From the NCBI GenBank assembly GCA_028290665.1, contig JAQGJK010000004.1:124001-188000 (forward strand): a DNA stretch of 64,000 bases, given 5' to 3'. Origin of the DNA: Devosia sp. (GTDB taxonomy: Bacteria; Pseudomonadota; Alphaproteobacteria; Rhizobiales; Devosiaceae). Numbering within the stretch: the first letter of the stretch is position 1; each line of letters opens with the position of its first letter. Shown here one piece after another: positions 1 to 64,000 of the stretch. The position numbers were made by a program, and so were the translations under genes. The notes beneath the pieces are model-generated. The model was not told where the DNA came from. It did no database searches and was given only the letters and a program-made list of their open reading frames with translations.

Positions 1-291
1 ACGAGCGTGACGTATGCGCGGCTGAACGATACATCGCATGCATTCTTTAAGGCGAAATTAATAGAGACGCCGTACGACCGCAAGAAGCCTCGCATTTGCG
101 CTAGACCTCAGTCTTTATCCAAAGTTGAGCTTCATGGCTCTCAATAAATTGTACTAAGTTGCGCTGCCGCCTAGCCCGCTTTTGTAACTGTAGACTGCAC
201 CCGAGTTCGCGACAAATTAGCTTACTAAACGGGACGAGTCCACCATTGTACTAGTATTGCTGTCGAACGACTGTAAGCAGGAGAACTGGAA
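1..291. other. Left-edge non-coding stretch upstream of the RTX gene
   Basis: No convincing gene is visible. Plus-strand frame 1 is open from the window edge to a TAA at 145-147 (48 codons). This could be the tail of a gene starting outside the window, but it resembles nothing I know and a run of this length is not rare by chance. Base composition is clearly more AT-rich than the core genes further right. The promoter of the RTX gene should lie here; I see no box pair good enough to call. Confidence 0.4.
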
Positions 292-3200
292 TTGGCAACC
301 TATAATCTTCAGCTTGCTGACGACGACTTTCTCGGCACTAACGGCGACGACATATTTTTCGTGGCGGCTAATATTGCACGGCTTGCCGGGACCGACGTCC
401 TCATGGGTGGAACTGGCAGAGATACGTTGCAGTTGGCCTCGACGAGTCTCTCGCTCGGTTATCAGCGACTTGTCGGCATGACTTCGGTCGAAGTCATCGA
501 CATGTTGGCAGCGACTTCGGGGGCGTCAGTCAGTCTTGATGCTGCTTCGGTCTCGCAGGCCGGATCTGCCGGACTGACACTCAAGTTTGGCGCCAATGTT
601 CTCATTCTCGATACGGCCCTCGTCGGAACAGCCGGCCAAGTTTACCTTGAGGGCACGGGTCAGGTAACGCTGCGGAATTTTTCCGGTCAGTCGGTCCAGA
701 TGGTCGATGGCATCTCCGGCCGGATCGACGGTGGAGATTTTTCCGATGTTATCATTGGTGGGACTGGGAACGACACAATCAACGGTCGCCTCGACGACGA
801 CAATATATCGGGCGGTGGCGGCAGCGATGCCCTCGGTGGCGATGCTGGGAACGATGCCCTGACCGGTAACGGCGGCGACGATACATTGAGCGGAGGCGAT
901 GGCTTCGACCTAATTTCCGCGGGACCGGGAAGCGATACCGCAACCGGCGGCGCGCAATCCGACACCTTCGTCGTCAGCGGCTCCGCCCAGTTGACGATTA
1001 CTGATTTTTCCGTGTCCGACCGCCATGAGTTAATCGATCTGCGCGCCGTTGTCGGCGTCACTAATTTCGACGACCTGGTAATCGTGCAGGCAGGGACCAA
1101 CGCCGTCATCACTGCTGGCGCCAGTTCGGTTACCCTCCAATCTGTAACGGCCACCGCGCTAACGGCCGCCGATTTCGTTTTCTCGGGCGATACTTTGACC
1201 ACGATTGCGGCGGTGCTGTCTGCCGATCCGACTGGCGTTCTTACCAGTGGCATCGACTCGCTCAGAGGACCTGGCGGGAATGATATCTTTGCGCTGAGTG
1301 GCTCCATCGAGCGTTTACTGAGTACCGACAGCATTGTTGGAGGCGGCGGTCTCGACACCCTGCGCATCATCGCGACGCAACCCTCTATTGGCGAAACGCG
1401 ACTAACCGGGCTGCAGTCCATCGAGCGGATCGACATGTCTGGATCGACCGGGCAGATCGAACTGCACCTTGATCAGGCCGCCGTCGATCAGGCGGAGGCG
1501 GACGCGCTGACGGTGGTGTACGGCGCCAATGCGCTCAAGATCGATGCTCAACTCGTCGATGGCTTCGGCACCGTAGTCCTGGCAGGCTCGGGTGCAGTTA
1601 CCGTCAGCAATTTCGGCATCCAGACCTTCACCTTCGCGGACGGCTACGATGCTGTCTTGATCGGCGGGGACGGCCGCGAGGTCATTACCGGCGGCAGTGG
1701 CAACGACCAGTTCTCGGGCAACCTTAACGATGACACGCTTGGCGGCGGCGACGGTGCCGATACGATAACGGGTGGTTTCGGCGACGACTATTTGTGTGGC
1801 GGAAATGGTGTCGACGACCTCGATGGCGGCGAAGACGACGACGTACTGACTGGCGGTTCCGGCGATGACAGCCTTGCTGGTGGCGCTGGTGACGACAACC
1901 TGACCGGTGGCGCCGACAACGATGCCCTCGATGGTGGCGCGGGTCGCGATACTTTGTCCGGCGGCAATGGCACCGACACCGTCACCGGCGGCACCGAGGC
2001 CGATCAGTTCATCATCGAGGCCGGCGGCGGGGCCCTGACAATCAACGATTTCGAAGCCGGCAACCGTCTTGAGCGAATTGATTTGCGGGCGTTCGGAGTG
2101 GCCACCTTCGATGAGCTAGATCTAAACACAGTCGGCGGGCGCGCGGTGGTCGACCTCGGAACGACTGCCGTTGCCCTGACCAACGTCGAGGTAGCTGCGC
2201 TGACCAAGGACAACTTCGTTTTCGCAGGGCAGGATCCGCTGCTTTATAAGGTATCCGCAGGGGCCACGGCCGAATCTATCCAGGCGCTTATCACGGGGGC
2301 GCCCGCCGGGGCGATCATCGAGCTCGCCGCGGGAGACTACAATTTCGCCAGCACGCTCGTCATCGACCGTAGCGACATCACTCTGCGGGGAGCGGGCAAC
2401 GACAAGACGATCATCCACTCGGCCATCCCCGACGCCAGCGCCGGCTCGGCACTGCTGGTGCACTCAGACGCAATCCGTATCCTCGCCGGCACCTTCACGC
2501 AGAACACGACGATAGATGCCCGGCAGATCACGCTCAGCGCCACCGGCGATATCAAAGTCGGCGACGTCATCTATGTCGGGCAGCCTAATGACGACGCATA
2601 TCTTGCAGCCACCGGCAACACGGGACTGGTCTATCCGACGACGCTTCCAGCGGACGCCCCCCGCTATTATTTGCGTGAGGCGATGGTTGAAGTCACCGCC
2701 ATCAACGGCAATACTTTGACGCTTTCGCACGCACTGCCCTACGCCTTCGAGTCCGGGAAGGCGTTCGTTTCGACAGCGCCTCTATTGGAAAACGTTCACG
2801 TCTCCGGCTTCAGCATCGTAACCGATGGACCGGCAGCTGATCCGACGCTTTTTGCAAACACCAACGATGCTTTCAACGGCGTCGCGACGATCGAGTTCGA
2901 TCAAGTCCGAAATTCGACGATCTCAGACGTCACCGTCAATCAGTCGGAATCGATCCCATTCAAATTCCAGCGAGTCTTCGACATCCAGGGAAATAACCTT
3001 GATGCTGATGGGGCCCATAACAAGGATGCAGGCGACGGTTACGGCCTCTATCTCATCGAAGCGTTTGCCAGCCAGTTTACAGACATCACAATTCTGAATA
3101 CGCGCCACGGCGTCATCACCTCGAGCTTTAATGCCGAGCACTTCAATACGGTCGAAGTCACCTATACCAATCGCGATATCAACTTCCACGGCAGCGCCGA

Positions 3201-5868
3201 CTCGCACAACACCATTCTGGTCCACCGTATGGTGATGCAGTATGGCGATGGCGACACCCAGTGGCGAGCCGTGTCACCGGGCACGTTTCCGATCCATCCG
3301 CAGTCGACTATCGATGCGAATGATGTCCGCTTCGAGTACGTCATTGCCGGCGATCGCAACGACACGCTTCATGCGGTCGACACCGGCGCGTATATGGACG
3401 GCGGCGCGCTGGGCGACATTATGTTCGGTGGGGCCGCCGCCGACACGTTGATCGGCGGCATTAGTGCCGACGTGCTGACCGGCGGTGGTGGCCGGGACCT
3501 GTTCCCGCGCGATATCTTCGCTGGTGCCGATACCATCAATGATTTCGTTGGCGGTGCAGCCGGCGACATCCTCGTGCTGCAGGGTTATGCTGCCGCAAGC
3601 TTCGATGAGCTGATCGTTACGCAGACCGGCGCCGACACTCTGGTCAACTACGGCAGCGCCGGAAGCACGCTGCTCAAGAATTTCACCAAGGCGAATTTTA
3701 CCAGTGACAATGTGCGCTTCGAGACGATCGGCGTCGCCAACACCATAACCTCCAGCGGCGACGTAGCGGTTGTGATGGGCAGCGACGGCGCCGACTTGAT
3801 CAATATCACCAAATACCCGCTTGAGCATCTGACGCCGATCATTGGTGGGGCAGGGTTCGACATTGCCAAAATTGCCGGCAGCTTCATCAGCACGGATACC
3901 GCGACGTTTGGTACGCTGCGTTCGCTCGAGGGCATGGATGTTAGCGCCGTTACCACGGTTTCGCTGAAATTCAGCGCCGCGATCTTCGAGCAAGTAGCAA
4001 CCAAGAGTTTTGAGCTGCGGATCGGCGATAGGGGTACCGTGGCGATGATTGACGCCGGAACACCGGTGGCCGGCGCCAGGTTGATCATCGACGGGCTGCG
4101 AACTGTCCAACTTACCAGCAATCGCGATCAGACGGTTTATGCAACGGACCGTGGGACATTTCGTGGAGGTTCTGCAGTCGATAAGTTGTTCGGCGGCACA
4201 GGGGCGGACAACTTCGACGGCGGGGCCGGAGCGGACCAGTTGGTTGGTGGCAACGGCGATGACACCCTTACCGGCGGTGCCGGCGACGACGTTCTCCAGG
4301 GCGATGCCGGCGCAGACAATCTTGACGGCGGTGAAGGATTGGACATTGCGAGCTATGCTGGCTCGGTCGATGCCGTCACCATCGATCTTGAAAGGCCGGT
4401 TGTAAACAGCGTGACCGATACGTTGACTGCAATCGAGGGCATCGAAGGGTCGCGCCTCGCCGATAGCCTGCGCGGTGACTTTTTGAATAATTTGCTGAAG
4501 GGTGGGGCCGGTTCTGATGCGCTGTATGGTCGCAACGGAACTGACGTGCTGATAGGAGGCGTTGGCGCCGACTTCATGAACGGGGGCGACGGCTTCGATA
4601 CCGCTTCCTACGAAGATGCGGTCGCGCGCGTTCTCGTCGATTTCGAAAAGCCTTCGATCAATCTAGGCGAGGCGGCCGGGGACACCTTGGTCAATATCGA
4701 GAACGTCATGGGAACCAGCTTCGGCGACGATCTGCGCGGTAATATCGGAGCTAACCGTCTGTTCGGCGGTGCCGGCAACGACCTTCTTTACGGCCGAGCC
4801 GGCAATGACGCACTCGAAGGTGGCGCTGGCGCCGACACCCTCAACGGTGGTTCGGGCATCAACTCGGCCTCGTACACCGGCGCCGCTGGGGCAGTACGAG
4901 TCGATCTCACGACGCCATCCCTCAACACCGGCGATGCCGCAAGGGATAGCTTCGTCTTCATCCAGAACTTGACTGGTTCGAGGTTTAACGACCACCTCAC
5001 CGGCGATGGCGCAGACAATGTCATCGACGGCGGCAGCGGCGCAGACACTATGGTGGGCGGGACCGGTAACGACACCTATATTGTCGACCAAATTGGCGAC
5101 ATCGTGACTGAAGCGAGGGATGGTGGAATCGATTCCATTCAAAGTCTGGTAAGTTATAGCCTGGCTACTCTCGAGGTCGAGAATGTCTACCTGACCGGTG
5201 TAGCCAACAGCAACGCTACGGGCAATACCAGCAACAATACGCTGGTCGGAAATGGTGGCAACAATTCGCTCAACGGCGGGGCTGGCGCCGATGCCATGCG
5301 CGGCGGTCGCGGCGACGACTTTTACAATGTCGATAATGCAGGCGATATCGTCGTCGAAAAAAGTGGACAGGGGTTCGATACGGTCAATAGCGTCGTCAAC
5401 TTTGTCCTCGCGGGAATGGAAGTCGAAAAGCTCATTCTCTCTGGTTCCGGGAATATCAAAGCGACCGGAAACAGCGGTATCAACGAGCTGGTCGGCAACT
5501 CACGTAATAATGTCATCGACGGTGCAGGTGGGTCAGATAAGCTGACGGGTGGCAGCGGTATCGATCATTTCTACTTCACTTCCACCCTGGCCACCAACAA
5601 TGTCGACACGATCACCGATTTCGCAGTTGGCACGGACAAAATCTTTCTCGGGCGGGCGGTCTTCACAGCGCTTCCGGCGGGCATCGTTCTCAGCCCGGAC
5701 GCCTTTGCCACTGGAACCGCTGCCAGCGATGCCTCAGACCGGGTTATCTACGATGCTACGACTGGCGCGCTGTTCTACGACCGCGATGGCATCGGCGGCG
5801 CTTCAGCGGTACGTTTTGCAATGCTCACAGCCAATTTAGGCCTGAGCGCGTCCGATTTTATTCTGTAG
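292..5868 (+). CDS. Large RTX-type secreted protein with embedded parallel beta-helix domain
   Basis: This 1,858-residue protein is probably exported by a type I secretion system and folds outside the cell on calcium. The start is TTG at 292, supported by an AGGAG about eight bases upstream. Glycine/aspartate nonapeptide repeats of the GGxGxDxLx kind occur in blocks near residues 150-225, 455-570, 1030-1070, 1295-1350, 1395-1440, 1475-1525 and 1570-1600. Residues about 653-1020 lack these repeats and look like a pectate-lyase-3 type right-handed beta-helix, starting with a surface-helix motif and ITLRGAGNDKTII. A module of about 120 residues occurs three times (near 21-139, 330-453, 1168-1286), and a serralysin-C-like module ending in FVFxGx also occurs three times. 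The C-terminus (DTITDFAVGTDKIFL) fits a type I secretion signal. No cysteine-rich or membrane segment dominates. It could be a polysaccharide lyase, epimerase or adhesin; the substrate is unknown. No secretion genes lie in the window. Confidence 0.85.
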   Translation: MATYNLQLADDDFLGTNGDDIFFVAANIARLAGTDVLMGGTGRDTLQLASTSLSLGYQRLVGMTSVEVIDMLAATSGASVSLDAASVSQAGSAGLTLKFGANVLILDTALVGTAGQVYLEGTGQVTLRNFSGQSVQMVDGISGRIDGGDFSDVIIGGTGNDTINGRLDDDNISGGGGSDALGGDAGNDALTGNGGDDTLSGGDGFDLISAGPGSDTATGGAQSDTFVVSGSAQLTITDFSVSDRHELIDLRAVVGVTNFDDLVIVQAGTNAVITAGASSVTLQSVTATALTAADFVFSGDTLTTIAAVLSADPTGVLTSGIDSLRGPGGNDIFALSGSIERLLSTDSIVGGGGLDTLRIIATQPSIGETRLTGLQSIERIDMSGSTGQIELHLDQAAVDQAEADALTVVYGANALKIDAQLVDGFGTVVLAGSGAVTVSNFGIQTFTFADGYDAVLIGGDGREVITGGSGNDQFSGNLNDDTLGGGDGADTITGGFGDDYLCGGNGVDDLDGGEDDDVLTGGSGDDSLAGGAGDDNLTGGADNDALDGGAGRDTLSGGNGTDTVTGGTEADQFIIEAGGGALTINDFEAGNRLERIDLRAFGVATFDELDLNTVGGRAVVDLGTTAVALTNVEVAALTKDNFVFAGQDPLLYKVSAGATAESIQALITGAPAGAIIELAAGDYNFASTLVIDRSDITLRGAGNDKTIIHSAIPDASAGSALLVHSDAIRILAGTFTQNTTIDARQITLSATGDIKVGDVIYVGQPNDDAYLAATGNTGLVYPTTLPADAPRYYLREAMVEVTAINGNTLTLSHALPYAFESGKAFVSTAPLLENVHVSGFSIVTDGPAADPTLFANTNDAFNGVATIEFDQVRNSTISDVTVNQSESIPFKFQRVFDIQGNNLDADGAHNKDAGDGYGLYLIEAFASQFTDITILNTRHGVITSSFNAEHFNTVEVTYTNRDINFHGSADSHNTILVHRMVMQYGDGDTQWRAVSPGTFPIHPQSTIDANDVRFEYVIAGDRNDTLHAVDTGAYMDGGALGDIMFGGAAADTLIGGISADVLTGGGGRDLFPRDIFAGADTINDFVGGAAGDILVLQGYAAASFDELIVTQTGADTLVNYGSAGSTLLKNFTKANFTSDNVRFETIGVANTITSSGDVAVVMGSDGADLINITKYPLEHLTPIIGGAGFDIAKIAGSFISTDTATFGTLRSLEGMDVSAVTTVSLKFSAAIFEQVATKSFELRIGDRGTVAMIDAGTPVAGARLIIDGLRTVQLTSNRDQTVYATDRGTFRGGSAVDKLFGGTGADNFDGGAGADQLVGGNGDDTLTGGAGDDVLQGDAGADNLDGGEGLDIASYAGSVDAVTIDLERPVVNSVTDTLTAIEGIEGSRLADSLRGDFLNNLLKGGAGSDALYGRNGTDVLIGGVGADFMNGGDGFDTASYEDAVARVLVDFEKPSINLGEAAGDTLVNIENVMGTSFGDDLRGNIGANRLFGGAGNDLLYGRAGNDALEGGAGADTLNGGSGINSASYTGAAGAVRVDLTTPSLNTGDAARDSFVFIQNLTGSRFNDHLTGDGADNVIDGGSGADTMVGGTGNDTYIVDQIGDIVTEARDGGIDSIQSLVSYSLATLEVENVYLTGVANSNATGNTSNNTLVGNGGNNSLNGGAGADAMRGGRGDDFYNVDNAGDIVVEKSGQGFDTVNSVVNFVLAGMEVEKLILSGSGNIKATGNSGINELVGNSRNNVIDGAGGSDKLTGGSGIDHFYFTSTLATNNVDTITDFAVGTDKIFLGRAVFTALPAGIVLSPDAFATGTAASDASDRVIYDATTGALFYDRDGIGGASAVRFAMLTANLGLSASDFIL

Positions 5869-6119
5869 GAGTTGCTAGACGGCAGGGCGCCGGTTGCTCG
5901 CCGTCCCAGGTTCCGTTAACCTTGATGAGCGTGCTGATCCCGATCCAGTGACCCACGCAGACGTGGGCTCAACATGGGTCATGTGATCTCGATGACAGAA
6001 AAATTCTTGGTTGCAGGATCGTGCGCTATCCAGCCAAACTGTGCTGCGAGCATAGAATACGATGTTCTGACAAGAAATAATATTACGTCCGCTAGCGATT
6101 ATACTGAAGGTTACGCCTG
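5869..6119. other. Intergenic region with nested, competing inverted repeats
   Basis: No gene is visible. CCCACG (5952-5957) and CGTGGG (5962-5967) can form a 6-bp hairpin with a four-base loop. TGACCCA (5949-5955) can instead pair with TGGGTCA (5975-5981), so the two pairings exclude each other. Neither is followed by a T-run. The last 100 bases before the next gene are AT-rich and include TATACT near 6099, a possible -10 box without a convincing -35. Confidence 0.35.
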
Positions 6120-7172
6120 ATGATCAGTTTTGCGGGGCGAGTCTCAGACGGAGAATTGTTGATTTCGGGCGCCTTTGACGGGTCCCACGTGGGCAAAATT
6201 ATTGTTAAGCTCGTATATTGCAGAGGTGTAACAAACGATCTGACGTTGCAATGGCCTGGTGATTTTATCAAACGTTCTGACAGTGCCGTTATGGACGTTC
6301 GTATTGGTCGGCAGGTCTACGAAAAAGATGTTGCGTTAGTTTCTGTGCATATTAGCTCGGCCGATTTGCCTACAAGATATACCAAGCGCTGGTTACTCGT
6401 TCGCTTGTTCCCAGAAAGCGCAGAAGAATTTGAGCAGCACTATTTTCGTAAAAAACATCGTCAGCAGGACTTTTATACACACCTGTTTTCAGTAAACCAA
6501 ATTATGCGCTACTACGATATTGACCTCGGGCATCGGTGCGTTGCCGCGGTTATTCTCGCCTACCGAAACCTTGATATTGGCAAGACGGCGGATTTCGATA
6601 CTGCCATCGATTATCTCCGAGCGTTGATCTTGCGTGTCGCGGAGTTACCGCAAACCAACGGACCACGCACCGACCGGGACCATTTGACCGGTTCGCTCTA
6701 CACCGCCTTGTGGCTGATGCTGCTCGGGGCGGGGCGGTTCGATGAAATTCTGGGCGAACTTGACAGCTATGTTGCGCTGTTGCGTGGTTTTGACGATTCT
6801 TTCGCCGGCGTCGTCCTCAACGGCAGCCTGTCGATTCTGCTTTGTGCCTATTTGCACCAGCTCCGAGACGAAGCGGAATTGGCTGATGAGTTATACGCGT
6901 TTAATCACCAGTTTTATGTGCATCACCTTCCGCGTCTTACTCCGTCGCCAATCTGGTTCAACGAAATGCTCCAGGCGCACAAGGCCGTCGCGATCGGCCT
7001 CACCGCGAGGCGAGCCGGTGCTGTCAAGGCGACCGAATTCGCGCAAACGGTACTCGAACTATCACACCGCGTCTTTTCGACCGTTGGAAGGGAACTGCTC
7101 AGCCGGCGCTTCACGACACTCGTCGCACAAGTCCGCGCAGCTGGTGGCGCACATGAGCTTCAGACCCGATAG
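6120..7172 (+). CDS. Unrecognised 350-residue protein in the glycan/RTX region
   Basis: I do not recognise this protein. Its first 100 or so residues look mostly beta-stranded (for example GELLISGAFDG and GKIIVKLVY). The remainder looks alpha-helical, with paired helices that could be a TPR-like or solenoid fold, such as the stretch around residues 180-250. There is no signal peptide, no clear membrane segment and no catalytic motif I can name. The first third is markedly AT-richer than the housekeeping genes in the window, which suggests acquired DNA. It lies 251 bases after the RTX gene and about 110 bases before the methyltransferase, on the same strand, so it may belong with either. The start is ATG at 6120 without a strong ribosome binding site. 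That the reading frame is a real gene is likely from its length and composition. Confidence 0.7.
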   Translation: MISFAGRVSDGELLISGAFDGSHVGKIIVKLVYCRGVTNDLTLQWPGDFIKRSDSAVMDVRIGRQVYEKDVALVSVHISSADLPTRYTKRWLLVRLFPESAEEFEQHYFRKKHRQQDFYTHLFSVNQIMRYYDIDLGHRCVAAVILAYRNLDIGKTADFDTAIDYLRALILRVAELPQTNGPRTDRDHLTGSLYTALWLMLLGAGRFDEILGELDSYVALLRGFDDSFAGVVLNGSLSILLCAYLHQLRDEAELADELYAFNHQFYVHHLPRLTPSPIWFNEMLQAHKAVAIGLTARRAGAVKATEFAQTVLELSHRVFSTVGRELLSRRFTTLVAQVRAAGGAHELQTR

Positions 7173-7286
7173 AGCTGCGAAATACGACATCCGCGCCGGC
7201 AGGCTATTGACCGGGACTGGGCTGAACCGTCATTGAGTTCGGTGCGGGATGGCGACTGCGGTACCTACCGATCAATGGAGAAGAGA

Positions 7287-8246
7287 TTGGCCAGAGACGA
7301 ATTCGAATGCATTGTCTGTGCCAGTGGCGCCCCCGCTGCGCCTGTCCAAGACATCGTCAAGGGCGATAAGTCGGGGACCTTGCGGATCGTCCGTTGCAGT
7401 AACTGCGGCCACGTCCAGCTTAACCCCCCCGATTACAGCCTCGAGTTCTACGACGAGGACGGGCAGGTGAATTTCGTCGTCCAGAACTACGGGACGCCGA
7501 TGACCAAGATCTTCGAACACAGCTGGATCGAAGCACGACGTCGCGTCGCCAGGTTCGCCGAGAAACAGATCCCCCTCGACCGGCCGGCCAACGGCCAGTC
7601 GCTGCGTGTGCTTGATGTTGGTGGCGGTTACGGCTTTTTCGCCTCGGAACTGCTGCGAGCACAGCCGACCGCCGATGTCGTCGTCATGGAGCCATCGGCA
7701 AAACGCGCCGAGATGGGTCGTTTCGATTTAGAGAACCATACGCCGACGGTGCCCGTTCCGCAGTTTCTGGTGGCGCTGCTGGACGAGGATTTCGTTCGCG
7801 AAAATCGGGGTACCTACGATTTCGTCATCCTCTGGCACGTGCTGGAGCATGTGACCGATCCGGTTGGCTTGCTTGCCTTGGCGCACGAGTTGCTGGCGCC
7901 CGGCGGCATGGTCTGTGTCGAAGTCCCCAACCTTGACGATGAACTCAACAGGCTCTCACCGGCGTTCCGGGCCCGCAATTTCATGGCCGAGCACGTCTCG
8001 TACTTTTCACCTCACACCCTTGAAGCTGCCGCCAGGCGAGCCGCGCCCGAGGCTCGGGTCGAAGTGTACGGCTATCAGCGCTATGGTATCTTCAACTATT
8101 TCCACTGGGCCCACTTCAACAAGCCACAGGGTGAAGACCCGGATATGTTCCCTGGCACCGATCGCTGGTGGCTAGAGACCGCTTGGCGTTCGGCCAAGGA
8201 GGCGACCCGCACCAGCGATGCCCTGTTCATGACTATTCGGGTCTGA
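7287..8246 (+). CDS. Class I SAM-dependent methyltransferase with N-terminal zinc ribbon
   Basis: This should transfer a methyl group from S-adenosylmethionine, probably to a sugar or glycan given its neighbours. The N-terminus carries two CxxC pairs (ECIVC and CSNC) about 30 residues apart, a likely zinc ribbon. It is followed by a Methyltransf_23-type Rossmann domain with the SAM loop VLDVGGGYGFF and the downstream ILWHVLEHVTDP motif. The layout resembles the front part of sugar C-methyltransferases (TylC3/NovU type) but the protein is shorter than those, about 319 residues, and lacks their C-terminal domain. I place the start at the TTG at 7287, which has GGAG six bases upstream. In-frame alternatives are ATG at 7275 and TTG at 7233, neither with a visible ribosome site. 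It runs convergently into the cytidylyltransferase gene, 38 bases away. Confidence 0.82.
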   Translation: MARDEFECIVCASGAPAAPVQDIVKGDKSGTLRIVRCSNCGHVQLNPPDYSLEFYDEDGQVNFVVQNYGTPMTKIFEHSWIEARRRVARFAEKQIPLDRPANGQSLRVLDVGGGYGFFASELLRAQPTADVVVMEPSAKRAEMGRFDLENHTPTVPVPQFLVALLDEDFVRENRGTYDFVILWHVLEHVTDPVGLLALAHELLAPGGMVCVEVPNLDDELNRLSPAFRARNFMAEHVSYFSPHTLEAAARRAAPEARVEVYGYQRYGIFNYFHWAHFNKPQGEDPDMFPGTDRWWLETAWRSAKEATRTSDALFMTIRV

Positions 8247-8284
8247 CCTCCTGCCGGAAACGGTCGGCGAGGCCACGCCGGCCG

Positions 8285-9007
8285 TCAAGCGAAGGCGGGT
8301 GTCGCCACCCCATGTGCATCGATCCACTCGGCGGTGGTTTCGAGGTCCTCAACCGAATGCACGTCGAGGCAACCCTCGGTCTCGAAGGGGAGGATGACGG
8401 GTCCCATGCAATTCCATGGGAGTTGGCCGTCGGGAGCAAAGATTGCCGAGCGGCCGCGCAACACCCAGAACGAATGGTCAAAGAACAGGGCCTTGGGTAG
8501 GTCCTGCCGGTTTGCGGACACTCCGCCGATGGTCAGGACAAACGGCGTCAGGGTGCCGTCTGGCGCAACGCGCTTGGCGCGCATCGGGTGATATTCAGCT
8601 TTGTCGTGCGCCGGTACCACCGACGAGGCATGCGGATTAGCCAGCAGCAGATCGATGCAGGTGTCGATTTGCTCGCCAGTGATGGTCCCGACGTTGGCGT
8701 GCTGAACGACCACAATGTCGGGCGCCCCGCCCTGTTCGATGATTTCGACCGCGTGTCGGACCGCATCGCAGCTCTGGGCCGTGGCCGAAGATAGGTATTC
8801 CGGCCGGCGAATCGGCCGATAACCGGCGCGAGCGGCGGTTTCAAGGATGCGGTCATCATCGCTACTGACGTAATAGTCAGTAACATAGCGGCTCGCATGC
8901 GCTGCCGCTGCGGCCCACAACAGCAGGGGCACTCCCTTGACGGGCAAAATGTTCTTGTCCTTGAGCGAGCTGCCGCCTCGCCCGATCATCAACGCTACGA
9001 CTCTCAT
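8285..9007 (-). CDS. CMP-sugar synthetase-like cytidylyltransferase (NeuA/PseF/LegF family)
   Basis: This 240-residue protein looks like the enzyme that couples a nonulosonic acid to CTP, giving a CMP-sugar donor. The N-terminal nucleotide-binding loop RGGSSLKDKN matches the RGGSKxxxxKN signature of acylneuraminate cytidylyltransferases, and the YYVSSDDDRILETA stretch matches the next conserved block. The length is normal for the family. It is the last gene of a minus-strand group and starts 23 bases after the stop of the NeuB-like fusion. That pairing, synthase then cytidylyltransferase, is the classic arrangement for sialic, pseudaminic, legionaminic or related acids. KdsB-type Kdo activation is a possible alternative, but the neighbouring NeuB-like domain argues against it. 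Which sugar is made cannot be told from sequence. Confidence 0.85.
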   Translation of the reverse strand: MRVVALMIGRGGSSLKDKNILPVKGVPLLLWAAAAAHASRYVTDYYVSSDDDRILETAARAGYRPIRRPEYLSSATAQSCDAVRHAVEIIEQGGAPDIVVVQHANVGTITGEQIDTCIDLLLANPHASSVVPAHDKAEYHPMRAKRVAPDGTLTPFVLTIGGVSANRQDLPKALFFDHSFWVLRGRSAIFAPDGQLPWNCMGPVILPFETEGCLDVHSVEDLETTAEWIDAHGVATPAFA

Positions 9008-9030
9008 ACCGCCTCCGCCTGTCCGCCCAG

Positions 9031-10566
9031 CTACGCCTGGTTGCGGAAGTATTTGTGGTGTTCGCTCGACCGGACTTGCTTGAATTCCTCGCCGACGATC
9101 AATTCGGCCTCGCGGACCTTGTCGACGTATTCCTTGAACGAGGGCCCGGTCAGATCAATAGCGACGGCGTCGAAGTGGGCCCATTCGGTGTTGCCCATCT
9201 TCACATGCTTTTCGACCATCTGCGCCCCGGCGGCGACCGCCATGACCGAGGCCATCCAGCCAAAATCATGGCTTGAATAGGCCGGCACGATTCGCGGTTC
9301 CTGGCGCGACAGTTCAAAATAGTGCCTGACAACTCCGATGCCGCAGTCTTCGACCGGCGTCGGATAGGCCGAGTTCGCCTGCATCAGATAGAGCTGCTTG
9401 CAGCGCTTGAAGGTCTCGAGGACCCATTGCTCATACCCGGTGTCGGTCATGCCCGTCGACAGCACCACGGCGCCTCCGAAATTGGCGGCGACATGGCTAA
9501 GATATTCAGTGTGCTCGGAGATTGTCGACGGCAGCTTCATCCGCCTGGGCTCGAACTGCAGCATGAACTTGAACGAATCCATGTCCAGCACCGAGGCGAA
9601 CCAGTCGATGTCGAGCTGCTTGCACAATGCATCCAGCGCAGCAAAGTCATCGGCGTCGAGTTCGAGCTGACGGCGATAATCCCCAAAGGTGGTGCCGAAC
9701 GGCGAGGCATAGCGAGACCGCAACTGCTCGTCGGAATAGAAGGTTTCAACGTGCCGCTTTTGCACCTTGATAAGGTCGGCACCGGCTGCCTTGGCGGCGC
9801 GCACCATGCGTTCAAGGCGCAGCCGGTCGCCGAAATGATTGGTCGTCAACTCAGCGGTAACAAGGACCCGGTGCGGCGCATCCAGCGCGCGGACCGGTTG
9901 CGTCAGGAAGGCGTTATTGAGCTCGGCGGGCGTCAGCGCACTCAGTGCCTTGGTGCCGACGTGACGGACTTCGATCTCGGAGCCCTTGAGCACGTAGAGC
10001 GCGTTGATGAAGAAATATTCCTGCATCAGGATCTTGGGCTGGCGATCGTGCTCGTGGCTCGGTGCGTAGTCGAGGCCGAGACGCTGGCTGTAGGCATGCG
10101 TCGGATCGTACTCGAAATCGAACCCGACCATATACACCGTCTGGGTCCGCCCACGGGACTTCGCGATTCGCCGCGCGATCTGCAGGGCGCTCATGAACAG
10201 CACGTCTTCGAGGACGACATCGTCCTGCTGTAGGCGCTGGATCATCAGATCAGCACTTTCCTGCGTCAACGGCACATGCGGGCGGTTGAGGACCTGGCGT
10301 TGCGGCGCCCGAAAATCGGTCGAGGTAACGTACAGGCGCGAGCGGAACCCCGCCTCGGCGATCGAAGACTTGACCCAGTCGCCATGAAAGACGGTGATAT
10401 CGGCCGGCGCGATGCGTTCAGCGTCGTTTAGCGCAATGACCAACGAGCCGGCGAAGACCTGCGGGTCGACGGCGTCGGCAGACGGTCCCTTACCGAGGAT
10501 GAAGATCGTATCGGTGGCGTATGTCGAAGCGATAGCGTCGATCGGGCTCAAGATAACGTCCGTCAT
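9031..10566 (-). CDS. Fusion of a GT42/DUF115-like domain with a NeuB-like nonulosonate synthase
   Basis: Residues about 233-505 are a NeuB-family synthase, which condenses phosphoenolpyruvate with an amino sugar. They show AELTTNHFG (a version of AExGxNHxG), AAKAAGADLIKVQ, LSTGM, a YP motif near 401, YSSHDFG and EKHVKMG. The usual C-terminal antifreeze-like SAF domain is absent because the protein ends just after the barrel. Residues about 18-205 form a second domain with FILGKGPSADAVDP at its start and VYMVGFDFEYD near 144-154. This order resembles GT42 sialyltransferases (Cst-II type) and the DUF115/MptE-like family. One chain may thus make and transfer, or make and sense, the same sugar; this is inference. 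The ATG at 10566 has a good GGAGGGA ribosome site, even though it lies 77 bases inside the upstream phosphatase gene. Confidence 0.8.
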   Translation of the reverse strand: MTDVILSPIDAIASTYATDTIFILGKGPSADAVDPQVFAGSLVIALNDAERIAPADITVFHGDWVKSSIAEAGFRSRLYVTSTDFRAPQRQVLNRPHVPLTQESADLMIQRLQQDDVVLEDVLFMSALQIARRIAKSRGRTQTVYMVGFDFEYDPTHAYSQRLGLDYAPSHEHDRQPKILMQEYFFINALYVLKGSEIEVRHVGTKALSALTPAELNNAFLTQPVRALDAPHRVLVTAELTTNHFGDRLRLERMVRAAKAAGADLIKVQKRHVETFYSDEQLRSRYASPFGTTFGDYRRQLELDADDFAALDALCKQLDIDWFASVLDMDSFKFMLQFEPRRMKLPSTISEHTEYLSHVAANFGGAVVLSTGMTDTGYEQWVLETFKRCKQLYLMQANSAYPTPVEDCGIGVVRHYFELSRQEPRIVPAYSSHDFGWMASVMAVAAGAQMVEKHVKMGNTEWAHFDAVAIDLTGPSFKEYVDKVREAELIVGEEFKQVRSSEHHKYFRNQA

Positions 10567-11209
10567 AAGGCATTCCCTCCACCGTCACGTCGCAGCCCTG
10601 CTCCTGGGCGAGTACAAGCCCGGCAAGCATGTCCCAAGTGTAAGCGCCCTTGGGGTTGGTGAAGCGGGCGAACGCGCCGCGTGACACGTTGTATAGATTA
10701 TAGACCGCACATCCCATTATCCGGGCTTCCCCGGCAGTCGAAAGGTCGGTGACAAGTTCGGGCGTGATCGACGATGAAAATCCGGTTACGCGTGAAGTCT
10801 GGAGCTGCGGTCGATCACCGGTGAGCAGCCGGTCGCCCAATTCGGGCATGGTAATCAGGCTCGCCACATGACTACCCCGATGCCAGAGCGAAATCGCGGT
10901 TCCCCACTCCTTCAACCCCGAGGTGAAGTTCTCGGTGCCGTCGATGGGGTCAACAACGGCTATCCAGTCCTCGCGACTTGCCGGCGCTGCGGCATCGAAT
11001 GACTCTTCACCGATAAACTGCACCCGCCCAAAATAACTTAGCAGCGCTTCGCGGACCAGATCCTCGACCAGGAAGTCTGCAGCGGTAACGGGACTTGAGT
11101 CTGGTTTGAAGCGCCGTTCGAATCGCAATTCTCGAATTCGTGGCAGACTGTTCAGGATCAGCGTGTCGATGCGATCAAGCAGTGCAGTTACGTCGCTGAC
11201 GGAGCTCAT
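10490..11209 (-). CDS. Inositol-monophosphatase-family sugar phosphatase
   Basis: This 239-residue protein belongs to the lithium-sensitive, magnesium-dependent phosphatase superfamily (IMPase, CysQ, histidinol-phosphatase types). The metal-binding motifs are plain: GEES near 67-70, VDPIDGTENF near 86-95 and WDMLAG in the C-terminal third. I chose the ATG at 11209; a TTG at 11278 is also in frame, but neither has a good ribosome site. The gene precedes the NeuB-like fusion and overlaps it by 77 bases, so the two are probably translated together. In this setting it may remove phosphate from a sugar-phosphate intermediate of the nonulosonate route, as happens when a 9-phosphate product is made. 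A role in inositol or PAP metabolism cannot be excluded by sequence alone. Confidence 0.83.
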   Translation of the reverse strand: MSSVSDVTALLDRIDTLILNSLPRIRELRFERRFKPDSSPVTAADFLVEDLVREALLSYFGRVQFIGEESFDAAAPASREDWIAVVDPIDGTENFTSGLKEWGTAISLWHRGSHVASLITMPELGDRLLTGDRPQLQTSRVTGFSSSITPELVTDLSTAGEARIMGCAVYNLYNVSRGAFARFTNPKGAYTWDMLAGLVLAQEQGCDVTVEGMPYDGRYLEPDRRYRFDIRHRYDLHPR

Positions 11210-11582
11210 GAAATTTTCGGACGTCCATGCAATTTGTGCCGATTGAAGGTCGGCAATACCGGGTTTTACTTGCCGCAAAACGTATGCGTTGAGCTATGGC
11301 AGGGTCATCGCGGCAGCCGACCGGAGTGATGACTCGTCTAGCTCATCGACTAGCCGCAGTCCACCAGGGGGTTTGGAGTTTGACGGATTTTGGCGCTATT
11401 TTGACCTGATCGACGTCTAAATCAATGCAAGGAACTTGGGGTTCCAATCAGTGAAGTTTCTGATGGTTAGATATCGTTTGGTAAAAAATGTCTTTGCGCA
11501 TATCTGTCCAGACATCATAAAAAGACCTTTTAGTCCGAAAATAATACAAACGCTCTTTATCTTGTTGTCTGAAAGTCTCGTT
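11210..11582. other. AT-rich intergenic region between the CgeB-like gene and the phosphatase gene
   Basis: I see no gene of its own here. The part from about 11,400 to 11,582 is conspicuously AT-rich next to the surrounding 60% plus GC sequence. It should hold the promoter for the phosphatase, NeuB-like and cytidylyltransferase group on the minus strand and the end of the CgeB-like transcript. No hairpin with a T-run was found. Short open frames crossing it continue as antisense shadows of the CgeB-like gene. Confidence 0.4.
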
Positions 11583-13145
11583 TCATACCAATTGCGCTTC
11601 GTCCGTGAAAAAACGACCAAGACCTCGTCTGCGGGCAATGACTTCATACACAGCAATGATATCGTCGGCCCGGTGATCGAATGTATGGTTTGCCATGACG
11701 ATTGCCCGGGCTCGTTCGGCGCGTGCAGCCCGCTCTTCAGGATGGGCGAGATAGTAAGTGACCTTGTCCTTGAGTTCCCGCGGATCGGCCGCAGTCTCAA
11801 TAGCGTCGCCAAACACTTCCGCTAGGCCACGCACCGGATCGGTGATGATGAAAGCTCCAGCGGCTGAACCGTCGAACAACCGGTTCGACAGGAAGCCCTC
11901 CTCGCGCATCGTGTCCCAGTGATCGTTCAACAGAATTTCACAGGAGCCGTACCAGCGATGCAGGTCCTCATTTAGGATATGCGTGCCGAGCACATAGTGA
12001 TCGGGAATGACGTCGGTCCAGCGGCTGCCGAACACCGCCAGGTCGATGCCCTGCTCGACGCACCAGCGCACGATCGTGCGATATTCCTTTCGCGAGTTTC
12101 CCACAAACAGTGCCGATTGAGCGAGGTTCAACTTTTTGACCGTTGGACGAAACACCGCTGGATCGGTCGCCTGATGCAGCGTGCTGACCGGCGTCGACGT
12201 CTGGTTGCTCAGTGCCCGGGAATGAATGTCGGATGCCACGAACAGGTGGTCGAAATCGCGAGTTTCGGCGCCAGCGAGCCGGTCGGGATGACTGATCTGC
12301 CACATCAAGTTGACGGCCCCCGCATCGACCAGACACCGATGACGGCCGCGAAGGACCAGGTTGACGTCGTCGCCCTGGGTTTGCCACTCGTCCGCACAGT
12401 CGACCCTCGCTACCCAGCCGCGGCGCTGCAACGCAGCGGCCAGCTGTTTGCCATAGTGATAATCACCCCACTCGTGTGCAATCTTGAGGTTGGGCGCCGC
12501 AACCTTGATGCCAATGGTAACCGGCAAAGAACGCGACACCACCTGAGCAGCCACTCTCGGCGCTCGGGGCAAGACCGCTGGACTTCCCGGCAGTGCAGAA
12601 GGCGTTCCTGCCGGGATGATCTGAACGAAGCGATGTCCTGCGGCAGCGACGCTGTGGGGGATTATTAGCGTAAAAGCCCGGCGGCTTTTTCCCTCATGCG
12701 CCGGGTCGAGTACCGCGGCAGCCACCGCGACGATTTCTTGACCGACAACGGCAGAAACGGCAATGGGCGCATCGTCGTCCAGTTCATCGGCTACGATGTG
12801 ACCCCGGATGACGTTATCAATGACGCTGTCGACGCTACCACTGCGGGGGCGCGACCGATACCGCCGGGGGCTGCCAGGAAGTTCATTGCCTTCGGCGTCA
12901 CGGACATGAAGCACGTGTGATCGGCTATCCTGAGCTGCAGCGGGAAGCACCAAGGCAAATCCACATTGATCGTCGAGCCTCGGCGCGAACAGAAAGCGGC
13001 GCGGCAGGTGAGCCACCGCTGTGACGGCGGGCTCTCCCGCATCGATACTCAGGCTGACGCTTCCTCCAGCTGACGCCCAGCCCGTGACAGCGTCATCGAC
13101 CAGCGGATCGACCGCTCCATTCGGCAATTCTTCAGACGTGGACAT
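11583..13145 (-). CDS. CgeB-like glycosyltransferase with two N-terminal beta-sandwich modules
   Basis: Residues about 210-510 form a GT-B glycosyltransferase of the CgeB/YkvP kind (Glyco_trans_1_2). The marks are HLFVASDIHSRAL, ALFVGNSRKEYRTI, and REEGFLSNRLFDGSAAGAF, where the second glutamate and surrounding residues sit at the usual nucleotide-sugar site. In front are two modules of about 85-90 residues (near 13-97 and 103-192). Each begins with a VTGWA or IRGHI strand and ends in LPGSP. The same module recurs three times in the next gene upstream. There is no signal peptide or membrane segment, so the enzyme is presumably cytoplasmic or loosely membrane-attached. It begins nine bases after the stop of the family-2 enzyme, so the two are co-transcribed. 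The acceptor and donor are unknown. Confidence 0.82.
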   Translation of the reverse strand: MSTSEELPNGAVDPLVDDAVTGWASAGGSVSLSIDAGEPAVTAVAHLPRRFLFAPRLDDQCGFALVLPAAAQDSRSHVLHVRDAEGNELPGSPRRYRSRPRSGSVDSVIDNVIRGHIVADELDDDAPIAVSAVVGQEIVAVAAAVLDPAHEGKSRRAFTLIIPHSVAAAGHRFVQIIPAGTPSALPGSPAVLPRAPRVAAQVVSRSLPVTIGIKVAAPNLKIAHEWGDYHYGKQLAAALQRRGWVARVDCADEWQTQGDDVNLVLRGRHRCLVDAGAVNLMWQISHPDRLAGAETRDFDHLFVASDIHSRALSNQTSTPVSTLHQATDPAVFRPTVKKLNLAQSALFVGNSRKEYRTIVRWCVEQGIDLAVFGSRWTDVIPDHYVLGTHILNEDLHRWYGSCEILLNDHWDTMREEGFLSNRLFDGSAAGAFIITDPVRGLAEVFGDAIETAADPRELKDKVTYYLAHPEERAARAERARAIVMANHTFDHRADDIIAVYEVIARRRGLGRFFTDEAQLV

Positions 13146-13154
13146 GGCGAACCT

Positions 13155-16100
13155 TCAGCGATCAAGCAGGAGTGACAAGACAATCTTCAGCCGGTCGCGG
13201 ATCGTCGACACTTTATAGAGGTGATCGAACCGACGGCGACCGCGGACAGCCAGTTTGTCCAGCATCAACGTATCGGCGAGTACGGCATCAACCTGTTTGG
13301 TAGCCCGGGCAAGATCGGCAACATTGGCAGGAATGGCGACAGCCGCGCTACGCCAGGCGGCGTAGGCTTCGTCGTCGATGACCAGCAGTGGCACCCGCTT
13401 TTGCTGAGCAACAATTCCGGTTCCGATCAGCATGAACTTGTCCCACCGGCTCGGCACGGTCAGCAGGATCAGTTTGGCGTACTGCGCGTAGCCGAGAATC
13501 CCCCGATCGTCAGCGTCGAGGACCCGCTCTTTGTGAGCATCGAACAACGTAGCAGACCTATGGCCATCAACCCCGATGGTGATAAGCAGCGATGACTTTC
13601 CTGCCCGATTCCGCTCGATCAGCGCGGCCCTCCACCCCGCCTCAGCATGCTGTGGCACGATGAACATGACTGGCTTTGCGGCTATTAGGTCCGCTGCCAG
13701 CTGTCCGTCGAATGCTGCGATATTAGATAGCTGGTTGAGGTGCATTGTGCCGATTGCCGGCCCAACGCCATTATAGGACAACGAAAGTTGCTCACTTATC
13801 GAGCCAACGCGAAGGACCGGCATGCCGGCCTTCCCACCAAGAAAAGGGGCCACATCCGGCGCAAGGATCGCGGCTTCGCCAACCAGGAAATCCTCGGTCC
13901 TCTGGCCGGCGCGGCGCCAGATCACCTCGACGTCTGTCGATGCAACGGCGTCGTTCGCCATTCTTCGCAATTTCTCGGAGTCCGGCAGCACCAGACGCAC
14001 TTCAGCATCCTCCGCAAGTATAGCCGCGAGGCATACCAGAGATTTTGCCTGATCGACGTCGCCACCTGCAATGATTGTCAGAATTCGGCGATCACCTGAA
14101 GCGATCGATGGCGTGTCCAGCTCAAGCGCGCGCAACGCTTTCTTTGCCACGATCGCATTGAAGTCCGTCGTCGAGTTGAGGCTGGTGACCTGACCCCAGG
14201 CGACGTTCCGCCGATACAACGTCGTATAGAGCGGGATACTCTGCGCCTGGACGAGGCGCGTATAGCGTAGCACCAAATCCCAGTCCTGAACCCGCTGAAG
14301 GCTTTCATCGAAGCCGCCGACTACGTCGTACAGCCCGCGATCGAGGACAATCGAATTTAGATCGATGAAATTGCGGCGAAGCAGACCTTGATAATCGAAC
14401 GGGACCAGTTTCAGTGTGGCACTACTTACTCTGGCCCCAGTCGTATCTGTGTCGATATAGCCGCTGTACACGAGCCCTGCACGAGTCTTGATTAACCGGC
14501 TAAGCGATATCTCGAGAAATAGTGGGTGCCAGATATTGTCCGAGTCGAGGAATGCCAAATAGCTGCCGTGCGCAAATTTTAGCCCGAAATTGCGCGCCAC
14601 GGCGCCGTTGGATTTTTCGAGACGCAGGTAACGGATACGGGGATCGGAAAACGACTGGACCACGATCTCGGTCTTGTCGGTGCTACCGTCATCACAGACG
14701 ATTAGCTCCCAGTTCGTCCACGATTGATCGAGTATAGACTGGATTGCTTCGGCGATCAGGAAGCCCCGATTGAACGTGGGCATAATTATGCTGACCAGCG
14801 GCTTAGTAGATATCGCATGCTCGAGGAGGAAGCCAACGGCGTCCAACTCGTTCTGTTGCAGACTGCCTTCAAGCACTCTGCCATTGGCCTCATTGTCGAG
14901 CGCAACGTCCTCGATCATTCGGCGAACATGGCTGTTGAAGACAGACCGCGGGTTGCTTCGAGCGGTGTTGGCCGCCTTGTAAGTTGCGGCGAGGGATATT
15001 TCTATGGCTTGATTTCCGGACTGGGAACTCAGGTCAGTAATGCCACGCAACCAGTCGGCGACTGCCGTGACTGAAGTCTCGCTGCCCTTTGGCGCCAACG
15101 CAACGCCGGGTCCGGGCCGGCGCCACTCGCGCGCGCCCACCGACAACCAGTGTTGGAAGCCGGACTCGATTATACCTGCTTCAATGGCCTCTCTCGCATC
15201 GATGTACTGTGCCTGATACCAGGACTCATCGAACCAGGCATTTGGGCTGCGTCCGCGTGCCGCGCCTTGCTCGAGATAGTGCGACAGGGCCGACCCGGTC
15301 TTGCCGGCCTCGATCAGTACGGACACATCCGGGTACGCTACCAGATACCAGTCTGCATCGAACAGGCCGCTCCACTGTTCAGCCGATAAGGCCGCTTTTG
15401 CGGCAGATGGACCGGGCAAGGGAAGCGCGGGAAGTTCGCGATCGGCGAGCGTTGTCTCTCCGTCCTCGGCGCGAATAATGTCGAACGTCGCCACTGGTCC
15501 GATCGCTGCCGTGCCGATGCCGATCGACAGTGCAGTATCAGGAAGCGGAATGGAAAATCCGGCCCGGCGGTCAGCCAACGCGGCGACCCGGCGATCGGCT
15601 TTGACTTCGCCAAGCAGCCGGCCATCGACCCAGACGCTAAGCGCCACCGGCCGACCGGGCTCCAGAGTGTCGGTGATCCAGCCTGTGACCCGACGGAGCG
15701 CCACTGGATCGACATGTACTAGAAAGCGGTTCTGGCCGAAACGGACAGAGAACGGGCCGCCTGCAAGGCTTTGACCAAGCCGGAAACGCGCGAAAAGCTG
15801 GTGGACCCGTCCATCGCGAAGCGACAAGGGCAGGGGAAAGCGAAAGGCGCAGTGCCCGTTATTGTAGCCTGCACCAGCGAGTTCGGTATGCAGATTGTCG
15901 GCAACGACCTCAGCAACGACGAGGCCATCGGCGATGATTTCTACAGTAACTGGCGCCGGTGAGATTGCGCGATCAATCGCCCAACCAGATAATGCGCCGT
16001 CTGATCCAAGCTGTACCACCCCTTCCTGAGGGTTCGGGAGATACACTTCACGGGGGCTACCGCGCAGAACGGTTCCGGTCGATGCGACGCGCAGTTCGAG

Positions 16101-16985
16101 GCTGTGACGTTTCCCGTCCAACGCCGCTATCGGCAGCGCGGCCCGGAAGTGACCTGGTGTCGCTTGCGCGATGTAACTATCGCCGGTCATCGGCTCTGCG
16201 GCGAGGATCCCGGCAGCAGCCCCATCGACATAAAGGTCGAGCGCCACTGAACTGGCCGGATCGAAAGTCATCCAGGCAATGCCGGAAACGCCTCCCGCGT
16301 CGATACTCTCGACAACGCCAGCTCCATCGCTGGGAAACCCAAGTGTAAATGTTTGCGCCGGAACTGTTATAATTTTACCGACCGGGACTAAGCGGGAGTC
16401 GCCCTTCCTATCGAGCCCGACGGCGCGATTTCCCACCTTCACTACCTGCAGCGCGGCAACTTCCATCAGGCAATTGGGAAGCATTTCGAAAACGAGGTGG
16501 AACAGATCTGTCTGTCCATTCGACAGGACCTGCGTAAACAGGTGACGTTCGAGCCAAGTCCCATCGTCCGGTGCTGACTCCAAGACCTCCATCGTCATGG
16601 ACTTGCCCCGCTTGTCGAGGCCGGAAACCATTAATTTTGGCGATAAGGTGCCGCCAGTAACCCGGCTGATCCAGACGATGTCGAGCAGGTCGCCCGGGAC
16701 CACATTGTCAAGGGTGAAGCTCAGACAGAATCGCAGATAACCGTCGAGCGTCTCGGCGCGGCAGGCGACGACCGACTCGGGACCATCAAAGCCGCGACCA
16801 ACCGAAATTTCGAAGACATTGTTGCTTCCGGCCTGGAATTCGGCATGTACGTTGCGAACGATCTCTTCGCGGTTCGAATAGCTGCTGGATGGCAAAAGCT
16901 GCGGCTGCGCGTGATCAAGATCGAGGAGGTAAACCGTGCCGTCGCTAGGTTCCGTCTCGTGACCAGCGACAAGCGAGCTACTCAT
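13155..16985 (-). CDS. Giant multidomain family-2 glycosyltransferase (1,276 residues)
   Basis: The catalytic GT-A domain lies near residues 729-960: LVSIIMPTFNRG, then CDDGSTDKTEIVV, LDSDN as the metal-binding DxD, and VQDWDLVLRY as the acceptor-side motif. Three beta-sandwich modules (about 227-317, 322-417 and 421-517) precede it, each with a VSGxxW-like first strand, and the first two end near GSPREV or GGPFSV. Between them and the catalytic domain (about 541-625) are two copies of a repeat of the FDxxWYxxxYxD type that ends in HYLEQGA or HWLSVGA. This repeat is found in many surface-polysaccharide glycosyltransferases. The last 300 residues are a separate domain I cannot name; it may be a degenerate GT-B fold. 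The start is ATG at 16985. It heads the minus-strand group with the CgeB-like gene and probably acts in assembly of a surface glycan or a glycosylated protein. Confidence 0.85.
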   Translation of the reverse strand: MSSSLVAGHETEPSDGTVYLLDLDHAQPQLLPSSSYSNREEIVRNVHAEFQAGSNNVFEISVGRGFDGPESVVACRAETLDGYLRFCLSFTLDNVVPGDLLDIVWISRVTGGTLSPKLMVSGLDKRGKSMTMEVLESAPDDGTWLERHLFTQVLSNGQTDLFHLVFEMLPNCLMEVAALQVVKVGNRAVGLDRKGDSRLVPVGKIITVPAQTFTLGFPSDGAGVVESIDAGGVSGIAWMTFDPASSVALDLYVDGAAAGILAAEPMTGDSYIAQATPGHFRAALPIAALDGKRHSLELRVASTGTVLRGSPREVYLPNPQEGVVQLGSDGALSGWAIDRAISPAPVTVEIIADGLVVAEVVADNLHTELAGAGYNNGHCAFRFPLPLSLRDGRVHQLFARFRLGQSLAGGPFSVRFGQNRFLVHVDPVALRRVTGWITDTLEPGRPVALSVWVDGRLLGEVKADRRVAALADRRAGFSIPLPDTALSIGIGTAAIGPVATFDIIRAEDGETTLADRELPALPLPGPSAAKAALSAEQWSGLFDADWYLVAYPDVSVLIEAGKTGSALSHYLEQGAARGRSPNAWFDESWYQAQYIDAREAIEAGIIESGFQHWLSVGAREWRRPGPGVALAPKGSETSVTAVADWLRGITDLSSQSGNQAIEISLAATYKAANTARSNPRSVFNSHVRRMIEDVALDNEANGRVLEGSLQQNELDAVGFLLEHAISTKPLVSIIMPTFNRGFLIAEAIQSILDQSWTNWELIVCDDGSTDKTEIVVQSFSDPRIRYLRLEKSNGAVARNFGLKFAHGSYLAFLDSDNIWHPLFLEISLSRLIKTRAGLVYSGYIDTDTTGARVSSATLKLVPFDYQGLLRRNFIDLNSIVLDRGLYDVVGGFDESLQRVQDWDLVLRYTRLVQAQSIPLYTTLYRRNVAWGQVTSLNSTTDFNAIVAKKALRALELDTPSIASGDRRILTIIAGGDVDQAKSLVCLAAILAEDAEVRLVLPDSEKLRRMANDAVASTDVEVIWRRAGQRTEDFLVGEAAILAPDVAPFLGGKAGMPVLRVGSISEQLSLSYNGVGPAIGTMHLNQLSNIAAFDGQLAADLIAAKPVMFIVPQHAEAGWRAALIERNRAGKSSLLITIGVDGHRSATLFDAHKERVLDADDRGILGYAQYAKLILLTVPSRWDKFMLIGTGIVAQQKRVPLLVIDDEAYAAWRSAAVAIPANVADLARATKQVDAVLADTLMLDKLAVRGRRRFDHLYKVSTIRDRLKIVLSLLLDR

Positions 16986-17146
16986 TGATTTTGCTCCAGG
17001 TCGCTACGCATCAGGTGTCGCATATGCCATTCACAAAGCACGGTGGCAAGGCGGATGCGAACAGTTCGGAACCGCTGTGAAGGAGTACCCACGGCGGCGC
17101 TGGGCATGTCAACTGCAGGCCGTGCGTGGCAGCCTTGTGGTATCTA

Positions 17147-18346
17147 TCAGGGCCAGCCAAGCCGTATTGTCTCGACTATTTCGCCGGCGGCTTTGCCAGA
17201 ATCGTTCTCCTGTTGCACGATCAGCACATCGGCAACGGCGAGGGACGACAGGTGGCCGCTGTCGGTCTCGGGGATCGGCATTACCGCGGTGCGCCCATCG
17301 GCGATGCAGAGTCGGCCGCGCATGAAGTGCCGGCGCGCCGTATTGGGTGGGGTCGGGCCGGCCAGTGGCAACAGCAGTGGCTCCGGTTCGGGCGCGCCGA
17401 CCCAGCCGCGCAGCGCTGGGAGCAGGAAGACGGTCGCGGTGACGAGGGCTGAAACCGGGTTGCCCGGCAGCCCGAACACCAGCGTATTGCCCCGGCGCCC
17501 GAACATCAGCGGTTTGCCCGGCCGCATGGCGATGCGCCAGAAATCGATCTCGACACCGAGCCCGAGGAGCACCTCCTGGACGATGTCATGGTCCCCGACG
17601 CTGGCGCCACCGGTGGTCACCAGGATGTCGATGCCGCTGGCGAAGGCGCGTTCGAGTGTTTGGCGCAAGGCGCCGCGATCATCGCGGGCAATGCCGAAAT
17701 CCTCGACTTCGGCGTCGACTGCGAGCATCGACGCGAGGCCGTAGCTGTTCGAGGCGACGATCTGGTCGGCTCCGAGCAATTCGCCCGGCAACACCAGTTC
17801 GTCGCCGGTTGCCAGCACCCCGATGCGCGGACGACGGGCCACCTGCAGCATCGGCGCATTGGCGGCCGCGGCAATCGCCAGCATAGCCGGGGTGAGGCGG
17901 ACGCCGACCGGCAGCAGTTCGCGCCCGATGGCAAAATCATGACCGGCGGGCCGGATGCTCCGACCGACCGGGGGCGTGGCGACGAAGCTGATCTGCTCGC
18001 CGGCGGCGGTCGCTTCTTCCTGCATGATGACGGCATCGGCACCGGCCGGAACTGGCGCACCGGTGAAGATGCGGACGCAGGTACCGCCTTCGACTGCCCC
18101 GGCAAAACCGGTACCCGCCTGTGACATGCCGATGAGTCGCAGCGGGCGACCTGGAATCACGTCCTCTGCCCGCACTGCGTAGCCATCCATGGCGCTGGCC
18201 GGGAAGGGGGGCTGGTCGTGCCGAGCGATCAGTGGCTCGAACAGCACCCGCCCGTGGGCGTCGGCAAGCCGCACCGCCTCGCCGGTGGGAAGCGGCAATA
18301 CGGCGCGAATGCGGGCCAGCGCTTCGGGAACGGGCAGCAGGCTCAT
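17147..18346 (-). CDS. moeA: Molybdopterin molybdenumtransferase MoeA
   Basis: MoeA inserts molybdate into adenylylated molybdopterin in the last step of molybdenum cofactor synthesis in the cytoplasm. The 399-residue length is typical. Conserved stretches are PPFPASAMDGYAV near the N-terminus, VLATGDELV, VTTGGASVGDHD and the GLPGNPVSA loop, all family hallmarks of the MoeA/gephyrin fold. Its ATG overlaps the TGA of moaC by four bases, so translation is coupled. It is the last gene of the ppiD-trp-moa run. In sphingomonad genomes I recall, lexA and comEC follow here; in this window the glycan locus begins instead. Confidence 0.96.
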   Translation of the reverse strand: MSLLPVPEALARIRAVLPLPTGEAVRLADAHGRVLFEPLIARHDQPPFPASAMDGYAVRAEDVIPGRPLRLIGMSQAGTGFAGAVEGGTCVRIFTGAPVPAGADAVIMQEEATAAGEQISFVATPPVGRSIRPAGHDFAIGRELLPVGVRLTPAMLAIAAAANAPMLQVARRPRIGVLATGDELVLPGELLGADQIVASNSYGLASMLAVDAEVEDFGIARDDRGALRQTLERAFASGIDILVTTGGASVGDHDIVQEVLLGLGVEIDFWRIAMRPGKPLMFGRRGNTLVFGLPGNPVSALVTATVFLLPALRGWVGAPEPEPLLLPLAGPTPPNTARRHFMRGRLCIADGRTAVMPIPETDSGHLSSLAVADVLIVQQENDSGKAAGEIVETIRLGWP

Positions 18347-18825
18347 GGCTGTCGCCGATAATCGCCCGACTTGCCGCCGGATTTTTCGACGAGTTCAAGG
18401 CCGGAAATGCTCATGCCGCGATCGAGCGCCTTGGCCATGTCGTAGAGCGTCAGCGCCGCCGTTGACGCGGCGATAAGCGCTTCCATCTCGACGCCGGTCG
18501 GACCGATGGTTTCGGCGATGGCGACGATATGGAGGGTGGTGTCGCTGGCCCCGGCGATTTCGACCTCGACTTTCGTCAGCGCCAGCGGATGGCAAAGGGG
18601 AATGAGTTCGGAGGTTTTTTTGGCGGCCATGATGCCGGCGATGCGCGCTACGGCGAGGGCATCGCCCTTTTTGAGGTCACCGCCGAGGATGGCCTGCACC
18701 GTTCCCGGCTCGGCAGTCAGCGTCGCCTGCGCCACCGCGCGGCGTCGCGTCGCGGGCTTGTCGCCGATATCGACGATGTGCGCTTCGCCTTTGGCGTTGA
18801 GGTGGGTGAGGTCGCCGCTGCTCAC
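18343..18825 (-). CDS. moaC: Cyclic pyranopterin monophosphate synthase MoaC
   Basis: MoaC converts 3',8-cyclo-GTP to cyclic pyranopterin monophosphate, an early step toward the molybdenum cofactor. The 160-residue protein carries the family sequence [17 protein letters not shown], then [27 protein letters not shown] and [12 protein letters not shown], with catalytic histidine and lysine positions retained. The start is a GTG at 18825 that overlaps the trpC stop as GTGA. A longer in-frame reading exists upstream but is an arginine-rich shadow of trpC, so it is rejected. The gene is coupled to trpC before it and moeA after it. Confidence 0.95.
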
Positions 18826-19628
18826 GGCCGTCCCTGCTCGCCCCAGAGCAGCCTCTGCGTCGCCCGCGTCACGTCGTCCTGCCGCATCAGGCTTTCGCCG
18901 ACGAGGAAGGTGCCAATGCCCGCGGCTTCGAGGTTTTTGAGATCGGCGTGAGTGTTGATGCCGCTTTCGGAGACCAGATGCACGCCCGATGGGATGCCGC
19001 CGGCGAGCGTTGACGAGGTGTTGAGTGTCGTTTCGAAGGTGCGGAGATTGCGGTTGTTGATGCCGATGAACTCGGCCCCGAGCCCCAGCGCGCGATCGAG
19101 TTCGATGGCATCGTGCACTTCGACCAGCGCATCCATGCGCCACTCCTCGGCGGCATCGAGCAGGTAGCGGGCGGTATCGTCGGTGACGGCGGCGAGGATT
19201 ACGAGGATGCAATCGGCGCCCCAGGCCCGGCTCTCGGCCACCTGATAGGTCTCGAACAGGAAATCCTTGCGCAGCACCGGCAGCCTGGTCGCGCCGCGGG
19301 CTTCGATGAGAAACCTGGCGGAGCCCTGGAAACTTGGCCGGTCGGTCAGCACCGATAGACAGGTTGCACCCCCGAGTTCGTAGGCGCGGGCGATTTCGGC
19401 CGGGTTGAAATCCTGCCGGATCAGGCCCTTGGAGGGCGAGGCTTTCTTGACTTCGGCAATCAGCGCGAATTCCCCGGCCTGGCGCTTGGCTTTCAGCGCC
19501 GAGAGGAACCGTCGCACCGGCGGCGCGTCATGGGCCGCGGCAACCACTTCGGGCCATGGGTTGAGGGCCTTGGCCGAGGCGATTTCCTCGCGCTTGTAGG
19601 CCTCGATCTGCGTCAGGATGTCCGCCAT
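18822..19628 (-). CDS. trpC: Indole-3-glycerol-phosphate synthase TrpC
   Basis: TrpC closes the indole ring from carboxyphenylamino-deoxyribulose phosphate in tryptophan synthesis. The 268-residue TIM-barrel protein has [56 protein letters not shown] with INNRNL following, and LVSESGI, which contain the catalytic lysines, glutamates and the phosphate site. The start is the ATG at 19628, preceded by GAGAAAG; the longer in-frame reading is not homologous. It is a single-function enzyme, not fused to TrpF. It follows trpD by ten bases and overlaps moaC by four. Confidence 0.96.
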
Positions 19629-19638
19629 CTGTACTTTC

Positions 19639-20652
19639 TCAGGCGTTGGAGGCGGCGATGAGCCGCTCGAGCGTGGCGTTGGCCGCACCGCTGTCGATCG
19701 CCTCAGCGGCCAGTATGGCACCCTCGCGCAGGGTCGTAGCCCGGCCGGCGACGATCAACGCGGCACCGGCATTGAGCCGCACGATATCGCGATAGGCTCC
19801 TGGCTCGCCTGCCAGCAATTCCCGCAGGCGGCCGGCATTATAAGCGGGGTCGCCGCCTTCGAGGTCATTGGGCGTGCTGCGTTCAAGGCCGGCATCTTCG
19901 GGGGTGATCTCGAAGCTGGTCAAATTACCATCGCGGATTTGCGCTACGAAGGTCGGCGCCGTGGTGGTGATCTCGTCAAGCCCATCATGCCCGTGCACGA
20001 CCCAGGCCGAAATCGCCCGGTTGGCGAGCAGGGCGGCGGCGACGGGCTCGACCCATTCCTTGCCGAACACGCCGAGCATGTAGCGGCGCACCCCGGCGGG
20101 ATTGGCCTGCGGGCCCAGCAGGTTGAACATCGTCCGCGTGCCGAGTTCGATCCGCGCCGGGCCGACATGTTTCATTGCCGGGTGATGCGCTGGTGCGAAC
20201 ATGAAGCCGATGCCCGCATGGCTGATGCAGCGGGCGATGGCGTCTGGCGCGAGGTCGATCTTGATGCCGAGCGCCTGCAGCACTTCGGCCGCGCCCGATT
20301 TCGATGACAGCGCCCGGTTGCCGTGCTTGGCCACCGGCACGCCGGTCGCGGCGACGACGATTGCCGAGGCGGTGGAGATGTTGAGGGTGCCGGCGCCATC
20401 ACCTCCGGTGCCGACGATGTCGATGGCATCGTCCGGCGCCGCGACAGGCACCATTTTTTCGCGCAGGATCGATACGGCAGCAGCGATTTCACCGACGGTT
20501 TCGCCTTTGACCCGCATGCCCATGAGGAATGCGCCGATCTGCGACGGCGTCGCCTCGCCGGACATGATGATCCCCATCACGCTGCGCATTTCCTCGCCGG
20601 TGAGATTCTCGCGGCGGGCGATCCTGTTGAGCGCGATTTTGATGTCGATCAT
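19639..20652 (-). CDS. trpD: Anthranilate phosphoribosyltransferase TrpD
   Basis: TrpD joins anthranilate to phosphoribosyl pyrophosphate in the second step of tryptophan synthesis. The 337-residue protein shows the PRPP-binding [16 protein letters not shown], the [17 protein letters not shown] loop that binds anthranilate and PRPP, and GPLxNP-like [11 protein letters not shown]. The length is standard. The ATG at 20652 overlaps the trpG stop by four bases, implying translational coupling, which suits proteins working in sequence. Nothing unusual is seen. Confidence 0.96.
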
Positions 20653-21245
20653 GCCGCCTGCCGCAACTGGAAATCGCGGGCGAGGTTGAGGAAGTTCTGC
20701 AGAAGCGCGTGGCCGTTTTCCGAGGCAATGCTTTCGGGGTGAAACTGTACGCCGTGCAGCGGTAGCGTCCGGTGTTGCATGCCCATGATCAGGCCATCAT
20801 CGCTCGATGCGGTGATTTCGAGCGCCGGCGGCAGGGTTGCCGCTTCGACCACGAGCGAGTGGTAGCGCGTCGCCTCGAAACCGGCGTTGAGGCCGCGGAA
20901 TATCCCCCGGCCGGTGTGGTTGATGCGGCTGACCTTGCCATGCATCAGGTGCGGCGCCCGGATGACGTCGCCTCCCATCGCCTGGCCGATGGCCTGATGC
21001 CCGAGGCAGACCCCGAGAATCGGATGAGTCGACTGGAAGCGGTCGATCAGCGCGAGGCAAATCCCGGCATCCGTCGGGGTGCGCGGGCCGGGCGACAGGA
21101 CGATGGCCTGCGGCTGCATCGCGGCGATCTCGTCCAGCGTGATCTTGTCGTTGCGCCTGACGATCGGCTCCGCGCCAAGCTCGCCGAGGAAGTGGACGAG
21201 GTTGTAGGTGAAGCTGTCGTAATTATCGATAACGAGGAGTTTCAT
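20649..21245 (-). CDS. trpG: Anthranilate synthase glutamine amidotransferase component TrpG
   Basis: TrpG supplies ammonia from glutamine to TrpE. The 198-residue class I amidotransferase begins [19 protein letters not shown] and has the nucleophile loop [11 protein letters not shown], plus [12 protein letters not shown] with the catalytic histidine and glutamate. The start at 21245 is fixed by this conserved beginning; a longer in-frame reading upstream is not homologous. In many bacteria the same subunit (PabA/TrpG) also serves p-aminobenzoate synthesis; no second copy is visible here. It lies 46 bases after trpE and overlaps trpD by four. Confidence 0.96.
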
Positions 21246-21291
21246 CACTGCCGCCCTGCGGAAATTGGCTCGCTCTTTATTCGGAACGCGA

Positions 21292-22800
21292 TCACTGCCC
21301 GAGCCGGGCTTCGCCGGCATACCGTAATGCCTCTTCGGCGGCGCTGAACAGAGCGCGCGCCTTGTTTTCGCATTCCATCTGCTCGAGTTCGGGCAGGCTG
21401 TCGGCGACGATGCCGGCGCCTGCCTGCACGTACAGCTTGCCATGGGCGAGGATCGCGGTGCGGAGGATTATGCAGGTGTCCATGGTGCCATCGGCGCCGA
21501 AATAGCCGACGCAGCCGCCATAAATGCCACGCCGCGAGCTTTCGAGTTCGTCGATGATTTCCATCGCCCGCACCTTCGGGGCGCCGGACACCGTGCCGGC
21601 CGGAAAGCCGGCGCTCAGCGCATCGACGAAATCATACTGCGGGTCGAGGACGCCGACGACGTTCGAGACGATGTGCATGACGTGCGAATAATATTCGAGG
21701 AAAAAGCTGTCGGTGACTTTGACGCTGCCGATCTTAGTGACGCGGCCGACATCGTTGCGGCCGAGGTCGAGCAGCATCAGGTGCTCGGCCCGTTCCTTGG
21801 GGTCGGCCAGCAATTCGTCGGCAAGTTCGCGGTCCCGGGTCGGGGTCGCGCCGCGTTTGCGGGTGCCGGCGATCGGACGGATGGTGACTTCGCCATCCTG
21901 CACGCGGACCAGAATCTCAGGGCTCGAACCGGCGATGGCGAAGCCGCCGAAATCCAGCAGGTACATATAGGGCGACGGATTGGTGCGCCGCAGCGCCCGA
22001 TAGAGCGCCGTCGCCGGCAAAGTGAACTCAGCTTCGAAACGCTGGCTCAGCACGACCTGGAAGACGTCGCCCGCGGTGATATATTCCTTGGCCCTGGCAA
22101 CCATGTCGAAATAGGCGCCACGGCTAGTGTTGCTGGTGACGGCAATGGTTTCGAGGTCGGGCAGGGCGGCTGTCGGGGGTAGCGCCTGGCTAAGCCGCTC
22201 GATGGCATCGTCGATCCGTCCGAGGGCGGCCTCATAGGCCTGCCGGGCCGAGACGCCATCGCGGATATGCACCGGCGCGGTCAGGTAGAGCTCATCCTTC
22301 AGCGTATCGAAGATCGCCAGCAGCGAGGGGCGCATCAGGATGGCTTCGGGCAGGTTGAGGTGATCGGGATTGCTGTCGGGCAGCACTTCCATGTAGCGGA
22401 CCATCTCGTAACCGAGAAACCCGTAAATCCCCGCCGATTGCGGGGGAAGCCCGGCCGGCACTTCGATCTTTGACTCGGCAACCAGTTGGCGCAGCGCGTC
22501 GAGCGGCATCTCGCTGACCGGCTCGAAGCTCTCGGCGTCGAGATGGGCCGACCGGTTTATCGTCGCCACTCCGGCTTCGACTTTCAGGATGATGTCCGGC
22601 AGCAGGCCGATGATGGAATACCGGCCCTTGATGGCGCCATCCTGCACGGATTCCAGCAGAAAGGTGTTCCGCCGCCCGGCAGCGAGCTTGAGATAGGTGC
22701 CGATCGGCGTTTCGAGATCGGCGACGACCCGCCGGAACACGATCTGCGCCGTGCCGGCGTCATATCGATCGGCGAAGCTGTCGTAATGATCCCCGCCCAT
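21292..22800 (-). CDS. trpE: Anthranilate synthase component I TrpE
   Basis: TrpE converts chorismate to anthranilate with ammonia from TrpG, the committed step of tryptophan synthesis. The 502-residue protein has an N-terminal regulatory part with [18 protein letters not shown], where the LLES element binds feedback tryptophan in known TrpE proteins. The chorismate-binding domain follows, with [52 protein letters not shown] and YGGCVGYFG. It begins 17 bases after the ppiD stop, leaving no room for a trp leader-peptide attenuator directly in front. Feedback inhibition through the protein is therefore the likelier control that sequence supports. Confidence 0.96.
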
Positions 22801-22817
22801 GCGCTATTCGCCTGGCC

Positions 22818-24692
22818 CTACTGGCCCGTGCCGAGGGCAAGCAGTTGATTGAGCACCTGCTGGTTGATTCTGAGGCCAGCCTCGTTCTTGATCCCGTTGA
22901 CGAACTCCCCAAACAAGCTCTCCCGGGCCGAATTTTCGACGAATCCTGCAGTGGCGGGGTCAATCTCCGCTTTGCCGTCGATGGCCTCGGTAACCTTGAA
23001 AACGAGGTGGTCGCCATTTCCGTCGATGGCAGAGCCAAAATGGTTCGGCCCGCCCGCAAAGACGGCTGACGCGACGGTCGCGGTGACGAACGGGCTACCG
23101 TCGCCGTCGCGCGTAAACGGTGCGGTCGTCACCGGCGACTGGAGATGCGAAACGGCAATATCGGCAAGCGGCGTGCCGGCCGCGAGATCGGCCTTGATCA
23201 GTTCAAGCTCAGTTGCGATCGCCACATCGACCTGTTCGGTTGTCCAGGCAGCGGCGACCGCATCGCGCACTTCGTCAAGTGTTTGTGGGCGCGCGGCATC
23301 GACGGTCTTGAGATCAAACCAGACGTTCTTGTTGGCATTGAGCTGGATCGTCGGCGTGAGATCGTCGCTCGGGTCCGCGGCGAAAATTCCCTGGGCAACG
23401 CGCGGTGCATCTCCGGGTGCCAGCCCGGGGACGCCACTGAGTTCAGTACCAGAGGCCGACACCGTGACCGGGGTCAGCGGCAGCCCGAAGCGCTGCGCGA
23501 TATCGGGCAGGGGCTGGAAGGAAGCACGGAGTTCTTCAATCTGGTCGAGGACATCAAGATATTCGGTGCGCGCGGCGGCCAGTGCCAGGCGGTTCGAGAT
23601 TGCCGGACTGGCCTCTTCGAGTGAGACCTGGCCACCGGGCTCGATTGTCACGACGTTCACGGCGCGCCGGCCGGAAACGCCATCGATGATGACAAAATCG
23701 CCCGCAGTAAGTCCGAAAGCGGCTTCCGCGAGTGCTGCATCGACCACTTCGGTCCGCGCGAGCGTCCCGAGCGTCGTCGGAGTCAGCCCGGCTTCCGTCA
23801 GCAGTTGGTCGAAGGTCTTGCCTTCGGCCTTGCCAGCTTCGAACAGGCTAAGTGAGGCCTCGGGCAGTGCCACCTGCCGGATCAACCTGCGTTCGGTTGT
23901 GACGAGGCTGGCTTTAGTGAGTTCATACTCAGCCGCAATCTGCTCAGGGCTGATGACTTTGGTCGCGGCCAGCGTTTCAAGGGTCAGCACGAGCACATCG
24001 GCGCTCCGCAACTCGGTTGTCTGAAACTCATCCTGATGCGCGGCAAGATATGCCGCAAGATCATCGTCCGTCGGCGCAGGAAGCATCGGGAACGATGACT
24101 CGTCGAGTATGAAATACTCGATGGAGCGCTTATCGGTCAGGTAGCGCTGGATCAGGGTCTTGGCTGCTGCGGGCACGGCCGCATCGGTGAAAAGCGCCGT
24201 GCCCAATTGCACGCGCCGGGCAAAATCGGTTCGTTCGTCGAAATACTCGGCCTCGGTCAGGCCGAGTTGCCGAAGCCGCTCGTTGAACGTCGACGCATCG
24301 AAATTGCCGAGCATGCCCTTGAAGTTCGGATCGTCGCGCAGCATCTGGCTCAGCCGGTCTTCCGACACGCCGAGGGACAATGACCGGCTCAGCTGGTTGA
24401 TCGCCGCCTGCGATGCCAGTGTGTTGAGCACGTTAGAGGGGATGCCCGCCTGCATCGCCTGCTCGGCAGTCGGCAACGAGCCTGTCTGCTGCGCCGCCGC
24501 GTTCAGCTCGGCATTGTATTCGCGCTGGAAATCGATGCTGGAAATCTCTTCATCACCGACACGAGCGACCGTGGTGCCACCGAGATTCGTGATGACGTTG
24601 TTGATGCCGAAGGCCGCCATGCTGACCAGCAGCAACCCGAGGATGATTTTCGCGACCCAGGTCTTGGCGAACGCACGCAACGAGTGAAGCAT
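22818..24692 (-). CDS. ppiD: Periplasmic folding factor PpiD (SurA_N-type peptidyl-prolyl isomerase)
   Basis: This 624-residue protein is a PpiD-like chaperone anchored in the inner membrane with its bulk in the periplasm. It assists newly exported proteins near the Sec channel. One membrane segment lies at residues about 13-35 (KIILGLLLVSMAAFGIN). A SurA_N_3-type chaperone domain follows, starting VARVGDEEISSIDFQREYN. The parvulin-like middle region is weakly conserved here, as is common in alphaproteobacterial PpiD proteins, so isomerase activity is uncertain. It starts the minus-strand group with trpE close behind, and is divergent from tpiA across a 126-base promoter region. This ppiD-trpE and tpiA neighbourhood is common in sphingomonads. 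Confidence 0.9.
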   Translation of the reverse strand: MLHSLRAFAKTWVAKIILGLLLVSMAAFGINNVITNLGGTTVARVGDEEISSIDFQREYNAELNAAAQQTGSLPTAEQAMQAGIPSNVLNTLASQAAINQLSRSLSLGVSEDRLSQMLRDDPNFKGMLGNFDASTFNERLRQLGLTEAEYFDERTDFARRVQLGTALFTDAAVPAAAKTLIQRYLTDKRSIEYFILDESSFPMLPAPTDDDLAAYLAAHQDEFQTTELRSADVLVLTLETLAATKVISPEQIAAEYELTKASLVTTERRLIRQVALPEASLSLFEAGKAEGKTFDQLLTEAGLTPTTLGTLARTEVVDAALAEAAFGLTAGDFVIIDGVSGRRAVNVVTIEPGGQVSLEEASPAISNRLALAAARTEYLDVLDQIEELRASFQPLPDIAQRFGLPLTPVTVSASGTELSGVPGLAPGDAPRVAQGIFAADPSDDLTPTIQLNANKNVWFDLKTVDAARPQTLDEVRDAVAAAWTTEQVDVAIATELELIKADLAAGTPLADIAVSHLQSPVTTAPFTRDGDGSPFVTATVASAVFAGGPNHFGSAIDGNGDHLVFKVTEAIDGKAEIDPATAGFVENSARESLFGEFVNGIKNEAGLRINQQVLNQLLALGTGQ

Positions 24693-24818
24693 CTTCGGGT
24701 CTATCCAGTGCTGCGCCGGTCGAAAACGCGACTGTCGACGCCGGAGACGATGATTGGTAGTTGGGTCGCGGAGTTAGGGCAATCCCCCGCCCAAAGCAAG
24801 AAATTTAGGAGTTTCGCC

Positions 24819-25574
24819 ATGCCTAAGTCCACTGACAGGCTGATCGTCGGAAACTGGAAAATGCACGGCTTTTCGGCAGCGCTGGCAGAGATTTCCGCAT
24901 TGGCTACGGCTCTCGCGGCGGGGGAACCACCGCGTTGCATTGTCGTGATTTGTCCACCGGCAACGCTGCTGGCCGAGGCGAGCCGGCTTGGTAGTATGGC
25001 GGGAATTCTGACCGGCGGACAGGACTGTCACCCGGCGCTATCGGGCGCTCACACCGGCGACCTTAGTGCCGCGATGCTCAAGGACGCCGGCGCAAGCTAT
25101 GTCATCGTCGGCCATTCCGAACGCCGTGCCGATCACGGCGAGACGAGCGAACTGGTGCGCGCCAAGGCCGAGGCGGGGCTTACCGCGAAGCTGATCCCCA
25201 TCGTCTGCGTCGGAGAAACGTTGGCCGAGCGCGACGCCGGTCGAGCCGAGACGATCGTGCTCGACCAGTTGGACCGCTCGCTGCCGGACGATGCGGCGGG
25301 ACGCAAAGTCGTCGTTGCGTACGAGCCGGTCTGGGCAATCGGGACCGGACGGACGCCGACCGATGCCGACATCGCAGCGATGCATCTGGCGATCCGGCAA
25401 TACCTGGTCACCCGGTTTGGCGCAGCCGGGCAGGATCTTAGTATCCTCTACGGTGGCTCGGTGAAACCGGCGAATGCGAGGACGATTCTCGCAATCGCCA
25501 ATGTCGATGGGGCGCTGGTCGGTGGTGCCTCGCTCTTGGCGAGCGATCTTACGCGCATTATCTCTGCGGTCTGA
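24819..25574 (+). CDS. tpiA: Triose-phosphate isomerase TpiA
   Basis: TpiA interconverts dihydroxyacetone phosphate and glyceraldehyde 3-phosphate in glycolysis and gluconeogenesis. The 251-residue TIM barrel contains VGNWKMHG with the catalytic lysine, VIVGHSERR with the catalytic histidine, and VAYEPVWAIGTG with the catalytic glutamate, then the phosphate-binding ILYGGSVKPANA. I place the start at ATG 24819 because it has an AGGAG seven bases before it; the frame stays open to 24684 but that extension is not homologous. It is followed by secG and pyrG. Confidence 0.96.
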   Translation: MPKSTDRLIVGNWKMHGFSAALAEISALATALAAGEPPRCIVVICPPATLLAEASRLGSMAGILTGGQDCHPALSGAHTGDLSAAMLKDAGASYVIVGHSERRADHGETSELVRAKAEAGLTAKLIPIVCVGETLAERDAGRAETIVLDQLDRSLPDDAAGRKVVVAYEPVWAIGTGRTPTDADIAAMHLAIRQYLVTRFGAAGQDLSILYGGSVKPANARTILAIANVDGALVGGASLLASDLTRIISAV

Positions 25575-25661
25575 TCGGGCGAATATCGGCGCAACGTGCT
25601 GGCATTTGGCTGGCTCAAAGTGTATGACCCCGCATCTTTTGACCGGAAGACCGTATCCCGA

Positions 25662-26198
25662 ATGGCCAACGTATTGATTGTTGCCTACCTGTTGATCGTG
25701 ATCGCCATGATCGCGACGATCCTGTTGCAGCGTTCTGAAGGCGGTGCTTTGGGCATCGGCGGCGGGGGCGGCCTGTTGACCGCGCGTGGCTCGGCCAATC
25801 TGCTGACCCGCACCACGGCCATTCTCGCGACGCTGTTCTTTATTACCGCCATTGGCCTGACGGTGCTGTCCGAGCTCGATCGTGGTTCATCGGGTATTCT
25901 CGATCGGGCGACGCGACTCGAAGGCATCGAAGGCCCGACGACGGTGCTCGATGCACTCGATGCGATGGGCGCCGGCGAGGAAGGCCTTGCCGTCCCGGCT
26001 GCGGATCAGGGGCTCGCCGTTCCCGCCGCGGAGACGCCGGCCGCCGAGACGACTGCTCCGGTGACCGACACGACTGCGCCGGTTGTTGACGCGCCGGCCG
26101 CTGCCACGCCTGACGCCGCGGCGCCGGCCGATCCCGGCCTTGCGGTGCCGGCGACGCCATCGACCGAGGCGCCGGCAGCACCGCCAGCCGGCAACTGA
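25662..26198 (+). CDS. secG: Preprotein translocase subunit SecG with long Ala/Pro-rich tail
   Basis: SecG is the small membrane subunit of the SecYEG channel. Two hydrophobic segments flank the signature LLQRSEGGALGIGGGGG: the first is VLIVAYLLIVIAMIATI and the second is TAILATLFFITAIGLTVL. Classical SecG is about 75-110 residues; this one is 178 because a tail of about 100 residues, rich in alanine, proline and threonine, follows the second segment. The hexapeptide GLAVPA occurs three times in it. The start ATG at 25662 fits the family; a GTG at 25596 is also in frame. It sits between tpiA and pyrG, a frequent order in alphaproteobacteria, and is followed by a hairpin. Confidence 0.92.
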   Translation: MANVLIVAYLLIVIAMIATILLQRSEGGALGIGGGGGLLTARGSANLLTRTTAILATLFFITAIGLTVLSELDRGSSGILDRATRLEGIEGPTTVLDALDAMGAGEEGLAVPAADQGLAVPAAETPAAETTAPVTDTTAPVVDAPAAATPDAAAPADPGLAVPATPSTEAPAAPPAGN

Positions 26199-27955
<1,757 letters not shown>

Positions 27956-27956
<1 letters not shown>

Positions 27957-28135
27957 TGGCGACCATCCTGTCTCTTTCCAGCGCCCGAAAGGCGAAAAGC
28001 AAGGCGGCGGAGGAAGTTACGGCCGTCGAGAATCGTACGAAGTTCGGCCGCACCAAGGCGGAAAAGCTCCGTGATGCGACGGTGCTCGAAAAGGTGAAGG
28101 CCCAGATCGATGCGCACAAGCGCGAAGACAGTTGA
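27956..28135 (+). CDS. Small DUF4169 family protein (59 residues)
   Basis: The ATG overlaps the pyrG stop by four bases. The product is short and highly charged, with about a quarter lysine and arginine. It contains RKAKSKAAEE and the diagnostic NRTKFGRTKAEKLRDA stretch of the DUF4169 family, which I know as small alphaproteobacterial proteins of unknown role. It has no membrane segment and probably forms a long helix. It ends 12 bases before the glutathione peroxidase gene, so all three may share a transcript. The coupling to pyrG is what the sequence shows; a functional link is only a suggestion. Confidence 0.85.
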
Positions 28136-28147
28136 ACGGACACTCGG

Positions 28148-28630
28148 ATGACGACACTTTATGATTTTTCCGCGCCCAAACTGTTGGGCGGGACGCAGAA
28201 CTTCGGCGACTTTCGCGGCAAGCCGGTGCTTATTGTCAATGTCGCGAGCAAATGCGGGCTGACGCCGCAATATGAGGGCCTTGAGGCGCTGTGGGAACGG
28301 TACCGTGGCGCTGGGCTTGGAATGTTTGGGTTTCCCTGCAACCAGTTCGCTGAGCAGGAGCCGGGCAGCGCCACCGATATCGCCCAGTTCTGCCAATCCA
28401 TGTACAGCGTCAGCTTTCCGCTGATGGGCAAGGTCGAGATCAATGGCGACGACGCCGATCCGCTGTTCGCTTGGCTGCGCGCGGCGGCGCCGAACCCGGA
28501 CGGCAGCACCGACGTGAAGTGGAACTTCAACAAGTTTCTGATCGACAAATCGGGCACCAAAGTCACCCGTGTGCAGCCGCCTGAGGCTCCGGAAACCATG
28601 GCACCATTGATCGAGCGGCTGCTGAGCTAG
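28148..28630 (+). CDS. Glutathione peroxidase family protein
   Basis: This 160-residue thiol peroxidase reduces hydrogen or organic peroxides using thioredoxin or glutathione. The active cysteine is at residue 36 in NVASKCGLTPQY, where animal enzymes have selenocysteine. The partner motifs FPCNQF and KWNFNKFLID, with the catalytic glutamine, tryptophan and asparagine, are present. There is no signal peptide, so it is cytoplasmic. It follows the DUF4169 gene by 12 bases and faces the ornithine decarboxylase gene. A perfect 10-bp hairpin overlaps its stop codon. Confidence 0.95.
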   Translation: MTTLYDFSAPKLLGGTQNFGDFRGKPVLIVNVASKCGLTPQYEGLEALWERYRGAGLGMFGFPCNQFAEQEPGSATDIAQFCQSMYSVSFPLMGKVEINGDDADPLFAWLRAAAPNPDGSTDVKWNFNKFLIDKSGTKVTRVQPPEAPETMAPLIERLLS

Positions 28631-28647
28631 GCGCGGACGCCTAGCTC
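28624..28647. terminator. Perfect hairpin at the convergent gpx / decarboxylase junction
   Basis: GAGCTAGGCG (28624-28633) pairs perfectly with CGCCTAGCTC (28638-28647) across a CGGA loop and includes the peroxidase TAG stop. No T-run follows on either strand. It may work as a two-way transcription block between convergent genes. Confidence 0.5.
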
Positions 28648-28667
28648 TAGACTTAGACGATGTCCTG

Positions 28668-29852
28668 TCAGTCCGGCTGCTGGTCCTTGCCGGTGTAGAC
28701 GTCTTCGACCCAGAACTGGTCGCGACGATCAAAGCCGTTGAACGGGGTCAGCGACGCCTGCGTGTAGGCGCCCATCAGGCCGAACTCGACCCAATCGTCC
28801 TCGTCGACATCACCCGGGAGGGTGAACACCTGCGGCAGCACGTCATAGCTGTCGCAGGTCGGGCCCCACACGGTGAATTCCGAAAATTCGGCATTGTTGT
28901 CGTGCAGCCGCGGGCCGCGCCAGACCCGTACCGGCGGGGTGAAGTGCATGAACTTCACTTCCATCAGCGAGCCGTAAGCGCCATCGTTGAGATATACCGA
29001 CTGCCCGCCGCGCTGGTGTTTGACGCGCAGCAGCAGGGAGGTCGAGGAGGTGACGAGGGCACGGCCCGGTTCGATGATCAGTTCCGGCTGCGACTTGCCG
29101 AAATTGTCCTTCACCGCCGTGGCGATGGTGTCGAAGTAATAGTCCATCGGCGGCGCTTCGCTGGTCGGGTAGGGGGCCGGATAGCCGCCGCCGATATTGA
29201 GGCGTTTCAACTCGATGCCGGATTCTGTGGCGATGCGCGCTGCGGCGGCGATGTGCCGCTCGTAGGCATAGGCGTCCTCGCATTGCGAGCCGACGTGGAA
29301 GCACAGGCTCGGTGTATAACCCATCTGGTCAACGAGGCTGACGATTTCCGCGGCGCCCTGTTCCATGACGCCGAACTTGATGCCGAAATCATAGGATTTC
29401 AGCGCCTTGCCGGCCTTGAAGCGCGTGGTCACTTCGATATCGCGGCTGGGCGACACGACAGACGCAAGCTGGTCGAGCTGCTGAGGATGGTCAATGGTAT
29501 AGGAGCGGACGCCGAACTCATCATAGGCGCGCTCGATCTCGCGCTTCGATTTGATCGGGTTGTTGTAGTGCATCACCGCGCCGGGCGCATGGTCGCGGAC
29601 CAGCTCCATCTCACGATTGGAGGCGACGTCGAACGCCTTGAGGCCTTCCTCGTGCAGCTGCTTGATGACATGCGGCGAGGGATTGCACTTGACGGCGTAG
29701 GTCAGCAGCCCGTCAAACCCCTTGCGGAACACCTTGGTCGCCCGGTGCAATTCCTTCTGTGAGAACAGAAAAGCTGGGTAGTCCGGCGTTTCGGCGGCAA
29801 TCAGCGCCGAGGTGTTCTGGTACACGACAGGTTCGCTCGACGCATCGGACAT
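28668..29852 (-). CDS. Ornithine decarboxylase, fold-type III PLP enzyme
   Basis: This 394-residue enzyme probably decarboxylates ornithine to putrescine, opening polyamine synthesis. It belongs to the eukaryotic-like ODC/DAP decarboxylase family. PLP-binding lysine 55 lies in LLTYAVKCNPSP, CFHVGSQC and the phosphate-binding GGGYPAPYP follow, and the substrate-site cysteine is in WGPTCDSYD. Lysine/ornithine or carboxynorspermidine decarboxylases are close relatives; the GPTCDSYD form favours ornithine. The start is ATG 29852. The gene is divergent from rarA with 158 bases between, and convergent with the peroxidase gene. Confidence 0.93.
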   Translation of the reverse strand: MSDASSEPVVYQNTSALIAAETPDYPAFLFSQKELHRATKVFRKGFDGLLTYAVKCNPSPHVIKQLHEEGLKAFDVASNREMELVRDHAPGAVMHYNNPIKSKREIERAYDEFGVRSYTIDHPQQLDQLASVVSPSRDIEVTTRFKAGKALKSYDFGIKFGVMEQGAAEIVSLVDQMGYTPSLCFHVGSQCEDAYAYERHIAAAARIATESGIELKRLNIGGGYPAPYPTSEAPPMDYYFDTIATAVKDNFGKSQPELIIEPGRALVTSSTSLLLRVKHQRGGQSVYLNDGAYGSLMEVKFMHFTPPVRVWRGPRLHDNNAEFSEFTVWGPTCDSYDVLPQVFTLPGDVDEDDWVEFGLMGAYTQASLTPFNGFDRRDQFWVEDVYTGKDQQPD

Positions 29853-30010
29853 GGGCTGTGGCCTTTGTGGGTGGGGTGAACCAAACGCGATCGCATATAG
29901 GGATGATCCATCCCCCTCGCAATTCATTATTTCGCACCGATTTGCGTCATCTGAGCGACGGTGTCATAGGGCTTTATCGCGACCATGACGGCGCCGGACC
30001 GGAAGCGGAC

Positions 30011-31324
30011 ATGACCGACCTTTTTCAAGCTGAGAGTGATGATCGCGATGCCGGGCCGCTGGCCGATCAGTTGCGGCCGCGCAGCCTTGATGAAGTCATC
30101 GGCCAGCAGCATCTGCTGGGGCCGGAGGGCACGCTGACGCGGATGCTGGCATCCGGGCGGCTCGGGTCGCTGATCCTGTGGGGACCACCCGGAACCGGCA
30201 AAACCACCGTGGCACGGTTGCTCGCCGACCGGATCGGCTACAGTTTCGAGCAGATCTCCGCCGTGTTTTCGGGCGTTGCCGACTTGAAGAAACTGTTCGA
30301 GCGCGCGCGGTTCGAACGGCTCAGCGGGCATCGTACGCTACTGTTCGTCGATGAAATCCACCGCTTCAATCGGGCGCAGCAGGACGGCTTCCTGCCGGTG
30401 ATGGAGGACGGCACCGTCGTGCTGGTCGGCGCGACGACCGAAAATCCTAGCTTTGAACTGAACGCCGCGCTGCTGTCGCGTTCGCAGGTGCTGACGTTCC
30501 AGTCACTGACGTCCGAGGATCTAGAACACCTGGTCGAGCGTGCCGAGGAGCGCCTTGGCGAGAAATTGCCGGTCGATGAGACGGCCCGTGCGGCCTTGCT
30601 GGGTCTGGCCGACGGCGATGGGCGGGCCTTGCTCGGCCTTGTCGAGGAGGTGATGGCGGCGGCGCGACCGGGCGAAATCATGGACGGCGAGACGATGCTG
30701 AAAGTCATCCAGCGCCGCGCGCCGATTTATGACAAAAAGCAGGACGGGCACTATAATCTGATCTCGGCGCTGCACAAAACCATCCGAGGTTCCGACCCGG
30801 ATGCCGCGTTGTATTACCTCGCGCGCATGCTCGATGCCGGTGAAGACCCGATGTTCCTGGCCCGTCGGCTGATCCGCATGGCCAGCGAGGATATCGGTCT
30901 CGCCGATCCGCAGGCGCTGCCGCTGGCGATTGCCGCGCGCGATGCCTACGAGATGCTGGGCACGCCCGAGGGTGAACTGGCTCTGGCAGAAATCACCGTT
31001 TATCTGGCGTTGGCACCGAAATCGAACGCCATCTACACCGCCTTCAAGGCAGCGATGGCGCTGGCGAAAACCACCGGCTCGCCGATGCCGCCGAAAGTCA
31101 TCCTCAACGCCCCGACAAAGCTGATGGGGCAGGAGGGGTATGGCGACGGCTATCAGTATGACCACGACACGCCGGAAGGGTTTTCCGGGCAGGAATATTT
31201 CCCCGAAAAACTCGGGCGCCAAGATTTTTATCACCCGGTCGAACGCGGATTTGAGCGTGAACTCGGCAAGCGCCTAGATTATTTCGGCCGCCTCCGCATA
31301 AAAAAGCAGAACGGCGAAGCCTGA
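30011..31324 (+). CDS. rarA: Replication-associated recombination protein RarA (MgsA) AAA+ ATPase
   Basis: RarA is a clamp-loader-like ATPase that acts at stalled replication forks. The 437-residue protein has Walker [15 protein letters not shown] (about 58-71), Walker [18 protein letters not shown], and the sensor [12 protein letters not shown], followed by the C-terminal MgsA_C tetramerisation region with [24 protein letters not shown] split across it. I chose ATG 30011 because the frame upstream shows no homology and lies in the promoter region shared with the decarboxylase gene. It stands apart from the YqiJ-like gene by about 70 bases. Confidence 0.95.
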
Positions 31325-31396
31325 AATTCACCGTTTCTAGTTCTAAATTGGGTTCGACACTTGCGCTGACGATTGAAAGTCTAAAAAACAGTACCA

Positions 31397-32083
31397 TTGT
31401 CTGAAGATTGCCAACGACGGGGGACGCGGGCCATCGAACTGTTATCGCCGGCATTGGCGCCATTTACCGGCGCGCTGATTGTGTTGCTGGCCATTGGCCT
31501 GATTGAAGCCGCCGCATTGCTGAGCGGATTTTCGCCCTCGGCGTCGCTGGAATCCGCGCTGCCTGACCTGCCCGAATTCGACGGGCCGGAAGCCGGCCTC
31601 GAACTCGGACCATTGTCGGCCCTGCTGAGCTGGCTGTCGTTTGGCCGGGTGCCGGTCCTCATTCTCCTCGTTATTTTCCTCGCCAGCTTCGCCCTCAGCG
31701 GCTTTGCCGTGCAGTGGCTGGCGGCTGCCGCGATCGGAATGCCGCTGGCGCCGTTGCTGGCTGCCGTCCCTGCCACCGCGGGTGGCCTGTTCAGCATGCG
31801 CCAACTCGGCCGCTGGCTGGCCCGCATCTTCCCACGTGATCATTCGGAGGCCGCCAGCCAGCAGGATGTCGTTGGCAGCGTCGCGACGATCATCCGGGGC
31901 GAAGCCAGGCCGGGCCAGCCTGCGGAAGCCAAGGCGCAGGATATGCGCGGCCGCAGCCATTATCTGCTGGTCGAGCCAAAGGCGGCCGACGCGACTTATC
32001 GCGCCGGTGACAAGGTCGTCATCGTCAGTCGACACAAGAACATCTATCGAGCCGTCACCGGTCTCGACGAACCTCAGGGGTAG
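31397..32083 (+). CDS. YqiJ-like inner-membrane protein with OB-fold domain
   Basis: This 228-residue protein has three likely membrane segments (about 22-44, 84-105 and 109-131) followed by a soluble OB-like domain near 156-222, the YqiJ/NfeD-related layout. Such proteins pair with flotillins and are thought to help place or organise them in membrane microdomains. The start is uncertain: a TTG at 31397 without a good ribosome site is the only in-frame start before the first membrane segment. The flotillin gene begins five bases after the stop, so the two form an operon. Confidence 0.85.
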   Translation: MSEDCQRRGTRAIELLSPALAPFTGALIVLLAIGLIEAAALLSGFSPSASLESALPDLPEFDGPEAGLELGPLSALLSWLSFGRVPVLILLVIFLASFALSGFAVQWLAAAAIGMPLAPLLAAVPATAGGLFSMRQLGRWLARIFPRDHSEAASQQDVVGSVATIIRGEARPGQPAEAKAQDMRGRSHYLLVEPKAADATYRAGDKVVIVSRHKNIYRAVTGLDEPQG

Positions 32084-32088
32084 CGACC

Positions 32089-33744
32089 ATGAATCTGGAT
32101 TCTCTCATCGGCATTCTGATCGTGCCGCTCGTCATCGTCGCGGCGCTGTTCATCGCCGGGATGATCGTGGCGCGGCTCTACCAGCGCGCATCGAAGGAAG
32201 TGTCCTTCGTGCGAACGGGGTTTTCGGGCCAAAAAGTCATCATGAACGGCGGCGCCCTGGTGCTGCCGGTGCTGCATGAGACCATCCAGGTCAACATGAA
32301 CACGCTGCGCCTCGAAGTGCGCCGTTCCGCCGAGCAGGCGCTGATCACCAAGGACCGCATGCGCGTCGACGTGCAGGCCGAGTTTTATGTGCGCGTCCAG
32401 CCGACCATCGAGTCGATCGCCAATGCCGCGCAAACCCTTGGCAAGCGGACGATGGAACCGGCGACGCTGAAGGAACTGGTCGAAGGTAAATTTGTCGACG
32501 CGCTTCGCGCCGTTGCCGCCGAGATGGCCATGGAGGAACTGCACGAGCAGCGGGTCAACTTCGTCCAGAAGGTGCAGGCGGCGGTTTCCGAGGACATCCT
32601 CAAGAACGGCCTCGAGCTCGAATCCGTGTCGCTGACCGGGCTCGACCAAACCAACCGTGAGTTTTTCAACGCCGACAATGTGTTCGATGCCGAGGGCCTG
32701 ACCAAGATGACCCAGGCCATCGAGGAGCGCCGCAAGACGCGCAACGATATCGAGCAGAACACCCAGGTGGCGATCGCGCGGAAAAACCTCGAAGCGCAGA
32801 CCGAGCAGTACATTATCCACCGCGACACCGAATATGCGCGGCTCGACAACGAGCGTGAAATTGCCGTGCGAGTCGATCAGCAGAATGCGGAGATCGAAAG
32901 CCAGCGGGCGCAGCGCGCCACTGAATCCGAAGCGGCGAGGACCGAATCGCGGCAGCGGATCAAGGAAGCCGCGATCAAGGCGGATCAGGCCATTGCCATC
33001 TCCGAGCAGAACAGCGCTATCGCCGTCGCTGCAAAATCCGAGGAACAGTCGGTCGCTGCGGCTAAAGCCGACAACGCCCGTTCGCTGGCGGTAAAAGCCC
33101 TCGAAGAAGTCGAAACCGCGCGCTCGACCGAAATCGCCGAACGCAACAAGCGCATCGAGTTGATCGCCGCGGCGCAGGAGGCCGAAAAGGCTTCCATTGG
33201 CATTGTCGTTGCGTCGCAGGCCGAGCGCGACGCCGCCAAGAACCGCGCCGAGGCGGCGCGCACCCTGGCCGAAGGCGAGGCCGAGGCGGCGAAACTGCGG
33301 GCGGCCGCGACCGAAGTCACCTATGCCGTCGAGGCGCAGGGCAAGCAGGCGCTGAACGAGGCCGCCAACCAGCTATCGGCCGAACAGATCGCGATGAACA
33401 TCCGCATGGCGCTGATCCAGCAATTGCCGCAGATAATCGCCGAATCGGTCAAGCCGATGCAGAGCATCGAGGGGATTAAAATCCTGCATGTCGAAGGGCT
33501 TGGCGGGTCCAGCAATGGTCATGGCAACGGCAATGGGGCGAGCAACGGTTATGGCGGCGGCATCGCCGATCAGGCCGTCGATGCGGCACTGCGCTATCGC
33601 GGCCAGGCGCCGCTGATCGATGCGTTGCTCAGCGAACTTGGGCTCAAGGGCGGCTCGCTCAACGGGCTGATGGCGTCGGTGGTGACCCCGGAACTTGACG
33701 GCGCTGTCAAGCCGGCGACTGCGGCACTGCCGAAATCTGTGTGA
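32089..33744 (+). CDS. Flotillin family membrane protein (YqiK-like)
   Basis: Flotillins scaffold ordered membrane patches. The 551-residue protein has an N-terminal anchor (about 5-27), an SPFH/band-7 domain (about 30-215), and a long alanine/glutamate-rich coiled coil (about 220-430) with many EAEAAKLRA-like heptads. A low-complexity linker of Asn, Gly and Ser lies near 474-490. The C-terminal tail of about 60 residues is predicted to be helical. It forms an operon with the YqiJ-like gene, matching the E. coli yqiJ-yqiK pair. Client proteins are not evident from the context. Confidence 0.93.
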   Translation: MNLDSLIGILIVPLVIVAALFIAGMIVARLYQRASKEVSFVRTGFSGQKVIMNGGALVLPVLHETIQVNMNTLRLEVRRSAEQALITKDRMRVDVQAEFYVRVQPTIESIANAAQTLGKRTMEPATLKELVEGKFVDALRAVAAEMAMEELHEQRVNFVQKVQAAVSEDILKNGLELESVSLTGLDQTNREFFNADNVFDAEGLTKMTQAIEERRKTRNDIEQNTQVAIARKNLEAQTEQYIIHRDTEYARLDNEREIAVRVDQQNAEIESQRAQRATESEAARTESRQRIKEAAIKADQAIAISEQNSAIAVAAKSEEQSVAAAKADNARSLAVKALEEVETARSTEIAERNKRIELIAAAQEAEKASIGIVVASQAERDAAKNRAEAARTLAEGEAEAAKLRAAATEVTYAVEAQGKQALNEAANQLSAEQIAMNIRMALIQQLPQIIAESVKPMQSIEGIKILHVEGLGGSSNGHGNGNGASNGYGGGIADQAVDAALRYRGQAPLIDALLSELGLKGGSLNGLMASVVTPELDGAVKPATAALPKSV

Positions 33745-33785
33745 TTGGACTGGCAATCGGGCGGAGCGGGCCGTAAAGCTCGGCG

Positions 33786-34163
33786 ATGAACGCTTACCTG
33801 CTTGTCGGTGCGGGCGGCGCGCTCGGTGCCGTCGCCCGATATGGGGTATCCACCGTATTCGGCGGACTGACGCGGTTTCCGGCCGCAACGCTCGGCATCA
33901 ATGTCCTCGGCTCGATCCTCATGGGCATCTTGGTCGGAGTCCTTGCTCGGCTCCTACCGCCATCGGTTGCTGAAATCCGCCTGTTCGCCGCAGTCGGTTT
34001 GCTTGGGGGCTTCACCACCTTTTCGGCGTTCTCGCTCGATGCGGTGACGCTGATCGAGCGCGGCGAATGGGGACAGGCGGCGCTTTATGCGGTGCTGTCC
34101 GTCGGGCTTTCGATCATTGGCCTCTATTTCGGCCTCATTCTGACTCGCGGAGGCCCGGCATGA
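33786..34163 (+). CDS. crcB: Fluoride efflux channel CrcB (Fluc)
   Basis: CrcB forms a dual-topology dimer that lets fluoride leave the cell. The 125-residue protein has four membrane segments and the family motifs GGALGAVARYG, GINVLGSILMG and GGFTTFSAFSLD, which line the fluoride pore and sodium site. Its stop overlaps the rluC ATG by four bases, so the two are co-translated, an arrangement I recall in related alphaproteobacteria. No fluoride riboswitch is recognisable in the 41 bases before it. Confidence 0.95.
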   Translation: MNAYLLVGAGGALGAVARYGVSTVFGGLTRFPAATLGINVLGSILMGILVGVLARLLPPSVAEIRLFAAVGLLGGFTTFSAFSLDAVTLIERGEWGQAALYAVLSVGLSIIGLYFGLILTRGGPA

Positions 34164-35152
34164 GCGCGGTGCACGAAATGACCGTTGCTGCCGATGAAGG
34201 TGGCTGGCGTCTCGATAAATGGTTTGCCGAGCACTATCCGCAGGTCGGATTTGCCCGGCTGCAGAAGCTCATCCGTACCGGTCAGGTGCGGGTCGACAAG
34301 GGCCGGGTCCAGACCAGCACGCGGCTGGCGGTCGGTCAGGTGGTCCGAGTACCGCCGGTCGACGATGCCGATATGCCAAAGCCGGCGCCCAAGGCCTCGA
34401 GCAGCGACGCCGAGTTCCTGCGCGGAATCATCCTCTATGAGGACGACGAACTCTACGTTTTCAACAAGCCGCATGGCCTCGCCGTGCAGGGCGGCAGCGG
34501 GCAGAAACGCCATATGGACGGGTTGCTCAAAAGCCTGCCCAACAAGAAGGGCGAGGCGCCGCGGCTGGTGCATCGGCTCGATCGCGACACTTCGGGTTGC
34601 CTCGTCGTCGCCAAGACTCAGGCTGCCGCCAGCCATTTCGGCGCGGTGTTCCGGTCCCGTTCGGCCCGCAAGATTTACTGGGCCATCGTCGCCGGCAATC
34701 CCAAGCCGCCGCAGGGCAGCATCTCCTGCTTCCTCGCCAAGCAGGGAACGACCGATGGCGAGCAGATGGTGGTGGTCGCCAACGGTACGCCCGGCGCGGT
34801 GCATTCGATGAGCTACTACTCGACCACCGACACGGCCAGCCGGCGCTTCGCCTGGGTGACGCTGAAGCCGGTGACGGGCCGCACGCATCAGTTGCGCGTC
34901 CACATGGCGCAACTGGGCACGCCGATTCTCAACGACCCGCGCTACTTCAACATCGAAAACTGGCAACCGGCCGAAGGACTGGCTGACGGCCTGCACCTGC
35001 ATGCGCGGCGGATCACCATCCCGTTGCGCTCGGGCAAGTCGCTGGACATATCCGCGCCGCTGCCGCCGCATATGCAGAAAACGTTCAACGCGCTGGGGCT
35101 CGATGCCAACCGCTTCGACGTTCAGAACGCCGATCCCGAAGACGAGGCATAG
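34160..35152 (+). CDS. rluC: RluC/RluD-family 23S rRNA pseudouridine synthase
   Basis: This 330-residue RNA-modifying enzyme has an N-terminal S4 RNA-binding domain (RLDKWFAEHYPQVGFARLQKL) and a catalytic pseudouridine synthase domain with VHRLDRDTSGCLVVAKT, where the aspartate is catalytic, plus VTGRTHQLRVHMAQLG. It probably modifies uridines in 23S rRNA (the RluC sites 955, 2504 and 2580 in E. coli numbering), though the exact target cannot be told from sequence. The ATG overlaps the crcB stop as ATGA. It lies 18 bases before the HAD phosphatase gene. Confidence 0.92.
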   Translation: MSAVHEMTVAADEGGWRLDKWFAEHYPQVGFARLQKLIRTGQVRVDKGRVQTSTRLAVGQVVRVPPVDDADMPKPAPKASSSDAEFLRGIILYEDDELYVFNKPHGLAVQGGSGQKRHMDGLLKSLPNKKGEAPRLVHRLDRDTSGCLVVAKTQAAASHFGAVFRSRSARKIYWAIVAGNPKPPQGSISCFLAKQGTTDGEQMVVVANGTPGAVHSMSYYSTTDTASRRFAWVTLKPVTGRTHQLRVHMAQLGTPILNDPRYFNIENWQPAEGLADGLHLHARRITIPLRSGKSLDISAPLPPHMQKTFNALGLDANRFDVQNADPEDEA

Positions 35153-35170
35153 CCCCGACAGGAGTTACCG

Positions 35171-35827
35171 ATGCGGCTCATCGTTTTTGACATGGACGGC
35201 ACGCTGATCGACACCCATGCGCTGATCTCCGAGCACATGATGCGCACCTTTACGACACACGGTGTCGTCGTGCCGCAGCCGGACGCCATGCGCCGGGTCA
35301 TCGGCCTGTCGCTGCCCATCGCCATCAGGCAACTGGCGCAGAGCGAGGACGAGGCACTGGTGACCGAAATGGTCGAGACCTACAAGGCGGGGTACCGTGA
35401 CACCCTGCCGGTCAATGAGGGCCGGGAGCCTTTATATGCAGGCGCACTCGCAGCGATTGAGGTTATCCGCGCGGTGCCGGATACGATTCTCGGCATCGCC
35501 ACGGGGAAGGGGCTTAACGGCGTCAATCGCATCCTCGCGACGCACGGTCTCACCAGCTATTTTGCGACGCTGCAGACCCCCGATCACAACCCGTCGAAGC
35601 CGCATCCGGGCATGCTGCTGCGCGCCATGGCGGAAACCGGCGCGACGCCAGACGAGGTGGTGATGATCGGCGATACGAGTTTTGACATGGAACTCGGCCG
35701 GAACGCCGGCACCAGGCGGATCGGCGTCACCTGGGGCTATCACGAGCGTGAGGATCTGTCGGCAGCGGAAGTGCTGGTCGATCGTTATGAGGACTTGCCG
35801 TCCGCCATCGACCGGCTGCTGGAGTAA
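35171..35827 (+). CDS. HAD-superfamily phosphatase (Gph/PGPase-like, subfamily IA)
   Basis: The 218-residue protein is a magnesium-dependent phosphatase. It shows motif I FDMDGTLIDT at residues 5-14, motif II in GIATGKG, and motif IV VMIGDTSFDMELGRNAG. The cap domain is the alpha-helical C1 type between motifs I and II, as in phosphoglycolate phosphatases. The true substrate is not shown by sequence; phosphoglycolate and other small phosphates are candidates. An AGGAG precedes the ATG. It lies five bases before the ATP12 gene, so they are probably co-transcribed. Confidence 0.9.
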   Translation: MRLIVFDMDGTLIDTHALISEHMMRTFTTHGVVVPQPDAMRRVIGLSLPIAIRQLAQSEDEALVTEMVETYKAGYRDTLPVNEGREPLYAGALAAIEVIRAVPDTILGIATGKGLNGVNRILATHGLTSYFATLQTPDHNPSKPHPGMLLRAMAETGATPDEVVMIGDTSFDMELGRNAGTRRIGVTWGYHEREDLSAAEVLVDRYEDLPSAIDRLLE

Positions 35828-35832
35828 GAACT

Positions 35833-36609
35833 TTGCGTGACACTCTCGAAGACGCCGACCAACACCGCGATGACAGTTACGGCCGCACTCAACGGGCGCT
35901 GAAGCCCGAACTCCCCAAGCGGTTTTATACCGCGGCCGGCATTAGTGCCGTCGACGGCGGTTTTACTGTGACTCTTGACGGCCGTAGTACGCTGACGCCC
36001 GGGCGCGTGCCGGTTGTCGTGCCCTCGGCTGAGCTTGCTAAGCTGATGGCCGCGGAGTGGGCGGCGCAGGGCGAGTTCATCAATGCCGACACCATGCCGA
36101 TGGTGCGACTGGTCAATTCGGCCATCGAGAGCGGCGAGGCGCTGGTTCCGGCTTTCCGTGATGAAATCAACAAATTCGCCGGCAATGACATGCTGCTGTA
36201 TCGGGCCGAGTTTCCGCGCGAGCTAGTCGCGATGCAGGATGCCTCCTGGGACGACGCGCTCGTGCGAGTGGCACGGCATTTCGGCGTTGCCTTCCAGCCG
36301 ACCATCGGGGTGATCCATCAGCCGCAACTGCCCGAGACGCTCGCGCGGCTGACGGCAGCGCTGGCCGACGAGACGCTGCTGCCGCTGACGGCGCTGGTCT
36401 CGATCACGGCTTTGACAGGCTCAGGAATTCTCGCGATAGCCCTGCGGCATGGGCTGATCGACGCCGAGACCGTTTGGCGCGCCGCCCATATCGACGAGGA
36501 TTTTCAGATCGGCCAATGGGGCGAAGTGACCGAAGCCGTGGCGCGGCGCCAGAAGCGCCGCAGTGAGTATGATGTTGCGGTCAGGCTGCTGGAGCTATTG
36601 CCGCGCTAA
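35833..36609 (+). CDS. ATP12-family F1 ATP synthase assembly chaperone
   Basis: ATP12 binds the F1 alpha subunit during assembly in mitochondria and alphaproteobacteria. The 258-residue protein contains [44 protein letters not shown] and a [10 protein letters not shown] stretch, the diagnostic ATP12 blocks. The start is TTG at 35833, five bases after the HAD gene. Its last 29 bases overlap the 3' end of rimO on the opposite strand. This family is a useful marker of an alphaproteobacterial genome. Confidence 0.93.
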
Positions 36610-37945
36610 CAGTGACGGGAGTGGCAAACAGATCGTATTCGTCGCTGGCCGTGACAGTGACGGATACCAGATCGCCGACCTTGATGCCGGCGGCGTGCGA
36701 AACGATGACCTGGCCATCGATATCGGGTGCGTCCCACTTTGAGCGGGCGATGGCGCGGTTGTTGGCCGGATCGACATCGTCCACCAGCACGTCGATGGTG
36801 CGGCCCACTTTCTTCGCCAATTGCCCGGCCGAGACGTTCTGCGCCACTTCCATCAGCCGCTCGAAGCGGTCCTGCATCACGTCGTCGGGGACGATGCCCT
36901 CGAGCGCGTTCGCCGGTGCGCCGGTGACGGGCTCGTATTTAAAGCAACCGGCCCGGTCGATTTCGGCTTCCTCGATCCAGTCGAGCAGGAACTCGAAATC
37001 CTCCTCGGTTTCACCAGGGAAGCCGACGATGAAATTGGAGCGGATGGTCAGGTCGGGGCAGATGTCGCGCCACGCTTTGATGCGATCGAGCGTCTTGACC
37101 TGATTGGCCGGACGCCGCATCGCCTTCAAAACCGATGGCGACGCATGCTGGAACGGAATGTCGAGATATGGCAGCACCTTGCCCTCGGCCATCAGCGGAA
37201 TGACCTGGTCGACATGCGGGTAGGGGTACACATAATGGAGCCGCACCCAGGCGCCGAGGTCGCCCAGTTCCTTCGCCAGATCGTAGAATTTGGCAGCGAC
37301 GGGACGCCCGCGATAGTTCGAAGTCTGGTATTTGATATCGACGCCGTAGGCGCTGGTGTCCTGGCTGATCACCAGCAATTCCTTGACCCCGCTGCGGATC
37401 AGCCCCTCGGCCTCGCCGAGAATGCCGGCAGCCGGACGTGAGGCGAGATCGCCACGGATTTGCGGGATGATGCAGAACGAGCAGCGATTGTTGCAGCCCT
37501 CGGAAATCTTGAGATAGGCATAGTGCCGCGGCGTCAGCTTGAGGCCTTGTTCGGGCACCAGGTCGAGAAACCGGTTCGGCACCGGCGGCAGGTGCTGATG
37601 CACCGCGTTGACGACATTTTCGTACTGATGCGGACCGGAAATCGCCAGCACGCTCGGATGCGTCCGGCGGATCAACTCTTCCTCGACGCCGAGGCAGCCA
37701 GTCACGATGACCCGGCCGTTTTCGCTCAGCGCCTCACCGATGGCTTCGAGCGATTCCTGCTTGGCGCTATCGAGGAAACCGCAGGTATTGACCAGTACGA
37801 TATCGGCGCCGGCATAGTCGCGGCTGAACGAATACCCCTGCGAGCGCAGGGTCGACATGATGCGTTCGCTGTCGACCAGCGCCTTCGGGCAGCCGAGACT
37901 GACCAGCCCGATCTTCGGGGCCGCAGATTTTACATGTTCGTTCAT
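36581..37945 (-). CDS. rimO: Ribosomal protein uS12 methylthiotransferase RimO
   Basis: RimO adds a methylthio group to the conserved aspartate of ribosomal protein S12. The 454-residue protein has the UPF0004 domain with cluster cysteines in [20 protein letters not shown] and [10 protein letters not shown]. The radical-SAM motif is [15 protein letters not shown] (CxxxCxxC), and a C-terminal TRAM domain is present. The length and order are standard. I use the ATG at 37945, whose product begins [18 protein letters not shown]; an in-frame start at 37981 is less likely. It is divergent from the DoxX gene with about 235 bases between. Confidence 0.95.
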
Positions 37946-38180
37946 GGCGCGCGTCATAGCGAAACCGCGGCAAAAGCGCAATTGCGTGGCCGTGCCGTCA
38001 GTGGTGGACCGCTATGCGACAGGCGCTCTTGAACCGTAGCGGCGACGCACGGGTCACCTCGCGGTCGCAAGTACGAACAGTGTGTGCGCGATTGTGCCGG
38101 TGGCGGGATGCGGGCGATTGCGGCTATGGCGACGGTTCAAATCGCGTCCGCCTCGGGCGCAACTTGCCAAGGAGCAATCT

Positions 38181-38573
38181 ATGTTCGACCGTCTCTCCGC
38201 CTACGCGCCGCAGGCCCTCGCAGTGTTGCGCATCGTCGCTGCGCTGCTGTTCATCCTGCATGGGACGCAGAAAATCATCGGCTTTCCCGCCTCCGACATG
38301 ACCCCGCCATTGATGAGCCTGTTCGGACTTGCCGGTATCATCGAAATTATCGCTGGCCTGCTCATTCTGGTCGGTTTCCTGACCCGCCCCGCTGCTTTCG
38401 TCGCGGCTGGCGAGATGGCTGTGGCCTACTGGATGATACACGCTCCCGGCAGCTTGTATCCGGCCATGAATGGCGGCGATGCTGCAATCCTGTTCTGCTT
38501 CGTCTTCCTGTATCTGATTTTCGCCGGTCCCGGCGCCTGGAGCGTCGACGCGTCGCGCCGCATTCCAGCCTAA
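38181..38573 (+). CDS. DoxX family small membrane protein
   Basis: The 130-residue protein has four membrane segments and the DoxX signature LRIVAALLFILHGTQKI near the N-terminus, followed by GIIEIIAGLLILVGFLTRPAAF. DoxX proteins are integral membrane proteins linked in some bacteria to thiol redox balance, but the biochemical role is unsettled. The ATG has AAGGAG seven bases upstream. Its last four bases overlap the end of the convergent DUF4282 gene. It is probably transcribed alone. Confidence 0.9.
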   Translation: MFDRLSAYAPQALAVLRIVAALLFILHGTQKIIGFPASDMTPPLMSLFGLAGIIEIIAGLLILVGFLTRPAAFVAAGEMAVAYWMIHAPGSLYPAMNGGDAAILFCFVFLYLIFAGPGAWSVDASRRIPA

Positions 38574-39064
38574 TCCCTCGCCGCGGGCGTTCGTCTGGCA
38601 GTGCGCTTGACGATCGGCCCGCGGGACGAACCGTCTCCTTCGGGTCCGGCCTCCGAAACCAGCGGCGTCGGGTCGGTACCCGACGCGATGCCGTTTTCGT
38701 AGAGGTCGTCCTCGGCCAGATCGTGGATGGCGTCACGCACCTCGTCTAGCAGATTAGAGGACAGCCGGCTGGTCGCCACCATGTAGGTCGCCGCCTCGTT
38801 GCTTTTAAAAAACACCAGGATGCCTTCGGCAACGATGCGCAGCACCAGCATACCGAGCAGACCGAAGACCAGCACTTCCAAAAGGCCCCAGAGGCCGTTG
38901 GAAAAGCCGAAGCCGAACATGAAAAACAGGTGGCTGATCGCCCACAGCAGGATCGCCGCCATCCCGACGCCGTAGAGGATGGGCACGAGCCGGGTCGACA
39001 GCACGGTGTCGAGGCGGAACAGCATCGGGCTCATGAAGATTTTCTTGAGGTCGTCGAGCGCCAT
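38570..39064 (-). CDS. DUF4282-like membrane protein
   Basis: The 164-residue protein starts with a short helical lead and PMLFRLDTVLSTRLVPILY. Two membrane segments follow (about 28-52 and 58-86, including LLEVLVFGLLGMLVLRIVAEG). A hydrophilic C-terminal tail of about 75 residues is rich in charged residues and ends in TARRTPAARD. This fits the DUF4282 family, whose function is not known. It ends against the DoxX gene and starts about 50 bases from the lipB stop, on the same strand. Confidence 0.75.
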   Translation of the reverse strand: MALDDLKKIFMSPMLFRLDTVLSTRLVPILYGVGMAAILLWAISHLFFMFGFGFSNGLWGLLEVLVFGLLGMLVLRIVAEGILVFFKSNEAATYMVATSRLSSNLLDEVRDAIHDLAEDDLYENGIASGTDPTPLVSEAGPEGDGSSRGPIVKRTARRTPAARD

Positions 39065-39111
39065 CTCAGGTGCCTTTCGGGGAATTAGCCGCCGTTAGAG
39101 TGCTGTGACGC

Positions 39112-39858
39112 TCACTCGGTTACAAGTGTTTCGATGCCCGCCTGGCGAACAGGACCAAATCGCTTTGCAAACGCCGCCTGCAAGGCGATATCGACATCCG
39201 CCATGCTGGCCGAATGCCCGAGGTCGGCAAAGCTCGTCACCCCCTGATCGGCAATTCCGCAGGGAACGATGCCATCAAAATGGCCGAGGTCCGGAGCGAC
39301 GTTGATCGAAATGCCGTGAAAACTGACCCAGCGCGACACCCGCACGCCAATGGCCGCAATCTTGTCCTCCCGTCCAACGCCCTTGTCCGGCCGCTGCACC
39401 CAGACGCCAATCCGCCCGTCGCGCCGTTCGCCGAGGATGTCGAATGCTCTGAGGGCGTCGATAATCAGCCCCTCCAGCCCTTGGACGAGGCAGCGCACGT
39501 CCCGGCCGCGTTCGCGCAGATCAAGCATCACGTAGGCAATCCGCTGCCCGGGTCCGTGATAAGTGTACTGCCCACCGCGACCCGCCTCAAACACGGGGAA
39601 GCGCTCCGGGGTGAGCAAGTCGGCGGGTTTGGCAGAGGTGCCGGCGGTATAGAGCGGCGGATGCTCCAGAAGCCATACGGCCTCGTTGCCAGTGCCGTCG
39701 GCAATCGCGCCGGCATGAGCGCGCATCGTCGCCAGCGCGTCGGGATACGGCACCTGATGATCCGCCGTGACCCAGGCGACCGGTTTGGCATCAGCGCGCC
39801 ACAATTTACCCGGCGTCTCGCAACCGTCACTAACGCTCATTAACGCTTCACTAACCAT
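39112..39858 (-). CDS. lipB: Lipoyl(octanoyl) transferase LipB
   Basis: LipB moves the octanoyl group from acyl carrier protein onto lipoyl domains of 2-oxoacid dehydrogenases and the glycine cleavage system. The 248-residue protein has [53 protein letters not shown] with the catalytic lysine, and [13 protein letters not shown] with the catalytic cysteine. Two in-frame ATG starts (39858 and 39840) lack a well-spaced ribosome site; AAGGAGG lies 15 bases before the first. The start overlaps a stretch of TAAC repeats described separately. It is divergent from fliN. Confidence 0.94.
39828..39858. promoter_or_regulatory. Candidate CtrA-type binding site upstream of fliN
   Basis: Within 31 bases TAAC occurs three times at regular spacing (near 39831, 39841 and 39851), including TTAACGC followed at the right distance by CTAACC. 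The CtrA consensus in Caulobacter-type bacteria is TTAA, seven bases, TTAA. The match is imperfect and partly inside the start of lipB, but it lies 70-100 bases before a flagellar gene, where CtrA sites are expected. Confidence 0.3.
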
Positions 39859-39926
39859 GATCGATGAAAGCTGCCTCCTTAGCGCGCCGCAGTCGACGGC
39901 GAGTCCTCTCAGGCGTTTTCTTATCT

Positions 39927-40160
39927 ATGAACACTCTGGCCTCAATTGAAGTCGACATCACCGTGGAACTTGGCTCGGTGTTCCTGCCGATCCACCATCT
40001 GCTGCGCATGGGCCGCGGCGCGGTGATCGAACTCGACTCCGGCGAAAGCGACCCGCTGAAGCTCTATGCCAACGGGACGCAGATCGCCAATTGCGAGGTG
40101 CGCGTCGACGGGGGGCGGCTGTCGGTGGAGGTCACCTCCAAGACCGTGCGGGAAGTCTGA
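39927..40160 (+). CDS. fliN: Short FliN-type flagellar motor switch protein (SpoA domain only)
   Basis: The 77-residue product consists of a single SpoA (FliM/FliN C-terminal) domain: VDITVELGSVFLPIHHLLRM, RGAVIELDSGESDPLKLYAN and NCEVRVDGG. In the flagellar C-ring such domains form the rotor base that controls direction. It is at the short end of the FliN range and carries no N-terminal extension. No other flagellar gene lies in the window, so it is isolated. A type III secretion SctQ-like role is less likely without neighbours of that kind. The start ATG 39927 has only a weak ribosome site. Confidence 0.85.
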   Translation: MNTLASIEVDITVELGSVFLPIHHLLRMGRGAVIELDSGESDPLKLYANGTQIANCEVRVDGGRLSVEVTSKTVREV

Positions 40161-40248
40161 CACCGCGATCTCGATAAGCGCTTGAGTACCCTCAATGCAT
40201 TTGCTAAAGGGAGCGCGCTTTGCCACCGGGCGAGCACTACCATGGCGT

Positions 40249-40332
40249 GCGGTCGTGGCGGAATGGTAGACGCGCAGCGTTGAGGTCGCTGTGCCGCAAG
40301 GCGTGGAAGTTCGAGTCTTCTCGACCGCACCA
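40249..40332 (+). tRNA. tRNA-Leu (anticodon GAG)
   Basis: The acceptor arm GCGGTCG (40249-40255) pairs with CGACCGC (40322-40328), and ACCA is encoded at the 3' end. The anticodon stem CAGCG / CGCTG encloses a TTGAGGT loop with GAG at 40282-40284. The long variable arm expected of a class II tRNA (around GCCGCAAGGC) and a GTTCGAGTC T-loop are present. The 84-base length fits leucine. A T6 run follows a few bases after the end. Confidence 0.96.
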
Positions 40333-40565
40333 ATCTTTTTTCAGCGTGAATTGGCCCGTGCTGCCTAGTGGCAGGCGGGCACCTCGCGGCGGGGCGTTTC
40401 ATCGCTCCGTGGAGCCGCGCTCTCGCCGGTCGCATCGTCATGCGGGCGTCGCTCATCACGATCAGGCCCCGCTGTGCGAAAACTCGATTTGCCGCACCTG
40501 CACGTCTGGCGCATCGCTTTTTCCGACGCTACACCAGCCTTTGACCCGTCGCGAACGGAACAGCC

Positions 40566-41990
40566 ATGAGCGAAGACGACCACATCGCCGCCGAGCCGGA
40601 TGCGGCCGCTGATCCTTTTGCCCTGCGGGACGAGAGCGGTCACGTCAACGCCGCCTGGATCGAGCGTTTGCGGGGCCATCTGCATGGCACCGAGGTCGAT
40701 GACAGGGCCGAAATAGCGGCAATGATCGAGCCATTACACGCTGCCGATACCGGAGACGTGCTGGAGGCGCTGGAGAGTTTTGAACGCCTTGAACTGATCC
40801 GTTCGCTTGGCGACCGCTTCGACTATTCGGTGCTGACCGAAGTCGATGAATCGATCCGCGCCGAACTGACCGACGACCTGCCCAACGCCGAGATCGCCCG
40901 CGGCCTGCGCGGCATCGACAGCGACGATGCGGTCACCATTCTCGAAGACCTCGACGACGTCGACAAGAACGAAATTCTCGGCCGGTTGCCGGCGTTCGAA
41001 CGCCTCAGCCTGAAGCGCAGCCTAGATTACCCGGAGGAATCGGCCGGTCGACGGATGCAGACCGATTTCATCGCCATCCCGCCGTTCTGGGATGTTGGAC
41101 AGACCATCGACTACCTGCGCGCCGAAAAGGAACTGCCGGAGGAATTTTACCAGATTTACGTCGTCGACGCGGCCTACCACGTGATCGGCATCGTCGCGCT
41201 CGACCGGCTGTTGCGCTCCGAGCGGCCGCAAAAGGTCGACGCCATCATGAACGACGTGGCTCACACGGTAGAGGCGGCGATGGATCAGGAAGCCGCCGCG
41301 CATGTGTTCGAACGGTACGATCTTGTCGAAGTCGGGGTCATCGACGACAGCGAGCGGTTGGTCGGCGTGCTGACCATCGACGATATCGTCGACATCATCC
41401 ACGAGGAAGTCTCCGAGGACATGCGCATGCTCGCCGGCGTTGGCGACGAGGACATCTCGGACACGGTGTTCGGCGCGCTCCGCAGCCGCGTCACCTGGCT
41501 GGTGGTCAACCTCGTCACGGCGATCCTGGCGTCGCTGGTCATCGGCCTGTTCGACGCGACGCTCGAGCAAATGGTGGCACTGGCGGTGCTGATGCCGATC
41601 GTCGCCTCGATGGGCGGCAATGCCGGCACGCAGACCATGACAGTCACCGTTCGGGCCCTCGCCATGCGCGAACTCGACAGCCGCAAGATCCGGCGCTTGA
41701 TTATTCGCGAGATGCTCGTCGGGGTGCTGAACGGCGGCATCTTTGCCGTGCTGATCGGGCTTATCACCGCCGTGCGTTTCGCCAACCCGGGCCTCGGCGC
41801 CGTTATCGCCATGGCGATGGTGATCAACATGATCGCGGCCGGTACGGCCGGCATTCTTATCCCGCTAGGGCTGGATCGCCTGAAGATCGATCCGGCAATT
41901 GCCTCGTCGGTGTTCGTCACGACCATCACAGATGTGATAGGATTCTTTGCCTTTCTCGGGCTTGCATCGCTGTGGTTTGGCCTGTTTTGA
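40566..41990 (+). CDS. mgtE: Magnesium transporter MgtE
   Basis: MgtE is a homodimeric magnesium channel gated by cytosolic magnesium. The 474-residue protein has an N-terminal helical MgtE_N superhelix with charged repeats (about 30-140), a CBS pair (about 150-270, with VGVLTIDDIVDIIHEE), and a C-terminal membrane domain of five segments. The latter includes MPIVASMGGNAGTQTMTV, the pore signature GNxGxQ. The length is typical. About 233 bases separate it from the tRNA gene; I recognise no magnesium riboswitch there. Confidence 0.95.
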   Translation: MSEDDHIAAEPDAAADPFALRDESGHVNAAWIERLRGHLHGTEVDDRAEIAAMIEPLHAADTGDVLEALESFERLELIRSLGDRFDYSVLTEVDESIRAELTDDLPNAEIARGLRGIDSDDAVTILEDLDDVDKNEILGRLPAFERLSLKRSLDYPEESAGRRMQTDFIAIPPFWDVGQTIDYLRAEKELPEEFYQIYVVDAAYHVIGIVALDRLLRSERPQKVDAIMNDVAHTVEAAMDQEAAAHVFERYDLVEVGVIDDSERLVGVLTIDDIVDIIHEEVSEDMRMLAGVGDEDISDTVFGALRSRVTWLVVNLVTAILASLVIGLFDATLEQMVALAVLMPIVASMGGNAGTQTMTVTVRALAMRELDSRKIRRLIIREMLVGVLNGGIFAVLIGLITAVRFANPGLGAVIAMAMVINMIAAGTAGILIPLGLDRLKIDPAIASSVFVTTITDVIGFFAFLGLASLWFGLF

Positions 41991-42033
41991 CAGGAATGAT
42001 TTCGGCGAGAGTGCGACCGGGGATTGCCGCTTG

Positions 42034-42459
42034 ATGCACCTCATCAAACTATGCGTCGGCGTGGCGACCGTCGCGGAGCTCGAATCCTACCGGTCCGAAC
42101 GCGCTCACTGGTGGGGCCTCGACTACGGCGATGATGTTCACGTCCATCGCACCCGCAGCATGCCGAGGCGCGCCGCCGAGATCGAAGCGCTAGGTTCGAT
42201 CTACTGGGTGATGTCGGGGATGGTCAGCTGTCGCCAGCCGATCCTGCGGCTCGCAGCGGCAGTGGACCGTGACGGGCGACCTTGCTGCGACATCATCATG
42301 GCACCCGACATCGTCCGCACCGAAATCCGGCCCATGCGCCCGTTTCAGGGTTGGCGCTACCTTATCCCGGACGATGCGCCTTCCGACGTAGCGCCCGGAC
42401 TGCATGATGATGGAGCTGCGTATATCGCATTCGAACTGCAAAAGCTCGGGCTGCTGTAG
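42034..42459 (+). CDS. DUF1489 family protein
   Basis: The 141-residue protein begins MHLIKLCVGVATVAELESY and contains HRTRSMPRRAAEI and GSIYWVMSGMVSCRQPIL. These are hallmark stretches of DUF1489, a small alphaproteobacterial family of unknown function. It has no membrane segment or signal peptide. The start is ATG 42034; an adjacent TTG at 42031 is also possible. It lies 43 bases after mgtE, and may be read with it. No biochemical role can be inferred from the context. Confidence 0.88.
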   Translation: MHLIKLCVGVATVAELESYRSERAHWWGLDYGDDVHVHRTRSMPRRAAEIEALGSIYWVMSGMVSCRQPILRLAAAVDRDGRPCCDIIMAPDIVRTEIRPMRPFQGWRYLIPDDAPSDVAPGLHDDGAAYIAFELQKLGLL

Positions 42460-42644
42460 CGGGAAATGACATCAGTGCGAACGATCGGCGCCGCTCGGAC
42501 TACTGCCGGACGGCAGTGAAGTCCTTGCCCCTCGGCGCCCCGCATGCGAGCAGTGCAGTCGTCTCCGTCGTAGAATCGGCCGAAAAGCACTTGCACCGGA
42601 TGGCGATCCAACCGCAGATTTTCAACTGTCGATAGGAGGCCGAG

Positions 42645-43565
42645 TTGGCGCGCACCGGCACCCACGTTATCGTCATCGGCAATGAGAAGGGCGGCTCGGG
42701 CAAGTCGACCACCGGCTTTCACCTGGCAATTTTCTTGCTGTACCAAGGCTTCCGCGTCGCCAGCATCGATGTCGACAGCCGGCAGCAGACCTTCACCAAC
42801 TTCGTGCGCAATCGCCGCAACTGGGCGCAGTCGCGCGACTCCAACGTACCGCACACGACGCACTATCACCTGCCTCTGGCGCGCGGTGATTCGATCAAGG
42901 AGAACCAGCGGCTTGAGTTCGACCTGTTTCGTCAGGCCGTCGTTGAGGTTGAAGGCGACGCCGACTTTCTCGTCGTCGATACGCCGGGGTTCGATACCCA
43001 TCTGACGCGGCTGGCGCACTCACTCGCCGACACGCTGGTGACGCCCCTCAATGACAGCCTGATCGATCTCGATGTGATGGCACATGTCGATCCGGTGACC
43101 GGCGAGGCGCGCGAACTCAGCCATTATGCTCGCCTCGTACAGCGCGCCCGCACCGAACGGCTGGGGATCGACGGTAGAACCATCGATTGGGTGCTGGTGC
43201 GCAACCGCATCTCGATGCTCAGTTCCCGCAACATGCGGCAGGTGCAGTCGAGCATCGAACAGATCGCTACGCGCCTTGGCTGCCGGGTGGCCGAGGGCAT
43301 TGCCGAACGCGTGATTTTCCGCTCGTTGTTCCCCACCGGCATGACGGTGTTCGATCCACTCGACGCCGAATTGCTCGGCGGCGTGCAGTCGATGTCGCAT
43401 GTCAGTGCGCGACAGGAATACAAGCAGCTGGTCGAAGCGCTGCGGCTGCCGATTTCGGAGAAAGCGGCACAGCGCAAGGCGGCGGTCGCGACCTGGGGGG
43501 AATCCTCCAAGTCACCGATTGCATTCAGCCATATGGCCGATTCGGGTCGGCAGGCGCCCCGCTAG
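42645..43565 (+). CDS. mipZ: Division-plane positioning ATPase MipZ
   Basis: MipZ is a ParA-like ATPase that forms a gradient from the cell poles by binding ParB and blocks FtsZ assembly there, so division occurs at mid-cell. The 306-residue protein has the P-loop NEKGGSGKSTTGFHLA at residues about 13-28 and VASIDVDSRQQTFTNF, typical of MipZ rather than plasmid ParA. VVDTPGFDT and NRISMLSSRNMR follow. The start is TTG at 42645, supported by an AGGAGG five bases upstream. The gene is convergent with a small unknown gene with no intervening base. Confidence 0.93.
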   Translation: MARTGTHVIVIGNEKGGSGKSTTGFHLAIFLLYQGFRVASIDVDSRQQTFTNFVRNRRNWAQSRDSNVPHTTHYHLPLARGDSIKENQRLEFDLFRQAVVEVEGDADFLVVDTPGFDTHLTRLAHSLADTLVTPLNDSLIDLDVMAHVDPVTGEARELSHYARLVQRARTERLGIDGRTIDWVLVRNRISMLSSRNMRQVQSSIEQIATRLGCRVAEGIAERVIFRSLFPTGMTVFDPLDAELLGGVQSMSHVSARQEYKQLVEALRLPISEKAAQRKAAVATWGESSKSPIAFSHMADSGRQAPR

Positions 43566-43838
43566 TCAACGCTCCCCGAATTTGATCCGGACGGCACGTC
43601 CACCCCCGGGAGCAAAGACGTCGAGTTCGACATAGGCACGCGGCTGCACCATGCGGCGCGTCCGTGCCGATAGTGCGAGAACAGCGCTGAGCAGATCACC
43701 GACGCTGCGACGCTGGGTCCGGGCAGGGTGGCTCAACCCCGAACCGGCGAGAGCTCGTCGCTCCCGCAGTTCACGTTCGCCAACGACACGATCGCCGACG
43801 ATATTCACCAGCTCTGTAAGGCTGGATATTTCGCTCAT
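43566..43838 (-). CDS. Small protein of unknown function (90 residues)
   Basis: I do not recognise this protein. It starts MSEISSLTELVNIVGD and has a helical, arginine-rich middle (VVGERELRERRALAG, LLSAVLALSARTRRM). It ends in a short beta-like segment with RAYVELDVFAPGG. The ATG at 43838 has GGAG about nine bases before it. There is no membrane segment. The stop codon is immediately next to the mipZ stop on the other strand, and the gene begins 47 bases after the carboxypeptidase gene ends, so it may be read from that promoter. The clear ribosome site and codon use make it a probable gene. Confidence 0.65.
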   Translation of the reverse strand: MSEISSLTELVNIVGDRVVGERELRERRALAGSGLSHPARTQRRSVGDLLSAVLALSARTRRMVQPRAYVELDVFAPGGGRAVRIKFGER

Positions 43839-43885
43839 CTGGTCAACTCCAAACACAGGCACCAAATGCGCTTCCCTGATGGCTC

Positions 43886-45481
43886 CTAGCTTTGCATGGC
43901 CAGGCAGCTCAAATTGGCCTTCTTGAGTTCGCCGCACATGGTGGCAGCGTCGTCCCGATCACCGAACCCGGCGAACCGGGCGCGGTAGAAGACTTGACCG
44001 TTCTTTTCGAATTTTTCGACGTAAGGGCGGAAATCGTCCAGGTTCGAGATGCGCGAGGTGGCGTCGAGTAGTAGACCCCTGGCCCCGTCCTCGTTGGCCG
44101 CAGCGCCGATCTGGACGATCCAGCCCGGCGTTGCAGCAGCGCTCTCGGCCGACGCCACGGCGACTGCGCCGGATGTCATCAGATCGATCGGCTCGCCCTG
44201 GTCACCGACACCGATCGGCGTGACTAGCGGGGCGGAAGCGGGGGTAGCCCCAAGTGCTGTGGGCGGCGCGCCAAGGACATAACCATCGCTGAGGAAGGCT
44301 CCGATGACGTCGTTGGACGAATCATAGGGCACCGGCGCGTTGGAGCTCGGCTGGCCCAGCATGGTCACCGCCGCAACAGCCTGACCCTGCGTGGGATCAA
44401 CCGGCAAGGGTGTCGGGGCAGGGGCGATAGCGGCGACAGCCACAGTCGGCGCCGGCATCGTGGCTGTCAGCGTGCCCTCGGCATCGTCGGCGTCCTGGGT
44501 CAATGCGGCGATGCGGAACGATGGGAACGGCATCGGCGTCACGAACACCGGGCCGGTGCTGGCCAGCATGGTGGTGGCTTTACCCTTGCGTCCCGGCAGC
44601 GGAATCATGGCGACGTCGAGATAGCCACCCTGGCGCGCTTTCGGGAGGTACTTCTTGACCAGCTCCAACACCTTCTTGTCGCGACCCGACGAGGATTCGA
44701 AGCCGAAGCCGACAACGACGATATGGCGATTGTCGACGCGAGCCGCGGTCAGCAGGTTGAAGCCGGAGGCGTTGATGAACCCGGTCTTGATCCCGTCGAT
44801 GCCGCTGACACCGAGCAGGCGGTTATGATTGCCATAGACCGACTTGCCGTACTTGAAGCTTTTGGTCTGGAAATAGGCGTAATATTTGGGGAAGTGCTGA
44901 TAGATGGCGATGCCGAGGATGGCCTGGTCTTTGACCGTGGTGACTTGGCCTTTGTCAGGCAAACCCGAGGCATTGCGGTAGGTGGTGTTTGACATGCCGA
45001 GTGCCTTGGCGGTGGCGGTCATCCGCTCGGCGAAAGCACTTTCGGTGCCGGAAATGTGTTCGGCGATAACCCTCGCCATGTCGTTCGCCGACAGGGTCAC
45101 CAGTGCGAGTATGGCGTTTTCCACCGTAATCGTCGAACCAGCCTTCAGCCCCAGTTTTGTGGGGACAGCGTCGGCGGCATGGCGCGACACTTTCATTTTG
45201 GTCGAGAGCTTCAGATTGCCGGCGTCTAGTTCCTGAAACAGCACATAGAGCGTCATCACCTTCGTGACCGACGCCGGATAACGAGCCGAATCGGCCGAAC
45301 TCTCATAGAGAATTTTGCCCGACTTGGCGTCGACAACGATGCCCGCGAACTCGCGGTAATCCGCGGCTTTCGCACCGCTGACACCGACGCTCGGAACGAT
45401 CAGCAATAGCCCGATGATCAGCGCGATGAGATGCAGCGCGACGAACGAGCGAACGACAGAATCTTCTCTTGAGGAAGCCAA
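43886..45481 (-). CDS. D-alanyl-D-alanine carboxypeptidase (PBP5/6 type) with SPOR domain
   Basis: The enzyme trims the terminal D-alanine from peptidoglycan stem peptides in the periplasm. The 531-residue protein has an N-terminal hydrophobic signal segment (about 15-40, ending AKAA). The serine peptidase S11 motifs follow: SVTK at 71-74, SAND at 131-134 and IKTG near 231-234. A long alanine, proline and threonine-rich linker leads to a C-terminal SPOR domain (about 455-530), which binds denuded glycan at division sites. The SPOR domain suggests action at the septum. The start is TTG at 45481 with GGAGT five bases upstream. It is divergent from clpS. Confidence 0.94.
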
Positions 45482-45831
45482 CAGGTACTCCGAACCAAAC
45501 CCAGGCGGCTTCTGCCGTCCTTGCCACGCCTCTGAAAGATCGTCCCGGCCCCCGTTCGGTACCGACCCTTCTGCTTGATCGAGACCCTAGGGGCAGGGCC
45601 TTACCATTCCGTAAAATGCGATCAATTGAGGCAAAAATGCCCAGATTGGAGTTGCTGAATTATGAAGTTCGGCGCCCCTTAACACGGGTCGCTTTTTGCC
45701 TACATAATGGGACCATGACGCTGCTTCGTTTTCGTATCATCGATCGTCCAGCCGACTTCCAACAGAGCACCGACCCCTTCCGGGCGCCGTACCCTGCGAG
45801 GCAGGTCGTCGGTCAGACCGAGATTATTCGA
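45482..45831. other. Divergent promoter region between the carboxypeptidase gene and clpS
   Basis: No separate gene is supported. The clpS frame remains open through most of it, and an in-frame ATG at 45715 would add 39 residues to ClpS, but that extension has no known counterpart. Somewhat AT-rich stretches near 45600-45710 may hold the promoters of both flanking genes; CTTAAC and CATAAT elements occur near 45677 and 45704, but the match is too weak to call. Confidence 0.35.
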
Positions 45832-46161
45832 ATGGCCAAAAACGACGATGATCGACGTGACTCCCGGCAGGACACCGGGACCATCACGCGGACTAAACCG
45901 AAGACCAAGAAGCCCAGCCTTTACCGGGTCATGCTGCTCAACGATGACTATACGCCAATGGAATTCGTCGTGCTGATCCTGCAGGACGTGTTCAATAAGA
46001 CCCGCGAGGAAGCGGTAGCCGTGATGATGCAGGTACATAACAAAGGCGTCGGGGAGTGCGGAACATTCCCCTACGAAGTGGCTGAAACGAAGGTGGCGCG
46101 CGTCATGGAAACGGCGCGCAAAAATCAGCATCCGCTGCAATGCGTGATGGAACAACAGTAG
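45832..46161 (+). CDS. clpS: ATP-dependent Clp protease adaptor ClpS
   Basis: ClpS binds N-degron substrates and delivers them to ClpAP. The 109-residue protein has a flexible charged N-terminus of about 30 residues. The core follows: [20 protein letters not shown], then [19 protein letters not shown], with the substrate-pocket aspartates and the ClpA-binding face. The start at ATG 45832 gives the usual length; a longer in-frame start at 45715 is judged unlikely. The clpA gene begins nine bases after the stop, the standard alphaproteobacterial arrangement, so adaptor and unfoldase are made together. Confidence 0.95.
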
Positions 46162-46170
46162 GAATATCAA

Positions 46171-48528
<2,358 letters not shown>

Positions 48529-48550
48529 AAGCTTTCGACGTTCATAATGC

Positions 48551-48580
48551 AAAGCCCGGGAGCGATCCCGGGCTTTTTCG
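48551..48580 (+). terminator. Rho-independent terminator after clpA
   Basis: AAAGCCCGGGA and TCCCGGGCTTT form a perfect 11-bp stem around a GCGA loop, followed by a T-run (TTTTT). It ends the clpS-clpA transcript 23 bases after the stop. It may also serve the convergent YoaK-like gene, since the upstream side has an A-run. Confidence 0.92.
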
Positions 48581-48583
48581 TGT

Positions 48584-49246
48584 CTAGAGATGCAATGGCC
48601 GGCCCGAATGTCGGAGGCCGGAGACCGTGAAGCCGATCAGGAAACCGACGTAGACCAAAGCGGGCAGCAGCAGTGCCAAGGTACCGGCGATTGCATAGGC
48701 GGCGGCGCCAAGCAATCCGCCGAGCAGCAGCGATAACCAGACCAGCAGATGCTGGGCCCAGCGCAACGGCGGCGCCTGTCTGAACAGCGCTCGAGCGAAG
48801 TCCTGCCCAGCCGCAAACAGCGTACCGGTCACGAATGTGGTGCCGAGGCGGACCGAGCCAGCGGCAGGCACAATCGCATTTTGAGCCCCGGCTGCGGCAG
48901 CCAGCGCCAGCATCGATTGCGATGGCGGGAGACCGGCCCGGATCATCACTGCGGTAACGCCGAGGATAACCAGCACCAACAGCACCACGGCGCCGGGGCT
49001 CCAACGGGCGTCGATCAGTGCCAGCATCGAACCCGCCACGCTGCCGAGGAGGAACAGCCCGACCAGCGACGCGGTGACCAGCACGATCGGCCAGGCACCC
49101 ATGGCAATCGCGCCGCCCAGCTGGGTAGTATTGCCGCTCATGAACGAGGTGTAGAACCCGCCGAGTTCGATGAAGCCGATCGCATCGATGAAACCGGCCG
49201 CAAAGGTCAGCAGCAATCCGACGCTGAGGCGCGGGGTCGGCGTCAT
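48584..49246 (-). CDS. YoaK/DUF1275 family membrane protein
   Basis: The 220-residue protein has six likely membrane segments. It shows the family motif LTFAAGFIDAIGFIELGG with YTSFMSGNTTQLG at the N-terminus, and GAQNAIVPAAGS near the centre. DUF1275 members are widespread integral membrane proteins, sometimes suggested to be transporters, with no settled function. The gene is on the minus strand beside the clpA terminator. Its start is ATG 49246, seven bases after the HIT gene stop at 49253, so it may be the last gene of the glycosyltransferase-HIT group. Confidence 0.9.
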   Translation of the reverse strand: MTPTPRLSVGLLLTFAAGFIDAIGFIELGGFYTSFMSGNTTQLGGAIAMGAWPIVLVTASLVGLFLLGSVAGSMLALIDARWSPGAVVLLVLVILGVTAVMIRAGLPPSQSMLALAAAAGAQNAIVPAAGSVRLGTTFVTGTLFAAGQDFARALFRQAPPLRWAQHLLVWLSLLLGGLLGAAAYAIAGTLALLLPALVYVGFLIGFTVSGLRHSGRPLHL

Positions 49247-49252
49247 CGCCGG

Positions 49253-49672
49253 TTAGAGCCGCGCCGCGATATCCCGGGCGAGACTGGCGAGTTCAGCCTC
49301 GTCCGCCTTGCCACCGCCGTGCTGAGCCAGGTCCGTCCCGAGGTAAACCGGGATGACATGAAAATGCAGGTGGAATACCGACTGGCCGGCCGAGGCCTCG
49401 TTGAACTGCGCGACCCGCAAACCATCCGCCCCGGTTGCCGCAAGCACTGCTTTGGCCACGCGCTGCACCAAAGGCAGCATGACCGAAAGCGTCACCGGAT
49501 CGGCATCGAGCAGGTTGCGCGACGGGGCGCGGGGAATGACCAGCGTATGTCCCCGCGATTGTGGGAACAGGTCGAGCACCACCAGCGCCGTGTCGTCGTC
49601 ATAAACCTGGTGCGACGGGATTTCGCCGCGCAGCATGCGGGCGAAAATGTTGGTCGGGTCGTACACGGTCAT
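49253..49672 (-). CDS. HIT family nucleotide-binding protein
   Basis: The 139-residue protein belongs to the histidine-triad superfamily, usually hydrolases or transferases of nucleotide phosphoramidates or dinucleotides. The triad HLHFHVIP is plain near residue 100, and the N-terminal IFARMLRGEIPSHQVYDDD matches the HinT-like start. The ATG at 49672 overlaps the stop of the upstream glycosyltransferase gene as ATGA, so the two are coupled. A housekeeping role is more likely than one in glycosylation. Substrate is unknown. Confidence 0.93.
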   Translation of the reverse strand: MTVYDPTNIFARMLRGEIPSHQVYDDDTALVVLDLFPQSRGHTLVIPRAPSRNLLDADPVTLSVMLPLVQRVAKAVLAATGADGLRVAQFNEASAGQSVFHLHFHVIPVYLGTDLAQHGGGKADEAELASLARDIAARL

Positions 49673-51024
49673 GCCGGCACTCCAATCGGCTCGGGCGGTG
49701 CGGCACGGTTGGCGCGATGCTCGGCGATGGTTTCCTCGATTACGTCGACCGCGCGGTTCGGTCCGTCCTCGACCCGCAGCCGTTCTGCCAGCGCCTCGGC
49801 GCTGCGATAATAGCTGGGCGTGCTGGAGAGATCGTCGAGCGCGTTGGCAAGGATGTGCGGCGACAATTTCTTGAGCTGCACTGGCTGCGGTCCGCAACCG
49901 AGATCATACACCTGCCGGCCCCAATAGGACTGGTCATAGAACTGCGGCACCACGAATGTCGGCTTCCCGGCATACAGCCCGGCATGCGTCGTTCCTGCTC
50001 CACCGTGGTGCACCACGGCTTTGACGTGCTTGAACAATTGTGTGTGCGGCGCCCGGTCGATGACGAACACCGTGTCAGGCAAATCCTCGGTGCGAACGCC
50101 GCCCCAGCCCTTGCCGATCACGGCGCGGCCACCCCACAACTTCAACGCTCGGCTGAAAATCTCGGTGTTGCGCTTGGCGTTCCAAGGCATCGAGCCAAAG
50201 CCCATGTAGATCGGCGGCTCGCCCTTGGCGAGAAACGCTGCGAACTCCGGCGAGGGCTGCCAGCCCGTGGTGTCCTCAAGTCGCCAGTACCCGGTAGTGA
50301 TGTTGGTCTCCGGCCAATCGCCGGGAGCCGGCGAAATCCATCCGGAATAGGCCTGCAAGGCTACCACCGGCTGCCCCTTGGCATCGAGGTAGAACCCGCT
50401 GCGTTTCCGCGGCCGCAGGCCCATCAGGCTCTTGCGCAGGCGATCGCGCGGAAAATCGAAATAGGTCTGCTCGACCTTCTGCACCATGTAGCTCAGCCGG
50501 TTGATCAGCGGATCGATCACCGTGCCGCGTTTGGTCAGTTTGCGATGGATGCGGCGGATCAGCGGATCGACCGGCGCTGCCGCATATTCGAAGTAGGGAA
50601 ACTCGATGGTCGGATACAGCGGCTGGAACGAGGCCACGATGGCGGGAATCCCCATCGCCTCGGCCATGTCGATGCAGAACGTCGTCGGTGCGTGGAAGAC
50701 GATGATATCGGCCGTTTGCGCCGCGCCCCATGCCTGCTTGGCTGCGGCGTTAAGAATCTTTTGGCCCTCGCGCAGCAGCGTAGGGGCGTTGGCGTAGCTG
50801 CGTTTGGTGACTGCCTCGTCGAATTTTGATTGCTTGAGGAAGGCCTGGATGTCGCCGCCGAGGCTGTAGAACGCCACGCCGTGCGAAGTGACGAAGCTCT
50901 CGAAATCCTTGGTCGTGGCCAATACCGGATCGTAGCCGCGCCGCTGCAAGGCAATGGCGAGGGCGATGAAAGGCTGGACGTCGCCTTGCGTGCCGATAGC
51001 GGCGATCAGGACTCTTGCGCTCAC
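49669..51024 (-). CDS. GT1-family glycosyltransferase (sterol/lipid or macrolide type)
   Basis: This 451-residue GT-B enzyme has the N-terminal acceptor domain with VLIAAIGTQGDVQPFIALA, the family start seen in sterol glucosyltransferases and GT28-like lipid glycosyltransferases. The C-terminal donor domain contains PPIYMGFGSMPW and the signature VHHGGAGTTHAGLYAGKPTF, which binds the nucleotide sugar. It has no membrane segment but probably works at the membrane surface on a lipid, carotenoid or hopanoid-like acceptor; this is inference. It precedes and overlaps the HIT gene, and is divergent from a family-2 glycosyltransferase. Confidence 0.9.
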   Translation of the reverse strand: MSARVLIAAIGTQGDVQPFIALAIALQRRGYDPVLATTKDFESFVTSHGVAFYSLGGDIQAFLKQSKFDEAVTKRSYANAPTLLREGQKILNAAAKQAWGAAQTADIIVFHAPTTFCIDMAEAMGIPAIVASFQPLYPTIEFPYFEYAAAPVDPLIRRIHRKLTKRGTVIDPLINRLSYMVQKVEQTYFDFPRDRLRKSLMGLRPRKRSGFYLDAKGQPVVALQAYSGWISPAPGDWPETNITTGYWRLEDTTGWQPSPEFAAFLAKGEPPIYMGFGSMPWNAKRNTEIFSRALKLWGGRAVIGKGWGGVRTEDLPDTVFVIDRAPHTQLFKHVKAVVHHGGAGTTHAGLYAGKPTFVVPQFYDQSYWGRQVYDLGCGPQPVQLKKLSPHILANALDDLSSTPSYYRSAEALAERLRVEDGPNRAVDVIEETIAEHRANRAAPPEPIGVPA

Positions 51025-51217
51025 GACGCGTCAATCACAGGTAAGGCTGGGCAGATTTATGACGAAGCTATCCCTATGACGCGGATTTCACAACAAAACC
51101 CATGGCTTGGTGACCGTTACCCCGCAGTTTCGCACCGAAATGTCGCGGTTGCCCAACTGCGAACAGCAGGTTAAGGCAGTTTCGGTCGGCGTCCGCATCG
51201 GGGCGAGCGAGGTAGCA

Positions 51218-51958
51218 ATGGAACTGGCGTTCGTCATCCCCGCCTACAACGAGGAAGCGCTGATCGGCAAATGCCTCGAATCGGTGCTTGCAGAAGTGAA
51301 GCGCTCGGGCCGCTCCATCGATATCGTCGTGGTCAACAATGCCTCGACCGACCGCACCCGCGAAGTCGCATCAGGCTATCCGGGCGTTCGCGTCATCGAT
51401 GAGCTGGAAAAAGGGCTCGTCGCTGCGCGCGATGGCGGACTGAAGGCCACGACCGCGGAACTGGTGGCCAATATCGACGCGGATACGCTGGTCCCGCCGG
51501 GCTGGCTCGAAACTGTGTTCGAGGCATTTGACAAGGATACCAAGCTCGTCGCCCTCAGCGGGCCCTACGTCTATTACGATCTCGGCTGGTGGAATCAATT
51601 CCTGATCAACTCGTTTTACGGCCTGACCTACCTGATTTACCTGCTCAACCGCTTTGTGCTGCGCGTCGGCTCGGTGGTGCAGGGCGGCAATTTTGTGTTT
51701 CGGCGGTCGGCGTGGCTGAACGTCGGCGGGTATAACCGGGCGATAAAATTCTATGGCGAAGACACCGACGTTGCCGTGCGGTTGTCGAAAGTCGGCGCGG
51801 TCAAATGGACGTTCCGGCTGAAAATGCTAACCTCTGGCCGGCGTCTCGCCAAGGAAGGTGTGTTCCGCACCGCGGGGACGTACACCCTCAACTTCCTGTG
51901 GGTCACGTTTCGCGGCAAGCCGGTCACCACCACCCACAGCGATATCCGTCCGGACTAA
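51218..51958 (+). CDS. Family-2 glycosyltransferase
   Basis: The 246-residue GT-A protein begins MELAFVIPAYNEEALIGKCL, has VNNASTDRTREVASG, the metal-binding DxD in LVANIDADTLVPPGWL, and GEDTDVAVRLSKVG, an ED acceptor motif. A hydrophobic segment (about 130-150, LINSFYGLTYLIYLLNRF) suggests membrane contact. The function could be mannosyl or dolichyl-type transfer; the acceptor is unknown. The start ATG 51218 has a GAGGT upstream; a longer in-frame start at 51107 is not supported. It ends overlapping the convergent GNAT-like gene by four bases. Confidence 0.88.
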   Translation: MELAFVIPAYNEEALIGKCLESVLAEVKRSGRSIDIVVVNNASTDRTREVASGYPGVRVIDELEKGLVAARDGGLKATTAELVANIDADTLVPPGWLETVFEAFDKDTKLVALSGPYVYYDLGWWNQFLINSFYGLTYLIYLLNRFVLRVGSVVQGGNFVFRRSAWLNVGGYNRAIKFYGEDTDVAVRLSKVGAVKWTFRLKMLTSGRRLAKEGVFRTAGTYTLNFLWVTFRGKPVTTTHSDIRPD

Positions 51959-53121
51959 TTGACCTTCTTGAACGGCGTGTGCTCATCGAGCAGCGCCTGC
52001 TCGCGCTCGACTGCCGGGCGCTCCTGCGCCAGATGATTGGCGACGGCTGCACGCAATCCGGGATGGGCGATCCAGTGGATCGACCGCGTCGTGCGTGGCG
52101 CATAGCCGCGAGCCAGCTTGTGCTCACCCTGCGCCCCGGCTTCGACTACGGCCAGTTTGTGGGCGATGGCATAGTCGATGGCCTGATAATAGCAGAGCTC
52201 GAAATGGAGAAACGGCACCTCGCGCAACGTGCCCCAGTTCCGGCCGTACAGCCGGTCCTTGCCGCGGAGGTTGAGCGCTCCCGCTATCGGCATCGGGCCA
52301 TCATAGGCCAGCATCAAGACGATTTTGTCGGCCATCGCTCCGCTCAGCAGCGAGAAAAATTTGCGATTGAGGTAGGGGCGCCCCCATTTGCGCCCGCCGG
52401 TGTCCATGTAGAACGCATAGAACGCGTCCCAATGTTCCTCTTTGAGGTCGCTGCCGCTCAGCCATTTGATTGTCAGCCCGTCGATCAGCGCGTCTCGCCG
52501 CTCTCGCCGGATGGCCTTGCGCTTGCGGGAGGCGAGAGTCTCGAGGAAATCGTCAAAGCTGCTGAAGTCATGATTTTCCCAATGAAACTGGGTATCGTGA
52601 CGCACCAGCCACCCGGCGGCATCGGCGATTTCCGTCTCCGTTTCGGTCACGAAGGTCGCATGCACCGACGATGCCTCGCGCTGCCCTGCCAGCGCCTCCG
52701 CGGCGGTGAGGAGCGCGCGTTCGATCGCGGCATCGCCCGATGGGACCAGCAATTTGGGCGCGGTCACCGGCGAAAACGGCACCGAGGCTTGCAGCTTGGG
52801 ATAATACTCGCCGCCGGCCCGCTGAAACGCGTCGGCCCAGCCATCGTCGAACACATACTCGCCCTGAGAATGGTTCTTGAGGAACAGCGGCAGCAGTCCA
52901 ATCGGCATGCCGTCGCTGCCGTTCAACAGGATATGCTGCGGTTGCCACCCAGTCCGTGCCGCGGCGCAGCCTGATTGCTCGAGGGCGAGGAAGAAGGCGT
53001 GGTCGAGAAACGGATTGTCTGGCACACCGGCGGTCGATGGGGTCATGGCGTTCCACACGGCGGCCGGGATATCGGCTGTCGCGGCGTGGATGGTGGCTTG
53101 AAGTGCAGTTGGTTGGGGCAA
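51955..53121 (-). CDS. GNAT/FemAB-like acyltransferase (DUF482, COG3146 type)
   Basis: This 388-residue protein looks like the two-lobed GNAT fold of the COG3146/DUF482 family. The marks are HSQGEYVFDDGWADAF, SRKRKAIRRERRDAL, FYMDTGGRKWGRPYLNR and VEAGAQGEHKLARGYAP. Related proteins are annotated as peptidoglycan-biosynthesis or N-acyltransferases, but the reaction is unproven. There is no signal peptide. The gene meets the family-2 glycosyltransferase tail to tail with a four-base overlap and starts 60 bases after the phosphodiesterase gene, on the same strand. Confidence 0.88.
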   Translation of the reverse strand: MPQPTALQATIHAATADIPAAVWNAMTPSTAGVPDNPFLDHAFFLALEQSGCAAARTGWQPQHILLNGSDGMPIGLLPLFLKNHSQGEYVFDDGWADAFQRAGGEYYPKLQASVPFSPVTAPKLLVPSGDAAIERALLTAAEALAGQREASSVHATFVTETETEIADAAGWLVRHDTQFHWENHDFSSFDDFLETLASRKRKAIRRERRDALIDGLTIKWLSGSDLKEEHWDAFYAFYMDTGGRKWGRPYLNRKFFSLLSGAMADKIVLMLAYDGPMPIAGALNLRGKDRLYGRNWGTLREVPFLHFELCYYQAIDYAIAHKLAVVEAGAQGEHKLARGYAPRTTRSIHWIAHPGLRAAVANHLAQERPAVEREQALLDEHTPFKKVN

Positions 53122-53181
53122 GTCTGCTGTCCGGCGAAGCCATCAACATAGGCTGCAAAAATGGCGGCACAACTGCCGCGC

Positions 53182-53934
53182 TCATGTCGACGGATCAAAT
53201 CCTTCGAAAACAATCTGCGCACCGCTTTGGCGCGCCGCCGCTGCCTCAGCAGGCGACCGGATCGTCCACGCCGTCAGCGGCATGCCACGCCCCGCCCACC
53301 ATTTGACGGCAGGAAGATCGAGCGCCGTCTTGTCGCACGAGATGAAGTCGAAGCGCGACCACGGCCAATGCAGCAGATGCCGGAGCGCGAACCGTTTCGT
53401 TGGCGTGAGCCCAGCGTAGTCTTCGCCTTTACCGACATACTGTTCGACGATGATGCCGAGCGGTCCGATGAAACCGGCGCGGCGCATGGCGACGAGCAAT
53501 TGCGGATCAAACGACTCGATTGTTACCGGTCCGGCATAACTCGCCAGTGCTGAGGTCGTGGCGGCAGCGAGGGCCGCGGTTGCCGCGCCTTTTTGCGCCT
53601 TCAGCTCGATCTGCAGCAAGGTGCGCCCGCCGATCTGCGCCAAGAAGTCCACCAAGCGCTGCGGACAGTCGCCGGCGGCACTGCCAAGCAGCGGCGTAGT
53701 GCAAAGCGTCGCCGCATCGAGATCACGAACGAATCCGGGCAGGCCGGTGAGGCGCGTCAGGCGATCGTCGTGGAACAGCACCGCGACACCATCGCGTGTC
53801 AGCTGGAGGTCGCACTCGATGCCGAAATTGCCGGCTATCGCCAGTTCAAAAGCCGACGCGCTGTTCTCTATCACGCCATTGGCACGGTCATGCCGGCCGC
53901 GATGCGCGATCGGCCGATCGAATCGGGCAGCCAT
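53182..53934 (-). CDS. Glycerophosphodiester phosphodiesterase
   Basis: The enzyme cleaves glycerophosphodiesters to glycerol 3-phosphate and an alcohol. The 250-residue TIM barrel has IAHRGRHD near residue 10, ENSASAFELAI, IECDLQLTRDGVAVLFHDDR and LLQIELKAQK, together giving the HRG, ENT/S, ExD and HD metal and catalytic motifs. No signal peptide is present, so it is cytoplasmic. The start codon shares one base with the RidA stop, indicating coupling to the dinB-ridA group. The start at 53934 is fixed by the conserved AHRG beginning. Confidence 0.94.
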   Translation of the reverse strand: MAARFDRPIAHRGRHDRANGVIENSASAFELAIAGNFGIECDLQLTRDGVAVLFHDDRLTRLTGLPGFVRDLDAATLCTTPLLGSAAGDCPQRLVDFLAQIGGRTLLQIELKAQKGAATAALAAATTSALASYAGPVTIESFDPQLLVAMRRAGFIGPLGIIVEQYVGKGEDYAGLTPTKRFALRHLLHWPWSRFDFISCDKTALDLPAVKWWAGRGMPLTAWTIRSPAEAAAARQSGAQIVFEGFDPST

Positions 53935-54389
53935 CAGACTTCGACGATCGCTTCGATCTCGACTGCCGCGCCCATCGGCAAGCCAGCAACGCCGTAAGCG
54001 GCGCGGGCATGTTTGCCACGATCGCCGAGGACACCGACAATCAGATTGGAGCCGCCATTGGCAACGAGGTGATGCTCGGTGAACTCCGGTGCGGAATTGA
54101 CCAGCACGGTCAGCTTCAGCACTCGCTTGATGGCATCGAGTTCGACGCCGGCATGGAATACCTGTGCCAGCACCCACAGCGCCGCCAGTTCGGCTGCATT
54201 ACCGCCCTGTACGACATTCATCGTCTCGCCGAGCTTGCCGGTCACCGGACCGGCCTCGTTGCGGGAAATCTGCCCGGACACGAATAACTGGTTGCCGCTG
54301 CGCGTCGTTGGCACATAGCTGGCCACCGGGGCCATAAAGGCCGGCATTTCGTAACCGTATTGTCGGAGTTTTTCGATCGCTGTGGTCAT
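53934..54389 (-). CDS. RidA family protein (YjgF/YER057c/UK114)
   Basis: RidA proteins hydrolyse reactive enamine or imine intermediates from PLP enzymes. The 151-residue protein, a bit longer than the 130-residue archetype, has NQLFVSGQISRNE, VKLTVLVNSAPEF-like RVLKLTVLVNSAPEF and the C-terminal AYGVAGLPMGAAVEIEAIVE. An arginine (HARAAYG) sits at the usual catalytic position before it. It overlaps dinB by four bases and the phosphodiesterase gene by one. The longer form resembles the YjgF_like_4 branch, whose substrate is less certain. Confidence 0.92.
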   Translation of the reverse strand: MTTAIEKLRQYGYEMPAFMAPVASYVPTTRSGNQLFVSGQISRNEAGPVTGKLGETMNVVQGGNAAELAALWVLAQVFHAGVELDAIKRVLKLTVLVNSAPEFTEHHLVANGGSNLIVGVLGDRGKHARAAYGVAGLPMGAAVEIEAIVEV

Positions 54390-55708
54390 GATTCATCGCT
54401 TCGGTTTGGATCATCGTCGAGAATAGGCCGGCTTGCGCGTCGGCCATAGAGTTTTCCGCGAATAACCGCTTCACGACCGAACCGGGTGCGGACTTTGTCC
54501 ATCGCGCGCTCGGCCGCGGCCCTCCGGGCAATCGCCGGCTCGATCAAGTCCACCGGGTCCCCGCCCAGCGCGGTTTCGATGCCGGAAACGCCGATGCCGA
54601 TCAGCCGGAATGCGGTGCCATCGGCCTCGCGGAGGAGGAGATCCCGGCCGGTTTCGTAAAGCACGTTCGCCAATTGAGTCGGAATCAGCAGCGGCCGGGC
54701 CCGCGTGCGCAGCCGAAATCCGGCCGATTTCAGCTTCAGCGTAATGGTGTGCCCGACCAGCGCCTTGGCCTTGAGCCGTTCCGACAGCCGCTCGGAGAGC
54801 GCCAGGAGTTCAGTCGATAGAGCGTCAAAATCACTGAGATCGGTGTTGAACGTCGTTTCGGAACTCACTGATTTCATTTCGCTGTCGTGCGAAACGGTCC
54901 TCGAATCTTCACCGCGCGACAATCGAGCCAGTCGGGCACCGGTGTCCCCATAACGTCGGATCAAATCGTCAACCGACTGCTCTTGTAACTGGCCGACACT
55001 GACGAATCCGTCCTTGCGGAGGGTCTCGGTCAGCACCTTGCCGACTCCGTAGATCAATGAGATCGGCTGTGCTGCCAGAAAGGTCCTGGTTTCGGCCTGA
55101 CCGATCACCGCGAAGCCGCGCGGCTTGTCGAGGTCGGAGGCGACTTTCGCCAAGAACTTGTTGTGGCTAAGCCCAACGGAAATAGTGACGCCGATCTCGG
55201 TTTCTACACGCCGCGCAAATTTCGCCAGCACGGCGGCCGGGCTTTGCCGATGTAGCGCCGCTGTGCCTGAAAGATCGAGAAAGGCCTCGTCAATCGACAA
55301 CGGTTCGACCAGCGGCGTCAGTTCGTCCATCAGGCTGCGGATCTGCCGGCTGACCGCGGCGTATTTCTGCATGTCGGGCCGAATGAGCACGGCATCGGGG
55401 CAGAGTCGGTTGGCCGTAAACATCGGCATAGCCGAGCGGACGCCGCTTTGTCGCGCGATGTAGCAGCAGGTCGAAACCACGCCGCGCGTGCCGCCACCGA
55501 TGATGACCGGCTTGTCCGCCAAGCTCGGATCGTCGCGCTTCTCGACCGAGGCATAAAAGGCGTCGCAATCGACATGGGCGATCGACAGGTCGTTGAGTTC
55601 GGCGTGGACGATGAGACGCGGCGAGCCGCACGTTGCACAGCGATCCGGACGGCGGGCCGCTAAGCCCTGGCCGCCGCAGTCCCGGCACAGAAAAGCGAGC
55701 GCTGCCAT
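54386..55708 (-). CDS. dinB: DNA polymerase IV (DinB) with N-terminal zinc ribbon
   Basis: DinB is a Y-family polymerase for translesion synthesis. The 440-residue protein has IAHVDCDAFYASVEK (metal aspartate at about 47), CCYIARQSGVRSAMPMF, and LSIDEAFLDLSGTA with the catalytic acidic pair, then a helix-hairpin-helix and little-finger domain. The first 30 residues add a CxxC...CxxC motif (Cys 8, 11, 24, 27), a likely zinc ribbon not found in E. coli DinB. The start ATG 55708 places this ribbon in frame. It is coupled to ridA by a four-base overlap and begins four bases after the DUF3572 stop. Confidence 0.94.
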   Translation of the reverse strand: MAALAFLCRDCGGQGLAARRPDRCATCGSPRLIVHAELNDLSIAHVDCDAFYASVEKRDDPSLADKPVIIGGGTRGVVSTCCYIARQSGVRSAMPMFTANRLCPDAVLIRPDMQKYAAVSRQIRSLMDELTPLVEPLSIDEAFLDLSGTAALHRQSPAAVLAKFARRVETEIGVTISVGLSHNKFLAKVASDLDKPRGFAVIGQAETRTFLAAQPISLIYGVGKVLTETLRKDGFVSVGQLQEQSVDDLIRRYGDTGARLARLSRGEDSRTVSHDSEMKSVSSETTFNTDLSDFDALSTELLALSERLSERLKAKALVGHTITLKLKSAGFRLRTRARPLLIPTQLANVLYETGRDLLLREADGTAFRLIGIGVSGIETALGGDPVDLIEPAIARRAAAERAMDKVRTRFGREAVIRGKLYGRRASRPILDDDPNRSDES

Positions 55709-55712
55709 CGCA

Positions 55713-56021
55713 CTACAGCGTCCGGTTGAGACGATGCCAGATCCGCATGAAGCTCTCGGGCGAGATCGCGGCGTTGGCGCAGACCGCAAGCAGGATCGGT
55801 TCATTCTCCGCGACGTAGTCGAGCAACCCGGCGCGCAGTTGCGGGCTACCGACGGAGCGGCGCAGGCCCTCGGGATCGTAGCCGCCATACCCCATGAAGT
55901 TCGCCAGCTCCTCGGGATTCTCCGCGAGGTATTGGAGGCAAAGGTCGGCCAGTGCCACCGCGTCCAGAACCGGCTTGTCTTCACGTTTCACGCCGCCAGC
56001 CTTTCGGGTTTCGTAATGCAT
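55713..56021 (-). CDS. DUF3572 family protein
   Basis: The 102-residue protein is helical and acidic. Its core is LCLQYLAENPEELANFMGYGG, SPQLRAGLLDYVAENEPILLA and the ending FMRIWHRLNRTL, which match DUF3572, an alphaproteobacterial family of unknown role often found beside dinB. I use the ATG at 56021, which has AGGTAA upstream; a GTG at 56051 is in frame. It starts the minus-strand group DUF3572-dinB-ridA-phosphodiesterase and is divergent from divK across 69 bases. Confidence 0.86.
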   Translation of the reverse strand: MHYETRKAGGVKREDKPVLDAVALADLCLQYLAENPEELANFMGYGGYDPEGLRRSVGSPQLRAGLLDYVAENEPILLAVCANAAISPESFMRIWHRLNRTL

Positions 56022-56090
56022 TGATGTTACCTGAGAGTTCGGGCAAAACACAGGCCCGGCGTACCCTCAGGGTTTGCCAAGCGAGGACTC

Positions 56091-56465
56091 ATGGCCAAGA
56101 CAGTGATGATCGTTGAAGACAACGATCTCAACATGAAGCTCTTCCACGATCTTCTCGATTCGCGGGGTTATTCTATTATCCAGACCAGGAATGGCATGGA
56201 GGCGCTCGAGCTCGCGCGCGCGCATCACCCGGATCTGATTCTGATGGACATTCAACTGCCCGAAGTATCCGGCCTCGAAGTCACCAAATGGCTCAAGGAC
56301 GATGAGGAACTGCGGTCCATTCCGGTCATTGCCGTGACGGCCTTTGCCATGAAGGGCGATGAGGAACGGATTTTGCAGGGTGGCTGCGAGGGCTACATCA
56401 GCAAGCCGATCTCGGTGCCACACTTTTTGGAAACCATTGAACGCTATATTGGCCCCGCAAAGTAG
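56091..56465 (+). CDS. divK: Single-domain cell-cycle response regulator DivK
   Basis: DivK relays phosphorylation between the cell-fate kinases DivJ/PleC and DivL-CckA and so sets CtrA activity. The 124-residue protein is a lone receiver: acidic pocket VEDND at 8-12, phospho-accepting Asp53 in [13 protein letters not shown], conserved threonine in VIAVTAFAM and lysine in [14 protein letters not shown]. The sequence matches DivK closely. It is followed 57 bases later by pleD, the same pairing as in Caulobacter. The promoter lies between it and DUF3572. Confidence 0.95.
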
Positions 56466-56522
56466 CAGCGTTTTTAAAATACCAGTTTAGTACCAGTTGC
56501 GTATGAGTAGGGCAGGTCTGTC

Positions 56523-57890
56523 GTGACGGCGCGCGTCCTTATTGTCGACGACATTCCGACCAATGTCCGCCTGCTGCAGGCTCGCCTGATGGCGGAGTAT
56601 TTCGAGGTCGTCACGGCCTCGTCGGGCCGCGAGGCGCTCGAAGCCTGCAACACCCACGATATCGATATCGTCCTGCTTGACATCATGATGCCCGAAATGG
56701 ACGGGTTTGAGGTGTGCCGCCGCCTGAAGGCCAATTCGCGCACGCACCACATTCCGGTCGTGATGATTACCGCGCTCGACCAGCCCTCGGATCGGGTCCG
56801 CGGCCTCGAAGTCGGCGCCGATGATTTTCTGACCAAGCCCGTCGACGATCTGCAGCTGATGGCCCGGGTCAAAAGCCTGACGCGGCTCAAGAGCCTCACC
56901 GATGAACTGCGTGCCCGCGCGCAGACTGGTCAGCAGATCGCCATCGAGGACGCCCTGCGCGCGATGGACGCGGTTTCCGCCGATGGCGGTCGGTTGCTGG
57001 TCATCGACCCCGATCCGCGTCACGCCGAACGCGTTAAAGGCTATCTCCTGACGCACTCGGTCGACGTCATCACCGACCCGGCGGAGGCGATTTTCCGGGT
57101 CTCGGAGGGGAAATACGAGCTCGCGCTGATCAGCATGAATTTCCCCGACCACGATCCGCTGCGCATCTGTTCGCAGATTCGCAATGTCGAAGTAGCCCGG
57201 ACCCTGCCGATCATTCTGATGGCCGATGAGGCTGACCGGCCCCGGGTGGTGCGCGGGCTCGATCTCGGGGTCAACGATTTCATCATGCGGCCGATCGAGC
57301 GCAACGAACTTTCGGCTCGGGTGAGGACGCAGGTCCGCCGCAGTCGCTATGCTACTGAGCTCCGCGAGACCGTCAATCACACCATGGCGCTCGCGGTAAC
57401 GGACGAACTGACAGGTCTCTACAACCGTCGATATTTCGATCGTCATCTGACGTTGATGCTGGACAAGGCGCAGCAGCAGGAGCGCGACATGGCGGTGATG
57501 ATCATCGACATGGATTTCTTCAAGGCGGTTAACGATACCCACGGCCACGGCATCGGCGATGCGGTGCTGAAGGAGTTTTCGGCTCGGCTGCGCCGCAATA
57601 TCCGTGGCGTCGATCTCGCCTGCCGGTTCGGCGGCGAGGAATTCGTGGTGCTGATGCCCGACACCGAATACCGCCAGGCCCAGGGCGTCGCCGAGCGCGT
57701 GCGCACCGCGGTTTCGGAAAAACTGTTCGATGTGGGGGCCATCCGACCGCTGATCGTCACGGTTTCCGTGGGTTTGGCCCTCAACGAGGGCGACACCGAT
57801 ACGCCCGAGATGCTGCTGAAGCGCGCCGATGTCGCGCTGTATCGCGCCAAGCGCGAAGGTCGCAACCGTGTGGTTTTCGACGCCGCCTGA
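56523..57890 (+). CDS. pleD: Diguanylate cyclase response regulator PleD (REC-REC-GGDEF)
   Basis: PleD makes cyclic di-GMP at the developing pole. The 455-residue protein has a first receiver with Asp53 in VLLDIMMPEMDGF. A second receiver lacks the phospho-aspartate: the aligned position is serine in LALISMNFPD, so it is an adaptor for dimerisation. The GGDEF domain near 290-450 has CRFGGEEFVVL. An RxxD inhibition site lies five residues before GGEEF (RGVD), so feedback by product is expected. The start is GTG at 56523, and the layout equals Caulobacter PleD. Confidence 0.96.
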   Translation: MTARVLIVDDIPTNVRLLQARLMAEYFEVVTASSGREALEACNTHDIDIVLLDIMMPEMDGFEVCRRLKANSRTHHIPVVMITALDQPSDRVRGLEVGADDFLTKPVDDLQLMARVKSLTRLKSLTDELRARAQTGQQIAIEDALRAMDAVSADGGRLLVIDPDPRHAERVKGYLLTHSVDVITDPAEAIFRVSEGKYELALISMNFPDHDPLRICSQIRNVEVARTLPIILMADEADRPRVVRGLDLGVNDFIMRPIERNELSARVRTQVRRSRYATELRETVNHTMALAVTDELTGLYNRRYFDRHLTLMLDKAQQQERDMAVMIIDMDFFKAVNDTHGHGIGDAVLKEFSARLRRNIRGVDLACRFGGEEFVVLMPDTEYRQAQGVAERVRTAVSEKLFDVGAIRPLIVTVSVGLALNEGDTDTPEMLLKRADVALYRAKREGRNRVVFDAA

Positions 57891-58136
57891 GTTCGGCAAT
57901 CCGCAGGTAAGGTTACCAGTTCACTAACCGGCCGGGCTTTGCTTGAGTTGGTGCAGGTTGGGGTCCAAGAACTGGACAACGAAGCGCGGTACTTTCCCGC
58001 CGGCTTCTAAAAGCTCCCTACGGCTAAATCTCAGGTCCGCCGCAACTCCTGGGTCCGTAGGGCGGCTGGTCCGGTTCCTGGCAGTGGCCTCTTCGACATG
58101 CCGTTCCGGACCAGCCACTCCTCTGCACGTCACAGC
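57891..58136. ncRNA. Structured intergenic stretch, possible non-coding RNA or repeat element
   Basis: No recognisable gene lies here. Three hairpins are stacked: GTCCA/TGGAC (57963-57977), CCCTACGG/CCGTAGGG (58016-58062, with CAGG/CCTG nested inside) and an 11-bp perfect GGCTGGTCCGG/CCGGACCAGCC (58064-58116, with GGCA/TGCC inside). A 69-codon minus-strand frame (57924-58133) crosses it, with a protein-like end (FVVQFLDPNLHQL), so a small gene is an alternative. It does not match the cores of 6S, SRP, tmRNA or RNase P RNA that I know. Confidence 0.3.
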
Positions 58137-58171
58137 AAAAAGAGCCCCGCGATTTCCATCGCGGGGCTCTT
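58137..58171 (-). terminator. Rho-independent terminator of rpmG
   Basis: Read on the minus strand, AAGAGCCCCGCGAT and its exact complement form a 14-bp stem around a GGAA loop, followed by TTTTT. It lies 28 bases beyond the rpmG stop. The plus-strand side has no T-run, so it acts for rpmG. Confidence 0.9.
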
Positions 58172-58199
58172 GAGATTCTAAGTCAGCAAACAGCGCTAA

Positions 58200-58367
58200 T
58201 TATTTGATCTTGGCTTCCTTGAAGTCGACATGCTTGCGCACGACCGGATCATACTTCTTGAACGTCAGTTTTTCGGTCTGCGTCCGCGCGTTCTTTTTCG
58301 TGACGTAGTAAAAGCCGGTGTCGGCAGTCGACACGAGCTTGATCTTGATCGTATTGGCCTTGGCCAT
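58200..58367 (-). CDS. rpmG: 50S ribosomal protein L33 (bL33)
   Basis: The 55-residue basic protein begins [20 protein letters not shown] and continues with [14 protein letters not shown], a standard L33 sequence. It lacks the zinc-binding cysteines, so it is the zinc-independent type. It is a small part of the large ribosomal subunit near the E site. It has its own strong terminator and sits between the 3-methyladenine glycosylase gene and pleD. Confidence 0.97.
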
Positions 58368-58451
58368 GGGACAGTCCTCTAAAACGCCGAACCGCGCGGC
58401 TGGCGCGCGGCGTCCAAATTTGAGCGCAACCTACGGATTTGGCCGGGCTTG

Positions 58452-64000: not shown

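Follow-up and report, generated by a model that had tools for sequence, protein, structure and literature searches.

In the window, the 64,000 nucleotides of a Devosia sp. contig analysed here, one open reading frame encodes a real and conserved two-domain enzyme, neither an artefact nor unique to this genome, in which a front domain of GT42-like predicted fold is joined to a NeuB-type synthase without a SAF domain. The most probable role of the gene is the synthesis of an uncommon acidic sugar for the cell surface. We tentatively propose that, together with an overlapping phosphatase gene and a CMP-synthetase gene, it forms a compact surface-polysaccharide cassette resembling in its logic the pathway to Kdo. 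The features discussed below are collected in Table 1.

Table 1 Features of the fusion gene and its surroundings (positions of the window; residues of the fusion protein)
Feature	Position	Strand	Basis
CMP-sugar cytidylyltransferase (NeuA/PseF/KdsB-like), 240 aa	8285..9007	-	PF02348, E 8.5e-9
Fusion gene, GT42-like front domain and SAF-less NeuB	9031..10566	-	ORF, PF03102 match, 68 intact homologues
C-terminal tail SEHHKY, residues 501-506, where SAF would be	9049..9066	-	alignment
NeuB TIM barrel, residues 233-499	9070..9870	-	PF03102, Foldseek
K-L-P-S-T-I-S motif, residues 344-350	9517..9537	-	alignment
K-V-Q-K-R motif, residues 267-271	9754..9768	-	motif comparison among NeuBs
Interdomain linker, residues 222-232	9871..9903	-	pLDDT <50 at 224-228; variable in alignment
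Front domain, residues 1-221	9904..10566	-	AF2 model, Foldseek, alignment
Overlap of 77 nt, phosphatase 3' end and fusion 5' end	10490..10566	-	ORF positions
Inositol-monophosphatase-family phosphatase, 262 aa, start codon uncertain	10490..11278	-	PF00459, E 3.4e-26
Glycosyltransferase (Glyco_trans_1_2), upstream in same gene run	11583..13145	-	PF13524, E 4.2e-27
Multidomain protein of 1276 aa with GT2 glycosyltransferase domain	13155..16985	-	PF00535, E 8.4e-30

The fusion gene begins with an ATG at 10566 and its product has 511 aa. A preliminary description of this DNA had given its coordinates exactly while omitting that it lies on the minus strand, and all of the motifs named there are present (GKGPS at residues 25-29, VYMVGFDFEYD at 144-154, AELTTNHFG at 238-246, and EKH at 452-454). 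The search for the same fusion in other genomes, which that description had suggested as a check, was run over ~85,000 species genomes with a profile from a five-sequence alignment and matched 70 loci, 68 of which hold an intact two-domain ORF of ~500-541 aa; in Nesterenkonia pannonica (L133) the fusion gene is interrupted by six in-frame stops, and Actinoplanes aureus (L130) has the NeuB half alone. Unlike this profile, a single-sequence query gave no match in the genome-contig scan. The carriers are spread over six phyla (Pseudomonadota, Actinomycetota, Cyanobacteriota, Deinococcota, Bacteroidota, and Balneolota). When the front half was used as a tblastn query, full-length fusions were recovered from Escherichia coli and Enterobacter, with 16 matching genomes (15 at full length, on chromosomes and plasmids) among 5,426 complete genomes of E. 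coli. An even draw of 398 Pseudomonadota genomes contained the front domain in two, one being the window's own, both in ORFs of fusion length, and a front domain without the NeuB half was found in none of the genomes scanned.

Purifying selection acts on both halves, and the front domain diverges faster (median pairwise identity of 43% vs. 63% for the NeuB half); its dN/dS of ~0.04, from three close, non-saturated pairs, indicates strong purifying selection. As the 68 full-length homologues retain both halves and the front-domain dN/dS is low, the fusion lies far beyond chance. The same 68 homologues rule out two genes joined through an assembly error, or falsely by sequencing as the preliminary description had considered. 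In the predicted two-domain model (pTM 0.65) the linker falls below pLDDT 50 and the arrangement of the domains is not confidently predicted.

An IMPase homologue, a gene absent from the preliminary description, lies directly upstream of the fusion in 61 of 75 loci and is its most constant partner gene, followed by a CMP-sugar cytidylyltransferase in 58, with both partners present in 55. In the window the latter starts 23 nt after the fusion (PseF model E 5.9e-16, under its cut-off), which agrees with the earlier expectation of a CMP-activating gene next in line. The overlap between the phosphatase and the fusion amounts to ~50-85 nt, usually ~70 nt, in most loci and to a few bases in the enterobacterial branch, and the DPIDGT, GEE, and WD motifs are intact in the window IMPase as well as in all 47 phosphatases of the recovered cluster. 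At least 10 actinobacterial loci (L101-L108, L116, and L133, from Nesterenkonia and Garicola) carry the fusion with no phosphatase nearby and mostly no CMP-synthetase. Beside the cassette, on the plus strand of the window, we also observed an 1858-aa RTX-repeat protein with 16 HemolysinCabind stretches (292-5868) and a 350-aa protein for which neither Pfam nor NCBIfam gave a match (6120-7172).

The NeuB half matches PF03102 over residues 254-494 (E 4.9e-42, 144.5 bits vs. a cut-off of 22.1), and its closest solved enzyme is pseudaminic acid synthase (Foldseek, PseI E 1.4e-13). Like the NeuB/NANS synthases (PF03102; 8h2c PseI, 1xuu NeuB, 6ncs), it has the TIM barrel, the PEP and metal residues, and, by expectation, the PEP-aldol chemistry. 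In 39 members K267, K344, S347, S370, Y401, and the metal histidines 433 and 454 are invariant; we take K267, K344, S347, H433, and H454 to be the PEP/metal residues from their known roles in NeuB enzymes. Unlike the SAF-bearing synthases, the fusion has a 221-aa front domain, the SEHHKY tail, and scores under the equivalog cut-offs, and its K-L-P-S-T-I-S sits where the Neisseria meningitidis and Campylobacter jejuni enzymes read K-I-x-S-x-E. As already noted in the preliminary description, the SAF part is missing, since the alignment to TIGR03569 (NeuB_NnaB sialic acid synthase) stops at model position 271 of 329 after starting at position 2; the fusion protein has no SAF Pfam match, the chain stopping 5 residues past SEHHKY. 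SAF is absent from every full-length member, in which the chain finishes right after the barrel with a tail where E502, H504, K505, and Y506 are invariant and H503 is kept in 38 of 39. Two SAF matches were found in the window's incomplete genome, on contigs (C9 and C19) other than that of the window. In the N. meningitidis NeuB, Arg314 of SAF makes contact with the N-acetyl of ManNAc, and for this reason the loss of SAF would fit a substrate without N-acetyl. Another apparent NeuB fusion was observed in three NeuBs of 635-743 aa (L013, L020, and L022), whose long C-terminal extension resembles, by eye, a sugar isomerase/epimerase TIM barrel.

A further indication of the substrate could come from the K-x-Q-K-R motif, present in 39 of 40 NeuB halves of the fusion clade. 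Among 27 other NeuBs from related genomes the motif occurs in seven, all with a HAD phosphatase that either adjoins the NeuB or is fused to its CMP-transferase, while none of the 20 NeuBs without it has such a neighbour; the comparison used 1.5 kb flanks and few, related sequences, so that its p-value of 1e-6 overstates the link. The seven NeuBs and the 40 fusion-family rows share the same side of a 100/99-supported branch, and the SAF-less sister NeuBs are paired with a CMP-transferase-HAD phosphatase fusion in 5 of 5 cases. Given this link and the shared branch, the economical reading is that the branch makes a phosphorylated ulosonate that would need a phosphatase before CMP activation, and K-x-Q-K-R may be taken as a circumstantial sign of an aldose-phosphate substrate. 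In the Kdo pathway, too, a phosphatase clears the ulosonate phosphate before CMP activation. The SAF-less NeuBs of L179-L182, from the window's order and the nearest tree group, resemble the fusion in K-x-Q-K-R, K-x-P-S, and their phosphatase and CMP-transferase neighbours, and differ in having no front domain, a HAD enzyme in place of the IMPase, other motif details, and another C-terminal tail. Three of these loci, where the NeuB adjoins the CMP-transferase-HAD phosphatase fusion (L182 3333-6868, L179 4935-8979, L181 5559-6728), hold gene sets that look like an uncharacterised capsule system; L179 and L182 also carry DUF6716 putative glycosyltransferases, and L182 a capsule-synthesis gene (PF05159).

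In the pathway that we propose, the NeuB half would join PEP to a phosphorylated aldose drawn from central metabolism, and the product would be the phosphate of a 3-deoxy-2-ulosonic acid that carries no N-acyl group. Condensation with PEP is very likely, given the family, and a phosphorylated substrate with an IMPase step is favoured with moderate confidence, the overlapping phosphatase presumably stripping the phosphate to leave the free ulosonate. The next gene would then convert this to the CMP-ulosonate, a highly probable step, and the front domain could bind the CMP-sugar and add it to a capsule or exopolysaccharide under construction, through an active site that differs from the classical GT42 one. 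Our leading guess is mannose-6-phosphate plus PEP giving Kdn-9-phosphate, with Kdn itself an unlikely choice when set against all other 2-ulosonic acids. The two weakest points are the catalytic role of the front domain and the nature of the sugar. A route of this order (aldose phosphate plus PEP, dephosphorylation, CMP activation) is described for Kdn in the haptophyte Prymnesium parvum (PMC6200933), which cites a Kdn-9-P/CMP-Kdn pathway in Bacteroides thetaiotaomicron. The present cassette shares this proposed logic and has a phosphatase partner, and differs in that its phosphatase is of the IMPase type and a GT42-like domain is fused to the synthase.

Where inspected, the cassette of E. coli and Enterobacter lies in the variable part of group-3 capsule clusters, surrounded by export genes, glycosyltransferases, rfbBDAC, and KpsC/KpsS-type genes. 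No NeuC-, Leg-, or Pse-type genes are annotated in the inspected clusters, and because rfbBDAC are the only annotated sugar-nucleotide genes besides the cassette, central metabolism would be the expected source of the precursor. Two proteins without a Pfam match beside the E. coli cassette, of 607 aa (L061 11762-13585) and 339 aa (L063 11749-12768), are candidate alternative transferases, and relatives of the former occur in several other loci. The available part of a study of E. coli group-3 clusters from 2023 (PMC10433991) reports CMP-sialic acid and inositol-type genes among the new clusters without discussing the fusion, and states that no cluster was assignable to K3 or K98. The cassette cluster as the K3 type, whose antigen contains a 4-deoxy-2-hexulosonic acid, is a lead only; the idea found no match in capsule papers and a 4-deoxy sugar is not expected from PEP condensation. 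Elsewhere, FPLJ01000048.1 (5186-5890), filed among phages with Moritella viscosa in its organism field, is annotated with a sialic acid synthase and a CMP-sialic acid synthetase.

The front domain alone had no match in Pfam or PDB sequence searches, and its placement comes from structure prediction. An AlphaFold2 model of residues 1-221 with 39 homologues reached pLDDT 93.4 and pTM 0.91, and in the PDB its first four Foldseek ranks were all CstII, a GT42 enzyme (E 1.1e-4 to 1.9e-4, probability 1.0, with modest TM-scores of 0.40-0.45), followed by a GT29 sialyltransferase and, in sixth place, the archaeal MptE of Methanocaldococcus jannaschii, of DUF115 type (E 0.014); named matches in a viral structure library were mostly MptE-like/DUF115 proteins. 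Modelled separately in this way, the domain resembles the very families that the preliminary description had named, and it is a predicted member of the GT42/GT29/DUF115 fold group. The motif order G-K-G-P-S, N-D block, Y-x-x-G-F-D-F agrees with GT42, and GKG 25-27, N47-D48, W64, Y79, G148-D150-F151, Q182, H202, G204, and S209 are invariant. With CstI and CstII (PF06002) it shares the predicted fold and the order G-x-G-P-S, Asn block, G-[FI]-D-F, and it departs from them in having GKG for GNG and in its fusion to NeuB. PF06002 gave no match to the window front domain up to E 10 or to the 39 members up to E 1, and the column of the GT42 general base (CstII His188) holds P177 in the window and His in 3 of 39 members, as placed through a remote alignment by way of a bona fide GT42 protein (L144), which was in turn matched to Cst enzymes of solved structure. 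By these tested criteria, with no Pfam match and no catalytic His, the domain falls outside GT42. With the DUF115/MptE-like and Maf-type proteins (PF01973) it has in common the G-x-G-P-S loop, a G-[FLI]-D-[FL] block, and a weak profile similarity limited to the glycine loop, but only 4 of 39 members match PF01973, all under the Pfam cut-off (best E 0.012), and the Asp of the S-I-D-P block has no invariant counterpart in the front-domain alignment. The protein L144 (460-2265, minus strand, genome G153) is apparently another GT42 fusion, as its GT42 domain is followed by a stretch that by eye is GT8/LgtC-like in a single chain of 601 aa.

The front domain may still act as a CMP-sugar transferase; we consider an active enzyme nearly as plausible as an inactive one, and the lost His, the modest TM-scores to CstII, and the missing Pfam GT42 match count against it. 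A loss of the His next to an invariant nucleotide-loop region (GKG, N47-D48) would equally be expected of a GT42-like module, catalytically dead or changed, to which the CMP-sugar binds as end product and which serves the synthase as regulator or scaffold, leaving the transfer to another glycosyltransferase, and it is consistent with this that the front domain is in every case joined to the first committed enzyme and that other glycosyltransferases lie within the same gene runs. Against it, the scanned region-2 proteins of E. coli contained no recognised ulosonate-transferase family, sequence divergence is faster in the front domain than in the NeuB half, as it is in acceptor-specific transferases, and the invariant H202, G204, and S209 suggest a second functional site, and we consider a purely regulatory or scaffolding role rather unlikely.

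It is improbable that the NeuB half makes ordinary Neu5Ac, Leg, or Pse from precursors produced elsewhere in the genome, with the IMPase unrelated. Its strong membership in the NeuB family and the pseudaminic acid synthase as closest solved enzyme would allow for this, but the scores are far below the NCBIfam cut-offs (127.2 vs. 399.65 bits for TIGR03569 and 97.8 vs. 340.25 bits for TIGR03586, PseI), neither SAF nor the K-I-x-S-x-E motif is retained, the phosphatase overlaps the fusion gene in most loci, and the precursor genes are absent from the E. coli capsule clusters.

The preliminary description had also suggested that the front domain might stand in for SAF as a lid over the active site of the synthase, as the conservation of this domain in all the SAF-less full-length members could imply. 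This did not hold up well. Solved NeuBs already include a SAF-less one, the 290-aa Leptospira enzyme 6ncs (TMt 0.79 to the NeuB half), and in the tree the group nearest the fusion clade, to which it is joined through long branches, consists of single-domain SAF-less NeuBs (L003, L004, L006, L007, and L008) that have no front domain either. As these nearest relatives already lack it, the loss of SAF probably preceded the gain of the front domain, and this speaks against a substitute lid; the invariant SEHHKY tail would be a simpler local replacement and the domain arrangement is not confidently predicted, making this role very unlikely. Hardly more can be said for an MptE-like (pyrophospho)kinase supplying the phosphorylated aldose to the NeuB half, to which the sixth fold rank, phage MptE-like proteins high in the viral library, the weak PF01973 matches, and an invariant Lys in the glycine loop would point, as the CstII E-values are better by two orders of magnitude and the S-I-D-P Asp lacks an invariant equivalent.

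The absence of SAF is by itself nothing new among NeuBs, as 6ncs and the sister group show. For the GT42-like/NeuB fusion architecture, which the preliminary description believed to be undescribed, no description was found in the open-licence papers searched either. NCBI annotates the fusion proteins as 'N-acetylneuraminate synthase family protein', the default for such NeuB homologues, while the subfamily probably makes no sialic acid at all. More tentatively than the pathway itself, we suggest a new bifunctional family in which a SAF-less NeuB making a phosphorylated, N-acyl-free ulosonate is combined with an unrecognised CMP-ulosonate transferase whose active site is not of GT42 type (GKG, N47-D48, H202), and with the phosphatase and CMP-synthetase makes up a portable capsule cassette that could account for some unassigned E. 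coli group-3 K-antigens. The link between K-x-Q-K-R and a phosphatase would offer a simple rule for sorting NeuBs by phosphorylated vs. unphosphorylated substrate. The cassette resides on plasmids and chromosomes of E. coli and Enterobacter, where its sugar would help define a serotype, and if the front domain does transfer the product, it would found a glycosyltransferase family of its own, and the fusion would be a synthase physically linked to a transferase.
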